Made by a program: the position numbers and the translations under genes
In this document: positions 1 through 47,970 of the stretch, piece by piece
How the letters are laid out: every line of letters starts with the position of its first letter
Position numbering within the stretch: the first letter of the stretch is position 1
Assembly: GCA_031264145.1 (NCBI GenBank)
Contig: JAISEK010000071.1
Span: forward strand, 1-47,970
Reading direction: 5' to 3'
Origin: Deltaproteobacteria bacterium
GTDB taxonomy: Bacteria; Desulfobacterota; Desulfarculia; Adiutricales; Adiutricaceae
Length of the DNA: 47,970 nucleotides
The notes under the pieces: generated by a model
The model's input: only the letters and a program-made list of their open reading frames with translations
Databases searched by the model: none
What the model was told of the DNA's origin: nothing

Positions 1-237
1 GTGTTCTCCCTCCTGAAACGATGGCTCCTTGGCACCTTCCAAGGTGGCACCAGCAAGAAATACCTTGAATTCTATATGGACGAGTTCGTTTTTCGTTTTA
101 ACCGCAGGAAATCCAGAAGCCGTGGAAAGTTATTCAGGCGGCTTGTGGAACAGGCGGTGGCGACTCCACCCATAACCAGGAAAGAGTTGAAAGTTGATAC
201 GGAGCAAGAATCAATTCCTCTATTGAGTGATGGTTGA
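1..237 (+). pseudogene. IS1595-family (ISXO2-type) transposase, C-terminal fragment
   Basis: The last 78 codons of a DDE transposase enter the window from the left. The stretch LEFYMDEFVFRFNRR followed by a K/S/R-rich basic helix is typical of the C-terminal end of ISXO2/IS1595 transposases. The catalytic DDE residues would lie upstream and are not visible, so it is unknown whether the whole gene is intact. The apparent GTG at base 1 is simply the first in-frame codon, not a real start. Short AT-rich direct repeats follow just downstream, so the insertion sequence end probably lies between 240 and 640. Confidence 0.75.
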
Positions 238-642
238 GGATCGCGTTTGCTGTTTGTTGCTTGATGCTTGTTGGGTTAGGGAGAAAAAATTGAAAGCAAT
301 AATTGTGCCAATTATAATGAAAGCAATAATTATGCCAGTTTTCCCCCTTAAACAGGGTAGTGCCGGAACATGACCAAATGACAAAATACGTCTTAGCATT
401 TTTTGTGCCAAATCCATAACACACTCATATGAGTTTGAAGTTTACCATAAATAATAAGGAAATTGTGTTCAGGCATATTTTGTGCCAAAATTCAGAAGGC
501 CTAAAAATAGCTCGAACTGAAACGGTTGAAATATAAGGCTACCCCTGTGATCGCTCAAAAGTCTAAGAAAAATATTTTTACCCACGTGATCGCTAAACCC
601 AAAATATAATATTAAAAGCAACTTGGAATTAGCTGGTGGTTG
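238..642. other. gene-free AT-rich stretch with two pairs of direct repeats
   Basis: No convincing gene is present. Two near-identical 20-bp direct repeats occur at 291-310 and 318-337 (core GAAAGCAATAATT[G/A]TGCCA). TTTTGTGCCAAA recurs near 402 and 477. A second pair with core GTGATCGCT lies at 540-559 and 579-597, about 39 bp apart. The stretch sits between the IS1595 fragment and the 3' end of the AAA-ATPase gene, so it may hold IS ends or target-site debris. Confidence 0.5.
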
Positions 643-2565
643 CTAGCTTTTGGGATGTCGCTTTTTTTCGGTTTTCATGGCAGTCTTTGCCTGCGCCATT
701 TCCGCGAACGCCTCCTTGACTTTTCCGAAACGGATGCCGATATCAAGCTTTTCATACGATTCGCCCTTGGCATGGTAACCAGCGACGATGTTTCTCTTCT
801 CATTGGAAAAGGCCAAGGCCAGGAGAATGGGATTGCCAAAATATGCAGAGTAGTTTTTTTCGATAATCTGCGACATTGCCGTCTCAGCCGCTGTCTCGGC
901 ATCTTTGGTCTTCTCCACGACCTTTAATTCCAAGACGTAGGCCATGTTTTTATATTCTATGATCAAATCGCTGCGTCCCATATTTGTATGGCGTTCAGGG
1001 CTGACGTTGATTCCCGCCCCCAACAGGAAAGACTGCAGAAGTGACCGATAGTAGCTCTCGTTCATTTTATGGCGAATTAGGTTATCCTGATCGTATTTAT
1101 TTATGAGTTCATCCAATAGTCTGGTTGCAAGATCGTACTTGTCTTGAGCCATGGCTAGCTCTACTTCTGTTTTGACATCCTCAAAGTCATCGCTTTCATA
1201 GACCAGTTTCATGAGACGAGCCACTTCGGGAAACTCGTGGTCTGTTTTGGCCTGGAATATCTTGAGGCGCCTCATTGCGGCCACATGGTCAATATAGCTG
1301 ATGTTATAATATAGGCGCCTAAAATCCTCCACAATCGCCTTGACATCCCCTGACGATAGGTGTTCTTTCAACTCCTCGGAAGCCTCCCCAGCCAGAGTGA
1401 CAGTTTTATAGACATTTTGGATGAAAAGCTTATACATTGACGAGCGGACCTCGAAGTTGGGGTAGTCCAGACTGAAAGAGGAATCCTGTTTTTTCCGCAA
1501 GGTTAGATAGCCAGCCTGGTAAAGGAATCCTTCGGGCGGAATCGCATCTATTTCCCCCGGGGAACGGGCGAAATCCTTGTTTACCGGATAATTGCGGAAC
1601 TGGTCCACCGTGAGTCCCTTGTCCCTAAGAATTTCCCGGATGAGGGTATTCGATCCTGATTCCATCCAGTAGTTGTTGAACTCCATGTCCCCTAAGAAAT
1701 TCAGGGCGGAAAAGGGGTTGTACAGCCGGGTCTCCCCGTCAAAGGAAAAGCCATCGTAATAGTCTTTGATTTTGGCCAGAAGCTCAGTCTCCGTCAGGCA
1801 AAGCCTGTCGGCCGTCTTCCTGATGAATGGCATGAAATTGTTTTCCAGTTCCTCCTGCGTGAAACCTAAGAGGGCGGCGAATTCGGGTAAAAGGGAGATG
1901 TCCTTTAAATTGTTCAGGGTGGAGAAGACGCCCATGCTGGAAAATTTGGTGACCCCGGTGATGAAGACGAAATCAATATTTGAATCTTCATCTTTGATCT
2001 TGCTGTAAAAGTTAGACATGATAGACCGAGTATCTTTCAGCAGATCTTTAATCTTAGCTAACGCAGGATCCTGGATTATTTTTATGACAGGGGCATCGTA
2101 TTCGTCGATCAAAATGACGACATTTTGGGAGCGGGCCTTTTTGATGTCCAGAATCAGATTTGAAAAAACACCGGGCACATCTGAACTCCTCAGAGCGACA
2201 CCATGTCGTTCGGCATTTCTTCTGAGTTCCTCAATGACTTTTTCCTCAAAAATTTCTATGCTGCGGCCTCCGCTGGGACGGCTCATCGTCAAGTTGATTA
2301 CCGGCTTTGGGGTGAAGTCCCTGGATTTCATGAATCTCTCGATGGCCAATCCCTTGAAAAGTTCTGTTTTCCCTGAGAAATATGCGTCAAGAGTGGAGAC
2401 CGTAAGGGATTTGCCAAAGCGTCTTGGCCTGGCGCAGAAGACGACTTCGCCAATTTGAGTTAATTTTCGGAAATAACTTGTTTTATCGACATATACGCCA
2501 TTTTTCGCACGGAACTTATCAAAATCCTGCGTACCAACCGGCAGATAAGGCAGTTTTATTCCCAT
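643..2565 (-). CDS. AAA-ATPase-like / PD-(D/E)XK nuclease superfamily protein (DUF1703 type)
   Basis: A 640-residue protein of the large bacterial family that pairs an N-terminal AAA-ATPase-like domain with a C-terminal PD-(D/E)XK nuclease fold. The N-terminus (IKLPYLPVGTQDFDKFR then YVDKT) is the family signature. The Walker A-like loop is RPRRFGKSL, and a Walker B-like IDEYDAP follows. Near the C-terminus, SDLIIEYKN...VLELK fits the nuclease core D...ExK. I place the start at the ATG at 2565, because a GGGGAGGA ribosome site lies just upstream and the family begins at this point. An upstream start at 2586 is open but less likely. The family is abundant in Bacteroidetes and gut anaerobes, often in many copies, and its function is unproven. 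It is monocistronic and lower in GC than the core genes, so it was probably acquired. Confidence 0.9.
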   Translation of the reverse strand: MGIKLPYLPVGTQDFDKFRAKNGVYVDKTSYFRKLTQIGEVVFCARPRRFGKSLTVSTLDAYFSGKTELFKGLAIERFMKSRDFTPKPVINLTMSRPSGGRSIEIFEEKVIEELRRNAERHGVALRSSDVPGVFSNLILDIKKARSQNVVILIDEYDAPVIKIIQDPALAKIKDLLKDTRSIMSNFYSKIKDEDSNIDFVFITGVTKFSSMGVFSTLNNLKDISLLPEFAALLGFTQEELENNFMPFIRKTADRLCLTETELLAKIKDYYDGFSFDGETRLYNPFSALNFLGDMEFNNYWMESGSNTLIREILRDKGLTVDQFRNYPVNKDFARSPGEIDAIPPEGFLYQAGYLTLRKKQDSSFSLDYPNFEVRSSMYKLFIQNVYKTVTLAGEASEELKEHLSSGDVKAIVEDFRRLYYNISYIDHVAAMRRLKIFQAKTDHEFPEVARLMKLVYESDDFEDVKTEVELAMAQDKYDLATRLLDELINKYDQDNLIRHKMNESYYRSLLQSFLLGAGINVSPERHTNMGRSDLIIEYKNMAYVLELKVVEKTKDAETAAETAMSQIIEKNYSAYFGNPILLALAFSNEKRNIVAGYHAKGESYEKLDIGIRFGKVKEAFAEMAQAKTAMKTEKKRHPKS

Positions 2566-3193
2566 ATTAGAATCCTCCCCAAACAAGGGAAATACCTAAA
2601 AAGCGTCAAGAAACGTCTTTCCCTTTCAATAAACATATAGCATTTTTTGTATGCCCGCAATCTTTGGTCCATCAGTGGAAAGCCATAAGCTATATGGGTC
2701 TTGGAGTTTTAACCCTGATAATTGACGTCAGCAAATTTCCTGATTTTTGGCGAGGGATAAATGATGTACTTGCATGGTAATGAACTGAATATTTTTATGA
2801 TTTGATAAAATAATGTTATATAAGTAAATTATTGATGTACTAGAACTAATAGATATTATTTTTAAATTTAAATAGCAATAAAATTTTTGCAATATTTATG
2901 AGCCGCCTTTGCTGACCCACTGACTTTTCTAGTGGCTCCGCTTCCGTGGGTCGAATCCTTGCCTGGCCGGCACCCGAAAGGCACTTCGCGATTCCCAAGG
3001 CCAGTCGCAGGGGACAATCCCTTCCCCGCATCCGCTTCCGTGGCCCGATTGTTTGGGCCCATATCGGATGCCGCTTTCGTAAGGCGGTGAGGATTGCCCG
3101 ATCTGGCTTGCTGGGGGCCGCTTGGGGCATTGGCCGGACGTCCCCTGGGGTTGGGGGCCAGCCAGCTGTTGGCCGGGGTGGGGTGGTGGGCGT
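2566..3193. other. intergenic stretch, AT-rich half then GC-rich half
   Basis: No gene is supported. Bases 2630-2900 are strongly AT-rich and probably contain the promoter of the AAA-ATPase gene. Bases 2900-3190 switch abruptly to the GC-rich composition of the core genome, and GCTTCCGTGG occurs twice there (near 2940 and 3028). Open frames here lack start signals and family resemblance. The composition switch near 2900 probably marks the edge of an acquired segment. Confidence 0.5.
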
Positions 3194-6136
<2,943 letters not shown>

Positions 6137-6344
6137 TTTCAGATCCCAGGTTCAGTCCGTTGGTCAGGTTGGCGCTCGGGCCGGTCCAGGCTGCCGGGAT
6201 GTGGCGCAGCTCTTGGCTGGTGCCCTAGCACCTTGTTTTTCTTGGAACGACGGGAAAACACGGCCAATTTACATAATAACAGATGGTGGCTTAATCAGAT
6301 TAGTCAGAGGTATCGGCATGCGTCAAATCAAGAAAAACAATGTG

Positions 6345-6872
6345 CTAGACGTCATCGGGAAAGCCGCTCTCGGGGAGCCTGACCTCGGCTATCTCGTTTT
6401 TTCTCTGGCGGCTGTAGTCTATGGCCGCCTTGGCCAGGGCCAGGAAAATCTCATGGCTCTTGGCCCCGCCCTCGATTGGCAGGATCCTGGACGGATCCTG
6501 TACGGCCACCAGGAAGCTGCAGTACTTCCTGGGGTAGTAGTTTGGGTTCAGGCCGCCCTTGCGGTGGACCGAACGCATGTAATCAGTGTCCCAGCTCCTC
6601 AATAGCCCTGCTTCGTTGAAGGCGTTGAACTCGGCCGTGGTTATGGAGCCGTTGTTGACGTAGATGGTCAGGAAGTCCTTCCAGCCGTCATCGTCGAAGC
6701 CATCGGCCATGGCCGTGAAGAAGCCGTCGCCCAGGACGTCGGTCTTGGGATGGCACCCTGGGATCAGGAGCAGGCACAGGAGTGCCAGGCCGAGGGCCTG
6801 GAGGAGGGCCCTGGGAGAGCGGCCGGCCATCCAGAGGGAGCCATGGCCATGGTTTTGGGATGCTACTAACAA
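6345..6872 (-). CDS. hypothetical lipoprotein between binding protein and kinase
   Basis: A protein of about 175 residues with a hydrophobic signal segment (LLQALGLALLCLLLIPGC) ending in a lipobox Cys40. The mature part of about 135 residues is rich in Asp, Tyr and Arg and matches no family I recognise. The reading frame begins with a TTG at 6872 that has GAGG nearby. An ATG at 6830 would give a tighter signal peptide but lacks a clear ribosome site. The gene starts 57 bp after the sugar-binding protein and ends about 208 bp before the hybrid kinase, all on the minus strand. An exported accessory protein of that sensory unit is a reasonable guess, unproven. Confidence 0.7.
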   Translation of the reverse strand: MLVASQNHGHGSLWMAGRSPRALLQALGLALLCLLLIPGCHPKTDVLGDGFFTAMADGFDDDGWKDFLTIYVNNGSITTAEFNAFNEAGLLRSWDTDYMRSVHRKGGLNPNYYPRKYCSFLVAVQDPSRILPIEGGAKSHEIFLALAKAAIDYSRQRKNEIAEVRLPESGFPDDV

Positions 6873-6929
6873 ATGTTAGCCTCATGGAATTGGCCTGGCC
6901 CCGGCACTGTCCCTAGGACTCGGGGCGGG

Positions 6930-8042
6930 CTAGAAATCGTATCCGTCCATGTTGTCTATGGTGAATTCCGTTCTGGAGGGCAAAAGGACCACCCCGGTGT
7001 ATGGGAGGTTGGTGGCAGAGGGATCGAGGACCGTGTTCGGCATGACCTCGACCAGGCCTATCTCGGGCACCTCAATCACCTGGCCGGTGGCGATGGCCTG
7101 GCCTGAGGCCAGGCGCCAGGTGAGGTAGCAGGCGATGGCCGCCTGGATCTGGCAGTCCCAGAGTCCCCAGCGGTCGATGATGCCCTCCCTGGCGAATTCC
7201 TTCATGGCGTTGGGCGAGGCGAAGCCGGTGATGGTGACCTTGGAAGCGTCCAGGCCAAGCTCCCTGGCCGCCGCCGCCTGGCCGGGCAGCGAGGTGGAGT
7301 CGTTGCAGATGATGGCGTCGATGTCAGGGTGGGTCTCAAGGATCTCCTTGCCCACGGCCAGGGCCAACTCGGAGTCCTGCTCACTGTAGTAGTTCTGGGG
7401 GGCCACGTTTTCCCAGTTGGGATACGTCCGCCGGATGTATTCCTCACCCTCCTTGTACCAGGAATTCTGGTCGCTGACGGTGGCCTGGGAGTAGTGCCAG
7501 GCGTACCTTATGTGGTCGGAGGAGGGGGACTTGCCGCGCTTCAGGAGGCTCTTGGAGGCCATCTCCACCAGCATTTTGCCCAGCTGCGATGGGGTCCCCT
7601 GGGAGACCATGAGCCTGCGGGCATCGCTGCCCGCGTCTGAATCCCAGGTGGTGACGGCGATGCCCGAGTCCATGGCCTTCTTGAGGACCCTGTCAAGGGC
7701 CCGGGCGTCCAGGGCCGATATGGACAGGCCGTTGGCCTTCTCCCTGATGGCCTGCTCGACTATTTCGATTTGCCTGTCGACGCTGGCCTCGGGGCTGCCG
7801 CGGTAATCGACCTTGAAGCCGTGCCCCGCCGCGTAGGCCTGGGCACCGGCGTTGGCCGACTCGAAGAAGGCGTTGCCGGTGACTTTTGGGATCAGGATTA
7901 TGGTGATCTGGTCCTGGGCCCCCGGCGCGGGACCGGTCGCCGCCGGCTGGGACGACTCGCCGCAGGAGGCGCAGGCTAGTCCCAGGATCATGGCCGCGAG
8001 GACCTCAATGAGAGCCATCGCCTTTATTCCTGGCCGGTTCAT
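6930..8042 (-). CDS. sugar-type periplasmic substrate-binding lipoprotein (Peripla_BP_4, RbsB/LsrB-like)
   Basis: A 370-residue periplasmic binding protein of the ribose/rhamnose/AI-2 class (PF13407). A signal peptide leads to Cys24 or Cys27 (GLACASC) as lipidation site. The mature N-terminus ITIILIPKVTGNAFFESA and the later GSPEASVDRQIEIVEQAI, ADGL/ANGL-like ISALDA, TTWDSDAG and DAIICNDST segments follow the family layout closely, including the hinge. No permease or ATPase gene lies beside it. Instead the next genes are a lipoprotein and a membrane hybrid kinase. By analogy with LuxP-LuxQ and TorT-TorS, where a binding protein docks on a sensor kinase, it may work in sensing rather than uptake. 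The ligand cannot be told from sequence. Confidence 0.88.
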   Translation of the reverse strand: MNRPGIKAMALIEVLAAMILGLACASCGESSQPAATGPAPGAQDQITIILIPKVTGNAFFESANAGAQAYAAGHGFKVDYRGSPEASVDRQIEIVEQAIREKANGLSISALDARALDRVLKKAMDSGIAVTTWDSDAGSDARRLMVSQGTPSQLGKMLVEMASKSLLKRGKSPSSDHIRYAWHYSQATVSDQNSWYKEGEEYIRRTYPNWENVAPQNYYSEQDSELALAVGKEILETHPDIDAIICNDSTSLPGQAAAARELGLDASKVTITGFASPNAMKEFAREGIIDRWGLWDCQIQAAIACYLTWRLASGQAIATGQVIEVPEIGLVEVMPNTVLDPSATNLPYTGVVLLPSRTEFTIDNMDGYDF

Positions 8043-8347
8043 TGGGCCTCCTTGCCGCAGTTCGGCTGGGGATGGGTGACGGTATCTCCGTTGGACCGGG
8101 CCGTCAAACCCCTAGTTGGGATAAAACCATCAAGAGGTATTCTATATCATAATTTAACATAAGTTTGCGTTTTGTACAATCATGGCCGGCCCGCAGCCGA
8201 CCGCAAAGAGCCAGGTGTTTGTCGGGAGGCCTCGGATGGCTGGTTGAGGGGAACGGCCCATGGCCTGGCGATTGCCTGGGAGTACGTCTTGACGTAAAGT
8301 ACGTCCCCTTCCCCGGCTGCGGCCGGCCGGGAGGCTTTGGCCGGGGT
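8043..8347. other. region upstream of the binding-protein gene, no gene seen
   Basis: This holds the leader and presumed promoter of the minus-strand sensory genes, with an AT-rich patch at 8130-8165. Frames on both strands are open over a few hundred bases because of high GC, but none has a ribosome site or recognisable content. Confidence 0.4.
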
Positions 8348-8780
8348 TCAGGCGTAGTCTACGACTTTGACCAAAGACAGCAGAAACGCCCCTATCCAGG
8401 CCGTGCCATGCACTGGCCGGAAAGCAAGGTAGAGCCTTCCCTCTCGGCGTCGTCCCAAAGGAAGAACAAGAGGAGCATCCTGGCCTCGTCGGCGGAGGCG
8501 TTTCCAGAGGTTGAGTGGGATCAGTCAATGACACAAGGCTTCCCGTCGCCGGCGATTATGGCGTTGGGGGAGAGTGAAGTCGCCGTTGCAAAGCTTCTCG
8601 TTCCCCGTTATGGCCTCCAGCTTGATGTAGTGGTCTTAACTTGTCGTTGAGCCCAGGCTGGAATCACTATCATTGCGTTCATCTTGTTCTTGAGCCTGCC
8701 AAGCCAGGGGACCTTTTGGCCGTGGACGGCCATCAGCAGGTCAACAATAAATTCCACGGTAAAAGCGTAACATTTGTTAA
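8348..8780 (-). pseudogene. decayed protein-coding gene, family unknown
   Basis: Reading the minus strand from about 8780 to the TGA at 8348-8350 gives protein-like text only if the frame is changed at least twice. Pieces in order: FTVEFIVDLLMAVHGQKVPW, then YIKLEAITGNEKLCNGDFTL, then NAIIAGDGKPCVID, an in-frame TGA (8521-8523), then ADEARMLLLFFLWDDAEREG, and finally LYLAFRPVHGTAWIGAFLLS ending VKVVDYA. The balanced hydrophobic and charged composition is unlike the Pro/Arg/Gly-rich shadow frames around it. I do not recognise the family. No intact start survives. It could instead be several unrelated chance frames, so confidence is moderate. Confidence 0.42.
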
Positions 8781-9435
8781 GCGAAGCATTTTTAATTATT
8801 AAAATTTAATGGTATAGAAGATTATAGCATTATTGCTTAAAAAATTATAAACTAGCTCTATTTTTCTTTTCTCGTCAGCCTCATTATAGGTGGTTTTTGC
8901 CATATTCCGAACCAAAGTCTTTATTTGATTTAGGCCTATCTTTCTGACCAGAGAGGAACAATACTGACGCTCCCCCGACTGACTTTGCTTTTCTCCTCAT
9001 CATAGCTTTATCTGATGTCGGCCAAAATAGATATGACATAAACCTTAATACCTCAGATTAATTACTTATATAAATATTATGGTATTGATTTTTATGTTTA
9101 AAATGCCATAGATTAATCTGAATAAACATCCATTGACATAGTTATATCTGAGCCGATCTTAACCGATATTTCCAAACATAATGCGATGCCCATGTAAAGT
9201 ACCCGGAGAGCCTGGAAACGAGCAGGTTCAAGACATATCTCAAGGTTTTTGTTTTTCGCAGATCTCAACAAAGCAGGCTTTTTCATCAGCATAAAAGTTA
9301 GGCTGTTGGCGACTTGCGCAGCAATACAGGTGGAAGACACGTTTTGTCAAGGTGGTTTTTCAAGAAGGCTATTTTTGGCATTGTGCACGAAGTCTCCAAA
9401 GCGGAACCGGGGTTCCACCGAGAGTCTATATGTCG
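8781..9435. other. AT-rich intergenic stretch before the XRE/DUF1016 island
   Basis: Mostly AT-rich sequence with no gene I can support. Short frames at 9113-9340 (minus) and 9249-9449 (plus) lack ribosome sites and family resemblance. The change from GC-rich to AT-rich near 8770 suggests the left border of the acquired island that carries the next three genes. Confidence 0.4.
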
Positions 9436-9469
9436 TATGCAAATATTAATTGGGCATATGCAAATATTA
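9436..9469. promoter_or_regulatory. two perfect 13-bp direct repeats, likely operator of the XRE gene
   Basis: TATGCAAATATTA occurs at 9436-9448 and again, identically, at 9457-9469. The 21-bp period is two helical turns, and the pair ends 9 bp before a -35 box at 9479. This is the geometry expected for a dimeric or cooperative DNA-binding protein, and the neighbouring small HTH protein is the obvious candidate. Binding is inferred. Confidence 0.5.
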
Positions 9470-9478
9470 TCTTGCTTT

Positions 9479-9507
9479 TTGACAGCATTTGCGTTATGGT
9501 ATGTTAT
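9479..9507 (+). promoter_or_regulatory. candidate sigma70 promoter of the XRE-DUF1016 operon
   Basis: A perfect TTGACA at 9479-9484 is followed after 17 bp by TGTTAT at 9502-9507. Other -10 choices (TATGTT, TATGCT) overlap it with spacers of 15 and 20 bp. The ATG of the regulator lies about 23 bp downstream, giving a very short leader. Confidence 0.45.
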
Positions 9508-9529
9508 GCTGTTAACGTGGGGTGCTGTG

Positions 9530-9751
9530 ATGGTCGTTAGCTATAATAAATTGTGGAAATTGCTAATTGATAAGAAGATGAACAAGAACGATTTGCGGAT
9601 TGCCGCAGGTGTCAGTACTACGGTTATGGCAAAGCTGACCAAAGGACGGAGCGTAACCACAGACATTTTGCTCAAAATCTGCAGAGCCCTCGACTGCGAC
9701 TTCGCCGATATAATGGAAGTTGACAGAAACGGGGGAACACCCAAAGCATAG
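9530..9751 (+). CDS. small XRE/Cro-like HTH transcriptional regulator
   Basis: A 73-residue single-domain regulator. The segment LWKLLIDKKMNKNDLRIAAG followed by VSTTVMAKLTKGRSVTTDIL is a helix-turn-helix of the HTH_26/XRE type, and ICRALDCDFADIMEV is the usual closing helix. I start at the ATG at 9530. The frame stays open upstream to about 9314, but that part is AT-rich, unlike the family, and overlaps the promoter. The TAG is only 9 bp from the start of the DUF1016 gene, whose ribosome site overlaps this stop, so the two are co-transcribed. It probably autoregulates through the repeats at 9436-9469 and controls the restriction-type genes downstream. Confidence 0.85.
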   Translation: MVVSYNKLWKLLIDKKMNKNDLRIAAGVSTTVMAKLTKGRSVTTDILLKICRALDCDFADIMEVDRNGGTPKA

Positions 9752-9760
9752 GAGGCCGAC

Positions 9761-10822
9761 GTGGTGGACAAGCAAGACGGCGTGATTCAGCCGATAAACG
9801 GCGGCATAGATACAAACATTTATCTAGGCATCCGCGATACCCTTGCGCAAGCGAGGACAAAAGCGTTTACCGCTGTCAATTCCGCTATGATTGAAGCCTA
9901 TTGGGACATAGGGCGGCAAATTGAAGAAGCGGTCGGTGAACGCGCCGAATACGGAAAAGGTTTATTGAGTTTTTTGGCGAAAGGTTTGACGAGCGAGTTT
10001 GGAAAAGGTTTTGACGAAAGCAGCCTGCGTCGTATGCGCCAGTTTTTCAAGACGTTTCAGAATCGTGCCACGCTGTGGCACGAATTGAGTTGGTCGCACT
10101 ATCGGTTGCTTATGAAAATAGATGACGCGTCACGTCGTGAATTTTATGCCCGCGAGTGCGTGGAGGCCGCATTGAGCGTCCGCCAGTTGGAACGTCAAAT
10201 CAACTCGTTCTTTTACGAACGACTGCTTGCTACACAGAAAAGCGGGCGAGATAGTGTTCGGAGCGAGATACAGACCCTCGAACCGAAAACTGACCCGAAC
10301 TATATTCTCAAAGACCCGTACATCTTGGAATTTCTTGACTTGAAAGAGAACCGCGACTATCACGAAAGCGAGTTTGAGCAGGCTCTCATCGACAAGATAC
10401 AAGACTTTTTGCTTGAGCTTGGCAAGGGTTTTTCGTTCGTGGCGCGTCAAAAGCGAATCACCGCCGACGGCGACCATTACTATGTTGATCTCGTTTTCTA
10501 TAATTATATTTTGAAATGTTTTGTTGTTATAGATCTTAAAACAGGCAAATTGACCTATCAGGACATTGGGCAGATTGATTTTTATGTCCGCTTGTTTGAC
10601 GATAAGGTGAAACAATCGGACGATAATCCGACAATCGGAATCATTCTGTGCGCCGACAAAGGTGAGAGTATGGTAAAATACTCCGTGCTTGCCGATAACG
10701 AAAATCTGTTTGCGTCCAAATATATGCTCTACCTGCCGACGGAGGACGAATTAAAGCGGGAATTGGAACGCGAACGTGATATTATTGAACGTCGGCAGTT
10801 GATTGACGGGGAGGCTAAATAA
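9761..10822 (+). CDS. DUF1016 / YhcG-type PDDEXK nuclease domain protein
   Basis: A 353-residue protein of the YhcG family (DUF1016): an N-terminal helical domain with YWDIGRQIEEAV, AEYGKGLLSFLAKGL and SLRRMRQFFKTF, then a C-terminal PD-(D/E)XK-like fold with YYVDLVFYNYILKCFVVIDL and KTGKLTYQDIGQIDFYVRLF. It starts at a GTG (9761, or the adjacent GTG 9764) behind a strong AGGAGG. Family members sit in restriction-modification and defence islands and are predicted nucleases. The gene ends TAA overlapping the ATG of the next, broken, methyltransferase frame, so it was once translationally coupled to it. Moderate GC and codon use unlike the core genes suggest horizontal transfer. The protein appears intact. 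Confidence 0.92.
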   Translation: MVDKQDGVIQPINGGIDTNIYLGIRDTLAQARTKAFTAVNSAMIEAYWDIGRQIEEAVGERAEYGKGLLSFLAKGLTSEFGKGFDESSLRRMRQFFKTFQNRATLWHELSWSHYRLLMKIDDASRREFYARECVEAALSVRQLERQINSFFYERLLATQKSGRDSVRSEIQTLEPKTDPNYILKDPYILEFLDLKENRDYHESEFEQALIDKIQDFLLELGKGFSFVARQKRITADGDHYYVDLVFYNYILKCFVVIDLKTGKLTYQDIGQIDFYVRLFDDKVKQSDDNPTIGIILCADKGESMVKYSVLADNENLFASKYMLYLPTEDELKRELERERDIIERRQLIDGEAK

Positions 10823-11022
10823 TGCCAACCCTCAACTGGCTCACTGGCTCGGCAAAGATAGAGTCGTCAACCACCATGACGTTCCGTTCCGCATGCTTGA
10901 CCGCAAGTGGAGTTTTGGCGCAGCCCGAATCAGGCAATATGCTCGTTCACGTCGACAACCTCGATGCGCTCAAAGTGTTGCTGCTGCGTTATGAACGTGA
11001 GTTTCACATTATTTTAAACTAA
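10822..11022 (+). pseudogene. site-specific DNA methyltransferase (type III-like), frameshifted N-terminal remnant
   Basis: The first 66 codons read MPTLNWLTG in frame 1, then GNMLVHVDNLDALKVLLLRY later in the same frame. The part between them makes sense only in the next frame, as DRVVNHHDVPFRMLDRKWSF. Together they reproduce the opening of type III/orphan adenine methyltransferases, in which VVNHH...VPF...L is followed by GNMLVQGDNLEALKALLPYY. At least two compensating frameshifts are present, and the gene ends by a stop at 11020-11022, before the DPPY catalytic motif. The ATG overlaps the stop of the DUF1016 gene. So the modification enzyme of this island is dead while the nuclease-like gene is intact. 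Confidence 0.75.
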
Positions 11023-11730
11023 AAACTCTGTCCATACTCTTTTCTTCCGAAATATCTTTAAGAATGACGATTTTAGTATCCCCATGACTGTAGTATTATA
11101 ATCATGATATCACAGACGGAGGAGCCGGGAACAGCGGTGGGCCAATGAAAAGCCCGGCTGATCCACATAATATTTGAGGCGTCAATCCGACCGAATCATG
11201 ATAGAACAATGGAGAATGTAGGTGATAAAAAAGTTGGGAAATACAAAATCATCTCAGAAAAGGCAAGATAATCGCGATATCGAGAAAATCACATGATGAC
11301 CTGTAAAGTCGCTAGCACCAGCTGCCAGGGCGGTGCTGTCAAGGCACGGGTTGGACAGGCCAAATTTTTTGGCCAGCATATGTCAAGGAGACCAGGACAA
11401 AGAATGACAGGGGAAATACTCATTGTGATTGCCTAAAACCAGTGCTTATACGGCCATTGACAGGAAATGGCCTCCTTCCCAGGAAACCTGGGTGCCCTGG
11501 CGAGGCCCTGGTTTTTGGACAACATCTAGCCGATGGGCCAAGGGGGTTGGGATTCTCAAACCGACTTTTTTAGCCGATATGGGTACTGTTTTCGGTGGTT
11601 TTAGCCGGGATCCAGGATTTTCTTGGACAGCTGTTATAATTTAACTATATTTTTGATATGTTTATATTTTTTATTTGTTTTAGTTGTGCGCTTACAAAAA
11701 TATATCTCTATTGGGCATATGCGTACAAAT
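11023..11730. other. gene-free stretch after the methyltransferase remnant
   Basis: No coding potential is recognised: 11023-11290 is mixed AT-rich sequence, 11300-11640 is mid-GC, and 11640-11730 is again AT-rich. The 13-mer ATTGGGCATATGC at 11710-11722 also occurs at 9449-9461, overlapping the repeats in front of the XRE gene. The missing rest of the methyltransferase gene (over 1.5 kb in the family) is not found here, so it was deleted rather than only shifted. Confidence 0.4.
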
Positions 11731-11762
11731 AAGGCTATCCAGATGGCGTCCTGGATAGCCTT
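11731..11762 (-). terminator. perfect 12-bp hairpin ending the metal ATPase operon
   Basis: AAGGCTATCCAG (11731-11742) pairs exactly with CTGGATAGCCTT (11751-11762) around an 8-base loop. It lies about 30 bp beyond the stop of the last minus-strand gene. On that strand the stem is followed by ATTTGT, a weak U tract, so it is a probable but not ideal intrinsic terminator. Confidence 0.6.
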
Positions 11763-11791
11763 TGGTGTTGTGGGAAGAGGCTTTGGGGGCC

Positions 11792-12412
11792 TCAGGATCC
11801 TTCCGGGTCCTCGCCGTCCGGTTCCGGCTCCTCCATGGCCAGGGGCGGCCCGATGAGTTTTGGCAGCTCTATGCCCAGGATCTCCAGCAGGCCCATTTGG
11901 CCCAAGGGCCGGAGGCGCCGGCGGTGCCGCCAGATGTGCTGGGCAATGAGGACCCCCAGGCCGGCGCCGCAGAGGGTGTGGGTCCTGACCGAGCCCCAAA
12001 AGGCCGAGGCCACACAGCTCAGGAAAGCCGTCGCCAGGTTGATGGTCTCGGAGGTGGCCCTGGCCGAGCCGCGGGGGCGGGGCCGCCTGGCCATGGCCGC
12101 TTCCCTGGCTTCGCCTGAAAGCAGCTCCGGGGGCACCTCGACCGCCCGGGCGAAGAGGCCCCTTGGTTTCAGGAGCCAGGGGTTCCTGAGCGTGGCCGCC
12201 CCCTCGGGGTCGAGGGGCTCCAGGAACGAGGCGATCTCCTCGACCGAGATGGCCTCGGGGTCGTATTCCAGAAGGACGCCGCCAGTCAATGGGTTGATGG
12301 TCAGGGTCTTGACGCCCTTGAGGGTGCCCGCTGCCGGGACGGGCGGGACGTCCTGGCCCTTGAGGTGGGTGAGTCTGGCCCTGATGCGCCCTCTGACGAA
12401 ACTTACGATCAT
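11792..12412 (-). CDS. HMA-like domain (HMA_2 type) membrane-associated protein
   Basis: A protein of about 206 residues. Its N-terminal 75 residues (VSFVRGRIRARLTHLK ... LTINPLTGGVLLEYDP ... SVEEIASFL) have the beta-alpha-beta pattern of a ferredoxin-like heavy-metal-associated domain, but there is no CxxC metal motif, as in HMA_2 proteins. Near the C-terminus NLATAFLSCVASAFWGSVRT and GAGLGVLIAQHIWRH could form one or two membrane helices. The start at the ATG 12412 is supported by GGGAG upstream; an in-frame ATG at 12466 is less likely. It is the last gene of a three-gene operon after the P-type ATPase, whose own N-terminus carries a similar domain, so it may regulate or assist metal transport. 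Confidence 0.75.
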   Translation of the reverse strand: MIVSFVRGRIRARLTHLKGQDVPPVPAAGTLKGVKTLTINPLTGGVLLEYDPEAISVEEIASFLEPLDPEGAATLRNPWLLKPRGLFARAVEVPPELLSGEAREAAMARRPRPRGSARATSETINLATAFLSCVASAFWGSVRTHTLCGAGLGVLIAQHIWRHRRRLRPLGQMGLLEILGIELPKLIGPPLAMEEPEPDGEDPEGS

Positions 12413-12493
12413 GCCTTGCTCCCAAATGAGGGGCCCCGCCTCCGGGGACGGGGCCCTTGGAATCATCCGGTCTTTCGCCCTGGCCCTGGGCGG

Positions 12494-14695
12494 CTAGGGC
12501 TTCCTGGCCTTGCGGTGGTGGGCCCTTGGTCTGGGCCCCGTGTCCGCGGCCGGGCCATCCGGCACGGCCTCGGGCGGGAGGGGCGGCAGGAGGGACAGCC
12601 TCCGATCGGCCGAGAGGATTGGCCTGGTGGCCCTCAGGGCGACCAGGAACGTGGTCAGGTTGTGGAGAAGGGCCGTCACCCCCGGCCCAATCCAGCCGAA
12701 GAGGCCCAGGGACAAAAAGAGGCTGTTCAGGCCGACTATGACCTGGTAGTTGGTGTGGATGCGCTGGAGGGTCTGGACGGAGAGCTCTCTGGCCAGGTTC
12801 AGGCCCTCGAGGCGGCCCCCGAGCAACTGGACGTTGGCCACGTCCTTGGCCAGTTCGGAGCCGTCGGAGAGGGCCACGCCCACGTCGGCCAGGGAGAGGG
12901 CGGCCGAGTCGTTGAGCCCGTCCCCGACCATCAGGACGCCCTCGCCCGAGCGGCGCAGGCCCTTGAGGACCTTGGCCTTCTGGTCGGGCAGGAGCTCGGC
13001 CAGGAACTCGGTGAACCCGGCCTCGTTGGCCATGGCCTGGGCGGCGTTCCTGAGATCCCCGGTCAGCATGACGATGCGGTCGACCCCTTGCTCCTTGAGC
13101 GTGGCGATGGTCCTCTTCACCCCTGGCCTCAGTCGGTCCTTTATGGCAATGAGGGCGGCCAGGCGGTCGTCCACGGCCATGTAGATGATGCTGGAGCCGT
13201 CGGAGGAGAGTCTCGCGGCCTCGGCCTCCTCGGCCGCCGAGATGGCGACCTTCTCGTCGTCGATCACGAAGTGGCGGCTGCCCAGGAGGACCCTGTGGTC
13301 CCGCCAGGTGGACGAGATGCCGTGGGCCACCACGTAGTTCACGGAGGTGTGCTCCTCCTCGTGCCCCAGACCGTCGGCCTTGGCCTGGCGGACCACGGCC
13401 CGCCCGACGGGATGGGGGAAGTGCTCCTCCAGGCAGGCGGCCAGCCTGAGGGCCTCGTCCCGGTTGAAGGGCTGGAAGGTGACGATCTCGCCCACCTCGG
13501 GCTTGGCCTCCGTCAGGGTGCCTGTCTTGTCGAAGACCACGGTCGAGGCCCTGGCCAGCTCCTCGAAATAGCGGCCGCCCTTGACCAGTATGCCGTTGTC
13601 GTTGCCCTCGCGCATGGCCGAGAGGACGACCAGGGGCGACGACAGCCTGATGGCGCAGGAGTAGTCGACCAGGAGGACGTTGCCGGCCTTCATGGTGTTG
13701 CGGGTGAAGAGGTAGATGAGTCCGGCCAGGAGGAAGTTGTAGGGCACGATGGCGTCGGCCTTGCGCTCGGCCCGGCCCTGGAGACCGGTCTTGGAGGCCT
13801 CGGACTCCTTTATGTACTCGATGATGGAGCGGATCCGCGTCTCGCCGCCTACCCGGTCGGCCTTGATGACTATCTGCCCCTCCTCCACGGCCGTGCCGGC
13901 GAAGACGGCCCCGCCCGCGGTCTTCCTGACCGCCAGGGGCTCGCCGGTCATGGTGGCCTGGTTGATCATGGCCTCGCCGTCGATGATGCGGCCGTCCACT
14001 GGGACCAGCCCGCCGGCGCGGACGATGACCTTGGAGCCGACGGCCAGCTCAGATTCCTTGGCCCTGATTTCCTGGCCGTCGTCGGTCAGGACCCAGACCA
14101 TCTCCTCGTGGCCGGCCAGGCTCCTGAAGAGCCCCGAGATGCTGCGGCGCCTGGTCCAGGCCTCCAGGTATCGGGAGAGGGAGAAGAAGAAGAGGAGGGT
14201 CCCGGCCGATCCGAGGTCGCCCCGGCTGAAGAGGACCGCCAGGGCCGAGGCGTCCAGGACCTCCACCGTCAGCTGGTTGCGCCACAGGAGATACCTGAGC
14301 CCATCGCAGACGTAGGGGACGGCCGTCAAGATGGAGATGAAGTGCCTTATGGGGCTTGGCAGGAAGATTCTTTTGAGCAGGAACGACCAGATTGGGTTGA
14401 AGGGCAGGGGAGTCTCCTCCCCGACGGCCAGCATGCCCAGCTCGCTTCCTGACAGGGCCCGCCGCTGGCCGGGCTCGAAGTCTGCCAGGGCGCTCATCAG
14501 CCTCAGCCTGATTAGGACCGACGGCTCGTAGACTATGAGAAGGCTCGAGGTTAGGGGATTGTGGGCCAGATACCTTATGCCGCCGCACTTGTTGATGGCC
14601 GAAGACAGGCGATCGAAGGTCCTGGAGGTGAAGCCGGGCGGGGCCAATCTCACTCGTAACCGGCCCCGCAGATCGGAGAGTATCTGTCCTTCCAT
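12494..14695 (-). CDS. P1B-type heavy-metal translocating ATPase (CtpC/Mn-Zn-like)
   Basis: A 733-residue P-type ATPase exporting a transition metal across the inner membrane. Visible motifs: an HMA-like N-terminus without CxxC (residues 1-75), the actuator motif MTGEP, the phosphorylation motif FDKTGTLTE (Asp389), the HP locus FPHPVGRA, MLTGD in the nucleotide domain, and VGDGLNDSAALSLADVGVA at the hinge. The membrane metal motif preceding the P-domain is DYSCAIRLSSP instead of CPC. A single-Cys SCA-type motif of this kind is what I associate with CtpC-like Mn/Zn pumps, so copper is less likely. Length is normal. The gene is preceded by an 81-residue membrane protein (18-bp gap) and followed by an HMA-like protein, and all three seem to share one transcript. 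Confidence 0.93.
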   Translation of the reverse strand: MEGQILSDLRGRLRVRLAPPGFTSRTFDRLSSAINKCGGIRYLAHNPLTSSLLIVYEPSVLIRLRLMSALADFEPGQRRALSGSELGMLAVGEETPLPFNPIWSFLLKRIFLPSPIRHFISILTAVPYVCDGLRYLLWRNQLTVEVLDASALAVLFSRGDLGSAGTLLFFFSLSRYLEAWTRRRSISGLFRSLAGHEEMVWVLTDDGQEIRAKESELAVGSKVIVRAGGLVPVDGRIIDGEAMINQATMTGEPLAVRKTAGGAVFAGTAVEEGQIVIKADRVGGETRIRSIIEYIKESEASKTGLQGRAERKADAIVPYNFLLAGLIYLFTRNTMKAGNVLLVDYSCAIRLSSPLVVLSAMREGNDNGILVKGGRYFEELARASTVVFDKTGTLTEAKPEVGEIVTFQPFNRDEALRLAACLEEHFPHPVGRAVVRQAKADGLGHEEEHTSVNYVVAHGISSTWRDHRVLLGSRHFVIDDEKVAISAAEEAEAARLSSDGSSIIYMAVDDRLAALIAIKDRLRPGVKRTIATLKEQGVDRIVMLTGDLRNAAQAMANEAGFTEFLAELLPDQKAKVLKGLRRSGEGVLMVGDGLNDSAALSLADVGVALSDGSELAKDVANVQLLGGRLEGLNLARELSVQTLQRIHTNYQVIVGLNSLFLSLGLFGWIGPGVTALLHNLTTFLVALRATRPILSADRRLSLLPPLPPEAVPDGPAADTGPRPRAHHRKARKP

Positions 14696-14713
14696 GTCCG
14701 GCTGTCCTTCCCG

Positions 14714-14959
14714 TCAGGACTGGGCTTTGGCGTTGGCCCGGTCCTGTGCCTTTTGGTCGGCCTCGGCCACCAGGTCCTCAAGGTTTTCCTTGGCCGCGCT
14801 GCCCAGGGCCTGGAGCTTCCTCTTGGCGGTCAGGCCATGGCTGAGGACCGTGGTCGCCCCGTCTTTTATGTAGGATGGGCGGCTGGCGATGACCGTGGCC
14901 CCGACGGCCCCGACCAGGACTCCAATTCCGAATGATAGCCACTTCCACTGATTGAACAT
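14714..14959 (-). CDS. small membrane protein, DUF6110-like, of the metal ATPase operon
   Basis: An 81-residue protein with one N-terminal membrane helix (FGIGVLVGAVGATVIASRPS) and a cytoplasmic Ala/Lys/Glu-rich helix (AAKENLEDLVAEADQKAQDR). It resembles DUF6110 proteins, which I recall as small partners of metal P-type ATPases in anaerobes. The ATG follows GAGGAGAG by six bases. It is the first gene of the minus-strand operon and sits 18 bp before the ATPase gene. The single helix plus amphipathic tail would suit a pump regulator or chaperone contact, which is inference. Confidence 0.8.
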   Translation of the reverse strand: MFNQWKWLSFGIGVLVGAVGATVIASRPSYIKDGATTVLSHGLTAKRKLQALGSAAKENLEDLVAEADQKAQDRANAKAQS

Positions 14960-15209
14960 TTGAGACTCTCCTCATCGGCCGGCCTCTCGTCGGGCCGGCG
15001 GTTACGCCGGGCTTGGGCCCGGGCTGGTACGGCAAGCCCGGCCAGGGCCAGCCTGGTCCTGGCCGGGGCCGGTTTTGGGCTTTGATGGGACGGATGGAAA
15101 ACGCATCTGACCTTGCCGGAAAAACGTCCGCCCAGAGGTGCCTGCCGCCGCCTAGGGGACCCGGGCCTTCGGGAGGGACCCGATAAGGTCTGTCGTGGAG
15201 GTGAGAATA
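14960..15209 (-). promoter_or_regulatory. long GC-rich structured leader and promoter of the metal ATPase operon
   Basis: On the minus strand a -35 box TTGTCT (15227-15232) and -10 box TATTCT (15204-15209), 17 bp apart, suggest transcription from about 15197. That leaves a leader of about 240 nt. It contains several strong hairpins. The nearest to the gene, GCCGGCC/GGCCGGC (14978-14984 with 14993-14999, 8-base loop), ends just before the GAGGAGAG ribosome site and could mask it. I could not match it to a known riboswitch consensus, including yybP-ykoY. Confidence 0.4.
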
Positions 15210-15707
15210 GCACTAATTTCCCATAAAGACAACACGGGAAAGCCGATCATTTTTAGTCAAAAAATAACTTGTACATTAATATCCATATGGCATAACGGCT
15301 TTCGGGGTGACGATATTTTGGTTTTTGGCCAAGCCCTGAAAAAAACCATTGATTTCCGTGAAGCTATGCGTTGAGCCTTTGGCCGGTGAAAAATATTTCG
15401 TCCTTTTCGGGTTTAAATGTTGACAGGTCTTGGCTCTTTGCATCAATGATACCCTGTTTATGGCCCTTTATGACTTTTTCGGGGCATTTGTGCCGGAAGG
15501 AGCCATTTCCGGTTGGCCGCCGGGTAAGGTGCCGGGCCTTCCCCGGCAATCTCTCGGTCCGGGAGCGCCTCTGGGGACCAGGACGTGGGATCTGGTCAAG
15601 ATTGGGCAAAAAATGCTTGAAAGAAGACGGCCATCTTGTTAAATTGGTGAATTGCCGTTTCAAGCGGCCCAAGTCCCTTGGACCCCTGGCCCCTAGGAGT
15701 GCTATCG
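15210..15707. other. divergent intergenic region between the metal operon and argG
   Basis: About 500 bp without a supported gene. It holds the -35 region of the metal operon at the left and a candidate argG promoter at the right. Bases 15240-15300 are AT-rich. Frames on both strands around 15364-15672 are open but have no ribosome site or family resemblance. Confidence 0.4.
15617..15645 (+). promoter_or_regulatory. candidate sigma70 promoter of argG
   Basis: TTGAAA at 15617-15622 and TAAATT at 15640-15645 are separated by 17 bp. Transcription would start near 15652, leaving a 56-nt leader before the argG ATG. I saw no clear ARG box overlapping it. Confidence 0.4.
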
Positions 15708-16925
15708 ATGTCCGTCAAGACGGCCGCCAAGGCCAAGAAAATAGTCCTGGCCTACTCAGGCGGGCTGGACACCTCCATCATACTTGCCTGGCTCCGCCAG
15801 GACTACGGGGCCGAGGAGGTCATCGCCTTTTGCGCGGACGTGGGCCAGGCCGAGGAACTCGATGGCCTTGAGGCCAAGGCCCTGCGGACAGGGGCCTCCA
15901 AGTGCATCATCGCGGATCTCAGGGAGGAGTTCGTCCGCGACTTCGTCTTCCCGGCCATGAGGGCCAACGCCGTCTACGAGGGCCAGTACCTGCTGGGCAC
16001 CTCCCTGGCCAGGCCCGTCATCGCCCGGCATCTGGTCGAGGTGGCCCGCGCCGAGGGCGCCGACGCCGTGGCCCACGGGGCCACCGGCAAGGGCAACGAC
16101 CAGGCCCGCTTCGAGCTAACGGCCATGGCCCTGGACGCCAGCATCAGGACCGTGGCCCCCTGGCGGGAGTGGGACTTCGCCTCCAGGACGTCATTGATAG
16201 AGTACGCCAAGAAACACGGCATTCCCGTCCCCGTGACCGTGGACAAGCCTTACTCCATGGATCGGAACCTCCTCCACATAAGCTACGAGGGGGGCATCCT
16301 GGAGGACCCCTGGCGTGAGCCAGACGAAGACATGTTCCTCCTGTCCGTCGCCCCCGAGAGGGCCCCGGACGAGCCCTCCTACGTGGAGATAGCCTTCGAG
16401 GGCGGCAACCCCGTGGCCGTGGACGGCCAGAGGATGTCCCCGGCGGCTCTCCTGGCCTCCCTCAACGGGCTGGCCGGCAGGAACGGGGTAGGGCGGATCG
16501 ATCTGGTCGAGAGCCGCTTCGTTGGCATGAAGAGCCGCGGGATCTACGAGACTCCCGGCGGGACCGTGCTCTGGCTGGCCCACCGCAACCTCGAGAGCCT
16601 CACCCTGGACAGGGAGGTGATAAACCTCAAGGATTCCCTGCTGCCCAGGTACGCGACCATGGTCTACAACGGCTTCTGGTACGCCCCGGAACGGGTGGCC
16701 CTCCAGGCCCTGATGGATCAGGGCCAGGAGAGGGTCAACGGCCTGGTCAGGCTCAAGCTCTACAAGGGCTCCGTCAGGGTGGTTGGGCGCAAGTCCCCCG
16801 ACTCCCTCTACCACGACGCCTACGCCACCTTCGAGGCCGACCAGGTCTACGACCAGAGCGATGCCGGCGGCTTCATCAGGTGCAGCGGCCTGAGGCTCCG
16901 CATCAACAGGCTCCTGCGGGGCTAG
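15708..16925 (+). CDS. argG: argininosuccinate synthase
   Basis: This cytoplasmic enzyme joins citrulline and aspartate with ATP to make argininosuccinate, the penultimate step of arginine synthesis. The 405-residue length is normal. The N-terminal PP-loop [14 protein letters not shown] binds [31 protein letters not shown] and the C-terminal [18 protein letters not shown] blocks are family signatures. I start at the ATG 15708 because TAGGAG lies just upstream; the in-frame ATG at 15678 would add ten unrelated residues. argH follows with a gap of only three bases, so they form an operon. Confidence 0.97.
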
Positions 16926-16928
16926 GCC

Positions 16929-18371
16929 TTGTCCGACCCTGGCCCGCATAAGGCGGGCGGCCTCCTCAAGGGCCGCCTGGGGGAAGCCGTGGACGGCGCG
17001 CTGGCCAGGGCCTCGGTCTCGGTGGGCTACGATTGCCGCCTGGCCAGGCATGACCTGGCCGGCAGCCGGGCCCATGCCAGGATGCTGGCCAAGGCCGGTC
17101 TGGTTTCAGGGGAGGAGCTGGCGGCCATCGAGTCGGGGCTGGACGTCCTGGCCCGGGACGTGGACGCCGGGCGCATGGTTTGGGACGAGGCCCTCGAGGA
17201 CGTCCACATGAACCTGGAGAAGGCCCTGACCGACCTGATAGGCCCGGCCGGGGCCAAGCTCCACACGGCCAGGAGCCGCAACGACCAGGTGGCCCTTGAC
17301 GAGCGCCTGTTCCTCATCGAGGCCTCTGGCCGCGTGGGGGCGCTACTAAGGGATCTTCGGGCGGCCCTGGTCGAGCGGGCCTCCGGTGCGGGGGCGGCCC
17401 CCATGCCCGGCTACACCCATCTCCAGCGGGCCCAGCCGATCCTTTTGGCCCACCATCTCTTGGCCTACTTCCAGATGCTCAGCCGGGACCAGCAAAGGCT
17501 GGCCGATCTTGGCCCCCGGCTGGCGGTCATGCCCCTGGGGAGCGGCGCGCTGGCCGGGACGGGTCTCCCGATCCTGCCCCTTGAGGTGGCCTCGGAGCTG
17601 GGCCTCTCGCCCCTGGCCCAAAACAGCCTCGACGCCGTGGCCAGCCGGGACCACCTGATGGAGTTCCTGTCCTTCGGGGCCATCCTGATGGTGCATCTTT
17701 CCAGGCTGGCCGAGGACATCGTCCTCTGGTGCTCGTCGGAGTTTGGCTTCGCCTCCCTGCCGGACTCGCTTTCGACCACCAGCTCCATGATGCCCCAGAA
17801 GAAGAATCCCGACGGGGCCGAGCTCATGCGGGGCAAGGCCGGCCGGGCCATCGGCAACCTGGTTTCCCTCCTGGCCACGGTGAAGGGACTCCCGATGTCC
17901 TACAACCGGGATCTCCAGGAGGACAAGGAGCCGCTCTTCGACACGGTGGAGACCCTGGAGCTGGTCCTGCCCCTGGCCGCCCAGATGGTCAGGGGCCTGG
18001 TCTTCGACCTGGAACGCCTCAGGGCGGCCGCCGACGACCCCTACGTGGCGGCCACCGACCTGGCCGACCACCTGGTCCTTAAGGGCCTGCCCTTCAGGCA
18101 GGCCCACGCGGCCGTGGGGGCCCTGGTGGCCAGGGCCATGGCCCGGGGCGTCCCGCTTAGGGACATCGGGGCCGAGAGCCTCAGGGAGTTCTGTCCCCAG
18201 GCCGACCCGGACGTGCTCGGGGCCCTGGATCTGGACAGCCTGCTGGCCGCCCGCTCGTCCACCCCTGGCGGGACCGCCCCGGCCTCGGTCGGCCGCCAGC
18301 TGGAGGAGGCCAAGAGGGCCCTCGAGATCGAGGCCGCGGCCGCGGATCTCCCCGGTAAGCCCGGGGCCTAG
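16929..18371 (+). CDS. argH: argininosuccinate lyase
   Basis: This enzyme splits argininosuccinate into arginine and fumarate. The 480-residue sequence has the fumarase/aspartase fold. Markers: HTARSRNDQVA, the GYTHLQRAQPI box with its catalytic region, and the signature TSSMMPQKKNPD near residues 283-294, which carries the mobile catalytic Ser loop. The N-terminus KGRLGEAVDGAL aligns with the family opening, so translation must begin upstream of it. The only suitable codon is the TTG at 16929, three bases after the argG stop, which implies translational coupling. The first ATG, at 17048, is far too late. Confidence 0.96.
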   Translation: MSDPGPHKAGGLLKGRLGEAVDGALARASVSVGYDCRLARHDLAGSRAHARMLAKAGLVSGEELAAIESGLDVLARDVDAGRMVWDEALEDVHMNLEKALTDLIGPAGAKLHTARSRNDQVALDERLFLIEASGRVGALLRDLRAALVERASGAGAAPMPGYTHLQRAQPILLAHHLLAYFQMLSRDQQRLADLGPRLAVMPLGSGALAGTGLPILPLEVASELGLSPLAQNSLDAVASRDHLMEFLSFGAILMVHLSRLAEDIVLWCSSEFGFASLPDSLSTTSSMMPQKKNPDGAELMRGKAGRAIGNLVSLLATVKGLPMSYNRDLQEDKEPLFDTVETLELVLPLAAQMVRGLVFDLERLRAAADDPYVAATDLADHLVLKGLPFRQAHAAVGALVARAMARGVPLRDIGAESLREFCPQADPDVLGALDLDSLLAARSSTPGGTAPASVGRQLEEAKRALEIEAAAADLPGKPGA

Positions 18372-18454
18372 GCAAGACGGCCCGCCGGCCCCCAGGGAGA
18401 GGGGGACCCTCCAAAAACCTGACCAGGGGCCCGGCCCCATGGGGGCGTCAGTCC

Positions 18455-19621
18455 ATGCCCAAAGCCAAGGAGTTTTTTTCCGGCCCTTCCGGCCCCCTCC
18501 CAGGGGGAAGGCCGGAGCCTGGCCCGGACGCAGGGCGCCGCGGCCGCTGGGCGGCGGCCCTTTTGCTGTCGGCCTTCTTGCTGTCCCTCCAGGGCTGCGG
18601 GGCCAAGACCCATCCCTTACCCGAGATGGTGACCCTGCCCGGCCCGGTCACGGGGCTGGTCCAGGAGCTCGACCAGGACGGCCACCTGTGGCTTTCCTGG
18701 TCCATCCCGGCGGCCAACATGGCCAACCGGCCGCTGAGGACCCTGGACCACTTCGAGGTCTGGGCGGCCGACTATGACCTTGGGGCCTTCTGCGAGGGCT
18801 GCCCGGTCGGCTCCAGCAAGGTGGCCGACGTCTTCCTTGCGGGCGCCGCCCCAGGCCAGGCCTATTGGCCGGGGCCTTACGTCTGGCAGGCCGATCTCAG
18901 GCCCGGACGGGTCTACGTCTTCCGGGTGGCCGGCTTCTCCTCCAGGGGCGGGGTCCACCCATCGGCCTGGAGCGAGGCCAGGGTCTGGATGGCCGAGCCG
19001 CCGGGTCCCCTTTCCTCCTTTTCGGCCGTCCCCGACGATCTCGCCGTCCGCCTGTCCTGGGCGGGGCCTCCGGACGGTGTGGGGGTCCAGGTCCAGCGCC
19101 GCAGGGTCCCGGACGGGGAGTTCGACTTCCTGGATCCGGAATCCGATGGGCGGCTAGACCTGGGCGTGGCCTACGGCGACGAGTACCGTTACCGGGCCCG
19201 CCTGGTCAGACGCCGGGGCGAGACGCTGATCCCCGGTCCCTGGACCGGGGAGGTGGCCGTTAGGGTGGAGGACGAGCTGCCGCCGCCGCCGCCGGCCTTC
19301 CTGGACGCGGCCATCACCCCCGAAGGGGTAAGGCTTTCCTGGGCCGACCGCGGCGAGAGCCCCGGCGTGGCCGGCTTTTATCTCTACAGGAGCCTTTCCG
19401 GCCAGGAAGGCTTCGCGAGGCTGGGGGGCCTTTTGACCTCCAACGTCTTTCTGGATCTCGACGTCCCGGCCAACCGGGACGTGAAGTACAGGCTGACGGC
19501 CGTGGACGACAGCCCGAGGGCCAACGAGAGCCGGCCCTCGCCGGAGGCCGAGGTCTTCTTCGCCCCGGCGGCCGAGGCCGAGCCGGGGGAGAGACCAGTC
19601 TTCGAGGATCCCGGCATCTAG
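18455..19621 (+). CDS. exported lipoprotein with fibronectin type III-like domains
   Basis: A 388-residue protein with a basic N-terminus, a hydrophobic core (WAAALLLSAFLLSLQGC) and lipobox Cys48. The mature part resembles tandem FN3 modules: repeated Leu-Ser-Trp strands (LWLSWSIP, VRLSWAGP, VRLSWADRG), each followed by YxxYR or VYVFRVAGF-type strand endings. Three modules fit, at about 55-155, 160-250 and 255-365. It sits between argH and lysA on the same strand. A lipoprotein at this position is, as I recall, also found in Geobacter-type genomes, so it is part of a conserved gene order although its role is unknown. The start at 18455 is the best ATG; the ribosome site is weak. Confidence 0.85.
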   Translation: MPKAKEFFSGPSGPLPGGRPEPGPDAGRRGRWAAALLLSAFLLSLQGCGAKTHPLPEMVTLPGPVTGLVQELDQDGHLWLSWSIPAANMANRPLRTLDHFEVWAADYDLGAFCEGCPVGSSKVADVFLAGAAPGQAYWPGPYVWQADLRPGRVYVFRVAGFSSRGGVHPSAWSEARVWMAEPPGPLSSFSAVPDDLAVRLSWAGPPDGVGVQVQRRRVPDGEFDFLDPESDGRLDLGVAYGDEYRYRARLVRRRGETLIPGPWTGEVAVRVEDELPPPPPAFLDAAITPEGVRLSWADRGESPGVAGFYLYRSLSGQEGFARLGGLLTSNVFLDLDVPANRDVKYRLTAVDDSPRANESRPSPEAEVFFAPAAEAEPGERPVFEDPGI

Positions 19622-19673
19622 GGGCCGCCAAGTGCCCCGCCATCCGACGGCCCCTGGGCCAGCGAGGTTAGGG

Positions 19674-20915
19674 ATGGACCATTTCCGCTATCGCGGCTCT
19701 GAGCTTTGCGCCGAGGACGTGCCCCTTTCACGGATTGCCAGGGAGGTGGGCACCCCGGCCTTCGTCTACAGCTCGGCCGCCTTCGAGGGACGGCTTTCGG
19801 CCTTCGACCGGGCCTTCGCCGGGGTGCCCCACCTGGTCTGCTACTCGGTCAAGGTGGCCTCTAACCTGGCCCTCCTGGCCAAGGTGGCCCGGGCCGGCCT
19901 GGGCGCGGACATCGTCTCGGGCGGGGAGCTCTTCAGGGCCCTCAGGGCCGGGATCCCTGCCGGCAAGGTCGTCTTCTCCGGGGTGGGCAAGACGGCCGCC
20001 GAGATAGCCGAGGCCCTCGAGGCCGGCATAATGATGTTCAATGTCGAGTCCGGGCCCGAGCTGGACCTCATATCGCGAATCGCCCGGGACAAGGGCAAAA
20101 GGGCCCCGGTGGCCCTGAGGGTCAATCCCGACGTCGATCCCGGCACCCACCCCTACGTGGCCACGGGCCTCAAGGAGAGCAAGTTCGGGGTCCCCATCGG
20201 CGAGGCCCTGGGACTGTACGCCCGGGCCAGGGATGACGCCGCCCTGGAGGCGGTGGGCCTGGACTGCCACATCGGCTCCCAGCTGACCTCCGTCTCGCCC
20301 TTCGTGGCCGCCGTCGGCCGCCTGAAGGCCCTCCTGGCCTCCCTGGCCGGCCAGGGCGTCAAGGTCCGTTTCCTTGACCTTGGGGGGGGCCTGGGCATAA
20401 CCTACGACGCCGAGACCCCTCCAGGGCCGGCCGAGTACGCCGAGGAGATCGTCCGGGCCGTGGGCCGGGAGGATCTGGTCCTGGTGCTTGAGCCGGGCCG
20501 CGTGGTGGCCGGCAACAGCTGCGTCCTCCTCGTGGGCGTCCTTTACGAGAAGGTGACGCCAGAAAAGCGCTTCGTGGTGACCGACGGGGCCATGAACGAT
20601 CTGATAAGGCCCAGCCTCTACGGTGCCTTCCACGGGATCGTCCCCGTGGCCGAAAACGGCGGGGTGCCTTCCCCGGCCAACGTCGTGGGCCCGGTCTGCG
20701 AGTCCGGCGACTTCCTGGCCAAGGACAGGCCCCTTCCCCCGGTCGGGCCGGGGGACCTTCTGGCCGTCAGGAGCGCCGGGGCCTACGGCTTCTCCATGAG
20801 CTCCAACTACAACTCCAGGCCCAGGTCGGCCGAGGTGCTGGTCGAGGGCGCCTCCTTCAGGGTCATCCGGGCCAGGGAGACCCGCGAGGACCTAATCAGG
20901 GGAGAAAATATCTAG
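19674..20915 (+). CDS. lysA: diaminopimelate decarboxylase
   Basis: This PLP enzyme removes CO2 from meso-diaminopimelate to give lysine. The 413-residue alanine-racemase-fold protein has the PLP lysine in CYSVKVASN (Lys60), the phosphate-binding DLGGGLGITY, the acceptor-site PGRVVAGNSCVLL, and the C-terminal GPVCESGDFLA with the conserved Cys from the partner subunit, then AYGFSMSSNYNSRPR. The ATG at 19674 matches the family N-terminus; an in-frame ATG at 19632 would add 14 Pro-rich residues. It lies 52 bp after the FN3 lipoprotein gene and 72 bp before dapF. Confidence 0.96.
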   Translation: MDHFRYRGSELCAEDVPLSRIAREVGTPAFVYSSAAFEGRLSAFDRAFAGVPHLVCYSVKVASNLALLAKVARAGLGADIVSGGELFRALRAGIPAGKVVFSGVGKTAAEIAEALEAGIMMFNVESGPELDLISRIARDKGKRAPVALRVNPDVDPGTHPYVATGLKESKFGVPIGEALGLYARARDDAALEAVGLDCHIGSQLTSVSPFVAAVGRLKALLASLAGQGVKVRFLDLGGGLGITYDAETPPGPAEYAEEIVRAVGREDLVLVLEPGRVVAGNSCVLLVGVLYEKVTPEKRFVVTDGAMNDLIRPSLYGAFHGIVPVAENGGVPSPANVVGPVCESGDFLAKDRPLPPVGPGDLLAVRSAGAYGFSMSSNYNSRPRSAEVLVEGASFRVIRARETREDLIRGENI

Positions 20916-20987
20916 GCCAACGCCCACCGGCTGCCATGGTGGGAGCCGGGCGGCGGCGGCCAAACCCAAATAAGGAAAGACAGGTAA

Positions 20988-21821
20988 ATGGAAAAATTTA
21001 AGTTCTATAAATATAGTGGCCATGGTAACGATTTCGTCATTATAGATAACTGGAACAATTGCGTCCCTGATGGCGATCTTTCCAAGATCACCAAGCTCAT
21101 GTGCCGGCCCAAGTTTGGGGTCGGGGCCGATGGGACGGTCTTCATCGCCGCCGGCCCGGACGAGGTCGACTTCGCCGTGCGCTTCTTCAACTCCGACGGC
21201 TCCGAGGCCGACATGTGCGGCAACGCCAGCCGCTGCGCCGCCCACCTGGCCCACCAGATCTCAATCGCCCCCTCGGAGATGACCTTCAGGACCAAGGCCG
21301 GCTCGGTCGAGGCCACGGTCACCGATGGCATGGTCAGCGTGATGATGCCCAAGATCGGCCGGGCGGAGGGGGCGGCCCTGGTGGAGACAGACGGCTACAG
21401 CCAGACCTACCACCGCATCAACACCGGCGTCAGCCACGCGGTGGCCTGGGTCGATGACATCGATGAGATCAACGTGGTCAAGGTCGGCCGGGCCGTCAGG
21501 AGGCATGCCTCCTTCATCCCGGACGGCACCAACGTAGACTTCGTCAAGATCCTCTCCGAGGACTCCCTGGCCGTCCGCACCTACGAGCGCGGGGTCGAGG
21601 ACGAGACCCTGGCCTGCGGCACGGGGGTCACGGCGGCCGCCCTGCTGGCCGCGGCCCAGAACCTTGTGACCGCCACCTCCATTGTCTGCAAGACCAGGGG
21701 CGGGGAGGATCTGACCGTCCGCTACGAGGGGCCGGCCGACGCGCCGTCCAAGGTCTTCCTGGAGGGCCTGGTCCGCTTCACCTTCTCCGGCCAGGTCGAG
21801 GCCGACATGTTCAAGAAGTAG
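20988..21821 (+). CDS. dapF: diaminopimelate epimerase
   Basis: This cofactor-independent racemase converts LL- to meso-diaminopimelate for lysine and peptidoglycan. It has 277 residues. YSGHGNDFVIID is the N-terminal substrate motif. The two catalytic cysteines are Cys77 (DMCGNASRC) and Cys210 (TLACGTGVTAAA). The more usual GNGxRC is GNASRC here, a conservative change. AGGAAAGACAGG precedes the ATG. The first 25 codons are distinctly AT-rich compared with the rest, perhaps to keep the start site unfolded. After this gene the lysine cluster is interrupted for about 5.1 kb before dapA. Confidence 0.96.
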   Translation: MEKFKFYKYSGHGNDFVIIDNWNNCVPDGDLSKITKLMCRPKFGVGADGTVFIAAGPDEVDFAVRFFNSDGSEADMCGNASRCAAHLAHQISIAPSEMTFRTKAGSVEATVTDGMVSVMMPKIGRAEGAALVETDGYSQTYHRINTGVSHAVAWVDDIDEINVVKVGRAVRRHASFIPDGTNVDFVKILSEDSLAVRTYERGVEDETLACGTGVTAAALLAAAQNLVTATSIVCKTRGGEDLTVRYEGPADAPSKVFLEGLVRFTFSGQVEADMFKK

Positions 21822-23161
21822 GCCTGGGGGCCATTCTTTGACCTCTTTCACCACGCCTGGCTAAAAATTTTGGCTCGTGGGATGGCTATTGTCTGCCAAT
21901 AGTCAGTAATATCCATCTATTTGCCATAATAGGCTGGGCCAGGCTGAGAAGACGCGCGCCAAGGGCATGCCCAGCCGGGCCATGGCCGATAGAGGGCCCA
22001 TGTATTTCCCCGATGTTTCCGGTCCAGGCGAGATAGCCGGCGCCTGGGCCGGACAGTGCCTGCCCATGGCCGCGGCGTCAATCAGTTTGGCCTTTGGTGG
22101 CCCCCCAGCCATTGGCCAGGGCAATAGACTTGCGCATATTTAAGATCTTTATAGTGTCTTTATTGCCTAGCTGATTTCTCTTTCAAGCCAATTACTGCTT
22201 AAATATCATTTGCGCCCTCAACCGCTGGATGAAGGCCGGTGGCGACAAGCCCGGCGGCAAGGTTTTATTCCTCAAGTGGCTGGCGGCCAGACGGCAAGGA
22301 TTGCCGCGAGGGGCCAGGGTATATGCCCCTGCGCGAAACCAGCCAGGGCCTGCGGCCAGAAAACGGCCTGCGGGCCTGGGAACGCCCTCGGACTGGCCGC
22401 GCTCCACGGCTGCGGGAGAAAGAAATCGACGTTTTCGCCCCGCCCCGATCAGTTCCCGGCCGATAACCATGTATCCGGGAGTCTGGCCTTGGGGGCCGCC
22501 CGGGGGGTATTGGGACAGCTGGCTAGAATTGGAAACGGTCGCTCACCAGGTCAAGGCAACGCCGACGCTGGCCGTCACGTCAATTCAAGAATCTCCTTGG
22601 CTGTTTCGTAAAGACACGGTTGGTTTCCGGCAAGCCCAATTACGGCGACCGCGTCTGACGGCTATCCCACCGCTGGTACTCCTTGCGCCGCATCACAGCC
22701 ATCCGCCATCCATATTTACCCACCCACCCACAAGAAGGGACCCCATCTCTTCGGTCCCGGATGCCCGTTCAGTCGGAATAGGGATTCCGCGCCATCGTAC
22801 CGCCTGGCGTAGGAAAACGTTGACATGCCTAGTTGTATATAACTATAAGTCTCTATTCTTTATATATACAATTAATATATTGTCAAGGTCTGATATTTAA
22901 AATTAATGTAACTATAACAAATATATTTAAATATTATTAAAATTTATAGCTCGAATTACTTTATGATAATTGCTATTAATTTATATTTTGTATTTTTTAT
23001 TAATATTTTATTTAATAAAATAGAAAAAGTAAATAAATACTTATGTTAAATCTATTCTATTGTATTGAAGAATACTATTTTATAATGAACATCAACATGT
23101 ATTGAATATATATTCAAGGAAAATATAATTTAAAAATATATTAATTAATTAAAGGTGTAAT
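21822..23161. other. long gene-free stretch, first part of the insert between dapF and dapA
   Basis: About 1.3 kb with no supported gene. 21830-22830 is GC-rich with several open but unconvincing frames. On the minus strand 21903-22124 gives fragments such as GYLAWTGNIGEIHGPSIGHG in one frame and ARLGMPLARVF in another, possibly an old decayed gene. 22840-23160 is strongly AT-rich and leads into the AAA ATPase, so it probably holds that gene's promoter and marks the edge of the acquired segment. Confidence 0.45.
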
Positions 23162-24349
23162 ATGCTAATTGAATCAATTGAAATAAAAAATTTTAAATCT
23201 CTACAGAACGTTAAACTATCAAATTTGCCCGGTATGGCCGTGTTTGTTGGGCGCAACGGAGTAGGCAAAACAGTCCTGTTTGATGTCTTTGGTTTCCTTA
23301 ACGACGCATACATCAGTGATGTAAAAATCGCTCTGCAAGTCCGCGGCGGTTTTAGAGAGGTAATATCTCGCAATCAGAGCGGAGAAATTTTATTTAGGCT
23401 AAAGTTTCGACCGCAAAAAGACGAACCGATCAGTGCCTATGAGCTGTCAATTGGTCTAAATGAGAATTCAGTGCCTGTGGTGAAATCAGAAATCCTAATA
23501 CTTCGCCTCGCAAGCAGCGGTCAACCTTGGCGGGTATTGGAGTTTCACGAGGGAAGGGGATTTGCAGCCGAAGGAGAACTTACCGATTATGCGTCAGCCA
23601 AAGAAGCCCAACGAAAACAGCGTTCCCTCAGCTCTCCTCACATCCTCGCAGTCAAGGCTTTGGGAAATATGGCTGATTTCATCGCCGTTTCAAAGTTCTG
23701 TCGTTTGATTGAGGACTGGTTCGTGTCGGACTTTATTATTGAGGACGCTCGGGAAACTCGCAAAGTCGATGGTGGGGAACATCTCTCTCGTACAGGAAAT
23801 AACCTTGCCTCGGTCGCGCGGCACATGTTTGAAAACTACCCTGAACGTTTCTCCAGCGTTGTAAGACTTCTGACTGAAATGGTTCCAGGTGTTGGGGACG
23901 TTATACCCATAATTACTGACGATGGCCGTATTCTGTTGCGGTTTCGGGACAGCAATTTTATTGACCCGTTTGTGTCGAGTTGTGTATCAGACGGGACAAT
24001 AAAGATGTTCACCTATCTTCTATTGCTAAACGACCCAGAGCGTCACGCCTTGTTATGTGTTGAGGAGCCTGAAAGTAATCTTTTTCCTAAGCTTCTCGGT
24101 GGACTTGTTGAGGAGTTTAGACGGTATTCCATCAGTGATGATAATTATGGTCAGGTATTCATATCTACGCACTCTCCAGATTTGCTTGACGCCGTACGTT
24201 TAGATGAGCTTTACTGCTTGGTCAGAGGTAGCGACGGCTATACCGCAATTCTACGGGCGGCTGACGACAGCCAAATTAACGAGTTTGTCAAAGGTGGTGA
24301 CCTGCTCGGTTATTTGTGGAGTCACGATATGCTGATCAATATGGAGTAA
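23162..24349 (+). CDS. OLD/AAA_21-type AAA family ATPase
   Basis: A 395-residue SMC-like ATPase. The N-terminus MLIESIEIKNFKSLQNVKLS leads to Walker A GRNGVGKTVLFD. Later VEEPESNLFP is the Walker B with catalytic Glu, preceded by the signature-like VSDGTIKMFTYLLLL. FISTHSPDLLDAV is the D-loop/His switch. This single-domain form, without a TOPRIM nuclease, is common in defence islands, often beside a DUF4276 TOPRIM-like partner. Here the next frame has only about 28 residues, so a partner may have been lost. The gene and its AT-rich upstream region differ sharply in GC from dapF and dapA, so it was acquired. Confidence 0.9.
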   Translation: MLIESIEIKNFKSLQNVKLSNLPGMAVFVGRNGVGKTVLFDVFGFLNDAYISDVKIALQVRGGFREVISRNQSGEILFRLKFRPQKDEPISAYELSIGLNENSVPVVKSEILILRLASSGQPWRVLEFHEGRGFAAEGELTDYASAKEAQRKQRSLSSPHILAVKALGNMADFIAVSKFCRLIEDWFVSDFIIEDARETRKVDGGEHLSRTGNNLASVARHMFENYPERFSSVVRLLTEMVPGVGDVIPIITDDGRILLRFRDSNFIDPFVSSCVSDGTIKMFTYLLLLNDPERHALLCVEEPESNLFPKLLGGLVEEFRRYSISDDNYGQVFISTHSPDLLDAVRLDELYCLVRGSDGYTAILRAADDSQINEFVKGGDLLGYLWSHDMLINME

Positions 24350-24350
24350 T

Positions 24351-24437
24351 TTGAGCGAGGAACGGTTTGTTATGCTCACCGAAGTAATGTCTATGAAGAT
24401 ATTTCTTGAAACACTGAACAAGAGAGTACTACAATAA
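24351..24437 (+). pseudogene. possible remnant of a partner gene of the AAA ATPase
   Basis: Directly after the ATPase stop, a TTG at 24351 begins SEERFVMLTEVMSMKIFLET and ends seven residues later at a stop. The composition is protein-like and the immediate adjacency suggests translational coupling. In related loci this position holds a TOPRIM-like DUF4276 gene. I cannot confirm homology over so short a piece, and it could be chance. Confidence 0.3.
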
Positions 24438-24702
24438 GTATAATTACAAATGAGAAAGAAAGCTACATTTTTTGCTATGGAACTGCCTCATGATGGTAAC
24501 GGCTCATAGACGCCTTCGGAAGATCCACCAGGTGGTTGCCACTGGAAACGGCCAAGTTGGTCGCAGGGAAGCTACTGTGGTCTTTTCATGTCTCGCCCGA
24601 TGAGTTACTGGCCCATCCCCTGGCCGGCGTCCAAGCCACCGCTTGTGGACTCGGCCAGTCCAGCCGCCGGAGTGGCGTTGGCATGTGTCGTTGCCAAATT
24701 AT
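24438..24702. other. short gap between the AAA island and the repeat-protein gene
   Basis: No gene seen. Composition returns to GC-rich near 24530, the probable right edge of the AAA island. Confidence 0.35.
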
Positions 24703-24744
24703 GCGCCCCATTTCCTCGGTCTAGGGACAGAGGTAATGGGGCGC
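24703..24744 (-). terminator. 15-bp hairpin downstream of the His/Tyr repeat gene
   Basis: GCGCCCCATTTCCTC (24703-24717) pairs with GAGGTAATGGGGCGC (24730-24744), with one mismatch, around a 12-base loop. It lies about 50 bp past the stop of the minus-strand repeat gene. On that strand the stem is followed by ATAATTTGG, a poor U tract, so termination is probable rather than certain. Confidence 0.45.
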
Positions 24745-24794
24745 GATGTATAGAAGGCTCGGCCAGGTTTGGCGAAAATGACTGGCTTTGGGGC

Positions 24795-25382
24795 CTATTC
24801 GGTGGTCACCGGTCCTGGCTCAGGGTCAAGTTCAACTTTCCGTCCGTGGTCCCAGTAATAGACTTTTCTGTGGCCACTGTGGTGTCCGCCGTAGGGCCTC
24901 ACGTCCAAGTACCCGCCTGCTTCTGGGGCCTGACGGGGTGACTTCCTCCAGTGATCCCAGTAGTAGACGTTCCTGTGGCCGCTGTGGTGGCCGCCGTAGG
25001 TCTTCATGCGCAGGTTCCCCCCGTCGCCGTCGCTGCGGGCGCCTTTGCGGGTGGCCTGGCGGGAGGGCATGTCCCCGTGGTCCCAATAATAGACGGTCCT
25101 GTGGCCGCTGTGGTGGCCTCCGTAGGTCTTCGCGCGCAGGTTCCCCTCGTTGCCGCTGGTGCCATTGCGGGTGGCCTGGCGGGAGGGCATGTCTCCGTGG
25201 TCCCAGTAATAGACGGTCCTGTGGCCACTGTGGTAGCCGCCTTGAGTATTCCCGCTGCGTTTCTCGTGGTCGCCGTCATCGTCCTGCCCGCCAAGGCCCA
25301 GGTCAGGGCCGGCCAGGGCCAGGCAGGGGACGAGGAGGGCGGCTAGGGCAAGAAGGAGAAACGGTCTCAGGATTCCTTTCAT
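24795..25382 (-). CDS. secreted protein with four His/Tyr/Trp-rich tandem repeats
   Basis: A 195-residue protein. The ATG at 25382 has GGAAGGAG seven bases upstream. A signal peptide (residues 1-25, hydrophobic core FLLLALAALLVPCLALAG) is followed by an Asp-rich segment and then four copies of GG[HY]HSGHR[TNK]VYYWDH at about residues 48, 88, 130 and 165 (spacings 40, 42 and 35). Copies 1 and 2 also share GDMPSRQATR. I recognise no family. Clustered His, Tyr and Trp with Asp suggest surface, envelope or metal-binding use, but this is only a guess. It stands alone between hairpin 24703-24744 and a 1.5-kb gene-free stretch. An in-frame upstream ATG at 25433 would destroy the signal peptide. Confidence 0.85.
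   Translation of the reverse strand: MKGILRPFLLLALAALLVPCLALAGPDLGLGGQDDDGDHEKRSGNTQGGYHSGHRTVYYWDHGDMPSRQATRNGTSGNEGNLRAKTYGGHHSGHRTVYYWDHGDMPSRQATRKGARSDGDGGNLRMKTYGGHHSGHRNVYYWDHWRKSPRQAPEAGGYLDVRPYGGHHSGHRKVYYWDHGRKVELDPEPGPVTTE
24846..25254 (-). repeat. four imperfect DNA repeats inside the His/Tyr repeat gene
   Basis: Blocks of about 58 bp beginning at 24846, 24951, 25077 and 25197 are nearly identical (each contains GTGGCC[GA]CTGTGGT). Their periods of 105, 126 and 120 bp are all multiples of three, so expansion and contraction kept the frame. High DNA identity between copies suggests recent duplication or gene conversion. Confidence 0.8.
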
Positions 25383-26922
25383 TGTTCTGCTCCTTCCAGC
25401 GGCCGGGCCATGATCCTCGCGCCGGCGAGGCACATGGCCGTGAGGCCACGATTTGCCAATACGGCTGTTAGTCGCTGAAGTCGGCCCCGTAACCTGCCGG
25501 TTCCCGCCGGCCTCGACGCCAGCGCCGTTGCCGTCATTGACGCGGGGGCTGGGGCCAGGGCAATGGGGAATCGGCCCGGTAGCCTGGAGCCGGACCCCGC
25601 CGTGGACTGCCTCGCCTCCAGCCGCTTCCTTACACGAAGCTGCTGCGGGGAGGCCTTGGCTTGGCCCGACACGCCAGGGGCGACGCCCGAATTTGCCCTA
25701 GGCCCTGTGTCTGGGGCCTTGTGCCCTATCGACTCGTCGTGGCCCTGGTTTCTGCGAGACCCGTCGACTCAAAGGACGTCGTGGCGCCAGGCCGTGTCGG
25801 CCAGGGCGCGATGGCGTCGGTATGGCCTTTTCTTCTCTCCCGCCAGCCCGCCAAAGACTTCTGTTTGAGTCTATCATAGGCTGTTGCAGGCTTTTTGGCA
25901 AGTGTTTAATTTGGCGACGAGGTCCCGAGAGTTGCGACCATGAATAGGATGTCCCTTTAGGTTGTCCCTGAGGTTCGGAGGCCCACCGGTTATCCGTTTC
26001 GGTGCGCCATCCTGGCATGTTTTTTATAACTGGCGGCCAAAGGATCGGGGAGGCGACGGCATGCCCCGAGCCTAAGGAGTACCGGCACGTCATGGTGCCC
26101 TCGGTGCGTTGCCCGTGGTGCGGCGTTTCCTGTCTGGCCTCAGCAATTGCCGGTCGCGGAATCCGATCCGCAAAGCGACAATCCAAGTACGGCGTCACTG
26201 ATTTGGCGACTATTACGGCAAATGTGTTTTTCGGGGCTGGACAATCGCATTCGAGATGGTCCTTCGGATCTGACTGCCCAGTGGGGGCTGCGGTTCCGGG
26301 GCCGATGGGGTAGGACGATGGCTCCTCCAGGCCGCCCTCGCGAAACCCAATATAGGATGTCCGATGGTTGGGGGATGTGGGCTGGACAGCTGACTGGCAA
26401 GTCTAGGTGCCAAAAAGTGCCAGAAAGAGGTTTTCCGGGATTTTTTTCCCGCTTTTGCCTGGACGGCCTCCGGCGGCTGTTCTTTTTTGTTCAACTTTCT
26501 GCTATAATCCTCGCAAAGTAGACGGCGTGGGGCCTGTTTTTAGCTTCCAGGCACCGATGGCCGTCCCGTTAAGAGCCTTTTTGTCGATTTCCTCTCCCCT
26601 CCTTGAGGTGCCGAAGTGTCTCTGGTCCACTCTCTCGCGGGAAGGTCCAATGGCTGGGTGGATGTAAGGCCCCGGGTCGTCCATGCGCGGATGCCCCTGG
26701 GCCTGGCGAAGGCCTGATCCAGCCGGACTGACCAGGGACTGGTCCCTTTGCGGCCACCCCTCTTATAAGCACAAGCCACGATTCCCAAAACAAGCCAAGA
26801 GCTCCCGCCGCGGCGGGCGCGGGAACCTCGCATAGTCCCAGGAGGTCCTCCCAGGGGCCAAGTCGCCGACTGGCCCCGGGGGCATCCCGGGCCATAGCCT
26901 GAGAAAGGACTTTGGTGTTGCC
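25383..26922. other. 1.5-kb gene-free stretch before dapA
   Basis: No gene is supported on either strand. The sequence is GC-rich and many frames are open by chance. The frame at 26002-26313 includes CPWCG but has no ribosome site or family resemblance. The last 100 bases must include the dapA leader. This may be decayed coding sequence, but I could not reconstruct any product. Confidence 0.4.
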
Positions 26923-27825
26923 ATGACAGTCGATTTTAGGGGCGTCATCCCGGCCCTGGTCACCCCCTTTTCCGGGGATGGGGTCGATTACCCCGCCCTG
27001 AGGGCCCACGTGGGCTGGTTGGTCGAGGCGGGCGTCAATTCCGTCGTGGCCTGCGGGACCACCGGTGAGTCGCCTACCCTTTCCCACGATGAGCATGACC
27101 GGGTTGTGGCCGAGACGGTCGAGGCGGCTGCCGGGAGGATTCCCGTCCTGGCCGGGACCGGCTCGAACTCCACGGCCGAGGCCATCTCCCTGAGCAGACA
27201 TGCCCGCCAGGTCGGGGCCGCCGGCCTCCTTCTGGTCTCGCCCTACTACAACAAGCCCACCCAGGAGGGCCTGTACGGCCACTTCGTGGCCATCGCCGAG
27301 TCGGCTGGCCTCCCCGTGATCCTGTACAACATCCCCTCCCGCTGCGGCGTCAACATCCTGCCGGAGACGCTGGCCAGGCTCGCTGAGCACGAGCTGATCA
27401 TAGGCGTCAAGGAGGCCACCGGGGATCTCAACCAGATGATTAGGACCATCGAGCTCTGCGGCCCCGACTTCCTGGTCACCTGCGGCGACGACGGTCTGAC
27501 CCTCCCGCTCCTGGCCGTCGGCGGCGGCGGGGTCATCTCGGTGGCCGCCAACATCATACCCGGCCCGGTCATCCGCATGTGGAAGGCCTGGGAGGCCGGC
27601 CGCCTGGCCGAGGCCAGGGCCTCGTTCTATGAGATGCTCCCGTTCTTCAAGTCCCTGTTTCTGGAGACCAACCCCATCCCCCTCAAGTTCCTGATGGGCC
27701 TCACCGGCCGCATGTCCGGCCAGATGCGCCCGCCCATGGGCCCACCCTCGGCCCCGGTCCAGGAAAGGCTTAGGCTGGTGGCCTCCGAGTGGGCGACCCA
27801 TTTCCCACCCAGGCCCCAGCCGTAG
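26923..27825 (+). CDS. dapA: 4-hydroxy-tetrahydrodipicolinate synthase
   Basis: This enzyme condenses pyruvate with aspartate semialdehyde, the first committed step to diaminopimelate and lysine. It is a 300-residue TIM barrel. The N-terminus FRGVIPALVTPF, the ACGTTGESPTL loop, VSPYYNKPTQEGLYGHF, the catalytic Tyr135 in ILYNIPSRCG and the Schiff-base Lys163 in IIGVKEATGDL are all present. It is separated from the upstream lysA-dapF by the AAA/repeat-protein insert, and dapB follows after 68 bp, so dapA-dapB and the following lipoprotein gene probably form their own transcript. Confidence 0.97.
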   Translation: MTVDFRGVIPALVTPFSGDGVDYPALRAHVGWLVEAGVNSVVACGTTGESPTLSHDEHDRVVAETVEAAAGRIPVLAGTGSNSTAEAISLSRHARQVGAAGLLLVSPYYNKPTQEGLYGHFVAIAESAGLPVILYNIPSRCGVNILPETLARLAEHELIIGVKEATGDLNQMIRTIELCGPDFLVTCGDDGLTLPLLAVGGGGVISVAANIIPGPVIRMWKAWEAGRLAEARASFYEMLPFFKSLFLETNPIPLKFLMGLTGRMSGQMRPPMGPPSAPVQERLRLVASEWATHFPPRPQP

Positions 27826-27893
27826 GGCCAGCGCCAATTCCCCGCCCCCTGGCCCACGCGGCCGGGGCGGGCCATGGCCAGGAGAACATAGAG

Positions 27894-28700
27894 ATGAAAC
27901 TTCCCATACCGGTGGCCGTTTGCGGGGCTCTGGGCCGCATGGGCCAGAGGGTGGTCGATGCCGTCTTCCACCACGAGCGCCTGGAGCTGGTCGGGGCGGC
28001 CGAGCGCCCAGACTGCCCTGACATAGGCCAGGACGCCGGCTTCCTGGCCGGCCTGGGGGCCATTGACGTGCCCGTCATGGGCGACTTCGCCAAGGCCATG
28101 GCCCGGGCCAAGGTCTACATCGACTTCACCACCCCAGAGGCGGTCATGGCCAACCTCCGGGTGGCCCAGACCATGGGTCTGGCCGCGGTCATCGGGACCA
28201 CTGGCCTCGACTCCGCCCAGCAGGATTTCCTGGCCCAGGCGGCCAGGAGAATCCCCATAGTCTGGTCGCCCAACATGAGCCTGGGCGTGAACCTGATGTT
28301 CAAGCTGGCGCAGCTCATGGCCAAGAGCCTGGGGCCCGACTTTGACATCGAGATTATCGAGGCCCACCACCGCATGAAGAAGGACGCCCCCAGCGGCACC
28401 GCCCTGAGGCTCCACGAGGTCGTCTCCCTGGCCAGGGGACTGGATCAGTCCTCCATGGTCTCCGGCCGGAACGGCCTGGTAGGGGCCAGAAGGGACGACG
28501 AGATAGGCGTCCTGGCCGTCAGGGGGGGGGACATCGTGGGCGACCACACGGTCCTTTTCGCTGGCCCCGGCGAGCGGCTCGAGCTCGTCCATCGCGCCAG
28601 TTCCAGGGACACCTTTGCCGCAGGGGCCGTCAGGGCGGCTGTCTGGATATTTGACAAGAAACCAGGCCTCTACTCGCTTTCCGACGTCCTGGGGCTATAG
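27894..28700 (+). CDS. dapB: 4-hydroxy-tetrahydrodipicolinate reductase
   Basis: This is the NAD(P)H-dependent second step after DapA. It has 268 residues. The nucleotide-binding motif is VCGALGRMGQRV, followed by DFTTPEAVMAN, GTTGLD, and the catalytic/substrate block EAHHRMKKDAPSGTAL with its conserved His and Lys. The C-terminus FAAGAVRAAVWIFDKKPGLY is typical. The start at 27894 follows CAGGAGA. An in-frame ATG at 27789 overlaps dapA and is not credible. Confidence 0.97.
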   Translation: MKLPIPVAVCGALGRMGQRVVDAVFHHERLELVGAAERPDCPDIGQDAGFLAGLGAIDVPVMGDFAKAMARAKVYIDFTTPEAVMANLRVAQTMGLAAVIGTTGLDSAQQDFLAQAARRIPIVWSPNMSLGVNLMFKLAQLMAKSLGPDFDIEIIEAHHRMKKDAPSGTALRLHEVVSLARGLDQSSMVSGRNGLVGARRDDEIGVLAVRGGDIVGDHTVLFAGPGERLELVHRASSRDTFAAGAVRAAVWIFDKKPGLYSLSDVLGL

Positions 28701-28784
28701 GGGCCCTGCCAGCACGGATTCGTCCGTCCCCTGGCCCGTCAAACCTTCCCGGCCCCCTGCCTGGGGCCGCCGCGAGAGGCATCG

Positions 28785-29351
28785 ATGAGACTCACAGCTT
28801 TGTCGGCCCTGGCCGCGTTAGGCCTGCTTTTGATGAGTTCCTGCGTGGTCTGGAAGTTCGATAACCTCCTGACCGAGAGAAACCCCGAAGGCGTCCCGGA
28901 CATATCCGGATCCTACGTTGACTCCAACAACCAGCGCGTCGGGATCGGCAAGACCGAGTTCTCCAACACCTTCGTGGTCTCCCCGCCCGACGGCCAGGCC
29001 CAGGTGAGGGTCACACTGGAGCAGATTTCCCCCAAGCGCTTCCTGGTCCAGGGCCGACTGGAGGCCCAAACTCAGGGCCTCCCGCAGTACATGCTGAGCG
29101 TGGCCGAGATAGACGGTCGCCGTATAACGCTCTATTTCTTCCTGGGCCTGGAGGAGAAAATTGAGGAGCTGGGCCGGAAACACGACGTGACGTTCGAGGT
29201 CATAGGCTTTAAGCAGGATGCTAAGGCCAAGGAGGTCCAGGGGGCCCTGGGAGTCTTGACCGCCTACCAGTCGGTTGACGGGGTGGTCGGCTTCTTTGAC
29301 GATCTCTTTTCCCTCGAAGGGGCCCAGAAGGTGGTCTTCACCAAAAAGTAG
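28785..29351 (+). CDS. hypothetical lipoprotein downstream of dapB
   Basis: A 188-residue protein with a short signal peptide and lipobox Cys20 (GLLLMSSC). The mature domain is beta-rich with an ISGSYVDSNNQRVGIGK turn, VSPPDGQAQVRVTLEQ and a strand YMLSVAEIDGRRITLYFFLG, suggesting a small lipocalin-like or beta-sandwich fold. That is inference, and no family is recognised. GAGAGG precedes the ATG. It is 84 bp after dapB on the same strand, so likely cotranscribed, the second lipoprotein in this biosynthetic neighbourhood. Confidence 0.8.
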   Translation: MRLTALSALAALGLLLMSSCVVWKFDNLLTERNPEGVPDISGSYVDSNNQRVGIGKTEFSNTFVVSPPDGQAQVRVTLEQISPKRFLVQGRLEAQTQGLPQYMLSVAEIDGRRITLYFFLGLEEKIEELGRKHDVTFEVIGFKQDAKAKEVQGALGVLTAYQSVDGVVGFFDDLFSLEGAQKVVFTKK

Positions 29352-29741
29352 CCTCCCTGGCCCGACGGCATCAGGGCTTATGGCCCCACGGAGTTCTCCA
29401 GGGGCTGTCGGGCCGGCGTCACCAACTTTTGGCGTCCATGGACTTTGTAGTAGGCCTTTTCCTTTCTTGGCGGCCCGGAATGCCTGCCGACGCGCGGAGG
29501 CATTCCCGGGCCTATCACGACGCCGCAGGCCGTGATGAGGCTGCCCGGGCCCGTGCCGGGCCGGCCAGTTGCCTTAGAAATATTTATAAAAGCTGTTTAG
29601 TATTGTTACGTATTTTTAGTGTTATAGATTATTGATAACATAATATAAATCGTTGCTTATTTAGATATAATAAAGACGCTAAAATATTTTAAATGTTTCT
29701 TGTAAGTGTCGCCACGTTTTTAATCCGCAGGAAGCAACGCC
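29352..29741. other. intergenic stretch with long inverted repeat and AT-rich promoter region
   Basis: GGCCCGAC (29359-29366) and GTCGGGCC (29407-29414) form the base of a long hairpin just after the lipoprotein gene, without a U tract. TTTTGGCGTCCATGG at 29427-29441 reappears inverted at 38324-38338. Bases 29580-29700 are AT-rich and probably hold the promoter of the next gene. Confidence 0.45.
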
Positions 29742-30164
29742 ATGACGCATGACCTCGCCCAGACCATCATCACCCTCATCGACAAGCAGAAGATCGCCTT
29801 CATCGGCTCCGTGGACGCCGAAGGCTTCCCCAACATGAAGGCCATGCTGACACCGCGCAGGCGCGAGGGCATCAAGGTCTTCTACTTCACCACCAACACC
29901 TCCTCCGAAAGGGTGGTGCAGTACCGCGGAAATTCCAAGGCTTGTATTTACTTCTGCGACCAGCGTTTTTTCCGGGGCGTCATGCTCAAGGGCCATATGG
30001 AGGTGCTGGAGGACACCGCCAGCAAAGAAATGATCTGGCGGGAAGGCGACACCATGTACTATTCTCAGGGCGTCACCGATCCAGATTTTTGCGTGCTGCG
30101 CTTCACGGCTGAGTCCGGGCGTTACTATGGCAACTTCAAGTCGGAAGATTTTCGATCGGAGTAG
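29742..30164 (+). CDS. pyridoxamine 5'-phosphate oxidase-fold flavin protein (general stress 26-like)
   Basis: A 140-residue split-barrel flavin-binding protein. IAFIGSVDAEGFPNMKAMLT is the N-terminal beta hairpin of the PNPOx-like family, IKVFYFTTNTSSERVVQY contains the FMN-phosphate contact TSSER, and FRGVMLKGHMEVLED is the next strand pair. Such proteins bind FMN, F420 or heme; this one cannot be assigned further. AGGA lies about ten bases before the ATG. Codon use is more balanced than in the core genes and the upstream AT-rich stretch suggests acquisition. It is monocistronic. Confidence 0.88.
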   Translation: MTHDLAQTIITLIDKQKIAFIGSVDAEGFPNMKAMLTPRRREGIKVFYFTTNTSSERVVQYRGNSKACIYFCDQRFFRGVMLKGHMEVLEDTASKEMIWREGDTMYYSQGVTDPDFCVLRFTAESGRYYGNFKSEDFRSE

Positions 30165-30929
30165 AGGGTATTACCGATGACCACGTTTGACGGTCCCATC
30201 ATCTTTTCTGCTCCAGTCGTATCTCTGGTGCCATGGTCCCTTCAAGTGAAAATCAGCGCCGGTAATTCGTCCCCTCTTTCTTGCGACAGGCGATGTTGTA
30301 ATATTTGTAGCTCAAATATTGATTCTTTACTTAAATAAATATGGATCATGACAATGCTTATTTTGCCTTGGCCGGCCGGCATACAGCTTTGATTGCTTTC
30401 ATGGCCATTTTGTCCGACTCGCTCCCAGTCTTGGCGCATGTTCTTGTCTGGACGTCATTTTTGTCCGCGTAATTGACCGTCGTTTCGGCATCTTGACTTA
30501 CGGGGACGATTTTGGTTATATCTGTCCAGGAAAACTGGCCTTGGTGAGGCCGGAGGCCATTTCCCATTGTGCTTTTCCCCGGCGGTTTCATTTTTCGGCA
30601 AGTCAACAATTTCGCTTCGTTTTTTCGATCTGCCCCCGGCCAATGGCCTCCCGTGGCGGCCGGACGGTTTGGGGCCTGTTTCCCTAGAACCCAAGCCAAG
30701 GCCCCCCGTCCCAGCCTCTGGCCTTTCCCTCCGAGAGGTGGCCTGGCCCCAAAGTTCCCTTGGTGCTTTCATCCGGCCTTGGCCTGATGGCGGCTTATGC
30801 CACAAAGACACGGTATTAGGCATAGTTAGGGTGAAAATAGTTTTTTGTATCCGATAGGGTGCGTTCAAGCCATCGGAACGGCTTTGTCCACCAACGCTTG
30901 GACGGATCGGCGAGACCAAGGAGAAGCGC
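30165..30929. other. intergenic stretch with one possible small minus-strand frame
   Basis: Mostly non-coding to my eye. On the minus strand, 30358-30567 reads FSWTDITKIVPVSQDAETTV and ends in a Lys/Ala-rich tail, with composition more protein-like than its surroundings. It may be a small gene of about 69 residues or the tail of a decayed one. No good ribosome site was found and I give it low weight (about 0.2). Confidence 0.35.
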
Positions 30930-32312
30930 ATGCCCGCCAAGAGCCAGCCCCACAGAATAGCCACCATTTTGTCCTATCTGAGGTTTTTAACGCCGTTTTT
31001 TCTCTTCTCGCTGGCCCTTTTGTCCTGCGCCCCCAAAATAGCCTCCCCCGACGCCATGGAGGCCGCCCCTCCCACCGTCCAGGGAGAGGCGGCCGGGGCT
31101 ATGATAATCCCGGCCGGCCAGCTTTATGCCCCGCGCCATGGCCAGAGGCTCCAGCGCGGAGCGACCGTCGATGGCCACGTCAACTCGCCAAAATCAGTCA
31201 ATTTCACCAAGGACGGGAAGAAAGTATACGTAAATGCCCTGGAGGGCATGGAGACGCTGGTCTACTCATTCCCTGAGCTGAGGCTTCAGTCGGTCATAGG
31301 CCATTCCTTCGGTACGGCCGATGCCGGCTTGTTCAAGGGCGGGGAGACCACCGTCTTCGGCTACCCCTATTACCACCGCCGGGACTCAAGTGCCAAGAAC
31401 GTCTTCTCCGGCAAGCCAGTGGAAGGCGCCTTCTCCCACGATGGGCGCTATTTTTGGGTGCCCTACTACCGCCGGAGCTTTGACTCCAACGCCTCCGGCC
31501 CGTCAGCCATGGCCATAATCGATACGGGCGTCGATAGGATAGTCCGGGTAATGCCCACCGGGCCGTTGCCGAAGATGGTGGCCGTGTCCCCGGACAATTC
31601 CATTCTGGCCGTGACCCACTGGGGCGACAACACCGTTGGCCTTATCGACATTTCCTCGTCCGACCCCCGGGATTTCAGCTACACCCAGCTCCTGGTGGTC
31701 GAGCGCCGGCTGGACACGGCCGGCCTCACTGGAAACCGCGACAACAATTGCGGGTATTGCCTCAGAGGCACCGTCTTTTCCCCAGACGGCCGGCATCTCC
31801 TGGTCGGGCGCATGGCCGGCGGGGGAGTCAGCGTATTTGCCATCCCCGGCGGAGAGTATTTGGGCAGCTTTACGAATTTCAGCCCCTCGCCAAGACACCT
31901 GGTCCTGGATCCTGCCGGCGAGTTCCTCTACGCCAGCGATTCGCGCCATGGGGTGGTGGCCAGGGTCAGCCTGGCCGAGGCCTTAGAAAGCCTCAGGGCC
32001 AATCCAGGCCAGAGCGTGGGAGGACCTGAGGGGGAAAAGCTGGACGTGGGCAAAATGCCCAGGACCATAGCCATTTCCCCTGATGGCCTCAGTCTTTATG
32101 CCTCCGTCTACGGCAGCAGTAAACTTGTCAGGGTTGACACCGGGAAATGGCAGGTATCCGGCCAGGAAGACGTCTCGCCCTTCCCCGTGGGCCTGGGGGT
32201 AAGCCCTGGTGGCGGGTACGTGGCTATAACCTCCCAGGGCAGACTGGACAGTGAGCTGGACCCGCCCGCCTACTCTGGAGGCAATTCCGTGGAGATTTTT
32301 AAGGTAAATTAA
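30930..32312 (+). CDS. YVTN/NHL-type beta-propeller lipoprotein
   Basis: A 460-residue exported protein. The signal peptide ends at lipobox Cys33 (SLALLSCAPK). The mature part has repeated propeller-blade strands of the YVTN type: VNFTKDGKKVYVNALEG, MVAVSPDNSILAVTHWGDNT, TVFSPDGRHLLVGRMAG, LVLDPAGEFLYASDSRHG and AISPDGLSLYASVYGSSKLV, about six or seven blades. NNCGYC gives a potential disulfide in a loop. GGAGAAGCG precedes the ATG. Such proteins act as periplasmic scaffolds or binding proteins; no partner gene is adjacent, and the next gene is a tRNA. Function unknown. Confidence 0.85.
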   Translation: MPAKSQPHRIATILSYLRFLTPFFLFSLALLSCAPKIASPDAMEAAPPTVQGEAAGAMIIPAGQLYAPRHGQRLQRGATVDGHVNSPKSVNFTKDGKKVYVNALEGMETLVYSFPELRLQSVIGHSFGTADAGLFKGGETTVFGYPYYHRRDSSAKNVFSGKPVEGAFSHDGRYFWVPYYRRSFDSNASGPSAMAIIDTGVDRIVRVMPTGPLPKMVAVSPDNSILAVTHWGDNTVGLIDISSSDPRDFSYTQLLVVERRLDTAGLTGNRDNNCGYCLRGTVFSPDGRHLLVGRMAGGGVSVFAIPGGEYLGSFTNFSPSPRHLVLDPAGEFLYASDSRHGVVARVSLAEALESLRANPGQSVGGPEGEKLDVGKMPRTIAISPDGLSLYASVYGSSKLVRVDTGKWQVSGQEDVSPFPVGLGVSPGGGYVAITSQGRLDSELDPPAYSGGNSVEIFKVN

Positions 32313-32446
32313 ATCTTTAAACCAATAATTGCGTAAAGCATATTTTATAGAATGACCACTGGAAACTCTCTGCCAAGGCCGCCAAGTAAGGCTTTGCTTT
32401 TTGTCCTAGTATCATGCCAAAGCCCCAAAAATCAAGGAAATGGTGC

Positions 32447-32475
32447 TTGACATGGATATTTTGGCAGTGTATAGT
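32447..32475 (+). promoter_or_regulatory. strong sigma70 promoter of tRNA-Arg
   Basis: A perfect TTGACA (32447-32452) is separated by exactly 17 bp from TATAGT (32470-32475). The tRNA begins about 80 bp further, leaving a 5' leader to be removed by RNase P. It is among the best promoter matches I found in the window. Confidence 0.7.
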
Positions 32476-32554
32476 TAACCGCTAAAACGGATGGGGTGTT
32501 TGTTCAAGTCGTTATAACTATGTAAAATTATTTGTTATTTATGTCTTTTGTCAT

Positions 32555-32630
32555 GCGCTTGTAGCTCAATGGATAGAGCAACAGCCTTCTAAGCTGTGGG
32601 TTGCAGGTTCGAGTCCTGCCAGGCGCACCA
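32555..32630 (+). tRNA. tRNA-Arg, anticodon UCU
   Basis: A 76-nt cloverleaf with an encoded CCA. The acceptor GCGCTTG pairs with CAGGCGC, the D arm contains AGCTCAATGGATAGAGC, the anticodon arm ACAGC-CTTCTAA-GCTGT gives anticodon TCT, and the T arm is GCAGG-TTCGAGT-CCTGC. It reads AGA and, by wobble, AGG, the latter used very heavily in this genome. Mobile debris begins within about 300 bp downstream, so its 3' end may have served as an integration site; no repeated copy of its 3' end was found. Confidence 0.97.
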
Positions 32631-32804
32631 TTTAGTACGCTAATTAATTAATATTATAGTTAAGAACAGTCAGTCAATTTTACTGTGATGTCTATTACTG
32701 ATTCGACTGCGAAAACCCATGTTTTTTGAAACAAGCATTGCTGAGGCCAGATATGGGGCCAGATGAAGGGGAAATCGGCAGTGTCAAGTCAGGCCGGTAA
32801 AAAT

Positions 32805-32847
32805 AAATTAGGACTTTAGGTATAAATAATAACTAAAGTCCTAATTT
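32805..32847 (+). terminator. perfect 15-bp hairpin downstream of tRNA-Arg
   Basis: AAATTAGGACTTTAG (32805-32819) pairs exactly with CTAAAGTCCTAATTT (32833-32847) around a 13-base loop and runs into TTTGG. It is AT-rich for a terminator and lies 175 bp past the tRNA, so it could equally be the end of an insertion sequence. The gap between the tRNA and 32805 contains no other feature. Confidence 0.45.
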
Positions 32848-32940
32848 TGGACGTGGCACAGCGTTCAAGCCAATGAGACTTGTCTGAAAGCCTTATCAGC
32901 TCACGCTCGTCTTCTTTTTGCCTTTTGGACGACGTATCTC

Positions 32941-33399
32941 GTGATTCTTCTGATATTCTCGGCAAGGCTCTTGAACATGACCTGGAAAGATCATAAAGTT
33001 ATACGTGTTGAAAGAAAAATTGTTTATGGCACTGAAGAACAAATAAAAGATAAATTGAATAATTCACCAAGTAAAACTATAAATACATCGTATATAGAAT
33101 GTTCCAATGCTACTTTAAGGCTTTGGGACTTGCATTTAACACGTAAATCTTATACATTCGCCAAATCTATTGATTTTATAAGAGCTAAACTTGCTATATG
33201 TATTTCTTTCTATAATTTCATAAAACCTCATGGAACTTTAAGTAAATTTAAAGATAAAATATCAGGTAATACAATTTTTAAACCAGTTACACCTGCTATG
33301 GCATGTAATTTAACGGATCGCCCATGGACTATATCTGAACTTTTATCACGCACACTGGTCGAGTTGTCCAGCGAACAAGATTTTGTAAACGAAACATAG
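32941..33399 (+). pseudogene. IS1-like DDE transposase, C-terminal fragment
   Basis: About 150 residues of the C-terminal half of a transposase. EEQIKDKLNNSPSKTINTSY-IE followed by a run of Leu/Arg, KSYTFAKSIDFIRAKLAICI and FYNFIKPHGTLS are typical of IS1-related and ISH4-like elements. The N-terminal zinc-finger and HTH regions and the first catalytic Asp are missing. The GTG at 32941 is only the edge of the open frame; recognisable similarity starts around 32977 (MTWKDHKVIRVERKI). AT-rich codons contrast with the GC-rich genes around it. Non-functional on its own. Confidence 0.65.
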
Positions 33400-33402
33400 A
33401 CA

Positions 33403-33606
33403 TCACCCCTTTTCAGCGGCGGCCAAAATCTCAACCAGCTCCTCCGGTGGAATGTGGACCACCTGACCGTCCCGATAGCCAACCATGGGCACGCCCGCCT
33501 GGATATGACGCTTCATGGCCTCCAGGCCGCCTCGGCGGATGGCTTCGGTCACTGGCGTTCCCGCTCGGATCAACGCCTCGATGTCTACATTCTTTTTATC
33601 GCTCAT
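33403..33606 (-). CDS. small partner protein of the zeta-toxin-like kinase
   Basis: A 67-residue protein. RGGLEAMKRHIQAGVPMVGY followed by RDGQVVHIPPEEL resembles the short proteins encoded next to COG4185 zeta-like kinases (a helix with RHxxAGxP and a small beta tail). The start at 33606 is preferred because AAGGA from the end of the kinase gene is eight bases upstream; an ATG at 33612 is too close to it. The kinase frame ends at 33596, inside this gene, so the two overlap. It might be an antitoxin or a regulator. The order kinase then small protein is the reverse of many toxin-antitoxin pairs. Confidence 0.7.
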   Translation of the reverse strand: MSDKKNVDIEALIRAGTPVTEAIRRGGLEAMKRHIQAGVPMVGYRDGQVVHIPPEELVEILAAAEKG

Positions 33607-34193
33607 TGTCATATTCCTTCAAAAAGACCTCATACATCAGCGAATCGTGGAGGCGCTCGCTGGTTTGCCCGACCCCTTGGGCAATCAAAAGAGGGTGCGC
33701 CGGCGAGGAGTTGTCATAAAACATCCACGATGAAACGACCGACCTATAAAGCCGGAAAAAATTAGCCAAGCCGGCCGCAAAGCGCCTCTTTATAGTGTAT
33801 TCCGGGATATTGTGTCCACCCAGCGTGACCCGAAGGGAGACGCGGTCGATGGCCATTTCCACGTTCGGCAAGGCCAGAAACATCAGGTGGCTTTGATAGC
33901 CCGCAGCCATCAAGGTCGCCAGCCATGGCGCAAAAGAGCGTGCGGCCAGCGTGGTCTCGAAGGCAAAATTTATCAGCTTTTTAGCCAGTTCATGTAATCG
34001 CTTCAACATGATCAAGCCGGCGTCCATCGCCACGTTCTCCGGAGCGAAGGCGGAAAGCCCTTGGGCGATGGCGTCAGCATTGACGAATTCCTCCACCTCA
34101 AAGGCATCCCGCAACAACATGGGGGCGGTGGTGGATTTGCCGGCTCCGTTGGGGCCGGCCAGTACTTATCACGTGCGGTCTGGCTGCGGTCAT
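33596..34193 (-). pseudogene. zeta-toxin-like P-loop kinase with a frameshift before the Walker A motif
   Basis: The intact part (ATG 34120 to stop 33596, 174 residues) reads EEFVNADAIAQGLSAF, LINFAFETTLAARSFA and GHNIPEYTIKRRFAAGLANF, matching zeta-toxin/COG4185 kinases. The P-loop lies upstream of that ATG: in the same frame VLAGPNGAGKSTTAPM is encoded at 34120-34165, directly after an in-frame TAA. The natural start, ATG 34193 with AAAGGA upstream, begins MTAARPHVIS in a different frame. One indel near 34166-34170 would join them. So either the kinase is inactivated, or the assembly has an error here, or a CTG at the P-loop is used. The active-site Asp and substrate motifs are otherwise present. 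Confidence 0.75.
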
Positions 34194-34377
34194 AGGGTCC
34201 TTTACTGGCGAGTGCGGCCTCATAATATTTACTGTTTATTTATAGCATAAACTCGATTTGTCCGCATCAGGCTGGGCAGGCAAGGTCGGTTTCGCAGTGG
34301 CTGTCTCGAGGGCAAATATAGTACGTTAAATTCGCCATTAATATCACTACAGCATACATAAATTTTTATCAGAACAA

Positions 34378-34858
34378 TTATCCCGAGGAGCTGAAGGCAA
34401 ATTCTGGATGCTTCAATTCTGATTTACTTAAATACGTAAAAAAAGAATCTCTATATCTTTTGGCATGATATGGTACCTTCTCGATCACCTCTTTGAATAT
34501 CGATTCATCTCCAGTCAATGCCGAGTTCATGACCCGACTGATTTGTTGAAACGTCAGTATTGGAACCTTTGGTTTGGGGCCGCCCGTATCCGGGCACATG
34601 CCCTGCCCAGATGGCCCGGTATGGCCACCCGTTTCCTGGCACGTACTTTGCGTTTGCCCGGATGGCCCTGGGTCGCCGCCCGTATCCAGGCGCATGCCCC
34701 TGCCCGGTTGGCCCGGCACGGCCACCCGTGCCCTGGCGAGGACTTTGCGTTTGACCGGATGACCCTGGGTCGCCGCCCGTATCCGGGCACGTGCCCTGCC
34801 CGGTTGGCCCGGTACGACCCATCATATCCCGGTAAACCATATGGGCCGTTCCAGACAA
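34378..34858 (-). pseudogene. Gly/Thr-rich collagen-like repeat protein, broken by one-base indel
   Basis: From the ATG at 34858 the frame gives GRTGPTGQGTCPDTGGDPG and further 16-residue units of the pattern GP[ST]GQ...[DE]TGG, until a run of four C at 34697-34700. There the neighbouring repeat units have three. After that the sense continues in the next frame with two more units, then a unique C-terminus (FQQISRVMNSALTGDESIF ... FAFSSSG) ending at 34378. Restoring the missing phase gives about 160 residues: a short N-terminus, about five 16-residue repeats and a 65-residue AT-rich tail. No family recognised. The upstream IS701 remnant may have removed the true start. Confidence 0.55.
34582..34820. 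repeat. 96-bp tandem repeat, about 2.5 copies
   Basis: Units begin at 34582, 34678 and 34775 (last one partial), each starting GCCCGTATCC and ending in GGGTCGCC. Each unit is itself two diverged halves of about 48 bp. The middle unit is 97 bp because of one extra C at 34697-34700, which breaks the reading frame of the protein described at 34378-34858. Because the period is a multiple of three, the array is open in several frames on both strands, creating false genes. Confidence 0.85.
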
Positions 34859-34885
34859 TTGGCCAACATCAACAGAGTACTTACT

Positions 34886-36102
34886 CTAGAAAAGCTGTAA
34901 AAACAAATGGAGGGCGAAAACGAGCATGACATGCCGGTGCCAGCCCTTCCAGGATCTTCCCTCAAAATGACCAAGCCCAAGATTGGACTTGCATTCCTCG
35001 AAGCACTGCTCGATCGACCAGCGCCCTGGCGACAGTTCCCTGAATTTCTCCAGTGGGGTGTCCTCGTGGGCATTGCTGATCGCGTACCTGGTGCCGCCGT
35101 CCTTCATTTTTTTCGCGTACAGCCAGACCTGCTTTCCCGGCAACCTGTCCATTGCCTCCCAGACCCATGGCAGCTTGTCCTGCCCGACGATCAGCCCCTT
35201 GGAGCCGATGCCGTTGCCTGGCCTCTTGCCAGGGGACGTCGCTTTTCTCGACAATCGATGACGCCTTGGCTGGCTTCTGGTCGGCCCGCGGTCTCCGGGG
35301 CTTCCTGCCGCGGCCGACCCATTCGGGCGTGGAGACGGCCGGCAGCGCGGCGAAAAGCCGGGCGTCGTGGTGGACGTCCACGAAGCAATGCAGCCATTCC
35401 GAGATGGAATCCACGAATTCCGCACAATTCCCGAACCACGAGTCCGCGCCGACCCACCTTCCCTCGAATTTCCCCCCGGCGGCGATGGATCGCGGCAACT
35501 CGATGGCGATCTCAATTTTCGTCCTGTGCCCGACGTGTCCCGGGATGCCGCACCTCTTGCGCCGGACGGCGTATTCCTCCGAGAACCACTTCTTCGGCAG
35601 GAACAGCTCATAATTGATCGGGCCATGCCATCCCGTCCCGGCGTAGCCGACCACCACGGAGGCTACGCACCTGGCGACCTTTCCTTGGACGCCAGCAGTA
35701 CTGGCTGGCGACCCACACCGTCTCGCTTCCCTGCTTCGGCAAGTTGCACCCGTCGACCGTGAACACGACGTCCTCGTCGGAGACGAGTCCCGACATCAGG
35801 CCCTGGTGGACGCCAATAATTTTTCTAAGGGACCACGTTTATCTTGTCATGAATAATTGAAGTGGTTGCACCAGGGCCGGGCCCCCAAAGTGCAGCGCGA
35901 TGGGCTCGATGGATTTTCTATCAAGATAACTCATCAGCCCTTTAAAGTATATGCAAAAATGTTCAAATTGTTTGATATGGTTGAAGCAATCTTTATAATT
36001 CAGCAAATAATCATGTAGCGTCGATATTATCGATGGCAACATTGTTTCCGAAATTCCGACCAATTTCAGAAGATCGGGGTTAAAATCCGGGATAAACGGC
36101 AT
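34886..36102 (-). pseudogene. IS701-family transposase, broken by at least three frameshifts
   Basis: Reading from 36102 down: residues MPFIPDFNPDLL to QLFMTR (stop at 35839); WSLRKIIGVHQGLMSGLVSD with VVFTVDGCNLPKQGS and VASQYCW in a second frame; VVVGYAGTGWHGPINYEL, FLPKKWFSEEY and WVGADSWFGN in a third; then LPGKQVWLYAKKMKDGGTRY and WSIEQCFEECKSNLGLGHFE to the stop at 34886 in a fourth. Catalytic residues can be proposed as Asp in TVDG, Asp in GADSWFG and Glu in FEECK. The order and content match IS701 transposases of about 400 residues. Breaks lie near 35840, 35700 and 35220. I could not define the terminal inverted repeats. Confidence 0.82.
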
Positions 36103-36615
36103 AACCTTGGTCCATCTCCTATTGATTGGATTGCGGACCGTGGCGTCTCATGGCCTTGAGGAAGCCGTCCGTGGTTGGACGGGAGAGGATATCACGATGC
36201 CATGGCGATCTGCGCTTGATATCTCAGCCTTGGCAATCGCCTTGCTTCTTTCCTCAAGACACGTCGGCCCGCTTCTCTAAAATAGTAGATTTCTGGAGCC
36301 CTGTTCAGTCTTATTTTTACCCGTAAAATATCTTGTACGCTGTAGTGTTAAAATTATATTTGGCTTCATGCTATACCCAATACCTAAGATATTTGCCATG
36401 TCATGCCACCAGTTATTCAGGCCTATCGCTGACAAATTCGGCAAATCTCTTAGTGCGTCAGTATAGTTTCCATATCCGATATGCCGCAGTTATAGTCTTC
36501 TGACCGAAGCCATAATGACGAAGGTCAGGCACGTAAGAAGCAAACATCGTGAATTTGGCTTACTGGCTTGCCTAATCGAATGATCTTTTAGGCCGGGCGT
36601 GGGCGGTCAGGCACA
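36103..36615. other. gene-free stretch between the IS701 remnant and umuC
   Basis: No gene supported. It should contain one end of the IS701 element. Mixed composition, AT-rich around 36290-36400; nothing recognisable. Confidence 0.4.
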
Positions 36616-37920
36616 TCAGGCCTTCGCCACCGGCAGAAAATCCCATTCCGTGGTGGAGAAGCCGGAAAGCCTTTCCTGGCGCATGGCCCAGGCGGGGTTC
36701 CGTCCGCCCTGGGATGAGTATTTTATGGTGTCCCTGCCGTGGCGATCGTTAATCCTGTCAATGGCCTTCATGAGCTTGTCCGACTGGACTGTGCTTGGGG
36801 GCGGCGGGAAAAGGGTTGGCCGGCCAGGCTTCGCCTCCCCCAGGTCAAAAAGCATGATCCCGGCCTTGCGGTAGCCGTGGCCGGCGACGAAGGAGTGCCT
36901 CAGGGCCTCGTTGGCGGCCTTGATGAAGTCGCCGGTTGAGCTCGATGGGCTCCTTAGGGTCACCGTTGCCCCGGTGTGGAGCGGAGCGTCCACGTGCCTG
37001 CCGGTGCTTATTTGGATTGATATGGCCCCTGCCCGCAGGCCTTCCCGGCGCAGTCGCTCGCCGGCCACCGCGCAGTGGTGGGACAGGGCCTCGGCCAAGT
37101 CGTCGATCATGGTGATGGCCTTGGCGAAGCTGCGGCTGCTGACCATAGTTTTCCTGGGCACTTGGTCCAAGTCGGCCTCGACGCACTGGTAGCCGCCAAG
37201 CTCAAGGACCGTTTTTTCCAGCTGGACGCTGAAGAGCCTGGCGGCCTTGCGGTGGTCCATGTCCCTTAGGTCCCTGGCGGAGCCTAGGCCCATTTTGGCC
37301 AACCTGGCCGACAGGCGGCGGCCCACGCCCCAGACGTTCTCAAGGGGCGTTTGGGCGAGAAGATCCTCCAAGAGGCCGGATCCTAGATCCAGCCTCAGGA
37401 CCGGCCCCATCTCCTTGGCCCAGTGGTTGGCCAGCTTGGCCAGGGTCCTGGTCGGGCCAAGGCCTACCCTTACCGGCATCCCCACCCAGCCGGCGATCCG
37501 CTCCAGCACGGCCTGGCCTACCTCCTCGGCCTGGGCGGCCAGGGCCATGGGAAACGGGATAAAGGCCTCGTCGATGGAATACTGGACTATCTCGGGGACA
37601 ATCGACTCCATGGCCATGGCCACTCGATGCGATATGTCGCCATAGAGTGCATAATTTGAGGAAAATACGGCCACCCCGGCCTCGGTCAGCCGCTTTTTTG
37701 ACTTGAAGAATACCTCGCCCCTCTTGAAGCCCAGGTCCTTGGCCTCCTGTGTCAGGGACACCACGCAGCCGTCGTTGTTGGAGAGGACGACTATCGGGCT
37801 GTTGGCCAGATCTGGCCGGAACAGCCTCTCGCAGGAGCAGTAGAAGCAGGCGCAGTCCACCAGGGCCCACATTTCTGGCTTATCCCGCGTCCTTGGGGTC
37901 ATTTGGGTGACTTCCGCCAT
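36616..37920 (-). CDS. umuC: Y-family DNA polymerase, UmuC type
   Basis: A 434-residue lesion-bypass polymerase. The palm holds the metal ligands Asp22 (MWALVDCACFYCSCE) and Asp117-Glu118 (VQYSIDEAFIP). SNNDGCVVSLTQEAK, FSSNYALYGDISHRV, GLGPTRTLAKLANHWAK and the HhH region NVWGVGRRLSARL are diagnostic of UmuC rather than DinB. The C-terminal little-finger region through GIMLFDLGEA follows. I start at the ATG 37920, preceded by GAGGA. The frame is open to 38061 but that part is Pro/Arg-rich and unlike the family. No umuD and no recognisable LexA box lie next to it, so the pol V partner must be elsewhere or absent. Confidence 0.93.
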   Translation of the reverse strand: MAEVTQMTPRTRDKPEMWALVDCACFYCSCERLFRPDLANSPIVVLSNNDGCVVSLTQEAKDLGFKRGEVFFKSKKRLTEAGVAVFSSNYALYGDISHRVAMAMESIVPEIVQYSIDEAFIPFPMALAAQAEEVGQAVLERIAGWVGMPVRVGLGPTRTLAKLANHWAKEMGPVLRLDLGSGLLEDLLAQTPLENVWGVGRRLSARLAKMGLGSARDLRDMDHRKAARLFSVQLEKTVLELGGYQCVEADLDQVPRKTMVSSRSFAKAITMIDDLAEALSHHCAVAGERLRREGLRAGAISIQISTGRHVDAPLHTGATVTLRSPSSSTGDFIKAANEALRHSFVAGHGYRKAGIMLFDLGEAKPGRPTLFPPPPSTVQSDKLMKAIDRINDRHGRDTIKYSSQGGRNPAWAMRQERLSGFSTTEWDFLPVAKA

Positions 37921-38647
37921 GCCGAGATCCTCGACGGCCATTTCCCGGCCAAATGGGCCTGGCCAGGCAGCCGGCCACATTCTAGCACACTTTGGCCTGG
38001 CCGCGGCCATTTCGGTAGGCCGCGGCCGCCCAGGGCCCGCTTTTCCACCGGTGCGCCCCAATCAAGTGCAAATATCCGATAAGCCGATGATTCTCCCAAC
38101 GGGTGCCAGGCCTTGCGAGCCATCCCCCGGAGACAGCGCTGCCATCTCGGCGAGTGGCCGGCCTGGCGGGCGGCTTCAAGGACGGGGAATTTCATGATGC
38201 TGTAAAACATGCGGAAATCCCAAGAATGACCAGATTTGGCGTCCATTGGTCAAGGTTTTGGTTTGGCCAAACTCAAAAAGTAGGTTTTCTGCATGGACGT
38301 CAAAGACATCAATTTTATGTTACCCATGGACGCCAAAAAATGGTATTATGGGTATGGTTTCTTCGGCATTACCCTTGACCTGCGCCGAATAGCCCTGTCG
38401 GTGCCAATTTTGGCGTCCTGCCCCTGGGAGGCTGGAGACTTGTCCCGCCATGTTTAGGCGCTTTCAGGTCGGTCCATGTTTCATGATGGATGATCGTTTG
38501 CGGTAGGCTTTAGGCTAATGCGCTTGGCCAATGCCTTTTTTTGTCTCCGGCTTTGTGGCAGTTGTTTCCCTGGAAAAAGAGCCTGCGGGTGCGATATCCG
38601 TCGCTCTTTTTCGCTTCTTTCTCAAATAGGGACAGGAGGGGTGAGAC
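37921..38647. promoter_or_regulatory. divergent region between umuC and the Sel1 genes with clustered GGCGTCC motifs
   Basis: No gene seen. Copies of TTTGGCGTCC lie at 38235-38244 and 38408-38418, and inverted at 38331-38340. A variant CATGGACGTCAAAG is at 38292-38305. The outer pair ATTTGGCGTCCATTGG (38234-38249) and CCATGGACGCCAAAAAAT (38324-38341) forms an inverted repeat. The same 15-mer as at 38324-38338 occurs at 29427-29441. The region separates the minus-strand umuC from the plus-strand Sel1 cluster, so these may be operators; a palindromic GGCCGCGGCC pair also lies near 38001-38027. Confidence 0.4.
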
Positions 38648-39139
38648 ATGGGGCGATTCGAGGAATGGCTGGCCTTGGCCGAGAAAGGCGATCCGAATGC
38701 CCAGTACGAGCTGGGCTGGGTCTTTGCGGAAGGAGACGGGGTCGACGCTGATCTTGGCACGGCCCTGCACTGGTGGCGCCTGGCTGCGAATTCAGGCCAC
38801 GCCGATTCCCAAAATGACCTGGGCCGGGCCTATGCCCAGGGTGCCGGGGTCGAGCAGGATTATGGGATGGCCGTGGCCTGGTGGACAAAGGCCGCCGAGA
38901 ATGGCAACCGGAAGGCGCAATTCTCCTTGGCCCATGCCTACTCCAGGGGCGACGGGGTGGAAAAGGATTCCGTCCTGGCCATTCACTGGTGGCTCAAGAG
39001 TGCCGAGGGTGGTTACCCAAAGGCCCAATATGCCTTGGGCCAAGCCTATGCCAAAGGCGAGGGGGTAGAGAGGAGCCTGGCCCAGGCTACCTACTGGCTC
39101 CAGATGGCCGCTGACCATGGAAACAACGGCGATGATTGA
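38648..39139 (+). CDS. Sel1-like repeat protein (first of four)
   Basis: A 163-residue protein made almost entirely of Sel1-like repeats, a TPR-related alpha solenoid. Four units of about 36 residues are visible, such as AQYELGWVFAEGDGVDADLG, TALHWWRLAANSGHADSQND and ALGQAYAKGEGVERSLAQ, keeping the A-x-x-x-L-G and W[WL]xxAAxxG positions. There is no signal peptide, so it should stay in the cytoplasm, unlike many exported Sel1 proteins. A strong AGGAGGGG lies 6 bases before the ATG. It begins a same-strand series of Sel1 genes. Its partner is unknown; Sel1 proteins mediate protein-protein contact. Confidence 0.92.
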   Translation: MGRFEEWLALAEKGDPNAQYELGWVFAEGDGVDADLGTALHWWRLAANSGHADSQNDLGRAYAQGAGVEQDYGMAVAWWTKAAENGNRKAQFSLAHAYSRGDGVEKDSVLAIHWWLKSAEGGYPKAQYALGQAYAKGEGVERSLAQATYWLQMAADHGNNGDD

Positions 39140-39190
39140 GGCCAGTTGGTTGTGGCAGATCAGCGTTATCATTTATGTTTGAGGTTATAA

Positions 39191-40129
39191 ATGCAACAGC
39201 TATTGACTTTATTCAGTTTGTTTGATGAGGCCAAGGCAGGTAAGGCCGATGCCCAGCTAGAACTTGGCAAAGAATTTGCAAGGATAAATCGTGAAAAATC
39301 TGCACTATTAACAAAAAATGAATATATTGAACTTTTAATTGGAAAATTACTTGCTTCTAATAATGATAATGCTCCTGCATCTGATTTTATGACTGAAGGT
39401 ACCCAAAATGTTTCAGAATTAGTGCCTAATGGTTATGCTCAAAAGATTCTTTCTTTCTTGGGCATGGATGAGGACATGGACAGCGGCAGCGGTGAAGAAA
39501 AAGACGATGATGATAATGGGGATGACGGTGATGATGATGATGATGAGTTGGAAATTAATGTTCAGACAGGTTCAACGGAGAATGCCGATGCGACACCAGG
39601 GTTGCCTGTAAAATCTGAATCTACCGATCAAACTATGGAAAATTTTAAGTATGTTTATAACCCCCCAGTTTGTTCTGATCTTCATATTGACGCAATTAGG
39701 ATAATTGAAGAACAACTAAGAAGAAATACATCAAATACACCAAAATATGATGAAGATAGTGAATTAGAAACACTTATGAAGTTAAGTGAGATTAAATTTA
39801 GAAATATGACAGCAAAAGTAGCGAAAAAGGCCCTGGGAAGACAATTTCTCTTTCATGTAAAATTAAACTTGTTGCCTGAATATGAGCCATTATTCCCTAT
39901 AAATAGCTGCTATTTGTTATTGAATTCAGTCCATTGGTGGAGAAAGGCTGCCGAACAAGGCTTGCCCGAGGCCCAGTTCCTTTTGGGCTCAGCCTACGCT
40001 GATGGCCAGGGCGTGGCCAAGGACAAGGAAAGGGCGGCTTTTTGGTGGTCCAAGGCCGCCGGCAACGGCCTGCTCATTGCCCAGCTGATGTTTGACGATC
40101 TGATCTCCGAAGAGGAGGGCATGGAATAG
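39191..40129 (+). CDS. Sel1-like repeat protein split by a 200-residue AT-rich acidic insertion
   Basis: A 312-residue protein, 51 bp after the first Sel1 gene. Residues 10-35 (FDEAKAGKADAQLELGKEFA) look like the start of a Sel1 unit, and residues 247-300 (VHWWRKAAEQGLPEAQFLLG, SAYADGQGVAKDKERAAFWW) resume the repeat pattern exactly where the first part left it. Between them, about 40-245, are 200 unrelated residues with AT-rich codons, an Asp/Glu run near residues 96-118 (EEKDDDDNGDDGDDDDDELE) and a helical segment. The frame stays open throughout, so the insertion was tolerated or is a real domain. The acidic run is likely disordered. Confidence 0.85.
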   Translation: MQQLLTLFSLFDEAKAGKADAQLELGKEFARINREKSALLTKNEYIELLIGKLLASNNDNAPASDFMTEGTQNVSELVPNGYAQKILSFLGMDEDMDSGSGEEKDDDDNGDDGDDDDDELEINVQTGSTENADATPGLPVKSESTDQTMENFKYVYNPPVCSDLHIDAIRIIEEQLRRNTSNTPKYDEDSELETLMKLSEIKFRNMTAKVAKKALGRQFLFHVKLNLLPEYEPLFPINSCYLLLNSVHWWRKAAEQGLPEAQFLLGSAYADGQGVAKDKERAAFWWSKAAGNGLLIAQLMFDDLISEEEGME

Positions 40130-40221
40130 AATCAGTTCCATGGCGTGGGCGTGAGTCTATGGCTCTTTGGGTCAGATAGGCCGAGTTTTTCTTTAGTGGT
40201 TTTCTGTCTGGGTGATGTTGC

Positions 40222-40644
40222 ATGGTTCCCTTTGTAGAGTTGCTCGAGAGAGCCGAGAACGGAGAGGCCCGGGCCCAATATGAGCTCGGGCTGGCCTATT
40301 CCAGTGGCCGGCAAGTGGTCCAGGATCTGGAGGAGGCCGTCAACTGGTGGCGGCAGGCCTTCGAGCAGGGCCTGGAGGAGCCCATCTACGAGCTGGCCCA
40401 GGCTTATGGGCAAGGCGGCCCCGGTCTGGAGAGGGATTTGGCCGAGTCTTTCTACTGGTGGCTCCAGGCGGCCAAGTGGGGCCGGCTGGAGGCCGCCACC
40501 CAGGCCTGCTGGCGGGTGGGCCAGGCCTACGCCAACGGGGTCGGGGTGGCCCAGGATTTTGACCAGGCCAGGCGTTGGCTGGCCAAGGCCTCCGAGCAGG
40601 GGCTGGCGGAGGCTGAGGCCTTTTTGTCCCAGCTGGTTCCATAG
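40222..40644 (+). CDS. Sel1-like repeat protein (third of four)
   Basis: A 140-residue protein of three to four Sel1 units: AQYELGLAYSSGRQVVQDLE, AVNWWRQAFEQGLEEPIYEL, AQAYGQGGPGLERDLAESFY and VGQAYANGVGVAQDFDQARR. Its opening (VPFVELLERAENGEARAQYE) resembles that of the first and fourth genes, so the set arose by duplication. No signal peptide. Only GGGTGA precedes the ATG as a possible ribosome site. It lies 92 bp after the previous Sel1 gene. Confidence 0.9.
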   Translation: MVPFVELLERAENGEARAQYELGLAYSSGRQVVQDLEEAVNWWRQAFEQGLEEPIYELAQAYGQGGPGLERDLAESFYWWLQAAKWGRLEAATQACWRVGQAYANGVGVAQDFDQARRWLAKASEQGLAEAEAFLSQLVP

Positions 40645-41280
40645 GAGGCGCGCATGGCGTGAGATTGCCTCTCCTTCCCCGGTACCTGGACCCCATAATC
40701 CTGTCTTTTTGTCTGCCTGCCTGGATGGTTGCCCGCATTTTTTATGGACTAGCCGTTATAATTTATGCATGTTTTGCGTTAAAGGATTGATTGGCGCACG
40801 CATACGGATTTTTTTGCGATTTTTGATCCAAGTTTAGCGCAGTTGGCTAGAGGGGGGCTGGACTGTTGGTGGGGACCAGGCGCGGAGGAGCCGGGGCGTC
40901 GTCTGGCAGTGGCGGAGGATGCGTCAATTAATCTTGATGGAAGATCAAGGGCATTTACTTATAGTATCTTTTCGTAAGTATGGCATATCAGCCGTGTTTT
41001 TGGATAAGCCATGGTTTGGCTGATTGACTGGTTCAAATATTGACGAATTGGCCCAAAAATGTTAACTTATGCGTAAAGCTTGATGGACACTTGACTAACA
41101 GCCGCCCCGCCCAAACGGGCCTCCATGGCGGGGGGCCATCTGGACGTGACCCCCAAGGCGCCCCAGGGCGGCCCTGGGCCGGGACCAGGCCCCCATGGGA
41201 CGGCCGAAAAAAGGCCGGGCTCTTTTCCCATGGGCCCAGACGAACCATAATGGGCCCATGGCCGTCATCCAGTAGAGAAC
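40645..41280. other. 636-bp gap inside the Sel1 cluster, with an inverted repeat before the fourth gene
   Basis: No gene seen. CCATGGGCCCA (41228-41238) and TGGGCCCATGG (41251-41261) form an 11-bp inverted repeat with a 12-base spacer, 19 bp before the fourth Sel1 ATG; each arm is also nearly self-complementary. CGGCC-GAAAAAA-GGCCG lies near 41201. Near 40833 a D-arm-like string occurs without the rest of a tRNA. 40720-40820 and 40920-41100 are AT-rich and may hold promoters. Confidence 0.45.
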
Positions 41281-42339
41281 ATGCCGATACCGCAGTTGGA
41301 AGAGTTGATTAGGAATGCCGAGATGGGCCACCCGGAGTCCATGTTCCAGTTGGGCGAGGCCTATTGCCATGGCCTGGGCGGCATCAGGCGCGACCAGGGC
41401 CAGGCGGTCAGCTGGTGGCGCAGGGCGGCCGAGGTGGGCCTGCCCAAGGCCATGAACAACCTGGCCCTGGCCCTGGCCCATGGGCTTGGGGTGGCCGCCA
41501 ATATCAAGGAGGCCATGTTCTGGTGGGGCCTGGCGGCGGAGGCCGGGCTGTCCGAGGCCATGGTCAACATCGGCTCGTCCTTCTATCGGGGCAACGGGGT
41601 CACGGAGGACAAGCCCAGGGCCTTCTACTGGTGGCTCAAGGCGGCCGGCCAGGGCTACGTGGACGCCATGGTCCTGGTGGGCAACGCCTACGCCAGGGGC
41701 CAGGGGATAGGGGAGGACTGGGAGCAGGCCGTCGTGTGGTGGCTGGGGGCGGCAGAGAAGGGCCAGCCCGAGGCCATGTTCTGTCTGGGCACGGCCTATT
41801 TCAAGGGGCTGGGGGTCGGCGAGGACCGGGCCTTGGGCATCCATTGGTGGCAAAAGTCCGCCGAGAGGGGCTGGGCCATGGCCTGGCTCTTCCTTGGCAA
41901 TGCCTTCTGCCAGCCTGGGGCGGGGGCCGATATCCGGAAGTCCGTGAAATGCTGGAGCCGGGCCGCCCTCAGGGGCGTCCCCGAGGCCCTGGACAACCTC
42001 AGGAACCCCGTTTTTGGCTACGAGCTGGCCGACGAGCTGGAAAATTGGCGCCGCCTGGCCGCCGGCGGAGACACCGAGGCCCAGATGTTCCTTGGCCAGG
42101 CTCTCTTCAACGGCCTGGGGACCCCGGAGGACAAGGCCGGGGCCACCGAGTGGTGGCACAAGGCCGCCGGGCGCGGCAACAGCCAGGCCATGCTCCGCCT
42201 GGGCATCGCCTTCCAGGAAGGGCAGGGGGTCGAGAGGGACCTCAGGCAGGCCTTCGGGTGGCTTGTCCAGGCCATCAGGTTCGGCGCCGGCCCTGAGGCC
42301 CTAGAGAGGCTCAAGGGCATGGGAGGGGGCCAGGCCTAG
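41281..42339 (+). CDS. Sel1-like repeat protein (fourth and longest)
   Basis: A 352-residue protein with about nine consecutive Sel1-like units of 36 residues, for example MFQLGEAYCHGLGGIRRDQG, AVSWWRRAAEVGLPKAMNNL, MFCLGTAYFKGLGVGEDRAL and MLRLGIAFQEGQGVERDLRQ. A degenerate unit is seen near residues 225-250 (RNPVFGYELADELENWRRLA). The start matches those of the other copies (IPQLEELIRNAEMGHPESMF). No signal peptide or other domain. It is followed within 16 bp by a strong terminator and then by the convergent sbcC. Confidence 0.93.
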   Translation: MPIPQLEELIRNAEMGHPESMFQLGEAYCHGLGGIRRDQGQAVSWWRRAAEVGLPKAMNNLALALAHGLGVAANIKEAMFWWGLAAEAGLSEAMVNIGSSFYRGNGVTEDKPRAFYWWLKAAGQGYVDAMVLVGNAYARGQGIGEDWEQAVVWWLGAAEKGQPEAMFCLGTAYFKGLGVGEDRALGIHWWQKSAERGWAMAWLFLGNAFCQPGAGADIRKSVKCWSRAALRGVPEALDNLRNPVFGYELADELENWRRLAAGGDTEAQMFLGQALFNGLGTPEDKAGATEWWHKAAGRGNSQAMLRLGIAFQEGQGVERDLRQAFGWLVQAIRFGAGPEALERLKGMGGGQA

Positions 42340-42354
42340 CCTGGCCAGCTTGCC

Positions 42355-42402
42355 GCCGGCCCGCCGGACCACCGTAGGCCAGGCGGGCCGGCTAGTTTTT
42401 TT
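42355..42402 (+). terminator. intrinsic terminator after the Sel1 cluster
   Basis: GCCGGCCCGCC (42355-42365) pairs perfectly with GGCGGGCCGGC (42382-42392) and is followed by TAGTTTTTTT. This is the best terminator in the window. It stops the Sel1 transcript; the same stem may also slow transcription arriving from sbcC on the other strand. Confidence 0.85.
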
Positions 42403-42411
42403 GGGCCTGGC

Positions 42412-45400
42412 TCAGCCCAGGCGCCGGCAACCCGGCCCGGAGATGGCGCTATGGCCGGTCGAGACGGGGGTGACCTCGATCCTGGCCCCGATCCTCTCGG
42501 TGAGGGCCGGGATGTGGGAGATGAGGCCAATCATCTTGCCGTCCTGCCGCAGGGCCGAGAGGGTGTCCAGGGCCATGTCCAGGGCCTCCTCGTCCAGGGT
42601 CCCGAAACCCTCGTCCAGGAAGAGGGAGTCGACCCTGACCTTTTCCCCGGCCATCATGGAAAGGCCCAGGGCCAGGGCCAGGCTCACGATGAAGCTCTCC
42701 CCGCCGGAGAGGTTTTTGGTCGGGCGGACCTCCGAGGCCTGGTAGCCGTCGATGACCATGGTCTGCAAGGCCCTTTCGCGGTCATGGAAGAGGACGTAGC
42801 GGTCCGACATCCGCCTGAGCTGCTGGTTGGAGAGGGAAATCAGGGCGTCGAAGGTCAGGTTTTGGACGTAGTTGCGGAGGGCCTTGCCGTCGGAGCTGCC
42901 GATGAGCTTGGCCAGGCCTTCCCAGACCTGGGCCTTTTGCCTGGCCTCCTCGAGTTCCTTCTGGCCTGAGAGGAACCGCTCCTTGATCCGGTCGTTTTCC
43001 GCCAGGCGGCCCTTGGTCAGGCTATACTCGTCCCTGAGGCCCGGCCTTTTGCCCGCCAGGTCGTCCAGGGAGGCCTTGAGCTCAGGGGCGGTCTCCGACG
43101 TCAGGGCCTGGGACCTCCTGGCCTCCAGGTCTCTGGACTTCTCCCGGCTCCGGGTGAAGATGTCGGCCTGCTGTTCCTTGAGTTTCTGGGCTTCCTGGGC
43201 CAGGAGGCGACGCTCGTTCTCCGACAGGGCCGCCCCGAGGTACTCCTCCTCCCCTGCCAGGCCGAAGCCGGCCAGCCTCTGGGCGAAGGCGGCCTCGCGG
43301 CCGGCCAGGGCCTCGTCCCTCTTGGCCAGGGCCTCGGCCAGCTGGGTCGCCGACTGGCGCCCCAGGTCCAGGGCCAGGCCTTTTTCGGCCTGATGGCCCC
43401 GGAAGAACTCGACCTCCCTCTCGGCCTCCCTCATGGCCTCGGCGAGCCGGCTTTCCTCCGCCCCCGGGTCCTTCCCCCCGAAAATGTCCCGCCTTTGCCG
43501 GCCGAGATTTTCCAGATCGGCCCTCATCCCGTCGATCTCGTCCTGGGTCTTCCCCAGGTCCAGCCTGGTCTGGCGCAGATTTTCCTCCTGGGCCTCCCTG
43601 GAGGCCTGCAGGGCCGCCAGTTCCCTGGCCAGCCCCTCCTTGCGAGTCTTGTCGGCCTCCCTGGCCGTCTGCCTGGACCTCAGCTTCTGGAGGGCGATCT
43701 TGGGTTCCTGTTCCCTCAGGCCGAAGGAGGCGAACTCGGAGAGGATTTGCTCCCTGGCCTGGCCCAGCTCCCTTTCCGCGGCCTGGGTCTCGGACTCCAG
43801 GCGTTTCAGGAGTTTCTCGTCGGAGACCTTCCTGTGCGTCAGGCCATCCTTGGCGCTTTGGCTGGCGGCGGCCTGGTCGGCGAGATCCTCCGCCTTTTTG
43901 GCGGCCTTGGCCTTCTCTCCGTTCAGGGACTCAATCCTGGCCACCAGGCCCTTTATCCGATCCTTGTCCGCCTCGGTCAGGCCCAGGGCCTCCCTGAGCT
44001 TCTGTTCCAGCGGGACGGCGGACTCGGGGAAGGGGGCGCCGTCGCCAGGGACGAAGGGCCACTGGGGCACCAGGAGGCCCTTGATGTCCCCCGAGATGGC
44101 GGGCAGCTCGGCTGACAACCTGTCCAGCTGGCCATCCAGCTGTTCCTGGTCCCGCTCCAGCTTGGCCAGGGCTATCCTTTGGGACTCGGCCTTTTTGGCG
44201 GCCGCCTTGGCCCCCTTTCTGGCCTTGGCCAGGGTATTCTCGCTAAGGGTGCCGGTGGCCGGGGCCTCCGAGCGGAATGGATGGTCCAGGGAGCCGCAGA
44301 GGGGGCAGGGCGTCCCCGGGACCAGGCCCTCCCGCAGCCCGGCCAGATCCTCGACCGCCTTTTGCCGGCCCAGGGCCTCTTCCAGGCCCAGGGCCTGGTT
44401 TTCGGCGTCCAGGGCGGCCCTCTCGGCCTGGGCCAGCTCGTCTCTGGCCGCCAGGCAGGCCTCCAGCTTCTGGGCCCGCGAGGCCCTGGCCACCTCCATC
44501 TCGTCCTGGGCCTTCCGCCAGGTGGCCAGAAGGCCCAGGCCTTCCTTGAAGACGCCGGCCCTGGCGGTCAGGTTCTCCCGGTCCTCGCCCCAGTCGGAGA
44601 GAAGCCGGCCCTGGAGAAGCCCGTCTATTTCCTGGCCCAGGTCGTCCCTCCTGGTCCGGGCCTGGGCCAGCCTTTGCCCCAGGTCACGGCATTCACCGTC
44701 AAGGGCGGCGATTCTTCCTTCCTGGGCGGCCACCGCTTCCCTGAGGCCGTTGGCCTCGTCCTTTTGGGCCTTGAGGTTATCGCTGGCCGCGCCCGTGGCC
44801 CTGATCTTCTCCTCCAGGGCCGGCAGGCGCCCGGCCAGGGCCTCGTCGACGATGCCCGCCGCCAGCCTGGCCGCGACCTGGCCGTCCTCAAGGCTCAGGC
44901 CGTCTATTTTGCCCGTGAGCCTTCCAAGGGCCAGTTCCATTTTCCTGGCCCCCTCGCTGAGCCGCCCATGGCCCTGTTCGGCCTTTTCCTTCCGGGCCTG
45001 GCCCTCCCTCAGCTGCAGATCCAGTTCCCTGACCTTGGTGGCCACTGGGGCCAGCTCGTCGATGGCCTTCCTGGCCCTGGCCGCCCTGTCCAGGCCGGCG
45101 TCGAGGCCCTCCTTGGCCTTGCCGGCCTCGGCCTCCAGGGAGGGCAGGCGCGATCGGGCCTGCTCCAGGGCCGCCCCGTTTTGTTCCCTCTCCTGGCGCT
45201 GGACGGACAGCGCCGAGTGGTCCCCGGCCAGCTCCATCACCCTGAGGGCCAGGTCCAGGCGCCCCTGCCTGGGCCCGAACTCCCGCACCTCACGGTCCAC
45301 CTCCTCGCCCCTGGCCCTCAGGCCGGCCAGCTCGGTCTCCAGGGACTCCATCGTCTCGCGCCAGTCCAGGAATCGCCGCTTCTCCTCCAGCTCCTTGTCC

Positions 45401-46116
45401 AGCCCGTCGATCAGGGCGGAAAGTCTCCCCAGTTCCTCCCTGGCGGCCAGCTCCTCGTCCGGCTCCATGACGCGGAGGCTGGCCAGGCTGCCCGCCATGT
45501 CGGCCAGCGTCTTCTTTTCCTGCGACCAGCGCTCATGGGCCTTTTTGGAAATCTGGGTGTAGATGCCGGTGCCGGTCAGCTGCTCCAGTATGGGCGAGCG
45601 ATCGTTGGGGCCGGCCTCCAGGAAGGCGGCGAAGGCTCCCTGGGCCAGGAGGGTGGAGCGGGTGAACTGGCAGAAGTCGAGCCCTGTCGCCTCCTGGATT
45701 CTCGCCGGCACGAGGCTCAGCTTGTTGGCCAGGATCCGGCCGCCCTTGTCCCCCTCCTCCAGGCTGGAGAGGCTATGGGAGGGCTCCTGGAGATTGCCGT
45801 CGATCTTGCCGCGGGCCCGCTTCTGGCTCCACTGGCTTAGGAAGCGCCCGGCCTGGGTCCTGAAGATGACCTCGGCCTTGCAGTCGCCTGCCCGGCGCGA
45901 CATGATCTCGCTGTCGCTGGTCGTGATTTTGCCCAGGCGGGGCGTGCGGCCGTAGAGGGCCAGGCATACGGCGTCCAGGATGGTGGTCTTGCCGGAGCCG
46001 GTCGGCCCGGTGATGGCGAAGAGGCCGTCGGAGACGTAGGCCCCGTCGGTCAGGTCAATCTCCCACTCGCCGTAGAGCGAGTTCAGGTTCTTCAGTCTTA
46101 TCTTCTCGATTCTCAA
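42412..46116 (-). CDS. sbcC: SbcCD nuclease, ATPase subunit C
   Basis: A 1234-residue SMC/Rad50-like ATPase that drives the SbcD nuclease to cleave hairpins and blocked DNA ends. The N-terminal lobe has Walker A GPTGSGKTTILDAV (residues 37-44 core). Long coiled coils flank the zinc hook CPLCG (Cys604 and Cys607) that dimerises the arms. The C-terminal lobe has the signature LSGGESFIVSLALALGLS and Walker B SLFLDEGFGTLDEE near residue 1165. Length is slightly above E. coli SbcC. The plus-strand frames across it are composition shadows. It follows sbcD by 82 bp and ends against the terminator of the Sel1 cluster. Confidence 0.96.
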   Translation of the reverse strand: MRIEKIRLKNLNSLYGEWEIDLTDGAYVSDGLFAITGPTGSGKTTILDAVCLALYGRTPRLGKITTSDSEIMSRRAGDCKAEVIFRTQAGRFLSQWSQKRARGKIDGNLQEPSHSLSSLEEGDKGGRILANKLSLVPARIQEATGLDFCQFTRSTLLAQGAFAAFLEAGPNDRSPILEQLTGTGIYTQISKKAHERWSQEKKTLADMAGSLASLRVMEPDEELAAREELGRLSALIDGLDKELEEKRRFLDWRETMESLETELAGLRARGEEVDREVREFGPRQGRLDLALRVMELAGDHSALSVQRQEREQNGAALEQARSRLPSLEAEAGKAKEGLDAGLDRAARARKAIDELAPVATKVRELDLQLREGQARKEKAEQGHGRLSEGARKMELALGRLTGKIDGLSLEDGQVAARLAAGIVDEALAGRLPALEEKIRATGAASDNLKAQKDEANGLREAVAAQEGRIAALDGECRDLGQRLAQARTRRDDLGQEIDGLLQGRLLSDWGEDRENLTARAGVFKEGLGLLATWRKAQDEMEVARASRAQKLEACLAARDELAQAERAALDAENQALGLEEALGRQKAVEDLAGLREGLVPGTPCPLCGSLDHPFRSEAPATGTLSENTLAKARKGAKAAAKKAESQRIALAKLERDQEQLDGQLDRLSAELPAISGDIKGLLVPQWPFVPGDGAPFPESAVPLEQKLREALGLTEADKDRIKGLVARIESLNGEKAKAAKKAEDLADQAAASQSAKDGLTHRKVSDEKLLKRLESETQAAERELGQAREQILSEFASFGLREQEPKIALQKLRSRQTAREADKTRKEGLARELAALQASREAQEENLRQTRLDLGKTQDEIDGMRADLENLGRQRRDIFGGKDPGAEESRLAEAMREAEREVEFFRGHQAEKGLALDLGRQSATQLAEALAKRDEALAGREAAFAQRLAGFGLAGEEEYLGAALSENERRLLAQEAQKLKEQQADIFTRSREKSRDLEARRSQALTSETAPELKASLDDLAGKRPGLRDEYSLTKGRLAENDRIKERFLSGQKELEEARQKAQVWEGLAKLIGSSDGKALRNYVQNLTFDALISLSNQQLRRMSDRYVLFHDRERALQTMVIDGYQASEVRPTKNLSGGESFIVSLALALGLSMMAGEKVRVDSLFLDEGFGTLDEEALDMALDTLSALRQDGKMIGLISHIPALTERIGARIEVTPVSTGHSAISGPGCRRLG

Positions 46117-46198
46117 GGGCTGGCTCCTGGCGATGGCTTAAGGCCCGCGGGGAAAAGGCGCTCGGCGTCACCTGGGGGCCGGCGTGGCCCCCAGGGGC

Positions 46199-47431
46199 CT
46201 ACTCGGCCAGGACGTCCTGGCTCTCAATCTCGGAGATCAGGAAGGAATAGGCTGCCTGCAGGGGCGGCCTCTCGGCCTCGGGGATCTTGTGGTCCTCCAG
46301 GAGCCGGTCGAAGACGGCCACTAGGCTCAGATCGCTTATGGCCAGGATCTCGTCGTCGGCGGCCATGGCCAGATCCCTCAGGCGGTTGTCCCTGACGGTG
46401 AGAATCTCCAGGCCCGTTCCCTCGGCCGCCTTCTCCAGCCGGCCCCTGATGTCCCCGGCGGCCGCGCTGCCGGTGTGGACCAGCTCCAGCCAGGCCTGGG
46501 TCTTGCCGAGGGCCTTGACCTGGCTGACCAGGGAATCGAGGTCGCCCTCCAGTCGCCGGAGTTCCTGGAAGACCGGGACCCGGATCGGCTCCACCGCTGG
46601 GGCGTCCCCGCCAAAGTCGACCAGGCACACGATCTTCCCCTGGGCTGCCTCGTTGAAGCCCATGGGGATGGGGGAGCCGCTGTAGCGGGCCGTCTCGGTC
46701 TTGGCGACAATCTGGGGCGAGTGGATGTGCCCCAGGGCCAGATAGTCGAACCTGGGCAGGACCGACAGGGGCAGGGCCTCGAGGGGGCCGGCGTGTATCT
46801 CCCTGACCCCGTCGTCAGACTGGCTGCTGGAGCCGGCCAGGAAGAGGTGGCCGGTGCCCACGACCGGCACGGGGCCGGCCGGGTTCCGATCCACGATTTC
46901 CTGGGCCAGGTCCCGCACGGCCTGGTAATGGGCGGCCAGGCCCTGGGTCGTTTTCCTGTAGCGATCGTCCTGGCTCTCCCCCAGGTCGGCCAGCCGCAGG
47001 TCCGACTCCCTCAGGAAGGGGACGGCGCAGACCACCATCTCCAGATTCCCGGCCAGGTCCCTAAGTTCAAGTACCTCCCTGGCGGGGTCGCCGGTCGAGG
47101 CCCCCAGGACGTGGACGCCCAGGCCCCTGAGCAGCCTTGAGGGAGCCTCAAGGAAGGAGGGCGAGTCGTGGTTGCCGCCCACGACCACCACGTGGCGGCA
47201 GCAGGCCGTCCCGACGGTGACCTGCCTCAGGAAGCTGTAGTAGAGTTCCTGGGCCCTGTGGGTGGGCGTCGTGTTGTCAAAGACGTCGCCGGCCACGATC
47301 AGGGCCTCCGCCTGGCGTTCCTCTATGGTCTTGGCCAGCCATTCCAGGAAGGAGGAGAACTCGTCGTAGCGTTTCTTGGTTTTGTTGAGGTAGCGGCCCA
47401 GATGCCAGTCGGAAGTGTGGATTATTTTCAA
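46199..47431 (-). CDS. sbcD: SbcCD nuclease, metallophosphoesterase subunit D
   Basis: A Mre11-like Mn-dependent nuclease of about 410 residues. Phosphoesterase motifs in order: IIHTSDWHLGRYL, VAGDVFDNTTPT, VVGGNHDSPSF, VGTGHLFLAG and LALGHIHSPQ, then SGSPIPMGFNE. The C-terminal capping region follows. I prefer the TTG start at 47431, eight bases after TAAGG, because the family begins at LKIIHTSDWH. The open frame runs up to an ATG at 47560, but that addition is Pro-rich and unlike SbcD. It is the first gene of the sbcD-sbcC operon. Confidence 0.94.
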   Translation of the reverse strand: MKIIHTSDWHLGRYLNKTKKRYDEFSSFLEWLAKTIEERQAEALIVAGDVFDNTTPTHRAQELYYSFLRQVTVGTACCRHVVVVGGNHDSPSFLEAPSRLLRGLGVHVLGASTGDPAREVLELRDLAGNLEMVVCAVPFLRESDLRLADLGESQDDRYRKTTQGLAAHYQAVRDLAQEIVDRNPAGPVPVVGTGHLFLAGSSSQSDDGVREIHAGPLEALPLSVLPRFDYLALGHIHSPQIVAKTETARYSGSPIPMGFNEAAQGKIVCLVDFGGDAPAVEPIRVPVFQELRRLEGDLDSLVSQVKALGKTQAWLELVHTGSAAAGDIRGRLEKAAEGTGLEILTVRDNRLRDLAMAADDEILAISDLSLVAVFDRLLEDHKIPEAERPPLQAAYSFLISEIESQDVLAE

Positions 47432-47689
47432 TTTGGTGACCTTACGTCCATTCGTCTTGGGTGCTCTGGGCGGGACTGGAATGGGTTGGGACGCGGCTGG
47501 AGACAGCCTGGCCGGCGCAGGGCGGGAAGGCCCAGGTTCCAGGCCGCCCTTTGGTGCCATTTGCCCGGCCGCCGCGAATAACCGTCTTCAATGATGCAGT
47601 CGGCCCGGAGGCGTTGGAGAGATTGATGTTATTACAATTTGCATTCAAGATAAGACTAATTTATAATGTGCCATGGCGGAGGTGCGACC

Positions 47690-47970
47690 ATGGCGAGGCC
47701 GACTACAATTGATGATACCACCAAACGATATGCTCAAAAGATCTGTACAATTCCGAGTTCTATCGGTCAGATGAAAAAAGCACTCTGTGTCATTTTATCC
47801 ACTACATTTTGTGCAGATACTGAAACTATCGCAAATCTGCTTGGAATTGATAGAAGCACGGTCTTTCGATACCGTGATGAGTTAAAAAAAGAAGCAAATG
47901 GATTTCCAGAACCCATTATTCAGTGGGGTGGCCGGAGAAATAGCTTGATGGCTGAAGATGACGAAGCGGC
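47690..47970 (+). CDS. IS630-type transposase HTH protein, N-terminal part (runs off window)
   Basis: From an ATG with GGCGGAGG upstream, 94 codons read MARPTTIDDTTKRYAQKICT, then a helix-turn-helix DTETIANLLGIDRSTVFRYR and RRNSLMAEDDEAA. This layout, an HTH followed by a basic linker and an acidic helix, is that of IS630 transposases or their first ORF. AT-rich codons contrast with sbcD upstream, and composition changes near 47620. The gene continues beyond the window, so completeness cannot be judged. Confidence 0.65.
   Translation, partial: MARPTTIDDTTKRYAQKICTIPSSIGQMKKALCVILSTTFCADTETIANLLGIDRSTVFRYRDELKKEANGFPEPIIQWGGRRNSLMAEDDEA

Follow-up and report, generated by a model that had tools for sequence, protein, structure and literature searches.

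A gene on the minus strand between dapF and dapA encodes a predicted exported protein carrying four copies of a His/Tyr/Trp-rich motif, GG[HY]HSGHR[TNK]VYYWDH, and this motif is under purifying selection. We refer to the gene as the orphan. It lies in a window of 47,970 nucleotides, the whole stretch of DNA analysed, which is the entire contig 58 of a 4.0-Mb genome that is 96% complete. Gene content suggests an uncultured Desulfobacterota lineage as the source.

The gene and its product

The features of the gene and its immediate surroundings are as follows.

24795..25382, minus strand: open reading frame for the repeat-protein precursor, 195 aa (reading frame, codon-position GC)
25390..25395, minus strand: Shine–Dalgarno sequence AAGGAG, 7 nt upstream of the ATG (read in the sequence)
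25311..25382, minus strand: predicted Sec signal peptide, MKGILRPFLLLALAALLVPCLALA, with cleavage between ALA and G (read from the translation)
25197..25241, minus strand: repeat core 1, GGYHSGHRTVYYWDH (translation and repeat/pattern search)
25077..25121, minus strand: repeat core 2, GGHHSGHRTVYYWDH (translation and repeat/pattern search)
24951..24995, minus strand: repeat core 3, GGHHSGHRNVYYWDH (translation and repeat/pattern search)
24846..24890, minus strand: repeat core 4, GGHHSGHRKVYYWDH (translation and repeat/pattern search)
24703..24744, minus strand: 19-bp inverted repeat, a strong hairpin, GCGCCCCATTTCCTC..GAGGTAATGGGGCGC, 89% complementary with a 4-nt loop

The frame opens with an ATG at 25382 and its stop codon ends at 24795. 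Its GC content by codon position is 65/49/79%, a pattern shared by most neighbouring genes, and third-position GC in this frame climbs to 0.85–0.88 across 24900–25350. Because this pattern coincides with a Shine–Dalgarno sequence and a signal peptide, the orphan is very probably a genuine gene, as an earlier, sequence-only reading had held, and base composition marks the minus frame as the coding one. A frame on the opposite strand (24788–25471) was rejected as a gene: Pfam gives no match for it, a signal peptide is not visible, and the coding periodicity fits the minus frame. Upstream of the orphan, the promoter search returned only a weak match, far away. The inverted repeat lies 51–92 nt past the stop, between the orphan and a neighbouring ATPase gene, and is a possible transcript-end hairpin; it has no T run, and terminator scoring does not call an intrinsic terminator.

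The signal peptide proposed previously is clearly recognizable, with a positive n-region and a Leu/Ala core ahead of the cleavage site. The precursor reads MKGILRPFLLLALAALLVPCLALA, then GPDLGLGGQDDDGDHEKRSGNTQ from the cleavage site; the remainder consists of four units, 40, 42, 35 and 31 aa long, and the final unit reaches the C-terminus. No canonical lipobox ([LVI][ASTVI][GAS]C) is present, the single Cys sitting in LVPC with Pro at −1. The mature protein of 171 aa contains no Cys, and has a pI of about 8.8 and a GRAVY of about −1.5.

Each unit opens with a core, and the cores start at residues 48, 88, 130 and 165. Their spacings of 120, 126 and 105 nt (40, 42 and 35 aa) agree with the description of four repeats at periods that are multiples of three. 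The three His per repeat given in that description apply to copy 1, which has Tyr at the variable site; copies 2–4 have four. Apart from this one His/Tyr exchange, the His, Tyr, Trp and Asp residues of the core are invariant across the four copies, the conserved side chains being His/Tyr3, His4, His7, Tyr11, Tyr12, Trp13, Asp14 and His15 (core numbering), together with Gly and Arg. The linkers are hydrophilic and drift in sequence; their lengths differ as well, with the frame kept throughout. Met is absent from the motif, and the three Met of the mature protein are all in linkers. Of the five occurrences of a degenerate 20-base pattern for G[HY]HSGHR in the 4.0-Mb genome, four fall in the orphan, a concentration that excludes a repeat arising by chance. 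A DNA search of the same genome for further copies returned only stretches of 33–46 nt resembling the signal-peptide region.

Selection on the repeat cores

The 45-nt cores differ pairwise at 4–7 positions, mostly silent, and 8 of the 10 variable columns among the four cores are third codon positions. Departures from the consensus amount to 12 base changes that produce only 3 residue changes (P about 5e-5). This P was obtained by random placement of an equal number of changes, with both residue-varying positions included, as few residue changes being seen in about 1 of 20,000 trials. Nei–Gojobori estimates between copies, which are rough at 17 codons, give dN of 0.02–0.17 and dS of 0.4–2.2. 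Since the copies vary mostly at silent sites with few residue changes, we conclude that the repeat motif is under purifying selection. The selection suggested by the sequence-only reading is thus strengthened, whereas two of its other statements need revision. The description of the DNA as nearly identical is too strong for cores of 84–91% pairwise identity, and an especially recent expansion is contradicted by silent sites that have diverged while the amino acids of the motif were retained. Copies 1 and 2, whose linkers share the start GDMPSRQATR, look like a younger duplication, the only such pair.

Searches for relatives

Pfam, NCBIfam, PHROGs, PADLOC and PDB sequences yielded no credible relative. 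Searches of phages and plasmids (tblastn), and of viral contigs and one genome-contig scan (pattern plus tblastn), gave nothing or spurious frames. The only Pfam model under E 0.001 was PF17449 (YrzK-like; 21.6 bits, E 2.7e-4), aligned to YHSGHRTVYYWDHGDM. We attribute this match to composition noise: it falls below the Pfam gathering threshold of 27.8 bits that defines membership, and a control with the reversed mature sequence did about as well, matching DUF6316 at E 4.5e-4. As the reversed sequence scores alike, Pfam matches near E 3e-4 are chance for so biased a repeat.

Other candidates were likewise discarded. Phrog_22675 is a weak PHROGs match; a match in L003 (Eubacteriales) is apparently a chance frame, with QDDDGDHEKR and a Leu/Arg-rich stretch and no repeat; one in G006 (E 0.009) lies elsewhere and lacks the motif; and one in G009 falls in an HD-GYP-like response regulator. 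A Salmonella phage tail-fibre match is antisense to the annotated gene, and matches to Reovirus sigma-1 and a PDB glycoside hydrolase are noise. PADLOC profiles, including HEC-01 and other defence systems, matched the orphan in no family. The earlier statement that the protein belongs to no known family is therefore upheld by profile and sequence searches alike, and no homolog came to light across databases and phylum genomes.

Distribution and genomic setting

The repeat profile matched neither six further genomes of the genus nor the remaining genomes searched from the family, order and class (63 genomes in all), and a 395-genome draw across the phylum added no other carrier; about 440 phylum genomes were covered overall. 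Some congeners are 68–92% complete, so that the absence is a strong result for the group as a whole and less so for any single genome. The best reading of this distribution is that the orphan is species-restricted, confined to one genome among those searched.

Comparison with three congeners (G002, G003 and G005) places the orphan in an insertion.

21825..26911, no strand assigned: insertion of ∼5 kb, from dapF to dapA, containing the orphan and an AAA ATPase gene

The dapF–dapA gap is 5.1 kb in the window vs about 210–350 bp in the congeners, and the inserted DNA has no match in their dap regions. Neither an integrase nor terminal repeats were found within it. The AAA_21 ATPase gene (23162–24349) is AT-richer than its surroundings (GC3 0.45), its best PADLOC model is HEC-01B (E 9e-136), and matches to it were found in 9 of the 62 genomes searched, its own included; it is likely a mobile defence gene, a patchily distributed candidate. 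A stretch of ∼20% GC lies ahead of it, at 22800–23150. The orphan has a host-like GC pattern and the ATPase gene does not, so the two need not have arrived together.

This setting bears on the possibility that the orphan is a young gene which an unstable insertion produced incidentally and which has no important role. Presence in one genome only, the isolated position in a gene-poor 5-kb insertion and the weak and distant promoter match would fit such an origin. Silent divergence combined with a retained motif, however, requires time under selection, and the good Shine–Dalgarno sequence, signal peptide and native GC pattern also speak against it; we consider this origin unlikely.

Elsewhere in the window, a P-type ATPase (E1-E2_ATPase), an HMA_2-like neighbour and a small membrane-type protein are encoded at 11792–14959, ∼10 kb from the orphan. 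The congener G002 lacks the orphan, yet the DNA of the P-type ATPase is conserved there, so the two are not linked. No metal-handling gene was recognized in the insertion, none is tied to the orphan by conserved neighbourhood, and no sil/pco operon was recognized within the window. Several consecutive Sel1-type repeat proteins with differing repeat numbers, one of them confirmed by Pfam, are encoded at 38648–42339. The window also contains an AAA-ATPase_like and PDDEXK_9 protein (643–2586), a YhcG-type PDDEXK nuclease (DUF1016; 9761–10822) adjoining a small HTH-like protein, and a weak Zeta_toxin match (33596–34120, E 1e-5) close to transposase-like remnants recognized by reading only (34886–35657).

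Possible functions of the protein

The mature protein is probably intrinsically disordered. AlphaFold2 run without homologs gave an unreliable model, with mean pLDDT 37 and a weak strand pair per unit, and one unit modelled with the four units as mutual alignment gave a pLDDT of 58 and no secondary structure, again unreliable; low confidence of this kind is compatible with disorder and is not proof of it. Either a site for metal or heme or an aromatic/His sticker would require side chains such as those conserved here, and the number of copies, together with their free linkers, suggests that one exported chain offers several equal binding sites. Metal binding, Tyr cross-linking and envelope anchoring, the roles raised in the sequence-only reading, are all conceivable.

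By analogy with SilE, we place first, as a tentative reading, a Sec-exported, probably disordered multi-module protein that binds or buffers metal or heme; disorder, location and metal binding are here what we infer. Four equivalent ligand modules, each grouping three or four His, two Tyr, one Trp and one Asp, would be carried on variable hydrophilic linkers. Located in the periplasm or on the cell surface, each module would supply one site, either for heme iron or for a metal of soft or borderline type (Cu, Zn, Ni), and might fold once the ligand is bound, after the fashion of the SilE/PcoE sponges, to which the protein is unrelated. SilE is exported and disordered when apo, carries repeated His/Met motifs, and compacts with six Ag+ bound (PMC5008109). 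Both SilE/PcoE and the orphan protein are small and exported, with His-containing repeats parted by linkers. In contrast to the SilE motifs MxxHxxxxxHxxM and HxxMxxxHxxM, which are predicted to be helical, the orphan motif is composed of His, Tyr, Trp and Gly, and its lack of Met, with the lack of Cys in the mature protein, is unlike SilE. No HxxM/MxxH motifs of the SilE/PcoE type occur in the orphan protein, and no similarity to SilE/PcoE was detected in Pfam, NCBIfam or PDB sequences. Against this reading stand the strictly kept Tyr-Tyr-Trp, which suggests aromatic contacts rather than metal alone, and the lack of a recognized metal-handling gene in the insertion.

A second reading, to which we give a lower probability, is that of a self-associating surface or matrix protein whose Gly-His-Tyr-Trp stickers could, outside the cell, promote adhesion, Tyr cross-linking or coacervation that depends on pH. 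Four near-identical aromatic/His/Gly modules on soluble linkers form a sticker-and-spacer layout, for which squid beak proteins provide a precedent: these phase-separate via repeated GHGxY motifs, through His deprotonation and Tyr clustering, and several copies are needed (PMC6884462). Repeated Gly-His-Tyr modules and export are common to both. The beak proteins, however, are of animal origin and carry many short tandem repeats, whereas the orphan protein has just four modules, containing Trp and Asp, set 35–42 aa apart on long charged linkers; its pI is another point against self-association. There is no homology with them, nor any sequence relation to matrix proteins; surface-anchoring repeats gave no match to the orphan protein either, and a dedicated partner for secretion or anchoring was not recognized nearby. 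The analogies with SilE and with the squid beak are ones of working principle, not of descent.

An aromatic-Gly repeat in an exported protein could also bind carbohydrate or peptidoglycan, working like choline-binding (CW_binding) repeats. VYYWDHGDM would then be the counterpart of their aromatic hairpin, and the strand pair seen per unit in the low-confidence model would be in keeping with this, but that model is unreliable. No CW_binding match was obtained with the protein at E up to 10 or with one unit at E up to 1, the repeats differ in period (35–42 aa vs about 20) and in length, and a catalytic domain is missing; carbohydrate binding is thus quite improbable.

Significance

Returning to metal or heme binding, it is doubtful, though conceivable, that the orphan founds a new class of exported multivalent metal-/heme-binding (or phase-separating) repeat proteins, built on a previously undescribed His/Tyr/Tyr/Trp/Asp module in one uncultured lineage. 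Until relatives emerge, a gene known from one genome only is of limited general importance. The orphan is nevertheless a clear case in which internal repeats reveal protein-level selection without any homolog, and one unit (GGHHSGHRTVYYWDHGD) is short enough for synthesis and direct testing. If the proposal is correct, an unseen compact His/Tyr/Trp module would join the few known repeat units that give exported disordered proteins metal binding or condensation.
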